DNA of 53,172 nucleotides from positions 1-53,172 of the IMG/VR virus record IMGVR_UViG_3300021085_000044, one strand, 5' to 3'. How positions within the stretch are numbered: the first letter of the stretch is position 1; the number at the start of each line of letters is the position of its first letter. The position numbers and the translations under genes are program-made. Positions 1 through 53,172 of this stretch are shown here, one piece after another. The DNA comes from a virus. The notes under the pieces are model-generated. The model was not told where the DNA came from and did not search any database. It was given only the letters and a program-made list of their open reading frames with translations.

Positions 1-20
1 TCTCAACAAAACTTCGGGTG

Positions 21-203
21 ATGGAATACACCAAGAACCAAATAATCGCAGCTATCGACGCGACAGATGAAATGTGCTTCATTTTGCACGTATTAGGGAC
101 AGAGTATTGTGATGCTGTTTTCGTTGCTATGCAATTATCATACGACCAAGATGGAAGGCTGACGGAAGAAGACAAAGCAACTATAACGTCTTTGATGCCT
201 TAA
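21..203 (+). CDS. hypothetical small acidic protein
   Basis: A 60-residue protein starting MEYTKNQI; an in-frame GTG lies one codon upstream. I do not recognise the family. It is acidic and probably helical, with no signal peptide or membrane segment. It precedes the small basic protein and scaffold/capsid genes and is separated from them by a TAnnTTTG promoter. It may belong to the fibre block that would lie upstream if the genome is circular. Confidence 0.6.
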   Translation: MEYTKNQIIAAIDATDEMCFILHVLGTEYCDAVFVAMQLSYDQDGRLTEEDKATITSLMP

Positions 204-224
204 AAAGCCTTATCCTCTTTTTAT

Positions 225-239
225 TATCTTTGCTAAATG
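225..239 (+). promoter_or_regulatory. TAnnTTTG promoter, leaderless spacing
   Basis: TATCTTTG at 225-232 matches the Bacteroidetes -7 consensus TAnnTTTG. Exactly four bases (CTAA) separate it from the ATG at 237, so the predicted transcription start falls on the start codon. It probably drives the capsid gene block. Confidence 0.65.
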
Positions 240-557
240 TCCAGTGCCTCAGATAAAGCTAAGAAGCTAGGTTTTAAAGGGGTCAACAAACCCAAGTTGA
301 CTAAAGGCCATGCAACAAAAAAAGCAGCTGTAGTTAGCACTCTTGGTCCCGGTCAAGAAGCTGGTGTTCTCATTCGCTTTGGAGACCAGAGCATGGGGAA
401 TAATTACAATGCTAAAGCAAGGGCTGCGTTTAAAAGCAGACATGCTAAGAATATTGCACGAAAGGGTAGTGCTGCATACTGGGCAAATAGATTCCTTTGG
501 AAAGCAGGAGGTCATTCAAAGACCCCACCCAAAGGACAGAAAAAGAAATTTAAATAA
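237..557 (+). CDS. small basic phage protein, possible virion component
   Basis: A 106-residue, Lys/Arg-rich protein with a C-terminal segment (AKARAAFKSRHAKNIARK, then AAYWANRFLWKAGG). This resembles a motif recurring in small basic proteins of marine phages, in which F/Y-K-x-R-H is followed by a YW-x(n)-W segment. I cannot name the family with certainty. The high positive charge suggests DNA contact or packaging with capsid proteins. It lies just upstream of the scaffold gene and starts 4 nt after a promoter box. A 72-aa reading in another frame (343-561) is rejected as a shadow. Confidence 0.7.
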   Translation: MSSASDKAKKLGFKGVNKPKLTKGHATKKAAVVSTLGPGQEAGVLIRFGDQSMGNNYNAKARAAFKSRHAKNIARKGSAAYWANRFLWKAGGHSKTPPKGQKKKFK

Positions 558-563
558 ATAGAT

Positions 564-1652
564 ATGAGTAAAGAATTAGAAGAGGCGATGGAGTCTGCTG
601 GTTTTGCAATCAGTGATACTCCCCCTACACAAGAACCAACAGAGAATGTTACAGAACAGCCTGTACAAGAGCAAGCAGTGGTTGAACAAACTCCTGTTGA
701 AAATAACGCACCTGTCGCGGAGCCTGAGGTTGAACCTTCAGTTCCTGTTCAGGAAGCGATAACAAATGAATCTGAATCAATCCCAGACATTGATGTCGAT
801 TCTGAAGTTCTTAGATACTTAAGCGAAAAGCTTGGGACTGAGTTCTCCGGATACGATGCTTTGACTGAGATGATTTCAAATAAACCCGTGGAAATTGACG
901 AGCGCGTAGCAGCAATCAATGACTTCGTTAAGAAGACGGGACGCAGTCCAGAAGACTGGTATAAGTATCAGCAGTTGAACCCATCTGAAATGGATGACAT
1001 GACAGCTGTACGTAACCAGATGGTTATTCAACACGACAACCTATCTCTCGATGAGATTAACATGCTCGTGGGGAATAAGTACAAAATGGATGCTGACCGA
1101 TACGACGAGAACGAAGTCTCGATGGCTAAACTACAGCTTAAGATGGACGCGGAAACCGCACGGAAGTCTATCTCTGAACTGAGAGACGGGTATCAACTAC
1201 CCGTAAATGAACAGGGAGAAACCGAAGCGCAATCCCCCATTACAGAAGATTGGCTGAAGACTATGTCTGCCGAGGTCCAAGATTTCGATGGTTTGATTTT
1301 TGAACTTCCATCTGGTGAGAAATTCACCTACGGAATCAAAGACGATTATCGAAAGGAACTGGTAGCAAAGAATACTCAGCTGGAGCAATACTTCGATGAC
1401 TATGTGAGCGACCAAGGTGATTGGAACTTTGAGAAGCTTAATGCACACAGGGCACTGGTTGACAATATTGACAGCATCGTACAATCTGTTTACCAACAGG
1501 GTATGAGTGACGGTCAAAAGAAAGTTGTACAGACAGCGGCTAATGTGAGCAACGAGTCAGCCCAAAGAGACACATCTCAGCAGTCAGATGGTATCGCAGA
1601 ACAGCTTCGCAATGCTTTAGGTGGGGGGTCAACAATGACTTTTAACATCTAA
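564..1652 (+). CDS. probable capsid scaffolding protein
   Basis: A 362-residue acidic protein immediately upstream of the major capsid gene, the usual scaffold position. The N-terminal ~75 residues are low-complexity Glu/Pro/Val/Gln-rich, followed by a predicted helical region and a C-terminus rich in Gln/Ser (QRDTSQQSDG) that ends in a short basic/hydrophobic stretch. It has no cysteine or membrane segment. Family knowledge: podovirus scaffolds are acidic, helical and poorly conserved. The role is inferred from position and composition rather than a recognised motif. Spacing to the capsid gene is 14 nt, consistent with one operon. Confidence 0.75.
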   Translation: MSKELEEAMESAGFAISDTPPTQEPTENVTEQPVQEQAVVEQTPVENNAPVAEPEVEPSVPVQEAITNESESIPDIDVDSEVLRYLSEKLGTEFSGYDALTEMISNKPVEIDERVAAINDFVKKTGRSPEDWYKYQQLNPSEMDDMTAVRNQMVIQHDNLSLDEINMLVGNKYKMDADRYDENEVSMAKLQLKMDAETARKSISELRDGYQLPVNEQGETEAQSPITEDWLKTMSAEVQDFDGLIFELPSGEKFTYGIKDDYRKELVAKNTQLEQYFDDYVSDQGDWNFEKLNAHRALVDNIDSIVQSVYQQGMSDGQKKVVQTAANVSNESAQRDTSQQSDGIAEQLRNALGGGSTMTFNI

Positions 1653-1666
1653 AAAACTTAGAACAA

Positions 1667-3034
1667 ATGGCCCAACAACAACAAGGCTCAAATGCTATCA
1701 ACGCACCAAAAGACGCAACGGATAACGCATTTAACTTAGGGGCACCAGTAGGGAAGTACGCTTCTCTAGGTGACCTTGCAAACAACCTCGCACCAGATGT
1801 GCGAAAAGACTTAGTAAAGACTTTTGGAAATCAGGGTATCTCTGGTCTCCTTGAGTTGATGGGTGCTACCAAAGCAGTCGGAACGGCTGACGAGGTAACA
1901 TACTTCGAAGAAACTCGTCTTCACCCTAGCCAAGCGTTTACCGCTGGTGACGCAATCGCAGCGGGTGCTTCACAAGATTTTGCCGCTGGCGTTGCTGACC
2001 CAGCCGGGGCGAGTTCTGTAGACCAGTTGAATCTTCGTAAAGGAGACCTCGTTCTCGACTCAGCAGGAAAAGTTGCAATCGTTACATCTACCACTGTCGG
2101 CGATGGTGCTTTCACCATTAAGTCTCTAGACGGGGGGGACCTCGCCGCTGTGGGAGCAGCTGCTACCGGCACTTTCCCAATTGTAGGTAATATGTACGCT
2201 CAGGGAACAGACCAACCAAGCCGTTTCATTGAGTCTAACATCGTGAAGAGAACTAACCCCTTCGCTATCGTCAAGGAAAGCTACCAAGTAAGTGGTTCTG
2301 CCGCAACTAACATCGGTTATATCGACGTTGGTGGAGGAGACTACAGATGGTACATCAAAGGTGAGATGGATGCTCGTCAGCGTTTCCTAGACGCTAGAGA
2401 GTTGACTATGCTTTTGGGTGAAAAGACAAGCGTCCCAACCGGTATCGAGGGAACGGAAGGTTACTTCGCCGCTGTAAGAAATAGAGGTATTACTGGAGCC
2501 GCAGGAGACTTGGATAACATTACAGAGTTGGATACTACTATCGCTCTCTTGGATAAGCAAGGAGCCCCTGTTGAGTATGCAGCTATGTTAAACAGTAGCC
2601 TGTTTGCTACCTTCAACGGATTCGTTGCTGGAGAGGCTGACAATGCTGCTTATGGCACATTCAACAATGACTCTACCGCAGCTGTTAACCTCGGTTTCCA
2701 AAGCTTCGCTAGAGGTGGTTACACTTTCCACATGAAGAAGATGGGTCTTTTGAACAGCCCTAACTTGATGGGTAATGCTAACGGTGCGGCGGTAGCAAAA
2801 GGATGTTTGATTCCTTTGGCTAATGTTGTTGACCCGAAGACAGGTAATAAAGCACCTGCTCTAGAGCTTAACTATAAGGCTGCTAATGGATACAACAGAG
2901 AAATGGACCACTGGGTAACTGGTGGTGGTGTTCTTGGTTTCACTAACGACACCACTGACATCGCTAAGTTTCACTACCGTTCTGAATGCTGCTTGGTTAC
3001 ACGAGCTGCAAACCAGCACGTATTGATTAAGTAA
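1667..3034 (+). CDS. major capsid protein
   Basis: A 455-residue protein, Ala/Gly-rich, with few cysteines (a pair near the C-terminus, SECCLV). The composition, length and position directly after a scaffold-like gene and before connector genes fit a major capsid protein of HK97 fold. Identifiable segments include an N-terminal flexible part, a central stretch with YRWYIKGEMDARQRF and LLGEKT, and a C-terminal domain. A GC-rich hairpin follows the stop codon and may limit read-through, as is common after highly expressed capsid genes. Identification is by context and general features, not a diagnostic motif. Confidence 0.85.
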   Translation: MAQQQQGSNAINAPKDATDNAFNLGAPVGKYASLGDLANNLAPDVRKDLVKTFGNQGISGLLELMGATKAVGTADEVTYFEETRLHPSQAFTAGDAIAAGASQDFAAGVADPAGASSVDQLNLRKGDLVLDSAGKVAIVTSTTVGDGAFTIKSLDGGDLAAVGAAATGTFPIVGNMYAQGTDQPSRFIESNIVKRTNPFAIVKESYQVSGSAATNIGYIDVGGGDYRWYIKGEMDARQRFLDARELTMLLGEKTSVPTGIEGTEGYFAAVRNRGITGAAGDLDNITELDTTIALLDKQGAPVEYAAMLNSSLFATFNGFVAGEADNAAYGTFNNDSTAAVNLGFQSFARGGYTFHMKKMGLLNSPNLMGNANGAAVAKGCLIPLANVVDPKTGNKAPALELNYKAANGYNREMDHWVTGGGVLGFTNDTTDIAKFHYRSECCLVTRAANQHVLIK

Positions 3035-3049
3035 TCTAATTGGTAATGC

Positions 3050-3071
3050 GGGGGAGGGAATCGCTCTCCCC
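3050..3071 (+). terminator. hairpin after capsid gene, possible attenuating terminator
   Basis: GGGGAGGG (3051-3058) pairs with CTCTCCCC (3064-3071), one G-T wobble, loop of 5 nt (AATCG). Only a weak T-rich stretch follows, so it may be a partial terminator or an mRNA-stabilising hairpin. Confidence 0.5.
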
Positions 3072-3101
3072 TTCATTATCTCCTAATTTAAATTTTATCA
3101 A

Positions 3102-3917
3102 ATGGAACAGACTAAGAAGCGCGGGGGCAGACCGCCTAAACAAGAACCTGCAACAGCTCGGAAAAAATCTCCTACTATCAAGAGACAAATTCCAGACTTA
3201 GATAAACAAGCTAGGCTCTATGAATGTATTGACGGAAGCAACTTTATGAGAAGGCTACCCACTAAAAACATTCAGGTGTATGATGAGCCGTCTAATTCAG
3301 TAAGGGGTATTAGATATGCGCCTATGGAGAAGTCTATCTACATCGACGAACAGTCAGAAGGGGCTTTAATAGAACCCTTGTTTTTTGATAAAAAGTATTT
3401 GACAGTACCACCCACCCAACCTAACCTCAGGGCGTTTATGGACACACATCCGGGAAACGTAAAGAATGGCGGTAATATATTCAAGCTGGTTCAGAAAGAT
3501 GAGAATGTAGAGGTTGACGTAGAGGAGGAGTTCAAGGTCAGCGATGCTATTTCTATTATCAAGAACAGACCGATTGATGAGTTGTTACCAGTGGCTATGG
3601 CACTTAACATCAACACCAATCAAAAGGACTTATCGATAAAGCATGCCTTGATTAAATACGCAAAGAATAAGCCAGACGATTTTATGTCTACGATTGATAG
3701 TCCGATGGTTAACGCTCGCTCAACCGTAGCTCAATCCATTGATTTTCAAATAATTGAGGAAAGAAACGGAGCTTGTGTTTGGTTTGACACAGGAAAGATG
3801 ATTGTTTCTGTACCATTAGGTCAGGATATTATCGAGGTAATGACTAGATTTGTAATGACTGATAAGGGAGCTTCTGTCCTGTCGGAGCTGGAACGCCAGC
3901 TTGAGGCACTTGCTTAA
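3102..3917 (+). CDS. hypothetical virion-associated protein with AT-hook-like N-terminus
   Basis: A 271-residue protein between the capsid gene and the connector genes. The N-terminus (KKRGGRPPKQ, then KKSPTIKRQ) is basic and contains a GRP core like an AT-hook. The remainder is mixed alpha/beta and includes YLTVPPTQPNLRAFMDTHPGN. I do not recognise a named family. Its place in the head block suggests a structural or DNA-associated role. It ends 24 nt before a strong terminator, so it is the last gene of this transcription unit. Confidence 0.65.
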   Translation: MEQTKKRGGRPPKQEPATARKKSPTIKRQIPDLDKQARLYECIDGSNFMRRLPTKNIQVYDEPSNSVRGIRYAPMEKSIYIDEQSEGALIEPLFFDKKYLTVPPTQPNLRAFMDTHPGNVKNGGNIFKLVQKDENVEVDVEEEFKVSDAISIIKNRPIDELLPVAMALNINTNQKDLSIKHALIKYAKNKPDDFMSTIDSPMVNARSTVAQSIDFQIIEERNGACVWFDTGKMIVSVPLGQDIIEVMTRFVMTDKGASVLSELERQLEALA

Positions 3918-3940
3918 TCATCGGTATTCTCATCAGACGA

Positions 3941-3967
3941 AGGGGGGCATTAGCCCCCTTTCTTTTT
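3941..3967 (+). terminator. Rho-independent terminator
   Basis: AGGGGGGC (3941-3948) pairs with GCCCCCTT (3953-3960) around the loop ATTA, followed directly by TCTTTTT. It closes the scaffold-capsid unit and is followed 3 nt later by a TATATTTG promoter for the tail genes. Confidence 0.85.
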
Positions 3968-3970
3968 CTG

Positions 3971-3978
3971 TATATTTG
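3971..3978 (+). promoter_or_regulatory. TAnnTTTG promoter for tail/connector genes
   Basis: TATATTTG matches the Bacteroidetes -7 box. The start codon is at 3998, giving a short leader of about 15 nt rather than a leaderless start. Confidence 0.65.
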
Positions 3979-3997
3979 CTGGAGATTCCCCTCAACT

Positions 3998-4735
3998 ATG
4001 GCAAGCGTTAGAGAAGTTTACAATGCACTGAAAGATATCGCAAACAAAGACCAGCGAGGGTTTGTTACACCTAGTCAATTCAATGCGTTTGCACCTATAG
4101 CTCAAACGAATGTGTTTAATAACATATTCAACAAGCTAGGCAATGCAGAAGTAATGAGACGTAGGGGTATCGACCCCGGCAGAGATAAGTCACTTGGCAA
4201 GCAAGTCAAGGAAGACCTTTCATTATTTTCAAAAACATCAGGAGCAATCACAAGAACCGTGGGTTCTCACTTTGCAAAACCAGATGACCTATCTAGGATT
4301 ATTACAGTTAAAACGTTTGGAAGCATCCTAATGGATGTAAGCAGCTCTGTAACAATTCCAGTAGAGTATGATGAAGAAAAGCTTGAGTATGTACTTAACA
4401 GTAACCTCAGCAAACCAACTGAAGACTCACCTGTAGCCTTCTTAAATGATGAGGTCATGGTGTTCCCTGACAGCATTAAGAAGATTAGCGTAAGGTATTA
4501 TAAGCAGCCAGAAGGACTGTTAGCCACAACGGGGGCGAGGACAGCTTCAATGCCTAAGTTTGGTTTCACTGTAACTAACAACAAGGAGGTGTACACAGCT
4601 TCCACTAGTGTTGATTTTGAGTTACCTGAGCACTACATACCAGAGCTTGTTGAGGAGATGGCTAGACTCATTGGTGTTAACCTGCGTGATGCCAGCATCT
4701 ACAACTACGCAGAAGGACAGAAACAAAAGCGTTGA
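3998..4735 (+). CDS. probable head-tail connector / tail ring protein
   Basis: A 245-residue protein, first gene after the terminator-promoter pair. It begins MASVREVYNALKDIANK and has an N-terminal helical part followed by a beta-rich part (KISVRYYKQPEG). Position, size and adjacency to a second connector-like gene and the giant nozzle-like gene fit a portal-proximal ring/adaptor protein of podoviruses. crAss-like and P22-like phages keep small ring proteins in this position. No catalytic motif is seen. The assignment is contextual. Confidence 0.6.
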   Translation: MASVREVYNALKDIANKDQRGFVTPSQFNAFAPIAQTNVFNNIFNKLGNAEVMRRRGIDPGRDKSLGKQVKEDLSLFSKTSGAITRTVGSHFAKPDDLSRIITVKTFGSILMDVSSSVTIPVEYDEEKLEYVLNSNLSKPTEDSPVAFLNDEVMVFPDSIKKISVRYYKQPEGLLATTGARTASMPKFGFTVTNNKEVYTASTSVDFELPEHYIPELVEEMARLIGVNLRDASIYNYAEGQKQKR

Positions 4736-4738
4736 TAG

Positions 4739-5542
4739 ATGGCAAGGAACTTAGTTACAGTAGAGCAGGTAGTCAATGACTTTGTACTGACGCTCGATTC
4801 AGATGATTACGTAAACAATGTTTCTGACGTTGTTATTAAAAACGTTGCACTCAGGGGAATCCGGGAGATGGGCTTTGACATGCTTAAAAGAGTAAGGTCA
4901 ATCAAACTCACAAAGAACTCCAATGATACAGTTACGTTGCCCGATGACTTTGTCTCTCTGATTAAGATAGGTATCGTGGGTAATGATGGATTGGTTAGTG
5001 TGTTCGGTGAGAACAAAAACATCAACTACTCTCAGAAGTATTCTACTGATTCGTCTGGCAATATCATCGACACTGATGGTGACGGGATTGCTGATAGGGT
5101 TGATTCAAAGTCGGGTTCCACTGGAAGCTTGTTTAGCGAGGACGACTTTATGACGTTTAGTAATTACATTTTTCAGGGTGGAGTTGGTCAGCTGTATGGA
5201 TTAGGCGGAGGTTTTTATAGTGGGCAGTATCGACTTAATGAAGACCAGAACAGGATTGAGGTTTCTGGTGGTACTTTCTCTGAGGTTGTAATTGAATACA
5301 TCGCTGACGAAGCTCGCTCGGTCAACCCTACTGTACATATTGAAGCAGAAGAAGCATTACGTTCTTACATCTACTACAAGCTTGTAGAAAGAAAGGGAAG
5401 CGTCCCACTCGGAGAGAAGGGTAGGGCCCGTCAGGAATACTACAACGAGAGACGCAAGGCTAATGCAAGGCTTAAGGCGTTTAGTGGTGAGGAGGCGCTC
5501 AAGACAATTAGAAAAAACTTCAAACAAGCACCTAAGTATTAA
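4739..5542 (+). CDS. probable tail adaptor / ring protein (P22 gp4 / T7 gp11-like role)
   Basis: A 267-residue protein. The N-terminal helical part and VTLPDDFVSLIKIGIV resemble the adaptor pattern LPxDFxxLxxVG seen in gp4/gp11-type head-tail adaptors of podoviruses (recollection, not a search). Around residues 110-124 there is an inserted DTDGDGIADRVD loop resembling a calcium-binding D-x-D-x-D-G-x-x-D motif. The C-terminus is helical and basic. The stop codon overlaps the next ATG (TAATG), indicating translational coupling to the nozzle gene. Confidence 0.65.
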   Translation: MARNLVTVEQVVNDFVLTLDSDDYVNNVSDVVIKNVALRGIREMGFDMLKRVRSIKLTKNSNDTVTLPDDFVSLIKIGIVGNDGLVSVFGENKNINYSQKYSTDSSGNIIDTDGDGIADRVDSKSGSTGSLFSEDDFMTFSNYIFQGGVGQLYGLGGGFYSGQYRLNEDQNRIEVSGGTFSEVVIEYIADEARSVNPTVHIEAEEALRSYIYYKLVERKGSVPLGEKGRARQEYYNERRKANARLKAFSGEEALKTIRKNFKQAPKY

Positions 5543-8500
5543 TGGCTATTGACAAGCTTGTACCCCAGTATCTGAACAAGGATGAGGACGAGAGGTTGGT
5601 GAAACCTTTTGAGATGACCGATGCCCTTAATATTCGAATCTCTCCTGACGATGGGGGTGACCAAGGAATAGTAAGAAACATAAAGGGTAATACTATTGTG
5701 AATCCGGTTACCAGCGATGATACTATACCCACAGGAACCAATAGAACAGTAGGTGCTGTAGCGTGCGAATCAGGAAAGTGTATTTATTTCTTTGTCTACA
5801 ACTCAGAGCTAAATCATGGCATATATAAGTATGACTTCATAGATGATAAGTATATTAAACTTTATCAAGACCCCGTTCTTAATTTTAGTCGAGACGGTTT
5901 CATTAAGGCTGATGTTATCATAAACCAATTTGAAGAACATCTACTATACTTCACGGACAACAGAAACGAACCGAGAAAAATAAACGCAACTAGACTTTTA
6001 TATAACGGTTACCAATCTAACCTTACCTCAGGGACACCTGCACAAAAGGAAAAGTTCTTTACTGTTTGTAAGCTACCCCCTCAGTCGGTACCTACCTTTA
6101 GGTTTGGAACTAACGAATCTGTAAGTCAGAACAACCTAAGAGACAATTGCTTTCAGTTTGCTTATCAGTACGTATATGATGACGGTGAAGTAAGCGCAAT
6201 CTCCGCCTACTCACCTTTAGCCGTTAGCCCGACGAATTTAGCATTTAATTCAGCTGCTATTGAATTTGCCAGTTCATTTAACAATGAGTTAGAGGTGACG
6301 GTTTCAAATTCTGATGGTCCCGTAGATAAGATTAGAGTGTTCGCTAGGCGTAATAATGATGGGGCATTCTTCAAGGTTAAAGAACTGAGCAATGACCCAG
6401 AGCAAACGGAGCAATCATTTACATTTAGAAACGACAAGATATACAGCTATGTCTCATCCGAAGAGGTTAACAGAACTCACGATGCTGTTCCTAGGACAGC
6501 TTCTGCACAAGCCATTTCGAATGGTAGGCTGTTTTACGGAAACTATCTAGAGGGGTTTGATAACATTCCTCAGCCAGATGTATATTCATATCCTGTATAT
6601 CACCCTGACGTAGAAACATCTAGCTCTTTAAATATTGATATCGTTGGTGGGACAGACGGTGTCATTAACGAAACACTCGATAATGATGACTGGGGAACAG
6701 ACCAGTTTTTAGGTGCTCAAAGAGCTATATTTGGTGGGTCACAGGCCAATAGCTTTTATGGTGGAAATGAGTTTTTAAATGTTGGCAGCGGTTCACTGAC
6801 TTTCGCTCGATATGCAGACAGCACAACCAACGGAATAAGCTTTGAAATTGATTTGTCTGATTTTCCTACACAGGGATTTGACGCTTCTGCTTCACAAGTG
6901 AACATGAACTTTAACCTGTCTTGTGACAGGTTTGGAATCAATCCTGATTTAGATAGCACCGCGTCAAGCACAAGGTTTACCGTGTCCGCAACCACATACG
7001 ACACGTCCGGTGATGAGATTCATACGCAAAATTTAACCATACTGGACCCCGATAGTATTCAGTCAGGAATAGGGAATCTTAAGTTTCAGAATCCCTTGCA
7101 ATTTAACCTAATATCACAGGGTCAAGATTTTCAAGACGTTAATGCTTTTGCAGATTTTATTACATCCGCTATCGTTAATGACTTAGAGCCTTCAACTGTA
7201 GGGCTTTCTCCTTCAATCGAAGGTCCGAATCAAACCTTTAATGGTTCGACTGCATTTTTCGCTGGAACAATTGGTCAAAGCTTAGACGGTACAGGTAATG
7301 TAACTCAAGATGAGGCTGACTGTATTTTAGCTTGGATGTCTGGAGTCGGTACATTTCGTGTTTACTCAGCTACATATAACGAGTCGTCTCAAAAAATAAC
7401 GTGCAAGGTTAATTGTACTGGCTTAAATCTTAACACTGACTACGCTTTAGCACCAACATTTACAAACCCTTCGGGAACGGTTATAGAAAATGATTTCGCG
7501 CCCTCGACGAGCGGCCTTAATGTGTATTACGGTGTAGGAGCAAATCCTGCTGGAACAATATTTGGGGGCCTGCATCAAATGACCTTATTTAATTCAAGTG
7601 ACATTTCACTAAATATAAACAATCAGGAGAATGGAGCAGGATATGTTATTGGTGATTACAGCGTAGGCTCAGGAGCACTGAGAAGTCATTGGGAGGAATA
7701 CAATTTCCTCTCTGGCGATATATCTATTTTCACTCAAGATGGAGAGGCAGTTACTTCTTTTAAAGCTGGGGCTACACATGATTTTGGTGTCGTTTATTAC
7801 GACCACAGAAACAGACCTTCTGGCGTTCAACCTTTAGAAGAAAAAAACATAAAGCATTTCGGCCAAAGACTAGGAGGTAATGATGGTAGAACAGAAATAG
7901 ACTTCAGGTTATTACACGAGCCTCCAAGTTGGGCAACTAAATGGGCTCCCGTATATTCTAAAAACACATCTTATGATGAGGTTCTTCAGGTCTTAGTTAA
8001 TGAAGCTGCAACCGGCAAGCAAACAACATTTAAGGACATCCGTTCTAATGACGGTGAAAAAACCAGACCTGTATTGGCTGGCTTGGAGGGCGGCATCAAC
8101 GGGCAAATATTCATTTCCCTTCGTGGGTTAGAAGGAAAGTCTAATTCCTATAAAGACTTTAAGGGGGCAAACAAATCTTACGAGTATAAAGAAGGCGACA
8201 TACTAAGAATTCTTCAGTACGAAGATTTAGAGGGTAATATACAGAGACCTCTTCACGAGTTTAAAATAACCTCATACAAGTTCTATACTGACAATGATGA
8301 GAACCCTATAAAACTTTCTCAAAACTCCCCGGATGAAGACGAGACTAACTATAGGAGGACTGGTTGGTATTTGACTATCAGGGATAATAACATCTCTAAC
8401 TTTAAGAGGGGTGATATATTGATAGGAAAAGACTTCTTTTCTCAAAACTGTTTGGTAGAGATATGTAGACCTAAGAGGGGTGTTGAGGAAGAGTCTAGGG

Positions 8501-10806
8501 TTTACTACGAGATTGAGAAGCAGTATGATATTTTAGAGGTTGGCGGTGTAAGAACTCATGCGGGTGACCGCTCGAATTCAGTAAGCCCTGCGGTTACTAT
8601 TCAGGTATTAAGCCCTACTGTTTTCACATCCACTACAAGGTTGTATTTAGGGGATAAGCTTATAATAGGTTCAGGTTCTGGGGAGCATGTTTTCATAGAA
8701 GGTATAGTTCCAATCTCTAATGGGGCGTACAGGTATAGCGTAAATTCGGCACAACCGTTCACCGATTCAAATGTTTCAGACGGAGCTATATTCCCCTGCG
8801 TTATAGATGATACTGTTGGAAGCGCGAATAGTATTCATAAGGGTGTGGTTACGCTCACCAAGGGTGATGTCTACTTAAGAGTAAGAGAACAATTAGGGAA
8901 TTCTAATACTGACTACTCGCCAGATGGTCAAGACATTGTTTTTAAATACGACCCGACTATACCTGACAATCAGATTTACAGAAAATTTGTTGTAGAGGAT
9001 GAGGCTGTTAGCGATTACTTTGATTCAAAAGCTATATCGATTGGAAGGCCATTTATAGAAACACCAGACCAAGAAGAAATCCGCAGGTCAACAGCTATCA
9101 CATATAGCGCACCCTTTGTTTCTGATTCTAACGTATTAAATCTTTCCACGTTCAACCCTCTATTGTTTTCCTATAAAGATTACAACTCTATTAACGGTTC
9201 TATATGTTCGATAATTGATAAGGGTGAATCGCTTCTTGTTATGCAGGATAAAAAGATTAGCAGCACACCAGTAGATAGGACGCTTATTCAATCGGCAGGT
9301 GAGGATGGAATGCTAGTAACTAGCACTAACGTATTAGGAGTTGAGACTTACTTTGCGGGAAGTTTTGGACCGGGGTTAAATCCTGAGTCTGTGGTAGATA
9401 GATTTGGGGTAACATACTTTTGTGATATGGATGCCGGTAAGGTTTTTTCCCTGTCATCCAAAGGTATTCAACCCATAAGCGATGTCAAGATGTCATCGTT
9501 CTTTGAAAAATTATTTGCCAACCTATTGCTAAGAGATTCTGTTCCAAGGATTCCTTGTGGAATTGACCCAGAAAACGATGAGTTCATAGTCACGGTTGAA
9601 GGTCAAGACGTAAATGAAATTGTTATTGACACTTTAAATGTTGGAAGCATTCCTAAGCCTCCAACTAATGCTAAGGTTTCTGGTGCTTCAGGTAAGATAA
9701 AACCTGTTGTCGGTGGTTCTAATATGCTGTCTTGGTCAACAGACCCAATTAAGTGGGATGACACAAACATAACTCCAGATTCATTTCTTCCTGAATGGGA
9801 TTCTGTAGGAAATGCCCTAGTGGTTATCGACAAGCTAACTGAAAGGGGTTCATCTTTTGTGAGTCCAGACAAGAGTGCAAGCACTTCAGACTTTAAAGCA
9901 GATGTAATTACATCAGACGGTAAGTATCGAGGTGTTGCTAAAATGAATATGGCTGATGGGAGTATAATATTTTCCACCACTATAGTAGAAAAAGGAAATT
10001 CGTCTGATACTTCTAAAACTATTAGTATCACAGATGGCGTTGACGATGATGGAAAGACACTAGCTTACGGTACGGATAAGAACTTTTGGCTGAGCTTCTA
10101 CTCTTTTAACCCCGAGCTGTACTCATCACTTCATAATAGATTCTTTTCGTTTGAAGGCGGTCAGATTTACAGACATAATGTCAATGAAACTAGAAACAAT
10201 TTTTACGGTGTTCAAGGAAACTCAGAGGTTGAGGTTGTCTCTAAGAAGAACCCTTCATCTGTAAAAGTTTACAACGCAATAAGCCTTGAGGGTAACGATA
10301 CTTGGGCTGGTGTTGTAACGAATAACAATCAGACTACCTCAATACCAGAGGCTATGTATGAAGAGAAGGAGGGCATCTATTACACTAATATCCCAAAAGA
10401 TGTTGCAGCGGATTCTAATGATTCCGTAGGAACAGAGAGGGTGGTATTGGGTGAGGTGGCATCTCTTTCCGAAAACTTTTTAGAGGTGACGTTTACGGGG
10501 AGGGTAAGTAACCTACCTTTTGGAATTGGTGATTCGGTAAAAGTTATATCGGGAAGCGGTGAGCAAAATCTAGGATTGACAATTACTGCTGTTTTAGGTA
10601 GAAATAAATTAAAGTTTTCGGGGGCTGCCATTGGACAGATTGGCAATACTCTTGTTGCTGTATCATCAGACGTGATTAACGGTGAGCAGATGAGAGACTA
10701 CTACGCAAAATTCAAACTGACAAACGACAACACAGCTGAGAAAGAACTATATGCTGTCAATGCAATATATACACCGTCAGCACTAGATAACTCAGAAACA
10801 AACTAA
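5542..10806 (+). CDS. large tail nozzle/muzzle-like protein (P22 gp10-type stabilisation protein)
   Basis: A 1754-residue beta-rich protein. The N-terminal ~350 residues contain repeated short beta strands and the segment YFTDNRNEPRKIN (about residues 134-147). That segment resembles the propeller of P22 gp10-type tail stabilisation proteins and the muzzle proteins of crAss-like phages (family memory). Long Ser/Asn/Asp-rich beta regions follow. The size far exceeds T7 gp12 or P22 gp10 (about 500-800 aa), so it probably carries extra tail-surface domains. It is coupled to the upstream adaptor gene by a 1-nt overlap. A TAAATTTG box lies at its 3' end for the next gene. Confidence 0.7.
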   Translation: MAIDKLVPQYLNKDEDERLVKPFEMTDALNIRISPDDGGDQGIVRNIKGNTIVNPVTSDDTIPTGTNRTVGAVACESGKCIYFFVYNSELNHGIYKYDFIDDKYIKLYQDPVLNFSRDGFIKADVIINQFEEHLLYFTDNRNEPRKINATRLLYNGYQSNLTSGTPAQKEKFFTVCKLPPQSVPTFRFGTNESVSQNNLRDNCFQFAYQYVYDDGEVSAISAYSPLAVSPTNLAFNSAAIEFASSFNNELEVTVSNSDGPVDKIRVFARRNNDGAFFKVKELSNDPEQTEQSFTFRNDKIYSYVSSEEVNRTHDAVPRTASAQAISNGRLFYGNYLEGFDNIPQPDVYSYPVYHPDVETSSSLNIDIVGGTDGVINETLDNDDWGTDQFLGAQRAIFGGSQANSFYGGNEFLNVGSGSLTFARYADSTTNGISFEIDLSDFPTQGFDASASQVNMNFNLSCDRFGINPDLDSTASSTRFTVSATTYDTSGDEIHTQNLTILDPDSIQSGIGNLKFQNPLQFNLISQGQDFQDVNAFADFITSAIVNDLEPSTVGLSPSIEGPNQTFNGSTAFFAGTIGQSLDGTGNVTQDEADCILAWMSGVGTFRVYSATYNESSQKITCKVNCTGLNLNTDYALAPTFTNPSGTVIENDFAPSTSGLNVYYGVGANPAGTIFGGLHQMTLFNSSDISLNINNQENGAGYVIGDYSVGSGALRSHWEEYNFLSGDISIFTQDGEAVTSFKAGATHDFGVVYYDHRNRPSGVQPLEEKNIKHFGQRLGGNDGRTEIDFRLLHEPPSWATKWAPVYSKNTSYDEVLQVLVNEAATGKQTTFKDIRSNDGEKTRPVLAGLEGGINGQIFISLRGLEGKSNSYKDFKGANKSYEYKEGDILRILQYEDLEGNIQRPLHEFKITSYKFYTDNDENPIKLSQNSPDEDETNYRRTGWYLTIRDNNISNFKRGDILIGKDFFSQNCLVEICRPKRGVEEESRVYYEIEKQYDILEVGGVRTHAGDRSNSVSPAVTIQVLSPTVFTSTTRLYLGDKLIIGSGSGEHVFIEGIVPISNGAYRYSVNSAQPFTDSNVSDGAIFPCVIDDTVGSANSIHKGVVTLTKGDVYLRVREQLGNSNTDYSPDGQDIVFKYDPTIPDNQIYRKFVVEDEAVSDYFDSKAISIGRPFIETPDQEEIRRSTAITYSAPFVSDSNVLNLSTFNPLLFSYKDYNSINGSICSIIDKGESLLVMQDKKISSTPVDRTLIQSAGEDGMLVTSTNVLGVETYFAGSFGPGLNPESVVDRFGVTYFCDMDAGKVFSLSSKGIQPISDVKMSSFFEKLFANLLLRDSVPRIPCGIDPENDEFIVTVEGQDVNEIVIDTLNVGSIPKPPTNAKVSGASGKIKPVVGGSNMLSWSTDPIKWDDTNITPDSFLPEWDSVGNALVVIDKLTERGSSFVSPDKSASTSDFKADVITSDGKYRGVAKMNMADGSIIFSTTIVEKGNSSDTSKTISITDGVDDDGKTLAYGTDKNFWLSFYSFNPELYSSLHNRFFSFEGGQIYRHNVNETRNNFYGVQGNSEVEVVSKKNPSSVKVYNAISLEGNDTWAGVVTNNNQTTSIPEAMYEEKEGIYYTNIPKDVAADSNDSVGTERVVLGEVASLSENFLEVTFTGRVSNLPFGIGDSVKVISGSGEQNLGLTITAVLGRNKLKFSGAAIGQIGNTLVAVSSDVINGEQMRDYYAKFKLTNDNTAEKELYAVNAIYTPSALDNSETN

Positions 10807-10818
10807 ATTTGCAATATG
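10804..10818 (+). promoter_or_regulatory. TAnnTTTG promoter, leaderless spacing
   Basis: TAAATTTG at 10804-10811 overlaps the stop codon of the nozzle gene. CAAT separates it from the ATG at 10816, the same 4-nt spacing seen at five other genes. Confidence 0.6.
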
Positions 10819-11781
10819 GCTGGATTAGAAGACTTAGATTTACAAGGAGCATCATCACTAGCTGGAGTTGGGGCACAAGTTGTCGGCGGAACTGTCGGTG
10901 GGGTGATAGACATATTTGCTGGGGCGGCAGGAAAGAAGAGAGGTCAAGAAGCTCTTGACAAGGCCAATGAGAATCTTGAAAACCTTAAAGCTTCCCAACC
11001 CTCCTTATCTACACCTACAGAGTATTACGACGCTGTTAAGAATGCTTATGACCAGAGGTTGCTATCGATGAGGAATGAAGACATCAATCGTTCTCTTGCC
11101 ACCACTACGCAAGCTGCACAACAGTATGGCTCAAGGGGACTTGGTGCCGTCATGCAGGCTCAGCAGCAAGCTCAGGGTCAGCTAAGACAAGAGGCGATGA
11201 ATCAACAACAGCTTCAAACTCAAGCCTTAACTAACCTTGCTAACGCAAGAGAAAGAGAAATTGGCCTTCGTGAAACACGTTCAAACAGAGACTTGGAGTA
11301 TGGGTATGACGCAAAGGCTTTGTCTGAAGCTCAGCTAGCCCAAGCAAGACAGCAGATGTCAGGCGGAATTGCTAGTGCTGTTGGTGGGCTGGCTACAGCT
11401 GGTTTGGGTATGGCTGCTGCTGGAATGTTTGATGGCAAATCTAAGCCTAATGGAAAACCCCCGAAGACTGGCGCGGGCCAAGAAGGTGATTATCTTCCTC
11501 CAATCCAGTATCGCACAAACCAAGACTTTAATTACGGGGGAAGTTATGCTGAAAAGGGCATAAAAGTTCAAAAGACTCCGGGTGAATTTAATCACGACAC
11601 TAATGAAATGTACGTGGTTGATGAAGACGGAAGGGATGTAGGCATAGCTCTTACTGGTGGCGAATATGTTATTGCCCCTAAGGACGCACAGAAATTAAAA
11701 CAATTAGTTGGGAATGGTAAAGGTGAGCTACACAAATTCGTTGGTAGCTTGGTTAAAAGATTTGAAAAAGCAGATAAGTAA
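10816..11781 (+). CDS. probable internal virion / ejection protein (T7 gp14-like position)
   Basis: A 321-residue protein. Residues about 12-40 form a glycine-rich hydrophobic stretch. A Gln/Ala-rich helical region (MQAQQQAQGQLRQEAMNQQ) spans about 115-180. A second hydrophobic Gly/Ala stretch (GGIASAVGGLATAGLGMAAA) lies near residue 185. The C-terminal domain carries GGEYVIAPKDAQKLKQL. Small hydrophobic plus helical proteins in this position in podoviruses are ejected with the DNA to build a membrane conduit. It has its own promoter and overlaps the next ATG by 1 nt. Confidence 0.6.
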   Translation: MAGLEDLDLQGASSLAGVGAQVVGGTVGGVIDIFAGAAGKKRGQEALDKANENLENLKASQPSLSTPTEYYDAVKNAYDQRLLSMRNEDINRSLATTTQAAQQYGSRGLGAVMQAQQQAQGQLRQEAMNQQQLQTQALTNLANAREREIGLRETRSNRDLEYGYDAKALSEAQLAQARQQMSGGIASAVGGLATAGLGMAAAGMFDGKSKPNGKPPKTGAGQEGDYLPPIQYRTNQDFNYGGSYAEKGIKVQKTPGEFNHDTNEMYVVDEDGRDVGIALTGGEYVIAPKDAQKLKQLVGNGKGELHKFVGSLVKRFEKADK

Positions 11782-13664
11782 TGGCCGAAGGAATTAGATT
11801 TAAGACAGGGTTTTTGCCTTCTCAGGTTAGCTACTCAGATATGGGTCGCGCCTTTGGTGAACGTATAGCTGATAACCTGCAAGACTTAGCGGATGCAGAT
11901 AGCAGAAGGAAGGCTCAGTTAAACGCAAACATGGGTTTTTCTAAAGCCCTTTCTGAATCATCTCCAACAGGACTAACTGAGAAATACCAAGCAGGTGCTC
12001 AGATTCTTTTAGAGAAGTATCAAGAAGCAGCTATCACAGCTCAAAGGACAGGCAAGTCTTCTGACGTGGATGACTACGTTAAGTTGAAGAGAGAGTTTAC
12101 TGAGTTTAAAAATGTCGCATCTGCTAAAAGCGCAATGGATAGCCAGACTATGGTTAACATAGTGAACCAGCAAATACCCGGAATGTCTGGAAGTGTTGAG
12201 GATAATCTAGCTTTGTATAGGGACAGCAATCAAGCTTCTTACATTTGGAATGAAGAAACATCTAGCTTGATGGTGGGTGTTGGCAATCAGTTTGTCCCTT
12301 GGCAATCAAGTAATATCGGTGACCTTAACGATGTATATGTTCCTAAGATGCTTTGGACTGGTACTGAGTATATGCCAGAGAAAGTTGGAGATGATATATA
12401 CTCTAATCTTTTGCAGCCAAAGTTAGAAAGCCTTCAAGGTAGAGACCCTGAAACAGGGTTTGCTACAGGTAGGGTTGATATGAATGCAGCGATAGATTTA
12501 TTTAACAAAGAGTTTAAGGCTAGGGTAAGCTTAAGGGGGCCTGAGTTAATGGAAGCCATACAAGCTGTGGGTCAGAAGACATTACGTACTCCCGGTAAAA
12601 CTCAATTGACTGAGTCGGACTTTGCAGACGCACAAAAATACTACACCCAGTCTGAGCTATTAGACACTCAATATCCTGTCGGAGATAAAGCAGGTTCAAC
12701 CCTGACTGCTGGTGGAATCAATACTGATGGAGAGTATGTATTTGATGTAACAGACGACGAGTTAAAAGAGGTAGGGTTCCGTGAAGCAATTGACAAAAGA
12801 TTAGCTTTCAAGGAGTACGCCGAGCAGACAGCTAACAGAGCGTTCCAACAAATAGTAGTTCAAGATGAGCAGGACAGAATTCTCGCAAACAGAGAGGCTA
12901 ATAGGTTACTAGAAGAGGAGCGTATTGCCGATGAGGAAGCTTTAAAAAACATTCCTTCACCATTCACTCCTATTAAACCGTTCATGGGTAAGGGCACTTA
13001 CAAATACACCGAGGATGGAGTAAAGTATGAAGTAACTGGTGATATGCCAAAAGTAAAAGCTTCTCTTGGTACTAGAAAATATGCGTTTACTATTAGCGGT
13101 GATGTAGTAAAGTCTACGTTAGACGAACAGGGAAAGGAAGTAAAAGACGTAACCGGAGAGTTGGATGGAGATATAAAGATAGAGGTAGAGAACCTAGCGT
13201 TTAACCCCAAGACCGGAGACCTAGAGGGGTTTGATATTGTAACTGGTCCGGGAGTTCTTGAAAATGCTATTCTATCTATAGAGGGTACGCCCCTTAAATC
13301 AATATACGTTCAAAAAGGCCAACCCGCATTTGAGGAAATCAGGACTAGTATGGAGCAATTTCAAGCAGGTTCAAAGAACAAGAGAAGCGGTGCTCAATTT
13401 CTTAGTGACGCAGAAAACAACACAAAATTAAGTCTTGACATAGAACCCCTTTCACAGGACTCCATAGATAGACACAACAATTACCTTCGAGCTATGCAAT
13501 CAGTAACTAGGTCTTTGGGGTCAGACGTAATGGTAGAAATTGCTGATACAGTTGAAGGTTTAGACTTGAGAGAAAAGATAGAGATGGAAAAGCGTATCTT
13601 TGATGAGGTGTCAAAAGGCAATATGCCCTCCATTAAGTCTGGAAGGGTTCTATTTGAAGAATAA
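11781..13664 (+). CDS. probable internal virion protein (T7 gp15-like position)
   Basis: A 627-residue, mostly helical, polar protein without membrane segments or recognised catalytic motifs. A Glu/Arg-rich coiled-coil-like stretch (about residues 355-390, EEERIADEEALKN) is visible. It lies between the gp14-like protein and the giant polyvalent protein and is coupled to the former by TAATG. This position matches the second ejection protein of T7-like systems. The function is inferred from context. Confidence 0.55.
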   Translation: MAEGIRFKTGFLPSQVSYSDMGRAFGERIADNLQDLADADSRRKAQLNANMGFSKALSESSPTGLTEKYQAGAQILLEKYQEAAITAQRTGKSSDVDDYVKLKREFTEFKNVASAKSAMDSQTMVNIVNQQIPGMSGSVEDNLALYRDSNQASYIWNEETSSLMVGVGNQFVPWQSSNIGDLNDVYVPKMLWTGTEYMPEKVGDDIYSNLLQPKLESLQGRDPETGFATGRVDMNAAIDLFNKEFKARVSLRGPELMEAIQAVGQKTLRTPGKTQLTESDFADAQKYYTQSELLDTQYPVGDKAGSTLTAGGINTDGEYVFDVTDDELKEVGFREAIDKRLAFKEYAEQTANRAFQQIVVQDEQDRILANREANRLLEEERIADEEALKNIPSPFTPIKPFMGKGTYKYTEDGVKYEVTGDMPKVKASLGTRKYAFTISGDVVKSTLDEQGKEVKDVTGELDGDIKIEVENLAFNPKTGDLEGFDIVTGPGVLENAILSIEGTPLKSIYVQKGQPAFEEIRTSMEQFQAGSKNKRSGAQFLSDAENNTKLSLDIEPLSQDSIDRHNNYLRAMQSVTRSLGSDVMVEIADTVEGLDLREKIEMEKRIFDEVSKGNMPSIKSGRVLFEE

Positions 13665-13675
13665 AAAGACTATAC

Positions 13676-16600
13676 ATGAACCCAGAACTGAAGGAACTTT
13701 TGGATGAAGCTCGTTCGCGAGGAGCCTCTATGAAAGAGATTCGTAGTATTATGGATGAATACTACGGGTTAAAAAAAAAAGAACCGTCCGAACAGATTGC
13801 CCGACCTCTTATTGCGACTTTTCCGTCCACTTCGGAGGAGGATTCGTTGGGTTCAAAGCAGAGTTCAACTTTGGGGGGAGGCGAAGAGCCTACACTTTCG
13901 GATGTACTTCAAAGACCACTGATTGGTAACAAGAGAGTCCCTCAATATGAGGCTGACGCTCTTGACTTATTAGCGTCTAACTTTTCTAACTCATACACTT
14001 CGGTTTTATATGACCGATTTGACGTAGATAAGTACAAGCAGATACTAGATTACGAGGGTTCAGCCAATGATGCTCAACGAGAGCTAATCACGGCGTTTGA
14101 CACAGCTGATTCTGAGGCTGAAAGGCTAGAGGCTAAGTCAGATATTGTTGACTACTACATGATTGAGGAGGATTCTGACTATGAGGTTAGTAGATATGTA
14201 GTGGGTTCCTCTGATGAGAGGGTCTTTAGGCATATGACTGGCCGTGCAGAGTTTGAGGGTGAGGGTGTCCTAGAAAGAGAGTCACTGTCGGTCCCAATGG
14301 CAGACGCTATAAAGGATATTGGTAGTGCTGCCGCTAGGGAAAACGCACAAGCCGTAAGGGAGTTACTCCCACAAGAAATTCAAGACGACCCTCAGAAAAT
14401 AAGCGACTACGAAAGGTACTTATTTGATGAATACAACATAGCTGTAGACCTTAATGAGGATACATATATTGGTGGTTATGATGTCCTGAAGGGCGGTGCT
14501 TTTTCAGGCACGGGGACTTCGGTAGCAAGGGCGTGGCACGAAGCAATGGCTGGTGCTAATTTTTTGTTAGGCGATGCCGTCGCTTCTGTTTTCGGTGAGG
14601 ACAATATGTTTAGCAGATGGGCGGTTCGGTCTGGTCAGGATGACAGGAATCTAGCAGAAGAGGCTGAGAAAAGATTACCCTTCTCTCTTCAGAGTTACGC
14701 CACAAGAACCGAACAATTATTTGGCAAGACATTCACAGAGTTTACGGGTATCGGTAGTGGTGTAGATGAGGACGAGACCACCACAGCGAACATGGGTTCT
14801 TGGGTGAATGAAAACTTACGGATGTTCGGTGAGTCAGTACCAATGATGGGGGCGGCTTTAGCGGCAGGTGTTGTCACTCGTGGTCGTTCAACTAGAGGTA
14901 TGGGGATTGGTAGGAAGTTCAGTAAGCTTAAGGGCGCGGACAAAGTTGCTGCTGGTCGAAAAATTATAGAGGCAAACAAAGACTTAAATGCTGTACGCTC
15001 TACAAACCTATTAGGGAAATCACAAAAGACAACTACGTCTGCTAGGATTGCTAAGCAGGCTGGGAAAGCTCAGAACAGGGGGGCCTTAACAGCTACTACC
15101 GCAATGGGTATGGCATCTACATACAACTCGGTAAGAGACGAGAGTTGGTTTCAAGAGATGGATGGTTTTGAGAAAGCTGGATACACAAGCGCGATGGGAT
15201 TCCTTGAAGGAGCACCAGCATTTGTCGGCGCAGCCATTGCAACAAACGTACTAAGAACTGCTGGTAAAAGGTCTGTTGAGTCTTTTGCGAAAGGATTGAT
15301 TAAATCTGTTTTTGCAGGTGCTACTGAAGAGGCTATTACAGAGGGAGTCACAGCAGCTGGACAGTACTACATCAACTCAATTGCTAACCCTAACGTAGAG
15401 TTCAGTCAAGCTGGACTTTGGGAAGCAACTAAAGAGGGGATTTATGCTGGTGCTTTTCTAGGTGCTGGGGTAGCTGGAGCTGCCAACCTTCCTGCTGGTA
15501 TCCGTGCAGCAGCAATGAGTGCTACATCTATACCCGGACTAAGGGATAGCATTGAGATTAAAAAGCTAGCTCGTGAGTATGATGTGGCGGAGAGTCAAGC
15601 CCTCAGAAAAGAGATTGGCGAGAAGTTAAATGCAGCTGTGATGAAAGCGTGGGACAAAAAGCTTGGACGCTCTAAGTTCTACGAACAACTTCAAGAGTCA
15701 AACCCAGAGGCATTCAACAGTCTTGAGGAGATACAAAAGAAGATTGCAAAGCTAGGCATTGACCATAGCAGAAGTGAAAGCGAAAGCGAGAGGGGCACTT
15801 TAAAAGGGCAGCTCACAGCTTTGATTGATGAACGAACTAAGAAAGAGGCTGAGCTTGGTTTAGAATATGACCTAAACTCAAGCAGTGAAGTTGGAAGAAT
15901 ACTTAGGGGTGTGTCTAAGATAGACGAGAGGTACAATGGATACGGTGAGATATTCCAAGGAGAGGGTGATTCAGTTACCGTGACTGGAGAAAATGTAGAT
16001 GCCGTGCTTGACGCTATCAATGGCACAACCTTAGATGGTGTCCGTCAGATAGAAGACAAGACATTTAAGAGTGGTGCTCAGATGAGGCGAGCAATGGCTA
16101 ACGTCATGACGGTTGTAAAAGCTCTATCAAAAACGGGCAAGCTTGATGGGGTTGTTATTCACAAGACCGAGAGCTCCTTTCAGGATGCGGCTGGAGAAGT
16201 AGCTAGGGGTATGTGGACTGGTAAAGGAAAGATTCATATCTATGCTCCTGCGGTGCTAGAAAATACAGGATTTCACGAGGCGTTTCACGACTTGGTCCTT
16301 GAGTCAATAGGCGTTGAAGCTGTTACAGGACTAGCGGAAAAGCTTTTCGCAAATCTTTCTGGTGAGCTACGCCCAAAATATGTTGAGTTCCTAAAGAAGT
16401 ATGGAGCGGCGGGAAACATTCGTAAAGCCATTTTAAACAACCCCGCTGTAGCAGAGGAGTTCTTGGTTGAATTGCTTGCTGATATTACTACAGGAGGCTT
16501 AGAGGCCACGGTAAAAAGAGGACTGGTAAACTCTCTCAAGAGCTTTATCAATACGTCCTTAAATAAGATACCTAATGTAAACGTTGACTTCACAGACGTT

Positions 16601-19600
16601 GACCCAAAACAACAAGACCTAGTCACAGCTATTCAAAAGATGACTGGTCAGCTAGCCTCTGGTGAGGCTGTAACAGGAACTCAAGACGTTCGGGAAGCAG
16701 CAACAAGAGCTGGTTATAACGCTATGATGGTTGAGCTCGACGACATGAGCTCCAAGGCCCAAGGCATTAACGCTAGAATGAGGGATGTTGAGGAGGTGAA
16801 CGACGCTGCCCAGTTCTCTACAGCTATGAGTGATGCTATTCGTAGGATGCGAGACATGGGTAAACTCATGGCACTACAAGTGACACCCCTTTCGGAAGAA
16901 GAGGCTCAGGAAATTCTAGATGGTGGTGGTAAACTGTTTATGACTAAAGATGGACTAGCTGGAGCTTACGTTAACAAGGACGGATACATGGGGGGGTTGT
17001 TTAAAAACCCAGACTCTCAATTAAAAGCTGTCAGCTACCCACTCCAAATCATTAGAGGTAGAGAGGGTGGTAAGTTTTATGATGCATTTGCAACAGACCT
17101 TGAACGTCAGTACGTAAACAACGGGTGGAGGCCAGTTGCTAGGCTTGACTTCAATCCTGAGTTTGCACCAGACGGATGGGATAGTGAGTCTTCTCCCCTT
17201 AAAGACCAGCCTGACGTTGTGTTCTTTGTCAAGGGTGATGGTAATATTGGTGATGGTATTAGAATGAGCGACTACATGGAAGCTTATAACTATGCCGAAG
17301 GAAAGGCTAACGGAAAGGCTCAGGCCCTAGTCATAAAATCACTAGAAGATAAACCGGGTAGAGAATCCTTTTTATCTACTGAGGGGGTTACCGAAGAGCA
17401 GCTAGAGAAGCGAAGAGAAGAATTAAAGCTAGATGAAAGTCAAAGACAAAAGCGTAGTCCCAAGGTTGTAGATGCTTTAAAGAATTATGTTTCTCAAGAA
17501 ATTAATCAAGACCAATACATACAGGTTGTAAGGGAAGAGTCACCAATAACACCATTTGTTTCTGTTCCGGCAGTACCTACGACTATGGACATTGGGGCTG
17601 CACTTACAAGTAATAAGGTTGAGTCTGGTATCATAGGGGTTAACAAAGAAATACCTGAGAACTATTACGTTGGCCTTAGACTGGACATTCCTGCATATGA
17701 CAACTATGATGTATGGGTTGTGTCAGTACACCAAGGTGCTAGAGGTGAAGAGAGGACCCCAAACTTAGGTGGTAAGTCAATTGGGTATGCTCAAACAGCA
17801 CTAGCTACCAATGTAGAGTTTCAGTCCATAGCCAAGGGAGCGTTAAACATAGCTCTTGAAAAGGGGAAAACAACAATAGCTAGGATGTTTGGTGACTGGA
17901 ATAATCATGACCCGCAGGGATTGAGAGACAGGGCTGAAGACATCATGGCTAGTGAGGAGTACAACAAGTCAGAACTCGGTGAAGGAAAGCTTGAGGGTTG
18001 GATTCAAGTTGGTATGAATCCCTTCCGTCACAGCTGGTTCTATGACAAGAGAGATGGAAAGCCTATTGTATCTGCTTCTGAAGTAATTCAAATAGGAGCT
18101 TTAGTTTTGGCTAAGAACGCCGAGAAGGTAGCTGTGTCTGATGAGAGATTTAACGTAATCAATAAGGACGGTTCAGCTGTAAAGTTTCAGAAGGTGCTTC
18201 CCGGTCAAGCCGGATTACCCACATCTCAAACTTTTTCTAACAAAGCCCAGAAGTTTGGTAGCTTCTCCAACAGGTACAGTAAAGACGACAAGGAGTTTAA
18301 GAAGTTAATGAGCAAGTCGGTCAAGCATGATGCTGATGTGTATGAATTACTGGCCGGGAGGACTGTGGTTACATCGTCTCCAGACAACCTTATGGTTGGT
18401 GATGTCTACTTTGAGAACGAATTAATATTCACGGGCGGTGGTGGTGTATTCTATCCTGTAAGAACTGGTAATGTGTGGGCTGTTGCCAAGCCAAAGGAGG
18501 CCAAGGAAATGGTCGATAAGATTAATGCCATGCGCAAGAAGTCTCCTGACGGTAAAGTCTTCTTCACTTTGATTAGCGGAACACAGGAGAAGCTGTTCAG
18601 TAATACAGGGGCTCTTAAAGCTTCTGAAATCATACTTAGAAAGCTTGTTGAGCAGGGTGTTATGCCTGAGTCTGTGTTTAACAAGCTTCTGATTAAATCG
18701 TTTAAGCAAACGTTCCCAAAGAAAAAGCCAATCCGAATTGACGGTTCATTCTCAGATGTATCAGAAAGAATACTTGCTTACATGGGGGATGTAAATGAAT
18801 CTACATTCGGTAAGAGAAAGTATTACACGGACAGGTTGTTTGTTAATATGCGAGACGCTCTAAAAGAAAATGAAGAGGCTAGATTGGCTATCCAGAAACT
18901 ACTGGCCAGCGAAGTCATAGGTAAGAATCAAGGCGGAAGTATCCCCAAGGGCGTTGTTTCTAAGATGCTTACGGAGAGATTCCTTCAGGGTGTTCCTCAA
19001 GGAATGATTTACGCCGCCGTAGAGATTGACTCCGACCTGTCTTTTGCTATGGAGCCAGAGTCATCACCTATATTCCCTGCTGCGCTGTTTCAGGTAGACG
19101 AACAGGGTAATAAGAAAAATCCAACTCTTCACTTATTTAAAGACAAAGAGCCAGCAGAGGATATCCTTACTACTGAAAGAGGTTTTGAAAAGCAACCTTT
19201 CATAGACAAGTTCTCTAACAAATATGAAGGGAGGTTCAGGCAAGACGGCTCACCGAAAGACCCGCTGAAGGCAGCAGAGTCAGCATGGTACGCTCTCTTA
19301 GGTATGAGAAACCAAGCGTTCGGGACAGGCAAGGTTAAGCCCAAGGCTCAAGCTATCGTAGCTCAAGAGTCAAAAGCTCAAGGCAGCTTCTTAAAACAAG
19401 TGTCTCAATTAATAGACCAGAAGTACCCATCGCCAATTGTAAATCGTGATAAGAGAAGAAAGAATCCTGTCACAGGGCTTGATGAAACCTCACAGCTAGA
19501 TGCTTTCGCGCACACCAAGGCGGAGGTAATTAAAACCTTAGTTGACATGGGCTTCTCCAAAGAGGGTTCCGAGATGATGTTTAAGCAAGCGGTAGCTTAC

Positions 19601-22600
19601 AAGCAAGGAAGGACTCAAGGTAAGAAGGAGGGCATGCGTGTTGCCTCAAAGAATGCAGCCGACGCAAAGAAGCTGTCAACCAAGGCCCGTAACCTAAAGA
19701 AGTCACTGGAGGAGATAAGAGACAAGTCAAGCACATTCAATGAATTCTTAGCAAAGGCCATCGAGCTCATTGACGCTAGGATGAAAGAGAATTCTAAGAC
19801 ACCGTTTACTAGGGGTCAGGTAAAGAGTATTGTTAAGTTCATCCGTCAAGCTCACAAGACTAGCGCAAAGAAAGCACAGAGCGAAGGTCTTGACTCTATG
19901 CAATCATTCATTGATAAGATATCTGTGATATTCGATAGCCGAGATGCCAAGGCTGAAATGGAGAAATACCTTAAGGGTATTAAGTATGCTCAGTCTCTAC
20001 AGAAGAGGCTAAAGAAAATGGCTAAGGTGAAAGGGCGAGGCTCTTCACCCAAGAATGTAACTACATACGCCAAGATAGCCAGAGGATTAGCTGCTATTAA
20101 CCCAGCACTCCTACCTCAAAAAGAACTTGAGGGATTCGTTGCTACTATCATGGAGACTATCACATCCATGTCGAAGTCTGAGGCTGTGTTCGATAAAGAA
20201 CTGGAGGCTTACGTTGGTGTGGAGTACACTAAAAGCACCGCTGAAGCTCTGTATAATAGACTCAGCAATTACAGTGCAATGGAGGAGCTTGGTCGGCAGT
20301 CATTGTTCATGGCTAGAGCGCAGTCAAGAGCAATTAAAAACGGTACAAGCGTTCAACAGGAGTACGAAAAGCTACTAAAGAACTATGAGAGAAGTAGATT
20401 GTCTTCAAGTAGAAGAGCGATACTTAACTTCATTGACGAAAACCCTACAGCTGTAAACCCTGATACCGGGGAGACGATAGCTCTAAACGAAAGCAACCCA
20501 GCTCACATTGATATTGTAACAGGGATTCTAGCAGAGCAAGCTTCTACAAAAGAAGAGCTAAAGAAAGACGCAATAATCAACGATGTATTAATACCTAGGA
20601 TAGCAGCCAACATTGAGAAGCTACTAGAGGACAATCACATTGCTGAGATATTGGGAATTCATAGTGTTGAAGACTTAGACCTAGATGTATTAAGAGATAG
20701 ATTAAACCTGCTAAAGAGACATCACGTAATTAACCTTGACTACAGGCTTGACGACTACATTGTAAATGATTCTGTGTATGGTATTGGTTATATGCACTCC
20801 TTGGTTAGGGGTAACATTGACCTACCATCTTCATTATCTAAACTCACCCGGTCAAAGGGATTAAAGTCTAGGCCCAATGTTTTCTTGGCTCCGTTCGGAA
20901 CAATAAACTCGTTCCTTCAGAACCTAATTCCAACGGACAGAATTACTTCGGCTAAACTTAGGGTTAGCTTTGGTATTGCGCAGCTTGTTGGAAGCTTTGC
21001 CAAGGCCGACTTCATTCACTCACAGCTAACTGAAATGATTAGCGAGGAGATTGACAGGATATCGGAAGAGGGTGGTAGTGTTGGTACTAGATATGACAGG
21101 GCAATCGCTCAGATATATTCGATGGCAAGACAGCTGCCGAGCTTCGAGGGTGAGCGTGGTGGAGCTGAAGCAGCTTGGTATATAGAGCTTAGAGATTCAA
21201 TGAGAAGAACGATTGATGACTACATTGAACAAAAGACATACCCTGTTGAAGAGATAAATGAATTCGAGGATGCGTACTCTTACATGTTCAATGGGAACGA
21301 AACGCTATCTGAGATGATTGCAAGGGTTGAGGGAGACAGGTCTGACGTTACTGGGTTCGTTCAGTTTGTAGCGGACATTCATTCTACCTTGATGCCTCAA
21401 TTTAAAAATTATGTAGAGAGATATTTAGGCAAGGAGCTAGAGATAGAGGAGAACTACACTGCCTTTAAGGTTATACCTGAGACAGGGGTCAAGGACGTGG
21501 ATGACATACTCAGCTTAAGACTTTCCCTTCAGCAATCATTAGCCAGCACGTCTCTATCTCATTCTAAGAAAGTTGCAGGTAGCAGCTTTGAAAGAAATCC
21601 AAGGTCACTAAAAGGGAAGAGCAAAATTGGATTAGATTTTGTTGCTATAAATGAAAGAACGATTCGGGAGAACGTTATACTATCAAACACTATAGGAGAT
21701 GTCGTTGTTGCTAATCATGTAATTAATAGTGACGCTGCCGCATCATTGATTCCCAACAGAAAATCCAGACTCGACCTAGAGAAAAAGATTATGCTGTATG
21801 TTCAGCAGGATTCAGCTACAGTTCCGCTAGCGTTCCAACCAACACAGACGGTAAGAGGAGTTAAGTTTGTTAACCCCATCAGCGTACTAAGAAATGCAGT
21901 TGTTGTTAGTCTCTTTGGTGGTTTTGTCTTTCAAACACTGAAGCAATCACAGGTACTGTGGAGTGTTGCCTTCCAAACCAAAAACCCAATGAAGTCTATC
22001 CCTTATCTGATTCAGATAATGTCAGAGTTCATGATGTTTAACATTGAGACCCTAACGAAAAAGGATTCCAAGCTAGCAATGGACGGTGGTAGATACAAGC
22101 TACTGCAAAATTCACCTGTGTTTCAAAGGGATTACGAAGCAGGAAACATTGACCCATTCACAGGCAAGCTAAACCTTGATGAAGGTGGATTCTCAAAGCT
22201 ACAGAGAAAGCTAACAAACATAAGTTTAAAAAACCTCAAGGGTACAGACAAGATTGCAGCTGTTGCTTCATGGTTTATGTTCTATGGTGACGCTCTAATA
22301 AGCGAAGGTGTGGTAGATAGCTTTGAAGAGATTGACTGGGAGGCGGAGGCCGCGACCCCCAACAGTACAGCTCTGAGTTACTCTGATATGATGGTTGCTA
22401 AAGACCAGTCAGCTTCTACCACTAGAGAAGCAGCTGAAATATATGCTCAAGAAAAAGGTCTTAACAACTTGGGAATGCACATAGCTAAAAATCTTCTCAT
22501 TCCATTTGCAAGGTTTAGCATAAACAAAAAGAGAAGTGTGTCTTCTGATTGGTGGCGAATGGTTGGAGCTGATGGGATGAGTGGACTAATACCTAAGAAC

Positions 22601-23644
22601 AGACAGGATTTAAAAGTTAAGTCTGAAGGTGCTGTTGCTATGCTTGGTCATAGTGTAGAGACCGCTATGTTCCATGCCACCAACAAGATTGTATTGGCAG
22701 GGCTTACAGCTTATGTAGGCGCACTGCTATTCGGGGAAGATGATGAAGAAGCTCCGAAAAAATCAAATACACTCAGAGATATTGCCACTCAAACGGTTAT
22801 CGACCTCTCTCCTTTACCCCCGCTATCCTTGGTAGACAACAAGGCCAAATCCTTTTTGAATAGAAGCGTTTGGTATCAATTGGATAAGGCAAGAGAGGGT
22901 GATTATAATCTTGGTGACGATGATGGGTATGAACGATGGGTGAGATTAAATAAAGGCGTACCGATATTTGAAGATGGTGGCAGCTGGGCTGGACCTTACG
23001 GAGATTATATTGATGACATCGTAACCACAGTACACAACCTACAGCTACCTAACAACAAAGTTGTTACCGCTACAGGAGCAGAGTATTATGTTAGACCTGA
23101 GGACAAGAACTCAATGATGCTTCACTTTGCCCTTAAGACTACGTTAGCAGCTACTCAAATGGTAGGGCTATCCAGTAGCGAGGTTAGAAAATTAATATCA
23201 TCATTGGATGACTTACCAAGAGACAGAAGGTTGTCAAATGAAGAACAGCTAGCTGCATACGAAACTATCGCAGAAAGATATGGTCGTGATTTAATTTCAG
23301 GAGAAGGAGATGAAAGGTTAATCAAACTCATCAATCAGGTAGACAATCCATTCGATAAGATTAGAGTTGCGAACTCATTCAAGTCATCTGTAAAGCCAGT
23401 CATAGCTGAACAGCACATGAGAACCTCTTATCCCGAACAGTATAAGGTACATATGAGGGATGCCAGAAAGCTACCTAAACAATTGAAGAATGCTAGAGAT
23501 TACTATGCGTATCTCAGGGGCAAGAAAGACAACATGAAGCCAAAGGATTTCGAGGCATTTAAATTATTTCTTGATACTTATCTTAGTCTAGTAAAGCCTA
23601 GCTTTTATGTACAGGAACGATACATTGAATCGATAGAAGAATGA
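13676..23644 (+). CDS. giant polyvalent ejection protein with HEAFH metallopeptidase motif
   Basis: A 3322-residue protein, about 19% of the window, last of the three probable ejection proteins (T7 gp16-like position). Visible segments: helical N-terminus; hydrophobic Gly/Ala stretches near 380-410 and 600; a zinc-peptidase motif H867-E-A-F-H871 in a hydrophobic context (TGFHEAFHDLVLES); a segment around 1450-1485 (RHSWFYDKRDGKP, then EVIQIGALVLAKN) that I recall from large polyvalent phage proteins; long Lys/Glu-rich helices about 1950-2200; and a likely membrane helix near 2997-3017 (IVLAGLTAYVGALLFG). Such proteins are packaged and injected, and can act on the cell wall or on host defences. 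The peptidase substrate is unknown. A run of ten A residues at 13771-13780 lies within the ORF. The stop overlaps the next start (ATGA). Confidence 0.8.
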   Translation: MNPELKELLDEARSRGASMKEIRSIMDEYYGLKKKEPSEQIARPLIATFPSTSEEDSLGSKQSSTLGGGEEPTLSDVLQRPLIGNKRVPQYEADALDLLASNFSNSYTSVLYDRFDVDKYKQILDYEGSANDAQRELITAFDTADSEAERLEAKSDIVDYYMIEEDSDYEVSRYVVGSSDERVFRHMTGRAEFEGEGVLERESLSVPMADAIKDIGSAAARENAQAVRELLPQEIQDDPQKISDYERYLFDEYNIAVDLNEDTYIGGYDVLKGGAFSGTGTSVARAWHEAMAGANFLLGDAVASVFGEDNMFSRWAVRSGQDDRNLAEEAEKRLPFSLQSYATRTEQLFGKTFTEFTGIGSGVDEDETTTANMGSWVNENLRMFGESVPMMGAALAAGVVTRGRSTRGMGIGRKFSKLKGADKVAAGRKIIEANKDLNAVRSTNLLGKSQKTTTSARIAKQAGKAQNRGALTATTAMGMASTYNSVRDESWFQEMDGFEKAGYTSAMGFLEGAPAFVGAAIATNVLRTAGKRSVESFAKGLIKSVFAGATEEAITEGVTAAGQYYINSIANPNVEFSQAGLWEATKEGIYAGAFLGAGVAGAANLPAGIRAAAMSATSIPGLRDSIEIKKLAREYDVAESQALRKEIGEKLNAAVMKAWDKKLGRSKFYEQLQESNPEAFNSLEEIQKKIAKLGIDHSRSESESERGTLKGQLTALIDERTKKEAELGLEYDLNSSSEVGRILRGVSKIDERYNGYGEIFQGEGDSVTVTGENVDAVLDAINGTTLDGVRQIEDKTFKSGAQMRRAMANVMTVVKALSKTGKLDGVVIHKTESSFQDAAGEVARGMWTGKGKIHIYAPAVLENTGFHEAFHDLVLESIGVEAVTGLAEKLFANLSGELRPKYVEFLKKYGAAGNIRKAILNNPAVAEEFLVELLADITTGGLEATVKRGLVNSLKSFINTSLNKIPNVNVDFTDVDPKQQDLVTAIQKMTGQLASGEAVTGTQDVREAATRAGYNAMMVELDDMSSKAQGINARMRDVEEVNDAAQFSTAMSDAIRRMRDMGKLMALQVTPLSEEEAQEILDGGGKLFMTKDGLAGAYVNKDGYMGGLFKNPDSQLKAVSYPLQIIRGREGGKFYDAFATDLERQYVNNGWRPVARLDFNPEFAPDGWDSESSPLKDQPDVVFFVKGDGNIGDGIRMSDYMEAYNYAEGKANGKAQALVIKSLEDKPGRESFLSTEGVTEEQLEKRREELKLDESQRQKRSPKVVDALKNYVSQEINQDQYIQVVREESPITPFVSVPAVPTTMDIGAALTSNKVESGIIGVNKEIPENYYVGLRLDIPAYDNYDVWVVSVHQGARGEERTPNLGGKSIGYAQTALATNVEFQSIAKGALNIALEKGKTTIARMFGDWNNHDPQGLRDRAEDIMASEEYNKSELGEGKLEGWIQVGMNPFRHSWFYDKRDGKPIVSASEVIQIGALVLAKNAEKVAVSDERFNVINKDGSAVKFQKVLPGQAGLPTSQTFSNKAQKFGSFSNRYSKDDKEFKKLMSKSVKHDADVYELLAGRTVVTSSPDNLMVGDVYFENELIFTGGGGVFYPVRTGNVWAVAKPKEAKEMVDKINAMRKKSPDGKVFFTLISGTQEKLFSNTGALKASEIILRKLVEQGVMPESVFNKLLIKSFKQTFPKKKPIRIDGSFSDVSERILAYMGDVNESTFGKRKYYTDRLFVNMRDALKENEEARLAIQKLLASEVIGKNQGGSIPKGVVSKMLTERFLQGVPQGMIYAAVEIDSDLSFAMEPESSPIFPAALFQVDEQGNKKNPTLHLFKDKEPAEDILTTERGFEKQPFIDKFSNKYEGRFRQDGSPKDPLKAAESAWYALLGMRNQAFGTGKVKPKAQAIVAQESKAQGSFLKQVSQLIDQKYPSPIVNRDKRRKNPVTGLDETSQLDAFAHTKAEVIKTLVDMGFSKEGSEMMFKQAVAYKQGRTQGKKEGMRVASKNAADAKKLSTKARNLKKSLEEIRDKSSTFNEFLAKAIELIDARMKENSKTPFTRGQVKSIVKFIRQAHKTSAKKAQSEGLDSMQSFIDKISVIFDSRDAKAEMEKYLKGIKYAQSLQKRLKKMAKVKGRGSSPKNVTTYAKIARGLAAINPALLPQKELEGFVATIMETITSMSKSEAVFDKELEAYVGVEYTKSTAEALYNRLSNYSAMEELGRQSLFMARAQSRAIKNGTSVQQEYEKLLKNYERSRLSSSRRAILNFIDENPTAVNPDTGETIALNESNPAHIDIVTGILAEQASTKEELKKDAIINDVLIPRIAANIEKLLEDNHIAEILGIHSVEDLDLDVLRDRLNLLKRHHVINLDYRLDDYIVNDSVYGIGYMHSLVRGNIDLPSSLSKLTRSKGLKSRPNVFLAPFGTINSFLQNLIPTDRITSAKLRVSFGIAQLVGSFAKADFIHSQLTEMISEEIDRISEEGGSVGTRYDRAIAQIYSMARQLPSFEGERGGAEAAWYIELRDSMRRTIDDYIEQKTYPVEEINEFEDAYSYMFNGNETLSEMIARVEGDRSDVTGFVQFVADIHSTLMPQFKNYVERYLGKELEIEENYTAFKVIPETGVKDVDDILSLRLSLQQSLASTSLSHSKKVAGSSFERNPRSLKGKSKIGLDFVAINERTIRENVILSNTIGDVVVANHVINSDAAASLIPNRKSRLDLEKKIMLYVQQDSATVPLAFQPTQTVRGVKFVNPISVLRNAVVVSLFGGFVFQTLKQSQVLWSVAFQTKNPMKSIPYLIQIMSEFMMFNIETLTKKDSKLAMDGGRYKLLQNSPVFQRDYEAGNIDPFTGKLNLDEGGFSKLQRKLTNISLKNLKGTDKIAAVASWFMFYGDALISEGVVDSFEEIDWEAEAATPNSTALSYSDMMVAKDQSASTTREAAEIYAQEKGLNNLGMHIAKNLLIPFARFSINKKRSVSSDWWRMVGADGMSGLIPKNRQDLKVKSEGAVAMLGHSVETAMFHATNKIVLAGLTAYVGALLFGEDDEEAPKKSNTLRDIATQTVIDLSPLPPLSLVDNKAKSFLNRSVWYQLDKAREGDYNLGDDDGYERWVRLNKGVPIFEDGGSWAGPYGDYIDDIVTTVHNLQLPNNKVVTATGAEYYVRPEDKNSMMLHFALKTTLAATQMVGLSSSEVRKLISSLDDLPRDRRLSNEEQLAAYETIAERYGRDLISGEGDERLIKLINQVDNPFDKIRVANSFKSSVKPVIAEQHMRTSYPEQYKVHMRDARKLPKQLKNARDYYAYLRGKKDNMKPKDFEAFKLFLDTYLSLVKPSFYVQERYIESIEE

Positions 23645-24231
23645 GACTAGAGGTAATGAGATTTAGCAGTCAAAAGGATGATACCCTTGGGTTGCTGTTT
23701 GATGTAACGGAAGGACGCAAGTTTATGTGCTACACTCTGGAGGATGAGTACAGAGAAGCCAAGGTCATACATGAGACTAGAATCCCTGCGGGTACATACG
23801 ACTTGCGATTAAAAACATGGGGTGGGTTTCACGACAAGTATTCAAAAAGATTTTCTGAAATTCATAAAGGTATGATTGAGGTTATGGATGTGCCTAACTT
23901 CACTCACATACTGATACATTGTGGTAATGATAATGATGACACCAGCGGATGTCTTCTTGTTGGGGCTACACAAACAGAAAACAAAAACTCTACAGGATAT
24001 GTAGGTTCGTCAACCACAGCCTATAAATCCATATATCCGGCTATTGCAGATGCAATTGAAGTCGGAGGCTGTAGTATCACATATATAGATTTAGATGGAA
24101 GACAAGAAGAAACTAAAGGATACAGCTGTGGGGAAATGGCTGGCAAGAAGTGTACCTCATGTACTGGATGTGGTAGGGAACTCTCTTCCGGACAAAGGTG
24201 TACTGGGTGTTGTAAAGAGACTGGTAGATAG
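23641..24231 (+). CDS. DUF5675-family probable peptidoglycan enzyme with Cys-rich tail
   Basis: A 196-residue protein. Residues 1-150 match the DUF5675 pattern as I recall it: IPAGTY (48-53), then ILIHCGNDNDDTSGCLLVG (90-108), with H93 and C104 spaced like the His and Cys of L,D-transpeptidase (YkuD-like) active sites. In phages this family sits in lysis cassettes and is a plausible endolysin, though not proven. Residues from about 152 on are encoded over the start of the holin gene in another frame. They hold seven cysteines (163, 171, 174, 177, 187, 190, 191) in a zinc-ribbon-like CTGCGRELSSGQRCTGC arrangement. The start is set by an ATGA overlap with the giant ejection protein. Confidence 0.8.
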   Translation: MRLEVMRFSSQKDDTLGLLFDVTEGRKFMCYTLEDEYREAKVIHETRIPAGTYDLRLKTWGGFHDKYSKRFSEIHKGMIEVMDVPNFTHILIHCGNDNDDTSGCLLVGATQTENKNSTGYVGSSTTAYKSIYPAIADAIEVGGCSITYIDLDGRQEETKGYSCGEMAGKKCTSCTGCGRELSSGQRCTGCCKETGR

Positions 24232-24541
24232 TGAGCCAGACTTAACGCCCGAACAGCGAATGGAGTTCAGTGAGATTGCTGCGCGACAAGAAATGAATGC
24301 TCAGGACAACGTCACGAAGCGATGGGAATCAGACATGTCAAGCGATATAAAGCTAGCTAAGCTCATTAGACCTAGCGTGCTTATCACTATGCTGGTTTTT
24401 TTTATGGTGATTACGATTTGGGATGGAGTTGACACTGAGTTCTCGCCAAGAGAGAACTACATAGACCTTCTTCAGGTGTTAATGCTTACGGTATTTGGTG
24501 CGTACTTTGCAGGCCGAACTATCGAGAAAACTAAACGATGA
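24095..24541 (+). CDS. holin (3TM / gene-transfer-type superfamily)
   Basis: A 148-residue protein. A charged N-terminal half is followed by two clear membrane helices (about 92-110, SVLITMLVFFMVITIWDGV, and 123-140, LLQVLMLTVFGAYFAG) and a short basic tail. The pattern of a helical region, then an I-R-P turn, then membrane helices resembles the Holin_3TM family described from gene transfer agents (family memory). It overlaps the DUF5675 gene by 137 nt and the downstream protease gene by ATGA, forming a coupled lysis cassette. No other Met just downstream would remove the first overlap without deleting the N-terminal helix. Confidence 0.75.
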   Translation: MEDKKKLKDTAVGKWLARSVPHVLDVVGNSLPDKGVLGVVKRLVDSEPDLTPEQRMEFSEIAARQEMNAQDNVTKRWESDMSSDIKLAKLIRPSVLITMLVFFMVITIWDGVDTEFSPRENYIDLLQVLMLTVFGAYFAGRTIEKTKR

Positions 24542-25656
24542 AACATCTAGCCCTTATACTCTGCCTGCTCTCGTGTAAAGCGATTGTAGGACAGGATTCT
24601 TGTGCTGTATTTGGTGTCGAAAACATACAGCCTAGGATGATGGGGTATATCCCGGAACCTGTACAGTGGGAGACCATAAACTACGTATATCACATATACT
24701 ACACCGACAGTTTCCCTGACAGCTACATACCCGAGGATATTATTATGGATGCCCACGAGCATCTGAATGAGGAGTTTGATGAAGCCATGCTTACTTTCAA
24801 CCTTGTCAGTATCATGTATCACGACTTCGATTTATTCTGGGGTGCCCCTACAATCTTGGAACAAAACTCTGTATGCGTACCATATAGTTCGAGCGGGTTT
24901 CAATGGATGGACGGTTATGTAGAAGACTTAGTTTGGGACAGAGAGCAGTACATGAACGTACATATATTTCCTAAGTTCTGTAACGGGATACTAGGTTTTG
25001 CTTGGACAGCATACACAACTCAAACAGAATTAGATGGTGTGTGGGTTAGGTCTGACGTGTTTGGCAACTATGGGCCTCAGCTTTATTACGATGACAGAGA
25101 CCAAAACAAAACACTAATACACGAGGTAGGCCATTTCGTTAGTCTACATCATGTTTTTCGTAACATAGATAACTGCGGTCAAAACCTAGGTGACTGTCTA
25201 GAGACAGGAGATTTTGTGTGTGACACTCCTCCAACCAAGTTAAACTTTAGCTGTGAAAACCCTATATGCCCTCCAGCGTTGTACGGATATGAGACTAACA
25301 ATCACATGGACTACTATCCTGATTCATGTAGAACCAACTTCACTGAGGGACAGATAGAAAGAATACATGCCGCTCTACCCATACTACGCCCCGGATTAAC
25401 AGGCCAGCCGACGTTCTGTCAAGGCGACATCAATGGAGATTTAGTTGTAGGTCAAACAGACTTCTTAATGTTTCTATCTAACTGGGGAGATATTGAATGG
25501 GAGGAAGGTGACCTTAATCAGGATGGATACACAACCATCATGGACTTTCAACTAATGCTGGCTAACTATGGTACAATATGCTTTGGTGCCGAACTAGACC
25601 CGTTCTACAGGGAAGAAGAAACCCCCGCCTTAAAGGGCGAGGGGCTCAGGTGGTAG
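24538..25656 (+). CDS. secreted M43 (pappalysin-like) metalloprotease with dockerin-like tail
   Basis: A 372-residue protein. The N-terminus is a signal peptide (LALILCLLSCKAIVGQ). Cleavage could be by signal peptidase I before Q19, or at Cys13 as a lipoprotein (LLSC). The catalytic motif H195-E-V-G-H199-F-V-S-L-H-H205 fits the metzincin HExxHxxGxxH with Gly replaced by Ser. CDTPP (228-232) and the Met-turn NNHMDY (M257) are typical of M43 proteases. C-terminal residues 296-345 contain two dockerin-like DxNxD calcium-loop repeats. The gene is coupled to the holin by ATGA. The role is inferred: degrading host envelope or matrix protein during lysis, or modifying the infected cell surface. Confidence 0.85.
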   Translation: MKHLALILCLLSCKAIVGQDSCAVFGVENIQPRMMGYIPEPVQWETINYVYHIYYTDSFPDSYIPEDIIMDAHEHLNEEFDEAMLTFNLVSIMYHDFDLFWGAPTILEQNSVCVPYSSSGFQWMDGYVEDLVWDREQYMNVHIFPKFCNGILGFAWTAYTTQTELDGVWVRSDVFGNYGPQLYYDDRDQNKTLIHEVGHFVSLHHVFRNIDNCGQNLGDCLETGDFVCDTPPTKLNFSCENPICPPALYGYETNNHMDYYPDSCRTNFTEGQIERIHAALPILRPGLTGQPTFCQGDINGDLVVGQTDFLMFLSNWGDIEWEEGDLNQDGYTTIMDFQLMLANYGTICFGAELDPFYREEETPALKGEGLRW

Positions 25657-25686
25657 CGAAACTCCAGCACTATACCGGTGTAACAG

Positions 25687-25708
25687 CTGTAATATACTTA
25701 AATTACAG
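25687..25708. terminator. bidirectional hairpin between convergent genes
   Basis: CTGTAAT (25687-25693) and ATTACAG (25702-25708) form a perfect 7-bp stem with an 8-nt A/T loop. It lies between the lysis cassette (+) and the last early gene (-), overlapping the latter's stop codon. No strong T-tract follows, so efficiency is uncertain. Confidence 0.4.
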
Positions 25709-25979
25709 ATATGAATAGGGGAGTTTTCTCACCAACATATGAGCCGACAACATTGTACTCCATGAAATCAATTGCGTCTTGGCAACTCATCTCATCTCTT
25801 TCCATTAGTATGTGAACACACAAGTCGTAATCATATACAGCTACGATGTTAGCACCCTGTGTATGCCCGATGATTGCTTGTTCAAACCCATCAGCAAGAA
25901 GTGCTTCTGATTCGTTCAGCTGTTCCATGATTTGTTCATGTCTATGCTTCAGCATTCCAGTCATAAATTCTTCAGTCAT
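25698..25979 (-). CDS. conserved phage hypothetical protein
   Basis: A 93-residue protein. The segment FEQAIIGHTQGANIVAVYDY followed by MSCQDAIDFMEYNVVG, with a terminal GEKTPLFI, matches a small protein I have seen repeatedly in phages of diverse hosts, but I know no function. It is the terminal gene of the long minus-strand early operon, overlapping the upstream gene by 4 nt. Confidence 0.7.
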   Translation of the reverse strand: MTEEFMTGMLKHRHEQIMEQLNESEALLADGFEQAIIGHTQGANIVAVYDYDLCVHILMERDEMSCQDAIDFMEYNVVGSYVGEKTPLFISVI

Positions 25980-26215
25980 TGTTTCATATCCATTGCGCGG
26001 AGAAACATCTCTCCAGTTGGTTGGTCAAACGTTTTAATAGCCCTGTATATTGTCCTTGATTTAGACTTTACTGAATCTCTATCAGCCTTAGTTGAATCGG
26101 TGCCAAGTGAGCAGTACAACGCGGCATCAATCCTAAGGAGTTCAGACAGCTTCTTTTCGTGCGTCCAGCTTTTAAACTCCAGTATTTTTTGAATGTCATT
26201 AACTGTATAGGCCAT
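25976..26215 (-). CDS. hypothetical protein
   Basis: A 79-residue, charged, probably helical protein with many Lys, Asp and Ser residues. There are no cysteine pairs, signal peptide or membrane segment. It overlaps its upstream neighbour by 17 nt and its downstream neighbour by 4 nt, so it is firmly within the operon. The family is not recognised. Confidence 0.65.
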   Translation of the reverse strand: MAYTVNDIQKILEFKSWTHEKKLSELLRIDAALYCSLGTDSTKADRDSVKSKSRTIYRAIKTFDQPTGEMFLRAMDMKQ

Positions 26216-26732
26216 TGAGAAAAATATTTATTCTGTTGTAAAGGATGTCTTCTTTTCCTACAGGAACCTTTTCCCTGATGAGGTTGTGTAGTTTCTCTAG
26301 CCTGTCGTATCCGACATCCTCATCACGACTCAGTTCTTTGATGACCTTATCTTGTTCGGACACCTCATTCTCAAAATCCTTTAGCTCTCTTCGTTGTTTG
26401 AATATCATCTCCTTCATATCAGACCTAGTCATGTTGTAAACAGGGTCATAGTTTTCATGATAAATTTCAACGACAGCTTCGTACTTTACCTTAAGTCCTT
26501 TGTCATAAAGAACTAAGTCCTTGAACTGATTACAGTAGTGAACAACTATACAGTGAGACTTATTAAGGTACCTACCTACCATTGATTTACTATGGCCCTT
26601 GTCAACCAAGATTTTAGAGAAGACCATTCTAGCCTCAACGTTTCTTCGCTTCCGGTCAGCAGCTTCTACACTTGCGTCCATGACTTCATTCACCGCATCG
26701 CGCAGTGAGTTAAATTCTTTAAGGTGAACCAT
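26199..26732 (-). CDS. DnaA domain IV-like helix-turn-helix protein
   Basis: A 177-residue protein. Residues about 32-70 (ARMVFSKILVDKGHSKSMVGRYL, then KSHCIVVHYCNQF) resemble the DnaA C-terminal DNA-binding domain, where a helix-turn-helix is followed by the DHTTVLHA-type signature. The remainder is a charged helical tail. There is no AAA+ domain, so it cannot act as a DnaA ATPase. It could bind DnaA-box-like sites or regulate early transcription. A second gene with the same kind of domain lies at 29817-30404. It is located at the distal end of the early operon. Confidence 0.6.
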   Translation of the reverse strand: MVHLKEFNSLRDAVNEVMDASVEAADRKRRNVEARMVFSKILVDKGHSKSMVGRYLNKSHCIVVHYCNQFKDLVLYDKGLKVKYEAVVEIYHENYDPVYNMTRSDMKEMIFKQRRELKDFENEVSEQDKVIKELSRDEDVGYDRLEKLHNLIREKVPVGKEDILYNRINIFLNGLYS

Positions 26733-26733
26733 A

Positions 26734-27318
26734 TTAAAATTTTTGTGAGGAGTAAAGATAAGGAGTAATCTCAGCTCTCAATATCAAACCACACTCCTTC
26801 TTGTTTGACAGAATCATATCAATTGGAAGTAACCATCCTTTAGAATTAGACTTACCCTTCTTCCCTACATCTCTCGATGTTTCGCGAGAACGAAGTCCAA
26901 CTTCTTTGCAAAAATCCCTAAGCTTAGGCAATGAAAAGACATATGCCCAAGCACTATAATCTAAAGAAGAATCCTCTACAAAGCTGTCAGACACCTTAAC
27001 AATGTGTGCCCATATGTTTGATTCAGATGCCATAATCCCTGTATCAATATTGGTGGTAGGGTTCTTGTATTCTATGAAGATGTTCCCTGTTGGTTGACGC
27101 TCACGTCCATGCATTTTCCAAGGTGACCTTCCAGCAGCGTCCCACTTAACCTCGTGCTTTCTTTGAGTCCTTTCGTTTCTTAAGTCCCAACCCGGCACCC
27201 TACCGTTAGAGTGTTCGAATGTATCACCTCCCGTGTGCGAATGCAACCAATTAGCCCATACGAGTTCTATGTAGTCACCCCATTCCTTATCACTTCTGAA
27301 GCTGCTTCCCATCATCAT
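26734..27318 (-). CDS. PD-(D/E)XK nuclease-like protein
   Basis: A protein of about 194 residues starting at one of three successive Met codons (27318, 27315, 27312). An upstream Met at 27342 would lengthen the overlap with the preceding gene to 53 nt. Key segments are VPGWDLRNE, RKHEVKWDA and GNIFIEYKN. In the 202-aa numbering, D53, E64 and K66 form the D...ExK signature of the PD-(D/E)XK fold, and the final beta strand carries a further Glu. Its substrate cannot be read from sequence. In an early phage operon it may process phage recombination intermediates or degrade host DNA. Confidence 0.6.
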   Translation of the reverse strand: MMMGSSFRSDKEWGDYIELVWANWLHSHTGGDTFEHSNGRVPGWDLRNERTQRKHEVKWDAAGRSPWKMHGRERQPTGNIFIEYKNPTTNIDTGIMASESNIWAHIVKVSDSFVEDSSLDYSAWAYVFSLPKLRDFCKEVGLRSRETSRDVGKKGKSNSKGWLLPIDMILSNKKECGLILRAEITPYLYSSQKF

Positions 27319-27526
27319 GACTATTAAACTCTCGAACAGCATGCTTTATTGCCTCAAGTTCAAGAACAATTAGACGTTTATATTTTCTTACGTTCTCCAG
27401 AGTCTGCTCGTAGTTCCCGTCTGGGATTCCTTCAGGCTCGTGTAGTTGCTCATAAAGTTCCGTGGTAAGCCTCTGTATCTCAATGGTACAGTAACTGTAT
27501 AACTGACTTAATTTAGCCTTTGTCAT
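27290..27526 (-). CDS. hypothetical helical protein
   Basis: A 78-residue, probably all-helical protein with heptad-like Leu/Ile spacing (a short coiled coil is plausible). The family is not recognised. It overlaps the upstream endonuclease gene by 14 nt and the downstream nuclease gene. Confidence 0.6.
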   Translation of the reverse strand: MTKAKLSQLYSYCTIEIQRLTTELYEQLHEPEGIPDGNYEQTLENVRKYKRLIVLELEAIKHAVREFNSHDDGKQLQK

Positions 27527-27980
27527 CTAACTGTTTTTTTATGACAGAGACAGCGTGCTCTATCTGTTTTTTATTTTTAGGTATGAATAACATGTAATCA
27601 TCCATGTCATTTTCAACCATGTACTTCAGGAAAAGCTTCCACCTCAAAGGGAAGGTATGTTGAGACGGGACGAATCCCTTTGTCTCTATGATGAACTTGT
27701 GTTCGTGGCTAACAAAGTCAGGCGTGTACTTTATTCCGAGAGCAACTTTATTTGTTGCATCAACGAGAACATCTTTACCCCTTGTTGACTTATAGTATAT
27801 ACCGGGATACCTGAAAGAGTCCATCAATTGAAACGTCTCTCCTTCGTAATTAAACTTAAGCTTAGCCTCTCTTAATTTATCGTAGCAATAAGTCTCTAGC
27901 GTTGACTTTAGCTTTACCCCACCACGATTTAAATTCCTTTTCTTGCTAGGCTTTGTTTTGTTCCTTCGAATTTTAGCCAT
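27513..27980 (-). CDS. endonuclease I-like (PD-(D/E)XK) junction resolvase candidate
   Basis: A 155-residue protein close in size to T7 endonuclease I (149 aa). After a basic N-terminus it shows STLE (E29), NYEGETF, YTPDF (D88) and IIETKGF (E99-x-K101), the ordered E...D...ExK signature of phage endonuclease I and related resolvases. The family cleaves branched DNA, removing recombination and replication junctions before packaging, and degrades host DNA. It sits directly downstream of the primase-helicase gene (16 nt), which supports a replication/recombination role. Confidence 0.75.
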   Translation of the reverse strand: MAKIRRNKTKPSKKRNLNRGGVKLKSTLETYCYDKLREAKLKFNYEGETFQLMDSFRYPGIYYKSTRGKDVLVDATNKVALGIKYTPDFVSHEHKFIIETKGFVPSQHTFPLRWKLFLKYMVENDMDDYMLFIPKNKKQIEHAVSVIKKQLDDKG

Positions 27981-27996
27981 AACCTAAAAGGTAAGG

Positions 27997-29793
27997 CTAG
28001 ATGCTGCTTTGTTTACCAACAACTTTTTCACCAAGCGATGTGAATAACAATGGCTCTGGACCTCTTAATGCAAAGCCACTCTGTGTACTGTTGAATTCAA
28101 ACATCAGTGGTTCATGATATGAAGTTGGCTTTCCTCCGGTATCTACCTCTCTCACTTTTCTAACGTGCATCTCCACGCATCTACGCATTAACACATCTGG
28201 ATGCTGTATCTTTCTGTGGAGCGTGATGAAACAATCGCTACGATTAACCCATTTACCACCGTGCTCTGTGTCTTCAGCATAAGGAGCTACCTGTAATCCA
28301 TCGTCTCCCTTTCTTCTTTGACTCTCTGTAATGCTATGAGCGTTGACCCATACAGCTACATCCATATTGTTACTAAAGGTCAGGAATTCTGATGCTGCCT
28401 CGTAGTGATATTCATGAGGACCTACACCTCTACCCGCACTCATCTCTATCTTGAGGCTATTGTAAGGGTCAACGAAGAGACCGTCGATAGGTTGCTGCCT
28501 GTGAACCTTCTCACAGAATATGATGATATCTGAGTAGCTGTAAGTTTTACTGTTGTCAATCACAATAAAATGATTCTCAACCCACTCTCGTGCATGCGCC
28601 CTCTCCTGATATGTAGTGCTGCTTATCTTTTTGTTAAGAGCAAACTGAACAAGTTTCATCTTGACTGCTGCCGTTCTATTTTCAGAGCTGTAGATAACCC
28701 ACCTCCAATCATGGTTCATGGCACTGGCGACCATCATCCAAAGAGCAAATGTTGTTTTACCTATGTTGCTATGCCCGTTAATCATAACAAACTCTTTCTT
28801 GAAAACAAAATGCTCATCAACCCGACTGTTCCCTGTAGATAATCCAAGAGGGATGTTGCCATCTACATAGTTTTCAATCCAGTCATAGTCAACATCATCA
28901 CTACTTACGAATGACATATCGCCATCGTTGAGCTTCATCTCTCTACGAACCTTCTCTTCGTTGCTTATCACCTCCCCAATTGGAAGGTTCTTACCGTTTG
29001 CAATACCATCATTAATAGTATTGATAGCAGCTTCGATGTTGTCTATATCTCTCTTTGATATCTCTCTCTCAAGCACCCATCTCGCTACATCCTCTTCGAC
29101 AATACCACTAGCTATGTAACCACCCATAAGACTGGCAGCCTTCACAAGAACACTATGCTTCTCTCCGTCCGGAGCTTTAGCAATCATGGCGGCAGCTATA
29201 TTGACCTTATTAAAATCGGTCTTGCCTCCCGTTCCTTTTACTTCTTGATGTTGAGAACGCTCTGACAGCATGCCTCCATATCTCTCGTACTCATTCTTGA
29301 TTACGATGTCTGGGTCATACGATTCAAAGCACAATCTGCTTTCATTCTCTCCTGTGCTATCTAGCTCTAAACCATACTGCTTATCGAAGTATGTAATTAA
29401 AGAACGATAGTGGTCCCTATGCCTCTCGGTATTTGTAATCTCTACAAGAGCCTTGACTCCGTCACCGCTTGGTGAGGACCAACAAGACATAATGTATTTG
29501 TCTCCGGCTAACGCTGATTTAGCTCTGTTCGCGTCAACGTGGTCAAAGTCAAGAATAATAAGGCCACTATGATACTTTAGTGTATCATCACTGCGCTTAC
29601 CATCCTCAAACACACCACTAAAACAAACCGCAGGCAGCTCTTGCTTGTGACTTTTGTCTCCGTTCCTTATTAACTCAACCTTTGGTCGGCTCTTCCCATC
29701 TTTAATCCTCGTTAGCACTGTATTTAGGGACGTAATCACTGCGTCCTGTGTGCGATAGATTGTCGGATATATCGTTACTCTCTTGTTTTTCAT
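27997..29793 (-). CDS. primase-helicase (BT4734/VirE-N-type primase plus DnaB-like helicase)
   Basis: A 598-residue protein. The N-terminal part has IILDFDH (79-85) and SSPSGDGVK (106-114), typical of the BT4734/VirE-N primase-polymerase-like domain common in Bacteroidetes mobile elements. A linker follows to about 300. The C-terminal half is a RecA-fold helicase: Walker A GHSNIGKTT (340-348), Walker B IDGLFVDPY (436-444), and VWVNAHS (481-487) as the sensor region. It probably unwinds and primes phage DNA for host polymerase, since no phage polymerase was recognised. The start overlaps the 3' end of the DUF3310 gene by 92 nt. Confidence 0.85.
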   Translation of the reverse strand: MKNKRVTIYPTIYRTQDAVITSLNTVLTRIKDGKSRPKVELIRNGDKSHKQELPAVCFSGVFEDGKRSDDTLKYHSGLIILDFDHVDANRAKSALAGDKYIMSCWSSPSGDGVKALVEITNTERHRDHYRSLITYFDKQYGLELDSTGENESRLCFESYDPDIVIKNEYERYGGMLSERSQHQEVKGTGGKTDFNKVNIAAAMIAKAPDGEKHSVLVKAASLMGGYIASGIVEEDVARWVLEREISKRDIDNIEAAINTINDGIANGKNLPIGEVISNEEKVRREMKLNDGDMSFVSSDDVDYDWIENYVDGNIPLGLSTGNSRVDEHFVFKKEFVMINGHSNIGKTTFALWMMVASAMNHDWRWVIYSSENRTAAVKMKLVQFALNKKISSTTYQERAHAREWVENHFIVIDNSKTYSYSDIIIFCEKVHRQQPIDGLFVDPYNSLKIEMSAGRGVGPHEYHYEAASEFLTFSNNMDVAVWVNAHSITESQRRKGDDGLQVAPYAEDTEHGGKWVNRSDCFITLHRKIQHPDVLMRRCVEMHVRKVREVDTGGKPTSYHEPLMFEFNSTQSGFALRGPEPLLFTSLGEKVVGKQSSI

Positions 29794-30076
29794 TACGCAG
29801 TTGCTCTATTTGGTTTTCATACCACTGCGCTTTCTTTAGGTCCTCTTCTATGCTTGACGTTGGTTTCGAGCCCGCTCTCATCCTGTACTTGAAGCTGTTC
29901 ATCTCGCAGAAAGCCATGTAAGCTTCCCTTCCCCAGATTTTTAGCATCATATGCCATACCTGCTGCCCTCCTTTCTTGTAATGATTTGGATTTACCGTAT
30001 CGTAATCGGTATTGGATTTTTTCTTTGAAGGTTTTGAGTGTTTCAATGAGTCCTTCGATTGTATCAACTTGCTCAT
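29702..30076 (-). CDS. DUF3310 family protein
   Basis: A 124-residue protein carrying the DUF3310 pattern: VNPNHYKKGGQQVWHMM (29-45), F..MNSFKYRMRAGSK, and EEDLKKAQWYENQIEQL. The family is widespread in phages and sometimes annotated as a nucleotide kinase-like protein, without firm evidence. The gene overlaps the upstream helix-turn-helix gene by 260 nt and the downstream primase by 92 nt. The conserved DUF3310 core lies inside the first overlap, so this frame is surely coding. Confidence 0.85.
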   Translation of the reverse strand: MSKLIQSKDSLKHSKPSKKKSNTDYDTVNPNHYKKGGQQVWHMMLKIWGREAYMAFCEMNSFKYRMRAGSKPTSSIEEDLKKAQWYENQIEQLRNEKQESNDISDNLSHTGRSDYVPKYSANED

Positions 30077-30404
30077 GGGGTCTTAAAAAATTTTGTGCCT
30101 CTAAGGTAAGATTTTCTTTAGGCATGTTATCAATCTTATCTGTAATTATCCTTGATGCCACATCAAAAGCAGAGCGATAGTCAGGGCTATTTATATAGTA
30201 GTACTCATGATTACCAATGTAATGAGAGACTGTTGTCCTGTCTTTGTTGAATAATCTAGCGCATACGCTGGCATGAAAAAAAGGTGCAGATGCATTGGCA
30301 AATGCTGCCCTCATCTCAACCTCCGGCCTCATCCTAGAGCCCAGCTTTGGCTCCCAACTCAACTCGTTGCAATACTCGTTCCAAACTTCTCTGAAAATGT
30401 CCAT
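29817..30404 (-). CDS. DnaA domain IV-like helix-turn-helix protein (second copy)
   Basis: A 195-residue protein. Residues about 27-70 (RPEVEMRAAFANASAP, then ARLFNKDRTTVSHYIGNHE) match the DnaA C-terminal DNA-binding pattern, with DRTTVSHY equivalent to DHTTVLHA. The C-terminal 87 residues, from about 110, are encoded in a different frame over the DUF3310 gene. That part is basic and low in conserved features, so it may be an overprinted tail. Lacking an AAA+ domain, it may act as an origin-binding or regulatory protein. It is the first gene after the tRNA/structured RNA region. Confidence 0.65.
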   Translation of the reverse strand: MDIFREVWNEYCNELSWEPKLGSRMRPEVEMRAAFANASAPFFHASVCARLFNKDRTTVSHYIGNHEYYYINSPDYRSAFDVASRIITDKIDNMPKENLTLEAQNFLRPHEQVDTIEGLIETLKTFKEKIQYRLRYGKSKSLQERRAAGMAYDAKNLGKGSLHGFLRDEQLQVQDESGLETNVKHRRGPKESAVV

Positions 30405-30491
30405 TTATATATGTTTTATTAAGTTCAATTAAGGCTCGTCTTTCCGAACTGTCAGTCTTTGATGACCATAACAGGGTCATGGTTAATACCA

Positions 30492-30590
30492 CGCACCTCC
30501 TGACTTAACCTCTTACTTCTACAGTCAAATTCAAAGTAAAAGACTGGACACCCCACCTCACCTGACAAGGTAAAGATTCAATTAGGTGCG
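30492..30590 (-). ncRNA. possible structured RNA between tRNA and helix-turn-helix gene
   Basis: On the minus strand CGCACCT (30590-30584) can pair with AGGTGCG (30498-30492). It encloses a hairpin ACCT-TGTC-AGGT (30571-30560) and a stem CAGTC/GACTG (30546-30542 with 30526-30522), giving a three-way-junction shape. No ORF covers this stretch. A 7-bp long-range helix can arise by chance in 200 nt, so this is tentative. Confidence 0.2.
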
Positions 30591-30603
30591 CGGCTTTAAA
30601 TTG

Positions 30604-30677
30604 TACCCTCGATAGGAATCGAACCTATGACCTACTGCTTAGAAGGCAGTTGCTCTATCCAGCTGAGCTACGAAGGC
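30604..30677 (-). tRNA. tRNA-Arg (anticodon UCU)
   Basis: The minus strand folds as a full cloverleaf. Acceptor GCCTTCG/CGAGGGT contains two wobble pairs. The D-arm is GCTC..GAGC, the anticodon stem ACTGC/GCAGT has loop CTTCTAA (anticodon TCT), and the T-arm ATAGG-TTCGATT-CCTAT is followed by discriminator A. The 3' CCA is not encoded (CA follows). It decodes AGA, a codon used often in the phage genes. It lies between early genes in the same orientation, so it is probably cut from the operon transcript. Confidence 0.95.
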
Positions 30678-30678
30678 A

Positions 30679-30760
30679 GGTAGGAGAGACCCTTCTGGCG
30701 TGCGTGTCTTCAAACAATCACGCTAACGGATGAGGGTTTTAATCGTAACTCTCCCGTACC
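30679..30760 (-). ncRNA. candidate structured RNA adjacent to tRNA-Arg
   Basis: On the minus strand GGTA-CG-GGAGAG (30760-30749) pairs with CTCTCC-TACC (30688-30679), a 10-bp helix with a 2-nt bulge. Inside lie ACCCT/AGGGT (30737-30733 with 30693-30689) and GCGTG/CACGC (30723-30719 with 30706-30702) closing a 12-nt loop. Three nested helices without an ORF, directly after a gene's stop and 1 nt before the tRNA, suggest a processed RNA or tRNA-processing element. No known class is recognised. Confidence 0.4.
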
Positions 30761-30766
30761 TTTCAT

Positions 30767-31030
30767 TTAGAATGGCACTTCATTAGTGCTTTGCTTGTCG
30801 AGCTTTCGCTGCTGTTCGCTTGCACTGTTCGGGTCATATACTGAGCAGAAGGCTTTCATGCGTTTGCTATCTTCCTTGTCTGGAATTCCAAGAACATCAA
30901 CATACACTCGCCCTTTGGATGTAGCGTATTGCTTCATCGTTTCAAGCTCTTCTAAAGTAAAAGAGATTCTAGTCTCTACTCGCGGGGCATTCACGTAGCC
31001 CACGTACACGTTTTCTTTTTTTTCAGCCAT
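30767..31030 (-). CDS. hypothetical protein with SSB-like C-terminal tail
   Basis: An 87-residue protein. The N-terminal ~60 residues are mixed alpha/beta with VYVGYVNAPRVETRISF. The C-terminus ends in STNEVPF, reminiscent of the acidic D-D-x-P-F tail by which SSB recruits partner proteins, although less acidic here. It lies in the recombination gene block. It may be a small DNA-metabolism accessory protein; no named family is recognised. Confidence 0.6.
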   Translation of the reverse strand: MAEKKENVYVGYVNAPRVETRISFTLEELETMKQYATSKGRVYVDVLGIPDKEDSKRMKAFCSVYDPNSASEQQRKLDKQSTNEVPF

Positions 31031-31043
31031 AATTGGTGAAGTA

Positions 31044-31310
31044 TTAAAGGTTTAAAATATATTCTTTGTACCGGTTACGGGATTGTACAACTCCCATGTT
31101 TCCCTCTGCATATAACCACATCATACGCAACTCTAGATTGTCAGAACCCATAGCTAAACCCAACTCCTTGTATGGCATGTGAAGCTCATTGATAGCGTAG
31201 TATGCTGTCATGCAACGTTCCTTGAAGGCACCCTTGCCAAAAGCTGTGGGTACACTCACGTCAATACCGAAGTGAAGGTTAGATTTTAATATGAGTTCTT
31301 GTGCGGTCAT
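31044..31310 (-). CDS. hypothetical protein
   Basis: An 88-residue protein, probably helical. The segment MPYKELGLAMGSDNLELRMMW could be a weak helix-turn-helix. It starts directly at the stop of the upstream exonuclease gene. Not recognised. Confidence 0.6.
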   Translation of the reverse strand: MTAQELILKSNLHFGIDVSVPTAFGKGAFKERCMTAYYAINELHMPYKELGLAMGSDNLELRMMWLYAEGNMGVVQSRNRYKEYILNL

Positions 31311-32074
31311 TAGATTATTCCTGATTTAAAAAACGTATCCGTTTCTTTTTTGTTGTCTAGGTAGTAATTGATTCTATCTACTGCCTTATTAAATTTCTCA
31401 GCACCCGATTTTAACGTCTCGTCGCTTGCTTGATACACACCAATAGCGAACGGATAAGCCTTCTCTTGTGCCACCCAATAGAACTTCTCCTTCTTGAGAA
31501 CCTCCATGTATATGTAAGCTTGAATGTCATATCCAAAGCTGAACACATTGTATCTAAACTTATCGAGCGACATTGTGCTCTTGCTGTCTGATACATAATC
31601 ACTTCCAAGGCAATCGAGGAATCCTCTAACCGGACATCCATCAATCTCTTCGTTGAATTCATATTGATAATCACCAACTAGGTATTTGTCATACACCCCA
31701 GTGACCTTCAACCTTTCAATCATCTCAAGAGATTTCTTGTAATCCTCCTCGCTCACCAACCTGACTCCACGTTGTTCTGCGTCCTCCTCATAGTCTTTGA
31801 CCCAAGCCTTGTACTTGTTAGTCATCTTGGGAGCTCTGCCTCCTATCTCATCACACTTCTCCTTGTCATTGAGTATGGAGAATTGCTTATCAAAATCTTC
31901 AGGAGTAAACAACATGCAGTCATACATGCTGCCAAACGCCAACGCTGGAGACTCTTTTCTTAGCTGTCCCCTCATGTACATCTCCCACAGACGCATGTCT
32001 TGCAAGGCGTACTTGATTGAGCTGTATGATAAGTGACCCTTACCTACTGCCTCGGCTAACTTGATGGCTAACAT
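31310..32074 (-). CDS. RecE-like exonuclease (PD-(D/E)XK)
   Basis: A 254-residue protein. It begins with a LSYSSIKYAL segment and FGSMYDCMLFTPEDF typical of phage exonuclease VIII/RecE-type nucleases. It then shows VRGFLDCLG (D154), VSDSKST (D163-x-K165) and GYDIQAYIY (Q185), the D...DxK...QxxxY signature of this PD-(D/E)XK group. These enzymes degrade 5' strands of duplex ends to expose 3' ssDNA. The upstream gene, joined by a 1-nt overlap, is a Rad52-like annealing protein, so the two make a classic recombination module. Confidence 0.85.
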   Translation of the reverse strand: MLAIKLAEAVGKGHLSYSSIKYALQDMRLWEMYMRGQLRKESPALAFGSMYDCMLFTPEDFDKQFSILNDKEKCDEIGGRAPKMTNKYKAWVKDYEEDAEQRGVRLVSEEDYKKSLEMIERLKVTGVYDKYLVGDYQYEFNEEIDGCPVRGFLDCLGSDYVSDSKSTMSLDKFRYNVFSFGYDIQAYIYMEVLKKEKFYWVAQEKAYPFAIGVYQASDETLKSGAEKFNKAVDRINYYLDNKKETDTFFKSGII

Positions 32075-32610
32075 TACGACTTAGCGTATTCAGCGAGACG
32101 ATTGTATTGCTCGTCATTGAACTTAGTCTTCGACTGCTTCTCAATCTTAGACCAAGAGTCCATCTTGTCATCTGATTTCTTGAGATAGTCAACAGCTTTC
32201 TGGTAGTCATCATCTACGGACGACTCCTTCTTAGGTTTTTCCGTTGCTGATTGCTTAGCGATTGCATCCTTTACCTCATTCGCTGAAGCTATGGATGTTT
32301 CAATTCCAATACCCAGTACTCCTAATGCTCTGCCGATGGCTGAAGTCTCGCAGTTCTCCACATAGCTAGTCTTGTTGATGTTGCTACTGCCCTTTACCTC
32401 ATGTGCATGTCCTGTCGCTACAACACGTTGCTCTAGGTCTGCAACTACGGCTCTACAGATACACTCTTCATTGTTATCTAGTATGGTTACCTCGGTTGAG
32501 ATAGTCCAAAACTTGTACTGCTCTTCGGCTCGGAAGAATTTGATACGTTCGTTTACTTCTACGTACTGCTTGCCACGAATGTTTGTGGTCTTGAATTTAT
32601 GATTGCTCAT
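32074..32610 (-). CDS. single-strand annealing protein (Rad52-superfamily)
   Basis: A 178-residue protein. YVEVNERIKFFR near the N-terminus and TSYVENCETSAIGRALGVLG (81-100) are hallmarks of phage annealing proteins related to Rad52/Sak. The C-terminus (from about 115) is a charged linker with helical segments. It would coat ssDNA made by the RecE-like exonuclease and anneal complementary strands, aiding end repair or concatemer formation. It overlaps the exonuclease gene by 1 nt. Confidence 0.85.
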   Translation of the reverse strand: MSNHKFKTTNIRGKQYVEVNERIKFFRAEEQYKFWTISTEVTILDNNEECICRAVVADLEQRVVATGHAHEVKGSSNINKTSYVENCETSAIGRALGVLGIGIETSIASANEVKDAIAKQSATEKPKKESSVDDDYQKAVDYLKKSDDKMDSWSKIEKQSKTKFNDEQYNRLAEYAKS

Positions 32611-32636
32611 ATTATTTAATTAGGGATTCAACTTCT

Positions 32637-32900
32637 TTAATCAACCTCATTTGAAGCATCACTACTGGTTGGAGCAGTATGCAGAGGATTACTATCGGAG
32701 ATGCTATCAACATCTTTATTGTTCTCATCATAGGCTTTTATTAAGTCCTCGTATTCATCAAGCAGTACGCTCTGTTGTCGAATCAGATTGTTGTATGCTT
32801 TCCTCTCTGTGTGTGCCTGTTCTACAAAGTTCGAGGTTTTCCTCGACATTATCAACATGTTTGCACACATTTTTTTCCACATGGAGAGAGCTTTGTTCAT
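32637..32900 (-). CDS. hypothetical protein
   Basis: An 87-residue protein with a helical first half (possible coiled coil around residues 25-58) and an acidic Ser/Asp/Asn-rich C-terminus. It overlaps the upstream gene by 4 nt. No family is recognised. Confidence 0.55.
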   Translation of the reverse strand: MNKALSMWKKMCANMLIMSRKTSNFVEQAHTERKAYNNLIRQQSVLLDEYEDLIKAYDENNKDVDSISDSNPLHTAPTSSDASNEVD

Positions 32901-33109
32901 GGGTTCAATGATTTAAGGGTGCCAATTAAGCCAAGTCTTTCAGCGTCATCGTTAATCACCATGCACTTCTGAGTGAACTCCGATTCTGTAAGCTGACCTG
33001 AATCATATCGCCTGCAAGCGTCTAAAAAAAGCTTGCAAACGGACTCGCTGTCGTGCAGTTTGAACATTCGGTCATGCTCTTTTAATGGTTGTTCTTCTGT
33101 TATGTTCAT
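32897..33109 (-). CDS. hypothetical protein
   Basis: A 70-residue charged helical protein beginning MNITEEQPLKEHDRMF. It is translationally coupled by an ATGA overlap to the membrane microprotein gene upstream. No function is recognised. Confidence 0.6.
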   Translation of the reverse strand: MNITEEQPLKEHDRMFKLHDSESVCKLFLDACRRYDSGQLTESEFTQKCMVINDDAERLGLIGTLKSLNP

Positions 33110-33192
33110 TGAACTAAGGTTAAATAGATTAAGATTAAAAATATTCCTGTGTACCCTATTGATACAGCTAACTCTTCTGGTTTATTACTCAT
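33106..33192 (-). CDS. 28-aa membrane microprotein
   Basis: MSNKPEELAVSIGY, then a hydrophobic helix TGIFLILIYLTLVQ: 28 residues, one predicted membrane segment. Its start overlaps the stop of the upstream gene (ATGA) and its stop overlaps the start of the downstream gene (ATGA). That double coupling strongly supports translation despite the length. Small membrane proteins of this type in phages can act in superinfection exclusion, lysis timing or membrane remodelling; which one is unknown here. Confidence 0.6.
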   Translation of the reverse strand: MSNKPEELAVSIGYTGIFLILIYLTLVQ

Positions 33193-33422
33193 CGGTTCAA
33201 ATTTGACAAGCGTTCAAGATTCCACATGATATGAACGACCTCCATGAAGTCTGTGATTCCATTCTTCTGGCTGACCGTGTCACCGCTCTCACTAAAAACT
33301 ACAGCTTCATGTCTGTTGTTGATGGTTGTAACTGATAACGTGAGCTTACCTACAATAATCTTGAGGACTCCTGAATGTGGTCCGTGTGTGAGGCTAAAGT
33401 TTCTATCTGTTTCTGTGTCCAT
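33189..33422 (-). CDS. hypothetical protein
   Basis: A 77-residue protein with a beta-rich centre (VLKIIVGKLTLSVTTI). It is preceded by a copy of the bipartite early element (33442-33479), so it probably begins a transcript. No family is recognised. Confidence 0.6.
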   Translation of the reverse strand: MDTETDRNFSLTHGPHSGVLKIIVGKLTLSVTTINNRHEAVVFSESGDTVSQKNGITDFMEVVHIMWNLERLSNLNR

Positions 33423-33441
33423 GTGAATTAAATTAAAGGGG

Positions 33442-33479
33442 TTATACTCTATTAACGTGATTAACTTTCTGTTATTGTG
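33442..33479 (-). promoter_or_regulatory. bipartite early element, copy 1
   Basis: The minus strand reads CACAATAA, 14 nt, then CGTTAATAGAGTATAA, 20 nt upstream of the 33422 start. It lies within the 3' end of the 93-aa gene. A GTTAAC-N4-GTTAAA repeat lies just upstream, closer than in other copies. Confidence 0.5.
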
Positions 33480-33742
33480 TCTTTAACATGGGTTAACACT
33501 TCGTTCCAATCTATTGATTGTAAGCTGTGGTCAATGAAATCCTTGAGGACTCCGTTGGGAATGATTTCGTAAGTGCTTTCTATTAGCATGTCAAACACAT
33601 CTTGGCAGTACTGAGGCGTGATGTCAATTATCCTTGCGTCATTTGTGCCTTCTGTCTCTTGCCATACATTGGCAATCTCATCAATGTATCCCCATACATT
33701 TAGCAACCAAGTCTCTTTGTTTCTGAATGATTCGTAGCTCAT
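33461..33742 (-). CDS. small phage protein of the NKETW type
   Basis: A 93-residue protein starting MSYESFRNKETWLLNVWGYID. The N-R/K-E-T-W near the N-terminus followed by a hydrophobic W-containing segment recurs in a family of small phage proteins (I recall DUF7249, unverified). No activity is known. It overlaps the upstream gene by 4 nt, and its last codons carry the early element for the next gene. Confidence 0.65.
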   Translation of the reverse strand: MSYESFRNKETWLLNVWGYIDEIANVWQETEGTNDARIIDITPQYCQDVFDMLIESTYEIIPNGVLKDFIDHSLQSIDWNEVLTHVKDTITES

Positions 33743-34122
33743 GACTTTGAATTTATATGTTCTATGTAACTCACAACCCCACGATACACCTTCGATATCA
33801 TTTGTTCTTTCTTGTCTTCAGGGTTATTACCACTAAAGAATACGCTGTCTCCACATTCAGGAGTCACCCAAACAAACCTATCCCCGATAGTGAACTCAAC
33901 CTCCACCTCTCTCATGTCGCTTATCTTTTGCACCACAGGCATCAGCCAATCCCACGAGGTGTGATACTTGAAGTCTTCAGCGTGTACCATACCTACAGAG
34001 CCGTCCTCGTTATCCACCCTGAAGAATGTCTTGTACGTTTGATGTCGGGGCTTCTCCATAAAGTCTGCAATCAACCCGTTGTTTTCGAACGTGTGATTGG
34101 ATAGTGTGATTGATGAATTCAT
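33739..34122 (-). CDS. hypothetical protein
   Basis: A 127-residue soluble, beta-rich protein containing TFFRVDNEDGSVGMVHAED and FTIGDRFVWVTPECGDSVFF. There is no signal peptide. An early element copy lies just upstream inside the preceding gene. Not recognised. Confidence 0.6.
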   Translation of the reverse strand: MNSSITLSNHTFENNGLIADFMEKPRHQTYKTFFRVDNEDGSVGMVHAEDFKYHTSWDWLMPVVQKISDMREVEVEFTIGDRFVWVTPECGDSVFFSGNNPEDKKEQMISKVYRGVVSYIEHINSKS

Positions 34123-34139
34123 GATTCTATTATTAATGG

Positions 34140-34178
34140 TTCTACATTTAGAACGGCAGGAACTCGTGAGTTATTGTG
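34140..34178 (-). promoter_or_regulatory. bipartite early element, copy 2
   Basis: The minus strand reads CACAATAA, 15 nt, then CGTTCTAAATGTAGAA, ending 18 nt upstream of the 34122 start. It overlaps the last ten codons and the stop of the 80-aa gene. Confidence 0.55.
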
Positions 34179-34390
34179 CCATCCTCGGATAAACTTCCTA
34201 CGTCGATGAGGTGCCTAGCAGTGCGACCATAGCTGCTTTGTAGACTCCACACTAATCCGGTTTGGATTAGCACAGAGAACAACTCCAGCACCTTTTCAGC
34301 ACTAGCTAGACCTCCCTCGTAATTCATAATCATTCCAGTTAGCTGAGCTGTGTCTGGGATTAACGCTTTGGAATTGCAGTTGATATTCAT
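34148..34390 (-). CDS. conserved small phage protein (SYGRTA type)
   Basis: An 80-residue protein. IMNYEGGL, then LFSVLIQTGLVWSLQSSYGR and TARHLIDVG, match a common small phage protein in which L-x-W-x-L-Q-G/S-x-Y-G-R-T-A is invariant (I recall DUF7417, unverified). The function is unknown. It is transcribed with the gene upstream (spacing 5 nt). Confidence 0.7.
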   Translation of the reverse strand: MNINCNSKALIPDTAQLTGMIMNYEGGLASAEKVLELFSVLIQTGLVWSLQSSYGRTARHLIDVGSLSEDGTITHEFLPF

Positions 34391-34395
34391 GACTC

Positions 34396-34635
34396 TTAAT
34401 CTTCAGTGGTTTGAAATTCGACTCCTTCTAATTCTTCAGCGGCATCGTCTATCCTTTGCTTGAGGTCGGTGACGAAATCGTTCAGGTCACTGAGCATGTC
34501 CTTTGCGCTCATGCTTCGCGTGCAACACTGAATCTCGTGGTACATCTCACGAGCCTGTGGGAGTAGCTCGGATACCTCCATGATGGCGGGAGCGCAGTCC
34601 CATCCGTCTTCTGTTGTCATAATTATTTTAACCAT
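34396..34635 (-). CDS. hypothetical protein
   Basis: A 79-residue acidic helical protein starting MVKIIMTTEDGW. A GTG 13 codons upstream (34674) would extend it, but that region overlaps the early element, so the ATG at 34635 is preferred. The family is not recognised. Confidence 0.6.
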   Translation of the reverse strand: MVKIIMTTEDGWDCAPAIMEVSELLPQAREMYHEIQCCTRSMSAKDMLSDLNDFVTDLKQRIDDAAEELEGVEFQTTED

Positions 34636-34655
34636 GGTGAATTGTTTTGTGGTGT

Positions 34656-34717
34656 TTCTATAGTTAGAACGCACCGAGTCCTGAGATATTGTACGTCGTT
34701 TGTTAACGGATGTTAAC
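34656..34717 (-). promoter_or_regulatory. bipartite early element, copy 3, with GTTAAC repeats
   Basis: The minus strand reads GTTAAC-ATCC-GTTAAC (34717-34702), then TACAATAT (34693-34686), 14 nt, CGTTCTAACTATAGAA. TTAACA and TACAAT are 17 nt apart, a sigma70-like arrangement. The repeats encode the last residues and stop of the preceding 389-aa gene. Confidence 0.6.
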
Positions 34718-35872
34718 CTGTTGGTTAGCGTTTAAGACCACGTCCCATTCCTCTCCGCAATGAGATATAATTGCCTTCGCGTGCATCAAATCCTTGAGCT
34801 TTGCTTCAGCCTCGTCAAGGGAAGCTACTAATTCAGAAACCCGATTCTGCTGAAAGCTTATGGCTGATGCATTACTCTTAGCGTTCCTGAGGTGATTGCA
34901 CAACGCTTCTGCATCGCTGTATGATAGACCATCACCAGAGGTGACTTTTTCCATCTCTACATCACTGGCATGAGATTGAGCTTCGCCAGCCTCAACAACA
35001 TCGTACACCTTCCATCCTCCCTTGATGACATGAAACTTGGATACATCGGGCTTTGATAAACCTTTTACCTCAAGGAGAATCTCAAACTCCCCTCTTGAGA
35101 AACCACGACTAGTGACTGCCTCTCCTTCGCTCTTACCTTGCTTGATGGCACTGAAAGCCTCTTCGATACATCGCTTCTCGTTGATAGCTAACCGCTCCTC
35201 CAAGGACATTACAGCATCACGAAGCGTGTCGTACCATGTGAGAACTGTACCATCTATACTTAAAGCCCACACGTTGTCATCATCCTTCTTAAGGTTGACG
35301 ATTACTCCGTTTATGACTACGCTGTCAAGCGTATCCATGAAGCTTTCCTTCACCTCGTAGTTTCCAGCACTGATTCGCTTCAGGTATTCGCTACGCTTGA
35401 AGTTAGACTTTGCCTCGTCCTGCATGTCCTCCTCTATCTCTCGAAGTGAGCGGTCAACGTTGGCTAGGTACTTACTGGTGTGCTTCAGCTCATGGTTCAA
35501 TACGTAGTCAATACGACTCAGTTCCGCCAAGAACGCTGACTTGTACCATACACGGCTGGGGTTTGCTTCCCTGTATTCCCTGACAGCTAGCTTGAGAGGC
35601 GCGTCTGTACTCCAGTCACTATCATTAAGTAGAGGCAGAGAATCCATTAGCTCCACAATATTGGGAAACTCTGCAATCAACGATAGCTTTACAGCTACTC
35701 TGTACTCTCGGAAATCTTTCCATAGTTTCGGGACTCCGAATCGGTCTTTGGTCTTCTCCACCTCTTGCTTCAATACTGATAGCACGATAGATTGTCGTGA
35801 CTCGTTATCTCCTAAGAGCTTGCTCTCGATTTGCGCTAACGCTTCCTGTGGTGTGAATTTAGATTTACTCAT
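34703..35872 (-). CDS. hypothetical protein, 389 aa
   Basis: A soluble, mostly helical, acidic protein, the largest unknown of the early region. It has helical stretches at about 115-165 and, near the C-terminus (about 340-370), a coiled-coil-like segment ending in a Leu/Ala-rich motif. No nucleotide-binding, nuclease or helix-turn-helix motif is obvious. It has its own early element copy with GTTAAC repeats, suggesting strong early expression. The stop codon lies in the control element of the next gene. Confidence 0.65.
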   Translation of the reverse strand: MSKSKFTPQEALAQIESKLLGDNESRQSIVLSVLKQEVEKTKDRFGVPKLWKDFREYRVAVKLSLIAEFPNIVELMDSLPLLNDSDWSTDAPLKLAVREYREANPSRVWYKSAFLAELSRIDYVLNHELKHTSKYLANVDRSLREIEEDMQDEAKSNFKRSEYLKRISAGNYEVKESFMDTLDSVVINGVIVNLKKDDDNVWALSIDGTVLTWYDTLRDAVMSLEERLAINEKRCIEEAFSAIKQGKSEGEAVTSRGFSRGEFEILLEVKGLSKPDVSKFHVIKGGWKVYDVVEAGEAQSHASDVEMEKVTSGDGLSYSDAEALCNHLRNAKSNASAISFQQNRVSELVASLDEAEAKLKDLMHAKAIISHCGEEWDVVLNANQQVNIR

Positions 35873-35899
35873 GTCAATTGAATTAAAAGATTAAACTGC

Positions 35900-35960
35900 T
35901 TCTTTAGTAATAACGCGGACGTTTGTCTGTTATTGTGCTTGTGTTGTTAACGAAAGTTAA
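35900..35960 (-). promoter_or_regulatory. bipartite early element, copy 4, with GTTAAC repeats
   Basis: The minus strand reads TTAACT, 17 nt, CACAAT(AA), 14 nt, CGTTATTACTAAAGAA, upstream of the 35872 start. AATAAC...GTTATT within it can also form a hairpin. It overlaps the stop of the 57-aa gene. Confidence 0.6.
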
Positions 35961-36120
35961 TTAAGTCTCTTACGTTGTATGACTTGTCAAGTGCTTCAAT
36001 CACAAGCATTTGAGCTTCTGGGTCTTCGTTACTGAAAAATATGTATGCCTCTACAATCTCCTCTATTGAAAGGTTTAGCTGTAGAAAGGGATTCGGGGAA
36101 TTGTCAAACGGCTTGTTCAT
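35947..36120 (-). CDS. 57-aa hypothetical protein
   Basis: MNKPFDNSPNPFLQLNLS, then an acidic helical part ending in VRDLINFR. The start overlaps the stop of the 127-aa gene upstream by ATGA. The stop codon lies inside the GTTAAC repeat of the next control element. Coupling and acidic composition support a real gene. No family is recognised. Confidence 0.6.
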   Translation of the reverse strand: MNKPFDNSPNPFLQLNLSIEEIVEAYIFFSNEDPEAQMLVIEALDKSYNVRDLINFR

Positions 36121-36500
36121 GATGCTATGGATTGTGTACGAGTCCGTAGAATCTCATACGATTTCTTGTAGTCTCTGCTCAACAAAGTGCACTCCAGTCC
36201 CAGCATGTCAAACGGATGACGCAGACCATACATATCCATAAGAGCCATAGCTGTTGGTACATCGCAGCTAAGGACCATATTCGGTGATTTGCCAGTCATT
36301 ATGGTAAGGTGCACGTTGACCTTGGTTCGGAATCCATCTTTCTTGCATTCAAACTCCATCCTTGCGCTGACACCATCGACGTTGACTCCGGGCATGTTGG
36401 TGTAGAGTAGCCGAATGCTATCTCGAACCTTCATCTCCATAGGGGAGGGAACGAATCCTATAAGGCTAAAGTGTTGCTGTCTTCCTGTTGCTTTCATCAT
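36117..36500 (-). CDS. hypothetical protein
   Basis: A 127-residue beta-rich protein, starting MMKATGRQQHFSL. It has a cysteine pair region (LSCDVP, LECTLL) and no membrane segment. It has its own early element copy. Not recognised. Confidence 0.6.
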   Translation of the reverse strand: MMKATGRQQHFSLIGFVPSPMEMKVRDSIRLLYTNMPGVNVDGVSARMEFECKKDGFRTKVNVHLTIMTGKSPNMVLSCDVPTAMALMDMYGLRHPFDMLGLECTLLSRDYKKSYEILRTRTQSIAS

Positions 36501-36522
36501 ATCTTAATGTGTTTAATTGAAC

Positions 36523-36588
36523 TTCTATAGTAATAACGCAGGACTCTCCTTGTTATTGTGCTTAGTATGTGAACGAATGTTAACGCTC
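36523..36588 (-). promoter_or_regulatory. bipartite early element, copy 5, with GTTAAC repeat
   Basis: The minus strand reads TTAACA, 17 nt, CACAAT(AA), 14 nt, CGTTATTACTATAGAA, the best consensus copy. Internally AATAAC-a-AGGA-gag-TCCT-gc-GTTATT forms a hairpin. It lies 23 nt upstream of the 36500 start. Confidence 0.65.
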
Positions 36589-36590
36589 TC

Positions 36591-36656
36591 CTAGAGGAAA
36601 TCGACATAGTCAATCCACTCCAATCCGTATAGCTCCTGTAGCTCCTCGATGCTCAT
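36591..36656 (-). CDS. 21-aa microprotein
   Basis: MSIEELQELYGLEWIDYVDF plus L: an acidic 21-residue ORF whose ATG overlaps the ArdC stop codon (ATGA) and whose stop immediately precedes the next control element. The length makes chance possible. The coupling matches neighbouring genes. Confidence 0.35.
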   Translation of the reverse strand: MSIEELQELYGLEWIDYVDFL

Positions 36657-37573
36657 GACTCCTCGCTTTCGTCCAGTATGAAGTCTACAGCTTTCATCGC
36701 TTTGGTCGCGGCTGACAGAGCCATCTTTGGCTTATCCTTTAGCTCTTTGACCCATCCATTGATATATGCCTGACTATTCTGCTCATCATCCTTTGGGCTG
36801 ATTCCAGTGAGACCTACAAGGAACTGACTCCCAATCTCAGCAACCAACTCTTCCTTGGAGTACGCATCACTTCCGAATGCTGCAACCTTGTCTAGTCGCT
36901 TCAAGATTGTTTCGTGTCCAGTGCTGTGAACCAGCTCATGGAACAAGGTCTTGTAGTAATCGTCGTTGGTGACGAACGTCTCTGGATTCGGCATCTGCAC
37001 ATGGTGACGTGACGGAACGTAGAATGCACGCTCTCCTCCATGAGACAGGCTTGGACGATTGTCCTTCGGGTACTGCTCTTTGTAAACTCTCTCAGCCTTG
37101 TCAATCGGTGTGAATTCGCCCACACCTTCGACTGGAGCAACAGGCTTGCGTCTCGGCTCAATGTCATCACACTGGGCGATGTTGAACACGTTCCAAGAAC
37201 GAGGAGTGAAAATCTTGTCGAACTTCATGCCGACTGGGATATCCTGATACTTTCGGTAGAACTTGCCGTCCTCTCCACGGAACACGATGTTCCAGAAGAC
37301 AATCCATGTGCCTGACTCTCCCTTGCGAACCTGCCCACCCTTGGCAACAGCTTGCTTGTATGTCAACCACTCGTTGTGCGGATACTCATGCTCCATCTGC
37401 TCTACGCATAGGAACAGGGTGTTGACTCCCTTGTATGCCTTGCCAGTCGAGTTATTGATTGGAGACATCATGCCGTCACCTCCGCTCCAAGGACGAAACC
37501 ACTGGAGACCTTTTGACTCCAAACCTTCTACGATTCGGTCAGTCACTTTCTTGTAAATATCTACTTTAGCCAT
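36653..37573 (-). CDS. ArdC-type antirestriction protein
   Basis: A 306-residue protein. The N-terminal ~130 residues match the ArdC ssDNA-binding domain: IVEGLESKGLQWFRPWSGG, then SPINNSTGKAYKGVN, WLTYKQAV..GGQVRKGESGT, and WNVFNIAQ. The C-terminal metallopeptidase-like domain has H212-E-L-V-H216-STG-H220 and E245 in ELVAEIGSQ. ArdC proteins on plasmids protect entering DNA from restriction enzymes. Here it is an early gene, consistent with guarding phage DNA. It has its own early element. All zinc ligands appear intact. Confidence 0.9.
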   Translation of the reverse strand: MAKVDIYKKVTDRIVEGLESKGLQWFRPWSGGDGMMSPINNSTGKAYKGVNTLFLCVEQMEHEYPHNEWLTYKQAVAKGGQVRKGESGTWIVFWNIVFRGEDGKFYRKYQDIPVGMKFDKIFTPRSWNVFNIAQCDDIEPRRKPVAPVEGVGEFTPIDKAERVYKEQYPKDNRPSLSHGGERAFYVPSRHHVQMPNPETFVTNDDYYKTLFHELVHSTGHETILKRLDKVAAFGSDAYSKEELVAEIGSQFLVGLTGISPKDDEQNSQAYINGWVKELKDKPKMALSAATKAMKAVDFILDESEES

Positions 37574-37613
37574 GCTCTTTCAATTTGTGGGGAGACTGGA
37601 TTGCCTCCCCTGT

Positions 37614-37652
37614 TTCTATAGTGTTAACGTATCTCGGTTTCTGTTTATTGTG
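37614..37652 (-). promoter_or_regulatory. bipartite early element, copy 6
   Basis: The minus strand reads CACAATAA, 15 nt, CGTTAACACTATAGAA, upstream of ardC. The TAA of CACAATAA is the stop codon of the preceding 103-aa gene (A-Q-stop). No GTTAAC direct repeat is present. Confidence 0.55.
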
Positions 37653-37956
37653 CAGGAGTGGAAAATTCCGAAATAACAAGGTTGGTCTTGAGATTGATGT
37701 GCGCTTTCTTGATTTCGAACATCACGCGCTGAGCTGGTAAAAGCTCATCCTCAGCGATGGTCAAACGCTCTTGGATGTTGCTGATGGTTTGGTCGGATAG
37801 GCACAGGTCTTTCGCCAGTTTCAACTCCCTATCCAAAGACTCAAGGTTAGACTCTGCTAAACTCAACGCAATCTTAGCCATCCCTCGTGCGTTCTTCAGG
37901 GCAATCTCAACCATCTCCATCGCTGCCTGCAATCCTTCGTTCGTGTTGTCTATCAT
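37645..37956 (-). CDS. hypothetical coiled-coil protein
   Basis: A 103-residue helical protein with regular Leu/Ile/Ala spacing from about residue 12 to 75 (coiled coil). It ends in STPAQ, with the last codons inside the control element of ardC. The function is unknown. Confidence 0.6.
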   Translation of the reverse strand: MIDNTNEGLQAAMEMVEIALKNARGMAKIALSLAESNLESLDRELKLAKDLCLSDQTISNIQERLTIAEDELLPAQRVMFEIKKAHINLKTNLVISEFSTPAQ

Positions 37957-37973
37957 CTTATATGGGTGTTTAG

Positions 37974-38012
37974 TTATACAGCTATAACGGATTCAACATT
38001 TAATTTATTGTG
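37974..38012 (-). promoter_or_regulatory. bipartite early element, copy 7
   Basis: The minus strand reads CACAATAA, 15 nt, CGTTATAGCTGTATAA, upstream of the 37956 start. Again TAA serves as the stop of the preceding gene (A-Q-stop). Confidence 0.55.
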
Positions 38013-38493
38013 CAGAGCCTAGTCTAACTTGCGCCATGCTCCTTGCGTGGCTCGGCATCAATGGCTTCAATCGTTCCAGTATCGCAACGTATTCAGCCTG
38101 TAACGCATCCATCTTGGCTTGCGCTATGTCAATGGCTTCCTGAGCCTCGAACCGCTCAATTGGAGTAGTGCAAGCATCCTTGAGGTTGCGCATGTATCTG
38201 CGCTCCATCATGGCATCTTCGAAGGCATCCTGATTGTCTTCACGGGCATCCTTCAATAGGACTCGTTCAACGTTCTCCTTGCACTCTCTCAAGGTCTGGC
38301 CTCCAGCGAACATCTCGCTGTCATTGTCCTCGTACGCAGTGTACTCCTTGAGCACTTCGTCCTTTGCAATGAACATCCTGAATTCACCATCGACGAATAC
38401 GTCGGTGACCTTCTGCTGGATGACTCCGTATCCCTCGGCTCTCAGGTCCATCGTGTTGATGCCTCTCTTGAATGTGATGTTTAACTTACTCAT
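38005..38493 (-). CDS. hypothetical protein
   Basis: A 162-residue protein, first gene of the minus-strand early cluster. The N-terminal half is beta-rich (INTMDLRAEGYGVIQQKVTD). The C-terminal half is helical and charged, including AQEAIDIAQAKMDALQAEYV. Its leading position suggests it is among the first proteins made after infection. Such genes often take over host functions, but nothing specific is visible. Confidence 0.6.
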   Translation of the reverse strand: MSKLNITFKRGINTMDLRAEGYGVIQQKVTDVFVDGEFRMFIAKDEVLKEYTAYEDNDSEMFAGGQTLRECKENVERVLLKDAREDNQDAFEDAMMERRYMRNLKDACTTPIERFEAQEAIDIAQAKMDALQAEYVAILERLKPLMPSHARSMAQVRLGSAQ

Positions 38494-38544
38494 TATCAGT
38501 GTGTTAGGGGTTGTGTTATATCTATTTAGCTATCGCGTTACAGG

Positions 38545-38600
38545 TTCTATAACGGATATCAATCTTGTTCTAGTATCCAGTACTTGCCAACAGATGTTAA
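38545..38600 (-). promoter_or_regulatory. bipartite early element, copy 8
   Basis: The minus strand reads TTAACA (38600-38595), 17 nt, GATACT, then CGTTATAGAA about 18 nt further on. The CACAATAA box has diverged, but the -35-like box and second box are kept. It precedes the first early gene. Confidence 0.5.
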
Positions 38601-38926
38601 CATCCCACATATGGGTAGTACTATATGATTGACCAACGCAAGGGGGATGATTGTACCTGAGGTCTTCGGTGCTCGATAGTGAATCGATGTCATCTGTCAC
38701 GGGTTGGTGTATCCCTTAGGTTGATATGGATGTGATGTGCTCACCGGATAGGCTAGACCAAAAAGCCAAAACATTTAGCGCAACCCTGAGAAAGTTTGCG
38801 GGGGTGGGTCTGTGCAATGCGTTTCGGTTTGCTCAGCCAACCGTCCCTATGTATGTATAATCCCATTAGCAAACATTACTCCCAAAAAAACCATATATAG
38901 CTGCATCATCAATCAAAAGAAATTTG
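38601..38926. other. divergent control region, no convincing gene
   Basis: It lies between the minus-strand early cluster and the plus-strand cluster. Apart from the element at its left edge and the TATTTTTG box at its right edge, I see no strong repeats or hairpins. A 44-codon plus-strand ORF (38726-38860) has no promoter spacing like its neighbours. The position suits a replication origin or immunity-type switch, but no iterons are visible. Confidence 0.4.
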
Positions 38927-38941
38927 TATTTTTGCGTGATG
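38927..38941 (+). promoter_or_regulatory. TAnnTTTG promoter, leaderless spacing
   Basis: TATTTTTG (38927-38934), then CGTG, then ATG at 38939. Confidence 0.6.
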
Positions 38942-39031
38942 ATTTTTTTAGCATATAGCATATTTGGAGCCTACACTTTCTTCGCATCCAAGTGGACAAT
39001 TGAGTTTATCCTAAACAGGAAAAGGACTTGA
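38939..39031 (+). CDS. 30-aa membrane microprotein
   Basis: MIFLAYSIFGAYTFFASKW is followed by a basic end ILNRKRT: 30 residues, one hydrophobic helix with a positively charged C-terminus. The ATG sits exactly four bases after a consensus TAnnTTTG box, the same geometry as five established neighbours, which is the main support. It would be the first plus-strand product of the divergent region. The function is unknown. Confidence 0.55.
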   Translation: MIFLAYSIFGAYTFFASKWTIEFILNRKRT

Positions 39032-39058
39032 CTTTGTAAATTTTTTCGTGTAACTTCG
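39028..39058 (+). promoter_or_regulatory. near-consensus Bacteroidetes promoter
   Basis: TTG (39028-39030), 20 nt, TAACTTCG (39051-39058), one mismatch to TAnnTTTG. It gives a leader of about 155 nt before the 43-aa gene. The leader contains the hairpin GAATGC...GCATTC near 39089-39111. Confidence 0.4.
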
Positions 39059-39215
39059 CATCAGCTTGACGAACGAACGAACATCTTCGAATGCTTGCTG
39101 TAGCCGCATTCAAGAGTTCTTTAGATAGCTTCCAACATTTTTATAAACTCGGCTATCATAATCGTATTGACTAAGTACGTGAGAAGAGGATGCCTATGCC
39201 CTAACCCCAGATACC

Positions 39216-39347
39216 ATGAAAGAAGAAGAGTTCGACATATCATTCCTTGACCCTAAGAAGCTTAAGGAGTCAGAGGACAAACTAGAGAGCGGAGAGATTA
39301 CTTGTAACATAGATTCCCCAGAGGACTGCGAGAGCTGTAGTGGCTAA
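39216..39347 (+). CDS. 43-aa acidic Cys-containing protein
   Basis: MKEEEFDISFLDPKKLKES, then an acidic C-terminus with three cysteines (ITCNID, DCESC). The length is below usual cut-offs, but composition and orientation agree with neighbours and a promoter lies upstream. Not recognised. Confidence 0.4.
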   Translation: MKEEEFDISFLDPKKLKESEDKLESGEITCNIDSPEDCESCSG

Positions 39348-39390
39348 TCGCTTATAATTCATTTGGTTAGATAGGGAGAGGGATTGGCAT

Positions 39391-39425
39391 TTGCTGGTCC
39401 TTTTCTTTATTACTTTTGTAGCATG
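39391..39425 (+). promoter_or_regulatory. TAnnTTTG promoter with -33 TTG, leaderless spacing
   Basis: TTG (39391-39393), 17 nt, TACTTTTG (39411-39418), TAGC, ATG at 39423. Confidence 0.65.
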
Positions 39426-39629
39426 GACACATTGACGCAATTTGAGATGATTATCATTGCAGGTTCGATAGTCGGTACGTGGATTAAACACAATTCTGAT
39501 TACGCGCATCTAAAGGGGAGAGTGATTGCACTTGAGAATGATAATGGGGAGATGAAGGACGACGTGAAGCAATTGCTCAAAGAGGTCCAAGAGCTAAAAG
39601 TTTTGTTGGCTAAGAACCAACTACAATAA
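39423..39629 (+). CDS. small membrane-anchored coiled-coil protein
   Basis: A 68-residue protein. MDTLTQFE is followed by a membrane helix (about 9-23, MIIIAGSIVGTWI) and a coiled coil (about 34-65). An upstream ATG at 39384 is possible but lies before the promoter box, so 39423 is preferred. The topology resembles XhlA-type haemolysin/holin accessory proteins and some spanin-like proteins, but no lipobox is present. The role is uncertain. Confidence 0.65.
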   Translation: MDTLTQFEMIIIAGSIVGTWIKHNSDYAHLKGRVIALENDNGEMKDDVKQLLKEVQELKVLLAKNQLQ

Positions 39630-39656
39630 CCCCACAGCTAATTACGTTATAGGTCT

Positions 39657-39923
39657 ATGAAAGACCCTATCCATCTTTGTGATGTCGTATTGTTTGACGG
39701 CAAATCCAAGCGCGAGTATAAGTTAAGTGACGTTGTTCTAGCCGGAAACGATAAGAGTTTAATATGGCAATCGGACATACATCGCAACAGACTAATAAAG
39801 CTTGCCTTTAAAACCCCAGCAAAAATAAAGACCCAGCGCAATAACATGCGTCTTTATATAAAGGGTATTGATTTCAAGAAATATATCTCCCACTCAAACC
39901 ATAATTGGGGACTGAGTAAATAA
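39657..39923 (+). CDS. hypothetical protein
   Basis: An 88-residue basic protein, beta-rich in the first half. There is no motif and the family is not recognised. It is followed by a TATATTTG box for the next gene. Confidence 0.6.
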   Translation: MKDPIHLCDVVLFDGKSKREYKLSDVVLAGNDKSLIWQSDIHRNRLIKLAFKTPAKIKTQRNNMRLYIKGIDFKKYISHSNHNWGLSK

Positions 39924-39924
39924 T

Positions 39925-39939
39925 TATATTTGTGTCATG
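39925..39939 (+). promoter_or_regulatory. TAnnTTTG promoter, leaderless spacing
   Basis: TATATTTG (39925-39932), TGTC, ATG at 39937. Confidence 0.65.
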
Positions 39940-40188
39940 CAATACAAACGGGCACAGAAAGGAGCTAAGGTAAATGGTGACCCAATCACCAAAGAATCTA
40001 ACTTAAAGGACATGGCGGTGCACATGGGAAAAGCCTTCCCTGATACAGCTATACCTGATAAAGTAATGAAGGGCTATGCTATGACATGGTTACTTAGTGG
40101 TCGCAAAGATGACGCACTGAAAGCTGTTATCGCTCAAGAGAAGAAGCGTCAGTCAAAGGGATTACCCGCACCTAAGATGAAATCATGA
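39937..40188 (+). CDS. hypothetical basic protein
   Basis: An 83-residue protein rich in Lys, with a predicted helical body (LKDMAVHMGKAFP). Its stop overlaps the next start by 4 nt. It may be a small DNA- or virion-associated protein. No family is recognised. Confidence 0.65.
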   Translation: MQYKRAQKGAKVNGDPITKESNLKDMAVHMGKAFPDTAIPDKVMKGYAMTWLLSGRKDDALKAVIAQEKKRQSKGLPAPKMKS

Positions 40189-40373
40189 AGGCGGCTAAGA
40201 AATCAGAGAGAGGTAAGCTAAAGGTTTCTTCAAAGAAAATAGATGTACCATCCCCATCTGGATATCACTGGATGGAGGAGCAAGGTAGATACTATCTAAT
40301 GGAGGGGGATTATAAACCGCATCCCGGAGCTGTAGAGAAGGCATCGTTTAAAGTAGCTACTCATGGCAAGTAA
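40185..40373 (+). CDS. hypothetical basic protein
   Basis: A 62-residue protein with the segment SPSGYHWMEEQGRYYLMEGDY followed by HPGA. Related short GYHWM...YYLM proteins occur beside packaging genes of phages, though I know no named family. It is coupled at both ends by overlaps of 4 and 11 nt. Confidence 0.65.
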   Translation: MKAAKKSERGKLKVSSKKIDVPSPSGYHWMEEQGRYYLMEGDYKPHPGAVEKASFKVATHGK

Positions 40374-40785
40374 GAGGAAACAACCGTATAGACTCGGACT
40401 CCCGACTAGATACACCGACCCCGGACAGGGTAAAGAAATCAAGGCCACTGTAGAGGAGGATGCCGACAACAAGAAGAAGATGTCGGAGGACTACAAGTCT
40501 GGCAAGCGCATTAAGCTATCCCTATTCAAGAAGAGGGTAGAGGCTAAGAAGGGGGCTAAAGTAAAAGCCAAACCCTTGAGTAGCTCTACAATAGCAACAC
40601 TACAAAAGAAAGCCAAGAGTTCCGGAATTTCTTTCGGAACCTTAAAGAAAGTTTACAGAAGGGGTCAAGGTGCTTGGCTTTCGTCTGGCTCTCGTCGAGG
40701 AGCATCCATGGCTGCATGGGCTATGGGTAGAGTCAACAGTTACATTCGTGGCTCTAAGAAACACGACACAGATTTGAGAAGATAA
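40363..40785 (+). CDS. DUF5824-like basic phage protein
   Basis: A 140-residue, highly basic protein. The C-terminal part, LKKVYRRGQGAWLSSGSRRG followed by WAMGRVNSYIRG, fits the family I remember as DUF5824 (K-G-x-G-A-x-x-S-x-G-S-R-P, then W-x-x-A-R-x-x-S). The family occurs in phages and large viruses with no known function. The charge suggests nucleic acid binding or virion packaging. Confidence 0.7.
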   Translation: MASKRKQPYRLGLPTRYTDPGQGKEIKATVEEDADNKKKMSEDYKSGKRIKLSLFKKRVEAKKGAKVKAKPLSSSTIATLQKKAKSSGISFGTLKKVYRRGQGAWLSSGSRRGASMAAWAMGRVNSYIRGSKKHDTDLRR

Positions 40786-40793
40786 ACAACAGT

Positions 40794-40808
40794 TATATTT
40801 GCGATATG
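40794..40808 (+). promoter_or_regulatory. TAnnTTTG promoter, leaderless spacing
   Basis: TATATTTG (40794-40801), CGAT, ATG at 40806. Confidence 0.65.
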
Positions 40809-41417
40809 GAATACAGCAGAAAATACGGAATGGGCGGCAACGTCGATAGATTAAGAATGGCTTTCGGAGGTAAAATGGAGTACGCCGATGAGGGACGTAA
40901 AATGCCATCTAACTTTGTAGGAAGAAAAAGAGGTCGTGACGCAGACACTCCGTATAATGACAAAGTCGCTATGGAAGCTGGTATAGAGATAGACTACAGT
41001 GATAAGTACCGATACTTAACTGAACAGGAGAAAGAGTATGCTATTGAACTTGAGTCAGCAGGTCTTCTTCGCACTAGCGGTAAAGGTGGCGGATATATTA
41101 CACCTCAATCTATGGAGAATCTAATGTCTCCAAAAGCAAGATTAGCAATGGCTTCAATGATGAGGCAGATTAAAAACGGAGAAGAGCCCGGCGGAAAAAG
41201 TTTTGGTCGGGGCAGAATTGAAACAGGTGGGGTCAAGGGTTCACAAAGAGCAACGCGACCTGCTATCGTTCAGCTTGCTCCACCTAGAGGGTATGTCGAA
41301 GAGGAAGGGGAAGAACGGAACCGGATGATTCAGTTTGCAGGTATTGGTCCGGATGGCCGCACGATAAGAGGAGACGAAGGTCCAGCAGGGTTTGGAACAA
41401 GAAGCCCTGAGTATTAA
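40806..41417 (+). CDS. hypothetical protein
   Basis: A 203-residue Gly/Arg/Glu-rich protein of low predicted order, with a helical centre and a disordered C-terminus. There is no catalytic motif. It is possibly a virion or assembly component. It converges on the secreted-protein gene with a 4-nt overlap at the stops. Confidence 0.6.
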   Translation: MEYSRKYGMGGNVDRLRMAFGGKMEYADEGRKMPSNFVGRKRGRDADTPYNDKVAMEAGIEIDYSDKYRYLTEQEKEYAIELESAGLLRTSGKGGGYITPQSMENLMSPKARLAMASMMRQIKNGEEPGGKSFGRGRIETGGVKGSQRATRPAIVQLAPPRGYVEEEGEERNRMIQFAGIGPDGRTIRGDEGPAGFGTRSPEY

Positions 41418-41782
41418 AATTCAGGGATGGTCACCTCAATGACCTCTATAACCTCTGAGTCTTTAATCGTAAATTCTACACCATCGAATGCCACATCGTA
41501 TGGACGAACTTTAATTACAAAAGTTTCTCCAGTAAATCCCTTGTGGCTGAATCCAGCACAGCGTCCAATAAAGAACTCGTCTTCATTCATTCCTTTAGGC
41601 TTGAAGGGGACCACCTCTCCGTCTTGCATGATGTAGGTGTCAAGGACGAAAGAACTGCCCCCGTAATCTGACGGGAGTTTTGATGATACGGCACTGAATG
41701 TATTGTCATCAAAAAAGACGATACGCTGTGCTTGGGAAGCAAACGGCAATACAATTAAGGCAAGTAAAAATAAATTCTTCAT
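41414..41782 (-). CDS. secreted or periplasmic protein, early-controlled
   Basis: A 122-residue protein with a clear signal peptide (MKNLFLLALIVLPFASQAQ, cleavage likely after SQA). The mature part is beta-rich, including FFIGRCAGFSHKGFTGETF and an acidic C-terminus. It is a lone minus-strand gene among plus-strand genes, with a copy of the early bipartite element upstream. This looks like a moron expressed early that acts in the periplasm or at the cell surface, for example in superinfection exclusion. That role is inference; the family is not recognised. Confidence 0.7.
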   Translation of the reverse strand: MKNLFLLALIVLPFASQAQRIVFFDDNTFSAVSSKLPSDYGGSSFVLDTYIMQDGEVVPFKPKGMNEDEFFIGRCAGFSHKGFTGETFVIKVRPYDVAFDGVEFTIKDSEVIEVIEVTIPEF

Positions 41783-41801
41783 AATGAATTGTGTTATGGG
41801 G

Positions 41802-41838
41802 TTCCCTTATACAACGGATTAAGATTCCGTATATTGTG
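41802..41838. promoter_or_regulatory. bipartite early element, copy 9, and overlapping plus-strand promoter
   Basis: The minus strand reads CACAATAT, 14 nt, CGTTGTATAAGGGAAC, upstream of the secreted-protein gene (start 41782). On the plus strand TATATTGT (41830-41837), one or two mismatches from TAnnTTTG, lies four bases before the ATG at 41842. Confidence 0.5.
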
Positions 41839-41841
41839 CCC

Positions 41842-42393
41842 ATGCTTGTAAAACGCGTAAAAAAATTTCAAAGGGTCTCCAGAGTAAGCATGAGAGAGGG
41901 TGGTTTAGTAGACTGGCCTCCAAGCGGAGCGAAGTCTTTTGATTCTATTCTGGACAGACAGATATATAAGGAATCCACGGGAAACCCCTTGGCTGAGTCT
42001 TCAACTGGTGCGAGAGGATTAGCTCAGATAATGCCCGGAACAGAACAGTACCTAAAGGAGAAGGGAATGATTCGAGAAGATTTCGACCCATTCAACCCTG
42101 AGCACTCGAAAGAAGCGCAACAGGTTTATATGAATAACTTAATGAACAGGAGCTGGAATAAAGGTTCTGAGGAAATTAAGATTGCTAAAGCATTGGCAGC
42201 ATATAACTATGGACCTACAGCTACAGTGCGCGTTCTTAATAAAGCTAAAGAACAAGGCAAGGACATATATGAATCTCTTGATTGGATTGAAGAACTGCCT
42301 CTTGAGACTAGAGATTACATATCTAAGATACTCGGATATAACGAAAAGTTTGAAGACGAGTATGGAAGTTACAGACTAAGGGGCAATAGCTAG
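41842..42393 (+). CDS. lytic transglycosylase (SLT domain)
   Basis: A 183-residue protein. IYKESTGNPLAESSTGARGL (41-60; E44 the catalytic glutamate), AQIMPGT (61-67) and AAYNYGP are the three SLT motifs of lysozyme-fold transglycosylases. No signal peptide is visible, and the basic N-terminus precedes the domain. It could be a virion-associated wall-degrading enzyme or an endolysin needing a holin. The start at 41842 is chosen for its 4-nt spacing to a promoter-like box. An upstream ATG at 41791 would overlap the divergent control element. Confidence 0.85.
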   Translation: MLVKRVKKFQRVSRVSMREGGLVDWPPSGAKSFDSILDRQIYKESTGNPLAESSTGARGLAQIMPGTEQYLKEKGMIREDFDPFNPEHSKEAQQVYMNNLMNRSWNKGSEEIKIAKALAAYNYGPTATVRVLNKAKEQGKDIYESLDWIEELPLETRDYISKILGYNEKFEDEYGSYRLRGNS

Positions 42394-42818
42394 GATAGCT
42401 TTATAGGCTCCCCCCCCTCTAGCTTTCTGTATATTCTTTGAACTAGAATTCTTCCGGACTGAGATAAACCAAGCCTATTCTTGTGATGACCCGCTTCGTG
42501 AAACATAGCGTTAACGAATGAGTCTATTCCCTTTCCGGGATGAATTACTTCTAGGTATCCTTTTTGCTGTAGAGGCATTACCGTTCTTTCATACAGCTTA
42601 CTCCTACTCTTCTTCATTGCCTTGGCTAGGTGGTCAACGGTAAAGAACTCGTAGTCATAACAAAAGAGCATAGCCTCTATTTCAGCTGTACCTATATCAT
42701 AGTTAAGTTTGATGTCTCTCATAACCATAGATAGCTTCTTTAGCTCATTCTTTTTTACGTATCTCTTATTCAGTTTGCTGAATTCCCTTCTCTTCCTTCC
42801 CGGATGATGTCTACTCAT
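42390..42818 (-). CDS. winged-helix transcription regulator (MarR-like)
   Basis: A 142-residue protein. After a basic N-terminus, residues about 40-125 show the MarR-like order: LFCYDYEFFTVDHLAKAMKK (recognition helix-turn), PLQQKGYLEVIHPG (wing), then LGLSQSGRILVQRIYRKLEG (final helix). It is divergent from the fibre-like gene, sharing a 30-nt intergenic region with a TAnnTTTG box on each strand, so it could regulate that gene or itself. It converges with the transglycosylase gene (4-nt overlap). Confidence 0.7.
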   Translation of the reverse strand: MSRHHPGRKRREFSKLNKRYVKKNELKKLSMVMRDIKLNYDIGTAEIEAMLFCYDYEFFTVDHLAKAMKKSRSKLYERTVMPLQQKGYLEVIHPGKGIDSFVNAMFHEAGHHKNRLGLSQSGRILVQRIYRKLEGGEPIKLS

Positions 42819-42824
42819 TAGTAG

Positions 42825-42843
42825 TATATTTGTTTCAAAATTA
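42825..42843. promoter_or_regulatory. overlapping divergent TAnnTTTG promoters
   Basis: The plus strand has TATATTTG (42825-42832) for the gene starting at 42849. The minus strand has TAATTTTG (42843-42836) for the regulator starting at 42818. They overlap closely, which makes mutual exclusion possible. Confidence 0.55.
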
Positions 42844-42848
42844 AGAAT

Positions 42849-43685
42849 ATGGCTACTCTTAGCGGAACTAGACTGAAAGATACATACACCGGTCTATTGA
42901 AAACCAGTGATGCGAGTAACTTCACGTCATCATTAAAGGTTATTCAAGACGGCTCTGGAAATGATTCAGCTCTGTCTTTATCTACATCCACCGTCAAGGC
43001 AGCTGCTTTGCAGGTTAATACTATTACAGGGAATAGTTCAAGTTCAAAGGTTCTAGTTTGGAATGACAGCACAAAAGCAATCGAGCATAGAACCTTCCCG
43101 TCTAACTCTACGGTTAGCACAACCTTAGGTGGAAGTGCAGCTCCAACCATCACTATCGAAGCTGCTGACGCATCAAGCACTACAATTACATTAACTGCAA
43201 CTGATGGTTTGGGCTACTCTCGTAGTGGCAACACAATTACTATTGGAAGGGGTGACGAGTCAATAAATACACTTAGCGTATCTACGACTCTCACTGCCTC
43301 TGATTCTGGAAACACTTATTACTTGAACTCTACTTCTGGGTTCACTGTCACGCTTCCTTCGGCTGCTCCCGGAGTTGTTTTTAAATTCATCATTATTGGA
43401 GCGAATACTGGAGCCATAAGTATTGCCACAGCAACAGGTGATTATGTTTATGGTAAGGCTGTTGTAACTTCTAACTCAGCTACTGGTCAATCTAGAGTAG
43501 GAACCGTGGCCCAGAACAACTCTCGCAACGAAATAAATCTAGACCCTGATGGCAATGATAGCGGTGGTCGCGAAGGCGACGTTATAGAGGTTGTCGCTAT
43601 AGATTCTAATTACTGGTTAGTGACGGCTAATCTTACAACATCTAACACTACTGTTGGTGCTGTTAATGTTATGCCTGCCCCATAA
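42849..43685 (+). CDS. probable fibre or capsid-decoration protein
   Basis: A 278-residue protein rich in Ser, Thr, Asn and Gly with beta-strand repeats. It begins MATLSGTRLKDTYTGLLKTS, which resembles the N-terminal attachment segment found in phage tail fibres, and then has TLGGSAAPTITIEAADAS repeats. The C-terminal half (TYYLNSTSGFTVTLPSAAPG) resembles a recurring fibre domain. It is probably a virion surface protein. Confidence 0.65.
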   Translation: MATLSGTRLKDTYTGLLKTSDASNFTSSLKVIQDGSGNDSALSLSTSTVKAAALQVNTITGNSSSSKVLVWNDSTKAIEHRTFPSNSTVSTTLGGSAAPTITIEAADASSTTITLTATDGLGYSRSGNTITIGRGDESINTLSVSTTLTASDSGNTYYLNSTSGFTVTLPSAAPGVVFKFIIIGANTGAISIATATGDYVYGKAVVTSNSATGQSRVGTVAQNNSRNEINLDPDGNDSGGREGDVIEVVAIDSNYWLVTANLTTSNTTVGAVNVMPAP

Positions 43686-43701
43686 TTCGTACCTTATTAT
43701 C

Positions 43702-43986
43702 ATGGATGATATTTTAAAGAAAGCTATGTTTGAGGAGGTTGCCGATGTGCTTGCTCAGGTTGAAGAGATAGCAGAGAAGTATAAGCACTCTGGTGAACTG
43801 GTGTATAGTACAGCGTTTGGATACCTAGAAGAAGAGGGTGAGGATTCTAATAAATGGAGTTTGGCCTATGGTCACAATTGTAGAGACACGGATGAGTTTG
43901 ACGAGTTTGTTACACTTCAAGTTGAAGCGTTTCATCGTGGACGTGAAGAAGACGAAATTGATTTACCGGGTCTCTTTTTAAACTAA
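43702..43986 (+). CDS. hypothetical acidic protein
   Basis: A 94-residue acidic protein starting MDDILKKAMFEE. An upstream in-frame ATG at 43654 would overlap the fibre gene and adds a non-acidic segment, so 43702 is preferred. The N-terminus is helical. Not recognised. Confidence 0.6.
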   Translation: MDDILKKAMFEEVADVLAQVEEIAEKYKHSGELVYSTAFGYLEEEGEDSNKWSLAYGHNCRDTDEFDEFVTLQVEAFHRGREEDEIDLPGLFLN

Positions 43987-43992
43987 AGAGAT

Positions 43993-44229
43993 ATGAATGT
44001 AATTAGAAAGATTGTCATTGGGCCAAACCCCAAGGACGCTATGGCTTACTATGTAGGCATGAGAGCTGGTGGTGCTAAGGTAATCGCCATTAAAGAAGAC
44101 GAGGCTTCACTATATAAGTATAATGTAAGAAGGTATCATGTTTACCTAGAGGACGAAGATTCAACGTATATTTGGAAGACGGTTGAGAACCAACCACTTT
44201 TAATTGAATACGATTGTAATTTTGAATGA
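43993..44229 (+). CDS. hypothetical protein
   Basis: A 78-residue mixed alpha/beta protein (IRKIVIGPNPKDAMAYYVG). It overlaps the co-chaperonin-like gene by 4 nt. No family is recognised. Confidence 0.6.
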   Translation: MNVIRKIVIGPNPKDAMAYYVGMRAGGAKVIAIKEDEASLYKYNVRRYHVYLEDEDSTYIWKTVENQPLLIEYDCNFE

Positions 44230-44810
44230 AGACATTAAATCACTTCTTCGTTAAGGTTCCTAATAAATCAACGGGAACCCTAAAGCTTGGCGATAAAGAA
44301 ATTTTCTTAGATACTAGGTTCAATGAATTTGAACACAGAGTATGTCATGGGGAAATACTATCGTCCCCCTGTAAGCAAGATACCGGAGCTAAACCGGGAG
44401 ACACTTTGTTCTTTCATCATCACGTAACTTCAAGTGCTTCTAATGTGATTGACGAATCAGAGGGAATCTATATGGCTATATATGACAATCAAAACAAGAG
44501 AGGTAGTCACGCTATAGCCTATAGGGATTCGGAAGGAGACATTCACATGTTGGCTGACTGGGTGTTCTTAGAGCCACTAGAAGAAGACACATCGGAGGAG
44601 GTGACAGACAGCGGTATAATTTTATCAGTCACTAAAGAAACCAAGGATGAGGCTAGGGTTGTTACGCCTAGTAGAGACATGGTTGCAGAAGGTGTAGTTA
44701 AAGGTGATGTTGTTGGTTTCTTAAAGGACAGAGATTACAAGATGAAGCTTGACGATGACTCGATAGTTTATCGCATGAAATCAGACGACATACCTTATGC
44801 GGTCAAGTAA
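44226..44810 (+). CDS. tandem GroES-like co-chaperonin
   Basis: A 194-residue protein that reads as two GroES-type units. The C-terminal unit (about 128-194) has SGIILSV, EGVVKGDVVGFLKDRDYKM, DDDSIVYRMKSDDIPYAV, matching the GroES order GGIILP, VKxGDxVLF, and a terminal xxxDIxAV. The N-terminal unit (about 8-118) has HGEILSSPCK, AKPGDTLFFHHHV and a matching final strand. Phage co-chaperonins such as T4 gp31 adapt host GroEL for capsid folding. Its position just before the terminase and portal genes fits. A mobile-loop sequence is present in each half but not obviously GroEL-binding. Confidence 0.65.
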   Translation: MKTLNHFFVKVPNKSTGTLKLGDKEIFLDTRFNEFEHRVCHGEILSSPCKQDTGAKPGDTLFFHHHVTSSASNVIDESEGIYMAIYDNQNKRGSHAIAYRDSEGDIHMLADWVFLEPLEEDTSEEVTDSGIILSVTKETKDEARVVTPSRDMVAEGVVKGDVVGFLKDRDYKMKLDDDSIVYRMKSDDIPYAVK

Positions 44811-45087
44811 GTTCACTACCATAAAAGCAGCCGAAAGACTCATGAAGTCTATGGAGATTGCAATAGATAACATGATTGATGAAGTTAAAAAACCTGTTGA
44901 CCCTGAGGCTGGAGGAAGTGCTAGGAAAGCTGAACTGCAAAGTATTAAACAGACGGCGGTGGACTGCAAGGAACTTTTGGTGGAACGGCAGCGGCTTGAA
45001 CAGATGGTGAAAGACATGAAGTCTAACGGAAGCATTGAACAACAGAAGGATTACTCAGGAGGATTCGCGGAAAAATTCAGCAAGTAG
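44797..45087 (+). CDS. candidate terminase small subunit
   Basis: A 96-residue helical, charged protein overlapping the co-chaperonin gene by 14 nt and two genes upstream of the terminase large subunit. Small terminases are short helical DNA-binding proteins near terL. No diagnostic helix-turn-helix is evident, so the identification is by position only. Confidence 0.4.
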   Translation: MRSSKFTTIKAAERLMKSMEIAIDNMIDEVKKPVDPEAGGSARKAELQSIKQTAVDCKELLVERQRLEQMVKDMKSNGSIEQQKDYSGGFAEKFSK

Positions 45088-45089
45088 AT

Positions 45090-45275
45090 ATGGCAAAGTT
45101 TATATGCAAAGATTGCAGCCACGAGCAAGAAGGCCGCAACACATCCATTAAGATGTTGGATGGCAAGGCGAGGCACGACATAAAGTGTGATAAGTGTGGT
45201 GGTTATATGGATTTAAAAGAACCCAAGTCAGGTATGCCTAGTTTTAAAGCTAACCGCTGGGGGCAAGTAATGTAA
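45090..45275 (+). CDS. zinc-ribbon protein
   Basis: A 61-residue protein with CKDC (6-9) and CDKC (33-36), two CxxC knuckles of a zinc ribbon. The segment after the second knuckle (GGYMDLKEPKSGMPSFKANR) recurs in small phage zinc-ribbon proteins next to terminase genes. Its stop overlaps the terminase ATG by 1 nt, so it is co-translated with packaging genes. Confidence 0.75.
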   Translation: MAKFICKDCSHEQEGRNTSIKMLDGKARHDIKCDKCGGYMDLKEPKSGMPSFKANRWGQVM

Positions 45276-47389
45276 TGGACACCTTATTAAATCTAGATGA
45301 ATATAAAGAGCCTGCTGTTAAGATATGTCCCAACGGTACAGTCGGAAGTATCGTCGAACTTGGCGGGCTTCTCATTTGCCTTCCCTCGATACCGAAGGAC
45401 GGAATCAAAGGAGAGGGTCTGGAGGCAAGTTTGCAAATGTGGGAAAGAGTACCTATGCCAAAAGAACTGTCCCGTCTTAGAAGTATGGACGAGTGGGCAG
45501 AGGCCCCGAAGGAGTTTCGAGAGAAGTTTCATCCATATATCGAGGAAGAATTTAGAAGGCGTAGGGAGGGTCTTTGGTTTTACAATAAGGGTGAACCTAC
45601 GTATATCACGGGGAGGCACTACATGCTCTTACAGTGGACGAAGATTGACATTGGATACCCATCGTATCTTGCGTTCCAACGTGACATCTTTCTCCACATG
45701 GCTGCGTGTGAATCTGACCCGCGTTGCATCGGTCAGCTTTATACTAAGTGTAGGCGTTCTGGCTACACTAATATCTGTAGCTCTGTTCTTCTTGATGAAG
45801 CTACTCAAGTTAAAGACAAGCTTCTCGGAATACAGAGCAAGACGGGTAAAGACGCGCAGGAAAATATCTTCATGAAGAAGGTGGTGTCTATGTTTAGGCA
45901 CTATCCGTTTTTCTTCAAACCTATTCAGGACGGTACTACAAATCCAAGAATGGAGCTAGCCTTCCGCGAGCCCTCGAAAAGGATTACAAAAAACAACAAG
46001 ACTTCTTTTGCTGGCGATGCATTGAATACAGTTCTCAATTGGAAGAACACTACGAACAATGCATATGATGGAGAGAAGCTTCATATGTTGTATATGGACG
46101 AGGCGGGTAAATGGGAGAAGCCATCTGATATACGTGAAGCTTGGAGAATAGAGAAGACCTGTTTGATTGTGGGCCGACGTATAGTAGGCAAGGCATTGGT
46201 GGGGAGTACCGTAAATCCTATGGGTAAGGGTGGCTCTGAATACAAGCAGATATGGAAAGATTCAGACCCGCTTAAACGTAACGCTAACGGAAGGACAGTA
46301 TCAGGTCTATATAGATTGTTTATTCCTGCTTACGAATCGTTAGAAGGTTTCTTTGACCTTTATGGAAATCCAATCATCACTGACCCAAAGACTGAGATTA
46401 AAACATTAGAGGGGGACATGATGACCTTTGGTTCCAAGACATTCCTAAGAAACGAAAGGGATTCTCTTAAGAGTGATGCTAAAGAATTAAATGAGCTTAT
46501 CCGTCAATTTCCATTCACACCGGATGAGGCATTCAGGGATAGTGTAGAGGGGAGCCTATTTAATATTGGTAAGATATACGAACAGATAGAGCATAACGAT
46601 TCTCTATACCCTAACCCAGTAGTCAAGGGTAATTTTCAATGGAGGGGAGGTGTCAAGGACACTCAAGTTGTTTTTAATCCTGACCCAGCCGGAAGGTGGT
46701 ATGTATCATGGATGCCTGAAAATTCTGAGCGAAGTGTGCTGACAAGAAACAAGGGGAAGATGATTCCTTCAAACCCAAACAGGGGATGTGGGGGAGTTGA
46801 CTCTTACGACTTAGATGCTACTGTTGATGGAAGAGGTTCGAAGGGCGCTTGTCATATATACAACAAGTTTAACTTGGACGGGGCTAGTAATATGTTTGTA
46901 GCTGAGTACGCGAGTAGGCCGCCGATGGCTAAGATATTCTATGAGGATGTACTGATGGCCGCTGTGTTTTATGGGTACCCGCTACTGATAGAGAACAACA
47001 AGTATGGTATCGTAAGGTACTTTGAATCAAGGGGTTATGACGGATACGTAATGGATAGGCCAGCCCACTTAAAATCTCCTAGCTCTTCGGTGAATGTAAA
47101 GACGAAGGGTATTCCTTCAAATTCACAGGACGTTATACAGGCTCACGCCTCCGCAATAGAAGACTACATCCACAATCATGTAGGTCTAAATGAAGACGGT
47201 GAACCGGGAGCGATGTACTTTAATAGGACGTTGGAAGACTGGGTTGGATTCAAGATAGACAAGCGTACAAAGTATGACCTTTCTATAAGTGCTGGTTTAG
47301 CTTTACTAGCTGCTCAAAAAGTCAAGGCAGAGAAAAAAGAAACCAAGTTTGACGAGAAGGTTTTCTTTAGAAGGTACAAGCTGAGTTAG
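45275..47389 (+). CDS. terminase large subunit
   Basis: A 704-residue protein, longer than T4 (610) or T7 (586) homologues. The ATPase domain has a degenerate Walker A KCRRSGYT (158-165), Walker B LHMLYMDEAGKW (D275, E276) and a coupling-like VGSTVN (309-314). The nuclease domain has CGGVDSYDLDA (D509, D512), then LLIENNKYG, consistent with the RNase H-fold metal-binding acidic residues. It cuts and translocates DNA into the prohead, with the portal encoded next. The N-terminal ~140 residues form an additional domain. Confidence 0.9.
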   Translation: MDTLLNLDEYKEPAVKICPNGTVGSIVELGGLLICLPSIPKDGIKGEGLEASLQMWERVPMPKELSRLRSMDEWAEAPKEFREKFHPYIEEEFRRRREGLWFYNKGEPTYITGRHYMLLQWTKIDIGYPSYLAFQRDIFLHMAACESDPRCIGQLYTKCRRSGYTNICSSVLLDEATQVKDKLLGIQSKTGKDAQENIFMKKVVSMFRHYPFFFKPIQDGTTNPRMELAFREPSKRITKNNKTSFAGDALNTVLNWKNTTNNAYDGEKLHMLYMDEAGKWEKPSDIREAWRIEKTCLIVGRRIVGKALVGSTVNPMGKGGSEYKQIWKDSDPLKRNANGRTVSGLYRLFIPAYESLEGFFDLYGNPIITDPKTEIKTLEGDMMTFGSKTFLRNERDSLKSDAKELNELIRQFPFTPDEAFRDSVEGSLFNIGKIYEQIEHNDSLYPNPVVKGNFQWRGGVKDTQVVFNPDPAGRWYVSWMPENSERSVLTRNKGKMIPSNPNRGCGGVDSYDLDATVDGRGSKGACHIYNKFNLDGASNMFVAEYASRPPMAKIFYEDVLMAAVFYGYPLLIENNKYGIVRYFESRGYDGYVMDRPAHLKSPSSSVNVKTKGIPSNSQDVIQAHASAIEDYIHNHVGLNEDGEPGAMYFNRTLEDWVGFKIDKRTKYDLSISAGLALLAAQKVKAEKKETKFDEKVFFRRYKLS

Positions 47390-47406
47390 GGGTCGCCGCA
47401 TATTGT

Positions 47407-47414
47407 TATATTTG
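47407..47414 (+). promoter_or_regulatory. TAnnTTTG promoter for portal gene
   Basis: TATATTTG, followed by a leader of about 20 nt before the ATG at 47439. An in-frame TTG at 47418 lies three bases after the box but is less likely to be used. Confidence 0.6.
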
Positions 47415-47438
47415 CACTTGAGGCCAACAAAATATTTC

Positions 47439-49892
47439 ATGACCCAAGGGAGCAAAAATACCAAATACGGAAACTTTCCAGACCCCTTTGCGTCACCAGA
47501 ACAAAAGCTAGGGAAGTCTTACGGTTTAAAGTACGCTAAAGCAATTCAGAGTCAGTGGGGAAATGGAGATTCGTCTACCTCTCTACTTAGTCAAAGAATG
47601 CAGGACTTTGAAAAGAACAGAGACTACGCTAACGGAACACAAGACACGTCTGTTTACAAACAGATTCTAAATGCTCTTGACCCAAACAATGGTGACGGGA
47701 CTCTACTTAACTTAGACTGGAGCCCCGTTCCAATCATACCTAAGTTTGTAAAGGTAGTTGTCAATAGGATTCTTTCCAGAAAGCCATACCCATCTGTAGA
47801 TGCCATCGACCCAATCAGTAAAGGGGAGAAGGACGAAGCAAAAGCTGAGGTAGAGGCTTCGATTAAAGACAAGGATTTATTAATGGAGGCTAAGTCATTA
47901 GGTCTTCAACCAAGGATTGACCCTGATATTCTTCCGGACACAACAGAAGAAGCGGAGATTTTCATGGAGCAAAACATGAAGACCAATGCTGAGATAGCTG
48001 CTCAGTTAGGGACGGCATTGACTTTAGATTGGAATGACTTTGACCAAACGATTTACAGGAGAGCTGTAGAGGATTTGGTTGTATGTGGAATGGGTGTAAT
48101 CAAAAGAGAGAACGACCCTAACTACGGAATAACAACTAGGTATGTAGACCCTGCTTCATTCTTACATAGCCAAACAGAGGACCCTAATATGTCCGACTTG
48201 GTTTACGGTGCTCATGTAAAAAGAATAAGCATTCAAGAACTCAAGAGACAGGCTGGTAATCAGATATCAGAGAAGGAGTATGAAGAGATTGCTGGTTCTG
48301 TAAAAAGTAAGTCATACAACAACAAAGAGATTTTTGGTCAGAGAGGAATTGATAGAGCTTCAGGCACTAGCACGTTTGGATACGACGAGTACCTCATCGA
48401 AGTAATGGACTTTGAATTTCTTTCCGTTGACTGTGTTTATTATGAGAGTAAGGAGTCTCAATTTGGAAACTCTGGATTTTATTTTAAAGGTGGGGAATAC
48501 AAAGAGCCAACAAGTTCTGTGTATGATAGACAGCCTCATAAGATGGAGAACCAGATGGTTTACGGAGGTTGCTTCGTTATGAACACTAAGGTTCTTTACA
48601 ACTACGGTCCAAAGAAAAACATTCCGAAGAACGTACACGACCTAACTAAGGCTAGACTTTCTTATAGTGTTGCATGCACTAACCTAAGGAGAATGCGACC
48701 TAAGTCTATCGTTGGTGGTGTTATTGGATTCGCTGACCAACTACAGCTAACCCACCTAAAGATTCAACAGTCAATTGCTAAGGCTAAGCCTGACGGTATT
48801 CTTGTTGATATCGAAGGACTAGAGAATGTACAGCTAGGTCGCGGAGGAGATTTAGAGCCTCTCCAGATTCAAGACATATATGAACAGACAGGTGTGTTTT
48901 ACTATAGAAGTAAGAATGCTGAGGGTGGTTTTCAGAATCCTCCCATTCGCTCTATTGAAAACAGCATAAGAAACATAAACGAGTATATAAACCTATACAA
49001 TCATTACCTACGCATGATTCGAGATTCAACAGGAATCAATGAGGTGATGGATGCTAGCACCCCAAAGGGAGAAGCTTTAGTTGGTGTCAGGCAACAGGCT
49101 TTAGCAGCAGGTAATAATGCGTTATATGATATTACAAACGCAAGTCTTGTCTTGTACAAGAAGGTTTGCGAGGATGTAGTTAAGTGCTTGCAGGTAATAC
49201 CAACGGACTGTGTTCTGTATCGTGTATATCAGAAAGCTATTGGAGAGAGAAGCATGGATATCTTAAGTAGCTTCAATGACTTGCCTATGTACAATTTTGG
49301 TATTCGTGTCGTTCAGGAAATGTCTGATGATGATAGAATATTTCTTGAGCAAAACGTTCAGGCTACTCTAGCTCAGAAAGAGATTGACCTTGAGGACGCG
49401 ATGGCAATTAGACAGGTAAAGGATATTGACCAAGCTCAAAGGCTCTTGGCTGTTAAGCGGAAGAAGCGTATTGAAATGATTCAGAAGCAACAGCAAGCTA
49501 ACATACAGGCACAGGCACAGGCTAATGCACAAGCTTCTCAGGTAGCTGCTCAGGCAGATATGCAGAAGATTCAGATGGAGGCTCAGATAGAAGCTCAAAA
49601 AATTCAGATGAAGGGACAAGTAGAAGTTCAGGTAGCTGCTGCTTTACATCAAATGAGAAAAGAGCTTGAGATGATTAGAGCACAAGCCAGCTTAGGATTC
49701 AAGACAGAGGACAAAGAGTTTAAAGAAAAGATTGAGACACTAAAAGAAGATAGAAAGGATAGCCGTGTAGTGAAGCAAGCTGTAGAGCAATCAAAGCTTA
49801 TTTCTCAAAGACAGGGTTCAAGGGGTGAGCTAGAGGATTCATCTGTCCAAGGAAATCAAGACGTAATCAACGAACTATTTGGAAATGAGTAA
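47439..49892 (+). CDS. portal protein
   Basis: An 817-residue protein that follows the terminase gene. The core has the features of podovirus portals: long helical and beta-rich domains, with VPIIPKFVKVVVNRIL near the N-terminus and the stem-forming region. The C-terminal ~200 residues are a long Gln/Ala-rich helix (QAQAQANAQASQVAAQADMQ, then QIEAQKIQMKGQVEVQ) resembling the barrel extension of P22-type portals. A start at 47403 would lie upstream of the promoter box; the ATG at 47439 is chosen. Confidence 0.85.
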   Translation: MTQGSKNTKYGNFPDPFASPEQKLGKSYGLKYAKAIQSQWGNGDSSTSLLSQRMQDFEKNRDYANGTQDTSVYKQILNALDPNNGDGTLLNLDWSPVPIIPKFVKVVVNRILSRKPYPSVDAIDPISKGEKDEAKAEVEASIKDKDLLMEAKSLGLQPRIDPDILPDTTEEAEIFMEQNMKTNAEIAAQLGTALTLDWNDFDQTIYRRAVEDLVVCGMGVIKRENDPNYGITTRYVDPASFLHSQTEDPNMSDLVYGAHVKRISIQELKRQAGNQISEKEYEEIAGSVKSKSYNNKEIFGQRGIDRASGTSTFGYDEYLIEVMDFEFLSVDCVYYESKESQFGNSGFYFKGGEYKEPTSSVYDRQPHKMENQMVYGGCFVMNTKVLYNYGPKKNIPKNVHDLTKARLSYSVACTNLRRMRPKSIVGGVIGFADQLQLTHLKIQQSIAKAKPDGILVDIEGLENVQLGRGGDLEPLQIQDIYEQTGVFYYRSKNAEGGFQNPPIRSIENSIRNINEYINLYNHYLRMIRDSTGINEVMDASTPKGEALVGVRQQALAAGNNALYDITNASLVLYKKVCEDVVKCLQVIPTDCVLYRVYQKAIGERSMDILSSFNDLPMYNFGIRVVQEMSDDDRIFLEQNVQATLAQKEIDLEDAMAIRQVKDIDQAQRLLAVKRKKRIEMIQKQQQANIQAQAQANAQASQVAAQADMQKIQMEAQIEAQKIQMKGQVEVQVAAALHQMRKELEMIRAQASLGFKTEDKEFKEKIETLKEDRKDSRVVKQAVEQSKLISQRQGSRGELEDSSVQGNQDVINELFGNE

Positions 49893-50313
49893 CGCTACTA
49901 AGATTAACCTAGACACCTCATCGAGAGTAGATGTAACTTGCAGAAAGGGGGATACCTTCTCTCTTCGATTAACCGTCACTGCCGCTGATGGAATTACAGT
50001 GGGGTTTGCTGCTGACGATATATTCTTGTTTCAAGTAAGAGACTCCGATACGGGTGATTTAGTTACTAACGGGTCTGATACCTTCACAGCAACTGTAGTT
50101 GCGGATGACACCCACCAAGGTGGGATAGATGATGGTGAAGGTGTAACCAACACGTCACTTAAATACATTGACCTTTCGGTATCTGCGGGCGTAATGAAAA
50201 CCATGCCGTCTGGACTCTATGTATATGATGTTGAACAGAAGTCAGGTGCAGTTGTATCTACTTTGATTTTTGGCACATTGAAGGTGAACGAAGATGTTTC
50301 AATAACCGCGTAA
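49885..50313 (+). CDS. virion protein with BppU-N-like domain
   Basis: A 142-residue beta-rich protein. RVDVTCRKGDTFSLRLTV is followed by DIFLFQVRDSDTGDLV, as in N-terminal domains of baseplate/receptor-binding proteins (BppU-N-like, from memory). The start overlaps the portal stop. A TTG two codons upstream is ignored. It is probably a fibre attachment or upper tail component. Confidence 0.55.
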   Translation: MSNATKINLDTSSRVDVTCRKGDTFSLRLTVTAADGITVGFAADDIFLFQVRDSDTGDLVTNGSDTFTATVVADDTHQGGIDDGEGVTNTSLKYIDLSVSAGVMKTMPSGLYVYDVEQKSGAVVSTLIFGTLKVNEDVSITA

Positions 50314-50322
50314 TGAAGCACC

Positions 50323-52131
50323 ATGCCTGTAAGTGTAACCCAGCCTAAAAATGTAAAAGTATCTAGCCAACACGGTGACATCATTAAGGTGTCTATTGTT
50401 AAGGGTGGCTCGGATATTCAAGTAGTCACTCTTAATCAGGCGGCCAACAACTCTATCACTATTGCTGGAGCAATTGGTGCTGGTCCTGCTGGGGCTGACG
50501 GAAGTAGAGGATTACAAGGACCAACTGGAGAAACTGGTCCTGCTGGTCCTGCTGGAGCGCAAGGTCCCGCTGGAGCACAAGGGCCTGCTGGAGCACAAGG
50601 GCCTGCTGGTTCTCAAGGTCCCGCTGGTCCCGCTGGTCCCGCTGGAGCCGATGGTGCAGATGGTGCAGATGGAGCGGATGGTGCCGACGGTAGTGATGCA
50701 ACAACTGAAACTCTAGACTCTGCAATTACTGTATTCTTACCAGACGGCGGTAACTTTGGAAAGTTTTCTCACACTGACCAGATAGTAGTAGGTGATGGTA
50801 ATAAAACTGCCATCGACATAATTAGAGAGGCTCTTGTTCAGTTAGGGCAAATCCAAGCTCCTACGATAAATGTCACACCTAATAGTGTGGGCTTTAACGA
50901 CACGCCTATTAGTAATGCTACAGCGCAGATACAAGCTTCTGTAACAAACCCTAATAGCTCTCAGGGCTCTACGATTACTTTCAAGTTTTATAAAAAGATT
51001 GGTAGTGGTGCGTTTAGTTTGATTCACACTCAAACTGGTGTTACTGGAGCATCAGCGAGTTACACCCACAGTGAGACCTATAGCTTTGCCTTCGCTACAG
51101 AGAACCCAACTAATGAGCACATCACTTGGAAAGTAAGTGCAGAGGAACCTGATAACGGTCAGGGTGAGGTGTTTAGCTCGGAGGTAGACTACGACCCCGT
51201 GTATATCTCACCAAGATTAATAAAGACCAACAACACAAACGGTATTGAGCTTCAGAGAAATTCCAATGCATTAGCTACGGTTTCATCAGACGAGACCGAC
51301 TCCAATCGTCAGCTATACAACGGTGAAAGTAATCTCAAGTTTAAGGTTGAGGTTGAAACGAGCGGCGTAGCTCTGGATAGCTACGCGGTTTTAGATTCTA
51401 ACAATGCTCTCGTTGGAAGTATAGTAGACATATCTGGTGAAAGTCTTGACTCTAATGGAAGAACCAGCACGTTTAGTATTGCTATAGATGATGGCGATGT
51501 CGCTATTGGCGATTCTAATACATACAAGGTAAAGATTTGGGATAGTGTAAGACCTTACTCTAGCTTGAGTTCTACTGAGTGTGACTTTGAATCTGCCTCC
51601 TACTCAGTAAATAGGGTTCCTGTTAAACTGGTTCTAAGCTCTACTGCTCTAACCACCTCAAGTACTGACTCAAATTTTCAGGACATGTACGATGGAGACA
51701 CTTCCAACAACGGTGTTTCGTGCTACCCTGAAAACATAACTTCTACTGGTGACTTACTTGACGCTAACACGTCTCAGTTGAGTGTCAGTATGCTTGTAAA
51801 TACTTCTCAGCAGACAGGAGATTACGTTTACGTCTTTGTTCCTTCATACTATTTTTCAAATGGTAGTGGGGGTTATCAGGATTTAACAGGAGGGGGTAAT
51901 GTCAATCAAGATTTCTTTGAGGACTTTGGAGGCAACAACTACACGCAAAGAATAGAGAACCCCCCACAAACAACGGGTGATTTCTGGCTCCTGAAAGAAG
52001 CGTTAAATTTGCAAATTCAATTTGGTGCAGCCAACAATAAAATTCCATTTCATGTCCTGAGGCTCTATGAACCATTGGCTAACGTTGGTTTGAGAGGGAG
52101 CTATTACCTAATAAGAAATACGGAATCTTAA
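50323..52131 (+). CDS. fibre protein with collagen-like shaft
   Basis: A 602-residue protein. Residues 1-50 form a beta-rich anchor ([20 protein letters not shown]). From about 54 to 126 there is an uninterrupted collagen-like Gly-X-Y run (GPAG, GAQGPAG, GADGADG units), predicted to trimerise. The remainder is a Ser/Thr/Asn-rich beta domain with repeated sandwich-like segments (FTVSN, KVKIWDS) and a C-terminal tip. Similar collagen-like shafts occur in tail and head fibres. It is probably a host-contact fibre. Codon use shifts in the GC-rich repeat. Confidence 0.75.
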
Positions 52132-52132
52132 G

Positions 52133-52669
52133 ATGCCAGAGTTTAACGGACCATTATCACATTCATCTGACTCTGCGAAGCTCCTTGAACTTGCCCTTCA
52201 TCAAACTAGGGGTATTGGTTTATTCGATACTGTAGCTGAAAGAAACTTGTTGTCTTCCGCCAATAGGTCATCACCCTATTTGGCCTACATGTGCAATGAC
52301 GACAAGCTGTATGTGTATGATGGACCTAGGGAATCCACAGCGGGTCTCGACGATAAGTTCCAGTCGGTAGGTAATTCGGATTGGACAGACACCTCCAACT
52401 GGAAAGAGGTGGGGGCAGGTGGTGGGATTGACAATGTTGTTGAGGACACTTCGCCTGAGCTTGGTGGAAACCTAGATGTTCTTGCTCGCTCTATAGTATC
52501 TAGTAGTAACAGAGACATAACCTTTACTCCTAACGGGACTGGTCATGTTAACTTAGATGGCGTTGTAGAGTTCAAGAGGTTCTCAAGCGGCTCAGAGCCA
52601 GAAGCTTTTCTTGGAGGCATGTATGCTGATGAGAACGACAACCTTTACTTCGGAGTTACTTCCGAGTAA
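52133..52669 (+). CDS. fibre-associated protein
   Basis: A 178-residue protein. TSPELGGNLDVLARSIVS and RDITFTPNGTGHVNLDG are short repeats that I recall in many marine phage tail-fibre proteins, where they precede beta-rich domains. It starts 2 nt after the collagen-like gene's stop. It is probably part of the fibre apparatus. Confidence 0.6.
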   Translation: MPEFNGPLSHSSDSAKLLELALHQTRGIGLFDTVAERNLLSSANRSSPYLAYMCNDDKLYVYDGPRESTAGLDDKFQSVGNSDWTDTSNWKEVGAGGGIDNVVEDTSPELGGNLDVLARSIVSSSNRDITFTPNGTGHVNLDGVVEFKRFSSGSEPEAFLGGMYADENDNLYFGVTSE

Positions 52670-52681
52670 CACAAAACATCT

Positions 52682-52689
52682 TATCTTAG
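52682..52689 (+). promoter_or_regulatory. near-consensus TAnnTTTG box
   Basis: TATCTTAG, one mismatch, with about 25 nt to the start codon at 52715. Confidence 0.4.
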
Positions 52690-52714
52690 CAAAAAATTAC
52701 AACCCCATATTCTC

Positions 52715-53172
52715 ATGGCAGATTGGAAAAGAGTTCTGTTAGAAACAGACATCACGCAAACAGTAACGCAAGACAATACAGCTACGTCTCCTTCGGAGGA
52801 TGCTGTTTTTGATGCTATTGCCAATGCTGTCAGTGGACTGACATCAAATGACGGTACTGTAACATCTGTCGCCGCAGGTTCGGGTATGACTCAGACTGGC
52901 ACTAACAGTGTTAACCCAACACTCGATGTAATTGGCGGTGATGGTATTACTGTCTCTGCTGACGAGGTTGAAGTAGCCGTTGATAATACTACTATCGAGC
53001 TGTCAGCGTCCGATGGTTCTGGTGCAGTTCGAGCAAAGACAGCAACTGTAGCCGACGGCAGCGCAGCCCTTGCAACTGGTGACCAGATTTATGATTTCGT
53101 TATCGCTCAAGGATACACGGGTGCGGTTAATTCAGGAACGACCAACCAGCTCACTGTTTCCGATGGTGCAGC
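52715..53172 (+). CDS. fibre protein, partial (runs off window)
   Basis: Starts MADWKRVLLETDITQTVTQD and continues open to the window end (at least 152 residues). Ser/Thr/Gly/Asp-rich repeats (TVTSVAAGSGMTQTG, DGITVSADEVEVAVDN) are typical of tail fibre shafts in marine phages. The gene is cut by the window edge, so length and C-terminal tip are unknown. Confidence 0.7.
   Translation, partial: MADWKRVLLETDITQTVTQDNTATSPSEDAVFDAIANAVSGLTSNDGTVTSVAAGSGMTQTGTNSVNPTLDVIGGDGITVSADEVEVAVDNTTIELSASDGSGAVRAKTATVADGSAALATGDQIYDFVIAQGYTGAVNSGTTNQLTVSDGA

Follow-up and report, generated by a model that had tools for sequence, protein, structure and literature searches.

An optional, exchangeable M43 metalloprotease gene placed with lysis genes in marine relatives of crAss-like phages

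The M43 gene and its protein

The stretch of DNA analysed here, which we call the window, is the entire IMG/VR record IMGVR_UViG_3300021085_000044 (53,172 bases, possibly still a genome fragment). It carries, at the close of a block of plus-strand genes, a gene for an M43 (pappalysin-like) metalloprotease whose start overlaps the stop of a holin gene in the letters ATGA. The features of this locus, and two more distant genes discussed with it, are:

23641..24231, plus strand: DUF5675 protein, overlapping the holin reading frame (PF18925, E=2e-27)
24095..24541, plus strand: holin of 148 residues, its stop overlapping the M43 start (phrog_3427 'holin', E=3.1e-16)
24538..25656, plus strand: M43 (pappalysin-like) metalloprotease gene, 372 residues (reading frame, profile, PDB match and predicted fold)
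24538..24594, plus strand: putative signal peptide, likely cleaved after GQ19 (sequence and hydropathy)
24658..25407, plus strand: catalytic domain, residues ~41-290, Pfam core 125-280 (Pfam and fold comparison)
25120..25152, plus strand: zinc motif H195-E196-V-G-H199-x5-H205 (sequence; invariant in 40 of 40 viral proteins)
25300..25314, plus strand: Met-turn NHMDY, residues 255-259 (sequence)
25417..25581, plus strand: dockerin-like C-terminal module, residues 294-348, with two calcium-loop-like repeats (Pfam, NCBIfam and profile)
25621..25643, minus strand: terminator-like hairpin in the 3' end of the M43 gene, where the C-terminal tail is variable (pattern match only; alignment)
39384..39629, plus strand: small protein, here cc, with a hydrophobic N terminus and a coiled coil (weak holin and spanin PHROG matches, E 0.03-0.09)
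41791..42393, plus strand: SLT lysozyme-like gene, ~16 kb from M43 (profile match)

The phage is crAss-like, since the window encodes a crAss muzzle protein (Pfam PF25731, E=1.4e-16), a virion protein 26-28% identical to counterparts in Cellulophaga and Flavobacterium phages, and terminase and portal proteins of families recognised in PHROGs; its host would be a member of the Bacteroidota. The phages in which the M43 gene is optional are marine relatives of crAss-like phages. Immediately 5' of the DUF5675-holin-M43 block lies a 3,322-residue protein (13676-23644) for which Pfam gives nothing significant (best E=0.044) and which is strongly divergent among M43-bearing relatives (identity to the L003 protein is 23% over 765 residues and to the L006 protein 66%), and a tail-fibre-like protein with collagen-like repeats is found at 50323-52131.

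The initial annotation, made from the letters alone, had named the protein a secreted M43 protease, and both profile search and fold prediction bear out the family. The window protein scores 65.4 bits with Peptidase_M43 of Pfam, where the cut-off is 23 (E=7e-18), and matches ulilysin in the PDB at E=2.5e-12; the solved relatives of the viral proteins are ulilysin (of Methanosarcina), mirolysin and PAPP-A. The motifs that had been pointed out, H195EVGH199x5H205, NHMDY and CDTPP (residues 228-232), are all present in the 372-residue frame, as is the ATGA overlap with an upstream frame that phrog_3427 confirms as a holin. The fold model used, built from 40 sequences with a pLDDT of 69.4 and poor modelling of residues 207-256, resembles mirolysin and ulilysin both in Foldseek (E=2.2e-10 for 6r7w, 1.9e-9 for 3lum) and in a VIA fold comparison (Z 18.2 over 227 and 219 residues, 3.2-3.3 A), where M43 entries rank above other metzincins and the best non-M43 metzincin chain has Z 13.8. 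A first model from 13 sequences was set aside for its pLDDT of 39.8. By sequence and predicted fold, then, the protein is an M43 metzincin with a complete active site in a mirolysin/ulilysin-like framework. It matches no PHROGs family up to E=1, and a T9SS sorting domain was not found in it (no Por_Secre_tail up to E=1 in Pfam or E=0.1 in NCBIfam).

A signal-like N terminus, as the initial annotation had claimed, is recognisable in the window protein by eye and hydropathy, and is visible by the same means in the 40 distinct full-length viral proteins described below, some of whose mechanically called starts are probably too early. We infer from this N-terminal sequence that the protease is exported. 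The window protein has a lipobox-like LLSC, but Cys13 is kept in only 2 of the 40 homologues, so that the signal is more probably of type I and the lipoprotein reading was dropped. Eleven cysteines, all within the mature protein, are invariant in all 40, and the count being odd, one of them would stay free. Some M43 enzymes have cysteine switches, and a candidate for one here is Cys22, close to the predicted N terminus of the mature protein. Of the two dockerin-like calcium loops described earlier, the repeats themselves are there (residues 297-308 and 325-336, inside the Dockerin_1 match) and a profile from 40 homologues finds a solved dockerin (E=3.5e-6), but single-sequence scores fall below the curated cut-offs (Dockerin_1 in Pfam, E=3.4e-4 and 21.2 bits against 22.9; dockerin_GC, 21.5 against 29), and we therefore call the module dockerin-like only, not a type I dockerin.

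A search of IMG/VR with the window protein alone gave 16 loci encoding M43 and a search with an alignment gave 61; a scan for the holin added a further 8 (L022-L025, L028, L032, L037, L068). Full-length proteins come from 50 of the 61, and 40 of them are distinct; residue counts rest on these 40, with truncated copies, the frame-split L147 (=L013) and L157 (=L017) and the 8 holin-scan loci omitted. The three zinc histidines, the catalytic glutamate and the methionine of the Met-turn, M257, are identical in 40 of 40; loss of zinc ligands, which the initial annotation had named as telling against its reading, thus occurs in none of them. The site HE[VM]GHx5H also recurs in 7 of the 8 holin-scan loci, L068 being truncated, and in L022, outside the set of 40, the Met-turn pattern is unmatched. 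The conservation supports an active-looking enzyme. In two cases the M43 frame is broken, into 2 pieces in L013/L147 and 6 in L017/L157, and these are either pseudogenes or assembly errors.

Placing with holin and lysis genes

In the window the lysis setting that had been proposed holds in part: a holin adjoins M43, but no recognised endolysin does, so that the cassette consists of holin, DUF5675 and M43. The holin is homologous to one that adjoins an annotated endolysin in Nonlabens phage P12024S, and DUF5675 adjoins holin or M43 in other phages too. Among the window proteins searched, the SLT gene is the sole peptidoglycan hydrolase recognised and no spanin was found with a strong score. The cc protein, whose homologues lie near an amidase in other phages, is perhaps an inner-membrane spanin or a second holin. 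The DUF5675 frame of the window extends 137 nt into the holin frame, in another frame, giving the protein a cysteine-rich C-terminal extension that is missing from its 154-residue homologue in L006.

The holin-M43 arrangement is not peculiar to the window. When neighbours were mapped with family profiles built in this analysis, 34 of the 50 loci having more than 650 bp of upstream sequence proved to have a holin no farther than 2.5 kb upstream of M43, overlapping or abutting it in 14 of the 34, and in the other 16 none was found within that distance; L128, with 6 kb of upstream sequence, has none of the profiled neighbours there. Several gene orders recur among the 61 loci: DUF5675-holin-M43 as in the window (7 loci), holin-cc-M43 (10), holin-TM95-secreted106-M43 with or without additional genes (7, among which L111 reads Amidase_2-holin-TM95-secreted106-M43), holin-M43-Amidase_2 (3; L100, L117, L138), M43-TM95-Amidase_2 (1; L156) and M43-cc with no holin in reach (8, all of one lineage), and other orders also occur. 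The end-of-operon position of the window gene is not general, as some relatives have more same-strand genes after M43. The link between M43 and lysis genes thus recurs across differing gene orders and is real but partial, as it is not seen in all loci.

The neighbourhood holds other secreted proteins. Between holin and M43, L111, L114, L133, L135 and L140 encode a 95-residue transmembrane protein and a secreted protein of 104-106 residues that looks thioredoxin-like by eye. In L051 (6435-8843) and L081 (6435-8576) the slot after the holin is filled instead by a secreted protein of 802 or 713 residues with a T9SS sorting domain (TIGR04183, above cut-off), followed by a protein of 344-345 residues with a signal-like N terminus. 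Proteins of like appearance lie directly after the holin in L093 and one gene later in L091 and L094.

The gene is also optional. Among the best 80 of 553 confirmed holin matches, which are not a random sample, M43 is present at 16 loci and absent from 64, and 18 of these 80 loci have DUF5675 upstream of the holin, 3 with M43 and 15 without it. In a scan with the terminase (TerL), of the best 80 of 599 relatives, 17 are in records of at least 30 kb, and 13 of the 17 have the holin and 5 a catalytic M43 match, though the records may be fragments and such absences are no proof. Two of the 5 M43s lie at the holin or one small gene off, two are longer and lie elsewhere, and one is cut by a contig end; matches to the dockerin part only were found in 3 more TerL relatives. 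The two longer M43-type proteins, 586 residues in L303 (1339-3099) and 628 in L304 (1093-2979), lie apart from the holin; the first ends in dockerin-like repeats and the second, by appearance, in a T9SS tail. Absence of the gene from phages with an intact holin had been named at the outset as evidence against a lysis function, and with 64 of the 80 holin loci lacking it, M43 is an accessory gene and not a core part of the lysis machinery.

Selection, exchange and origin

For 6 of 7 pairs of viral M43 genes dN/dS lies between 0.05 and 0.10 (2 of the 6 being rough estimates, with dS above 2), and the seventh pair is saturated. Given these low ratios and the invariant active site, the gene is under strong purifying selection.

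A close relative of the window is the 71.5-kb contig that carries L110, with a terminase 99% identical. The two align over 13 kb at 90.7% identity. Inside M43, 11 consecutive segments of 100 bp (24500-25599) are 58-80% identical with a mean of 67.8%, compared to 73-100% and a mean of 92.7% for the 119 segments outside it, where only two single segments are at 80% or less (18900, 78%; 30200, 73%). From 25600 to ~27600 identity is 81-95%, slightly below the remainder. The step in identity coincides with the M43 gene, the holins being 97.3% identical and the M43s 68.1%. When L002/L098, a near-copy of the window, is set aside, the M43 of the window is nearest to that of L003/L099 (83.9%), though their holin is only 51.1% identical, and the M43 of L110 is nearest to that of L104 (84.9%), though the L104 holin is only 50.4% identical. 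Identities of M43 and holin are only weakly correlated overall (Spearman 0.18; 465 pairs from 31 loci, some of them near-copies). The cross-matching and the low dN/dS fit exchange of single alleles better than fast divergence in place, and M43 thus behaves as a single-gene cassette exchanged between phages. This swapping, which the initial annotation had not foreseen, may point to tuning of the protease to particular hosts or substrates.

Cellular relatives are common. Within the order to which G001 belongs (G001 being the genome bearing L158, recorded as Flavobacteriales), 46 of 46 genomes have M43 relatives, and so do 344 of the 395 genomes examined in its class, the two sets overlapping. 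A T9SS-like tail can be read by eye at the end of several fetched cellular proteins. In a tree of the catalytic domain, a branch with support of 99/96 separates the 40 viral proteins from 52 cellular entries and MT837139; 52 of 53 cellular loci entered the tree, the one without the motif used for domain excision being left out, mirolysin and ulilysin are not among its entries, and the program warned of long branches. The best identity between a viral and a cellular protein, over alignments of at least 120 residues and best-scoring loci only, is 39.6% over 159 residues in a first set of 33 loci and 42.9% over 161 residues in a second of 20; as at most 4 candidates per genome were scored in the class-wide set, a closer cellular relative may have been missed. 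A scan of genome contigs gave one weak match only. Since identity reaches 42.9% at most, the viral branch is well supported and the GC content of the gene (44.1%) is like that of the phage (43.1%), recent acquisition from the sampled hosts was rejected as unlikely. MT837139, the only phage-collection record matched by the window M43 and its L156 homologue, is an unverified, unannotated record of 7.6 kb, may be bacterial, and serves as a tree outlier only.

Possible roles of the protease

The reading that we prefer, at roughly even odds (about 0.5), is that of an accessory, moron-like M43 protease carried by the phage, which would be exported and cut host envelope or matrix proteins around lysis, thereby aiding release. 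The enzyme would be made late in infection, leave the cytoplasm via the Sec system of the host, and stay in the periplasm or on the cell surface, perhaps in zymogen form and latent until lysis; around lysis it would cut envelope or extracellular-matrix proteins of the host, freeing progeny from debris and preventing them from binding to it, and alleles would be swapped because the target proteins differ between host strains. The release protease proposed in the initial annotation agrees with the active-looking catalytic domain, the export signal, the placing with lysis genes, the conserved catalytic residues and the purifying selection, but not as a core function. Progeny release is our best guess for the purpose of the cutting, and clearing of the surface of neighbouring cells would look the same here. 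The accessory and swapped state of the gene speaks against a general lysis factor and favours a match to proteins that are specific to the host. Against accessory release, in turn, stands that a gene next to a holin may simply occupy an insertion-tolerant end of an operon, as T9SS-tailed secreted proteins occupy the same slot in L051 and L081, that 16 of the 50 loci gave no holin within 2.5 kb upstream, and that two TerL relatives have longer M43-type genes apart from the holin. A bolder and rather doubtful form of this reading would make protease release a third lysis step of Bacteroidota phages, in which an exported latent M43 cuts the envelope or matrix of the host and the alleles, shuffled like host-range genes, are fitted to the surface proteins of the strain.

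Four other readings have to be weighed against accessory release. That M43 is a genuine lysis enzyme of the third step, doing by proteolysis what spanins or LysB do and breaking the protein anchors of the outer membrane so that cells burst, would agree with its position after the holin (and before an amidase in L100, L117 and L138), with the lack of a strong spanin match among the window proteins searched, and with the precedent of mycobacteriophage LysB, reported as a lysis-cassette enzyme for a third step that affects progeny release (PMC5707550). We consider this unlikely, as the gene is missing from four-fifths of the best 80 of 553 holin loci, 10 of the 61 M43 loci also encode the transmembrane coiled-coil protein as a possible disruptor of the outer membrane, and allele shuffling is not expected of a general lysis factor. 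LysB itself differs: it is an esterase, not a protease, its target is mycolyl-arabinogalactan, and efficient release requires it.

Accessory status and interphage swapping would suit phage-phage competition, for instance a periplasmic or surface protease acting before lysis, with its signal-like N terminus, that cuts a receptor or an incoming phage protein and so excludes other phages. The placing with holin and lysis genes points to synthesis late, not early, in infection, and we give this quite a low probability. An auxiliary secreted enzyme winning peptides for the infected cell or for nearby kin hosts is more improbable still: M43 relatives abound in Bacteroidia-like genomes, which suits secreted feeding enzymes, and some other residents of the slot are also secreted, but a position among lysis genes leaves the cell little time to benefit, and the viral proteins group apart from the fetched cellular ones. 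Least probable is a selfish or neutral passenger in an insertion-tolerant slot, spread by recombination around holin and terminator, which fits the sharp swap boundaries at the ends of the gene, the several unrelated genes in the slot and the split frames of L147 and L157 (decay or assembly error), but not the strong purifying selection and the invariant active site.

An accessory release protease of this kind has partial counterparts. Mirolysin (of Tannerella forsythia) and ulilysin belong to the same family by profile and fold and share the zinc motif and Met-turn, with ~23% identity to the viral M43, which differs in being phage-encoded, in its dockerin-like module and in its setting among lysis genes. 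Maribacter phages Molly and Colly encode a 199-residue zinc metallopeptidase, annotated as a matrixin, with a lipoprotein export part, and Bartlau et al. suggest that such enzymes break down matrix proteins, either to reach the cell for infection or to free progeny from debris and matrix (PMC8776804). This too is a metzincin with an export part in a marine flavobacterial phage, but it is of another family by annotation, its fold match to the viral M43 is weak (E=6.1e-5), and in Colly_1 it lies (3407-4006) ~34 kb from the amidase (37694-38290). The T9SS-tailed cargo of Cryophage, described as highly variable between phage variants (PMC7468147), is a precedent for variable cargo, and prophage Bfgi2 carries a C10 protease, bfp3, as ORF 34, with amidase and holin as ORFs 4 and 5 (PMC2873492). 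Both are secreted accessory proteins on Bacteroidota phages; they are of other protein families, and the available text of the two papers mentions no holin-adjacent slot. A prophage anti-repressor metalloprotease is unrelated to the viral M43 (PMC8002715), and Peptidase M43 is named as a bacterial virulence factor in another study (PMC5714932).

In the open-access PMC literature we found no paper on M43 in phages or lysis cassettes. The setting of M43 among phage lysis genes therefore appears to be new, while phage metalloproteases, enzymes in lysis slots and variable secreted cargo are already known. To our knowledge, the way in which Bacteroidota phages pass the outer membrane and the surface material when the cell lyses has been little studied. 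With an M43 family that is linked to lysis genes, optional, maintained active by selection and swapped gene by gene, the release of these phages becomes testable, through the substrate of the enzyme and the relation of allele to host, and the slot after the holin is a place where such phages exchange secreted proteins.
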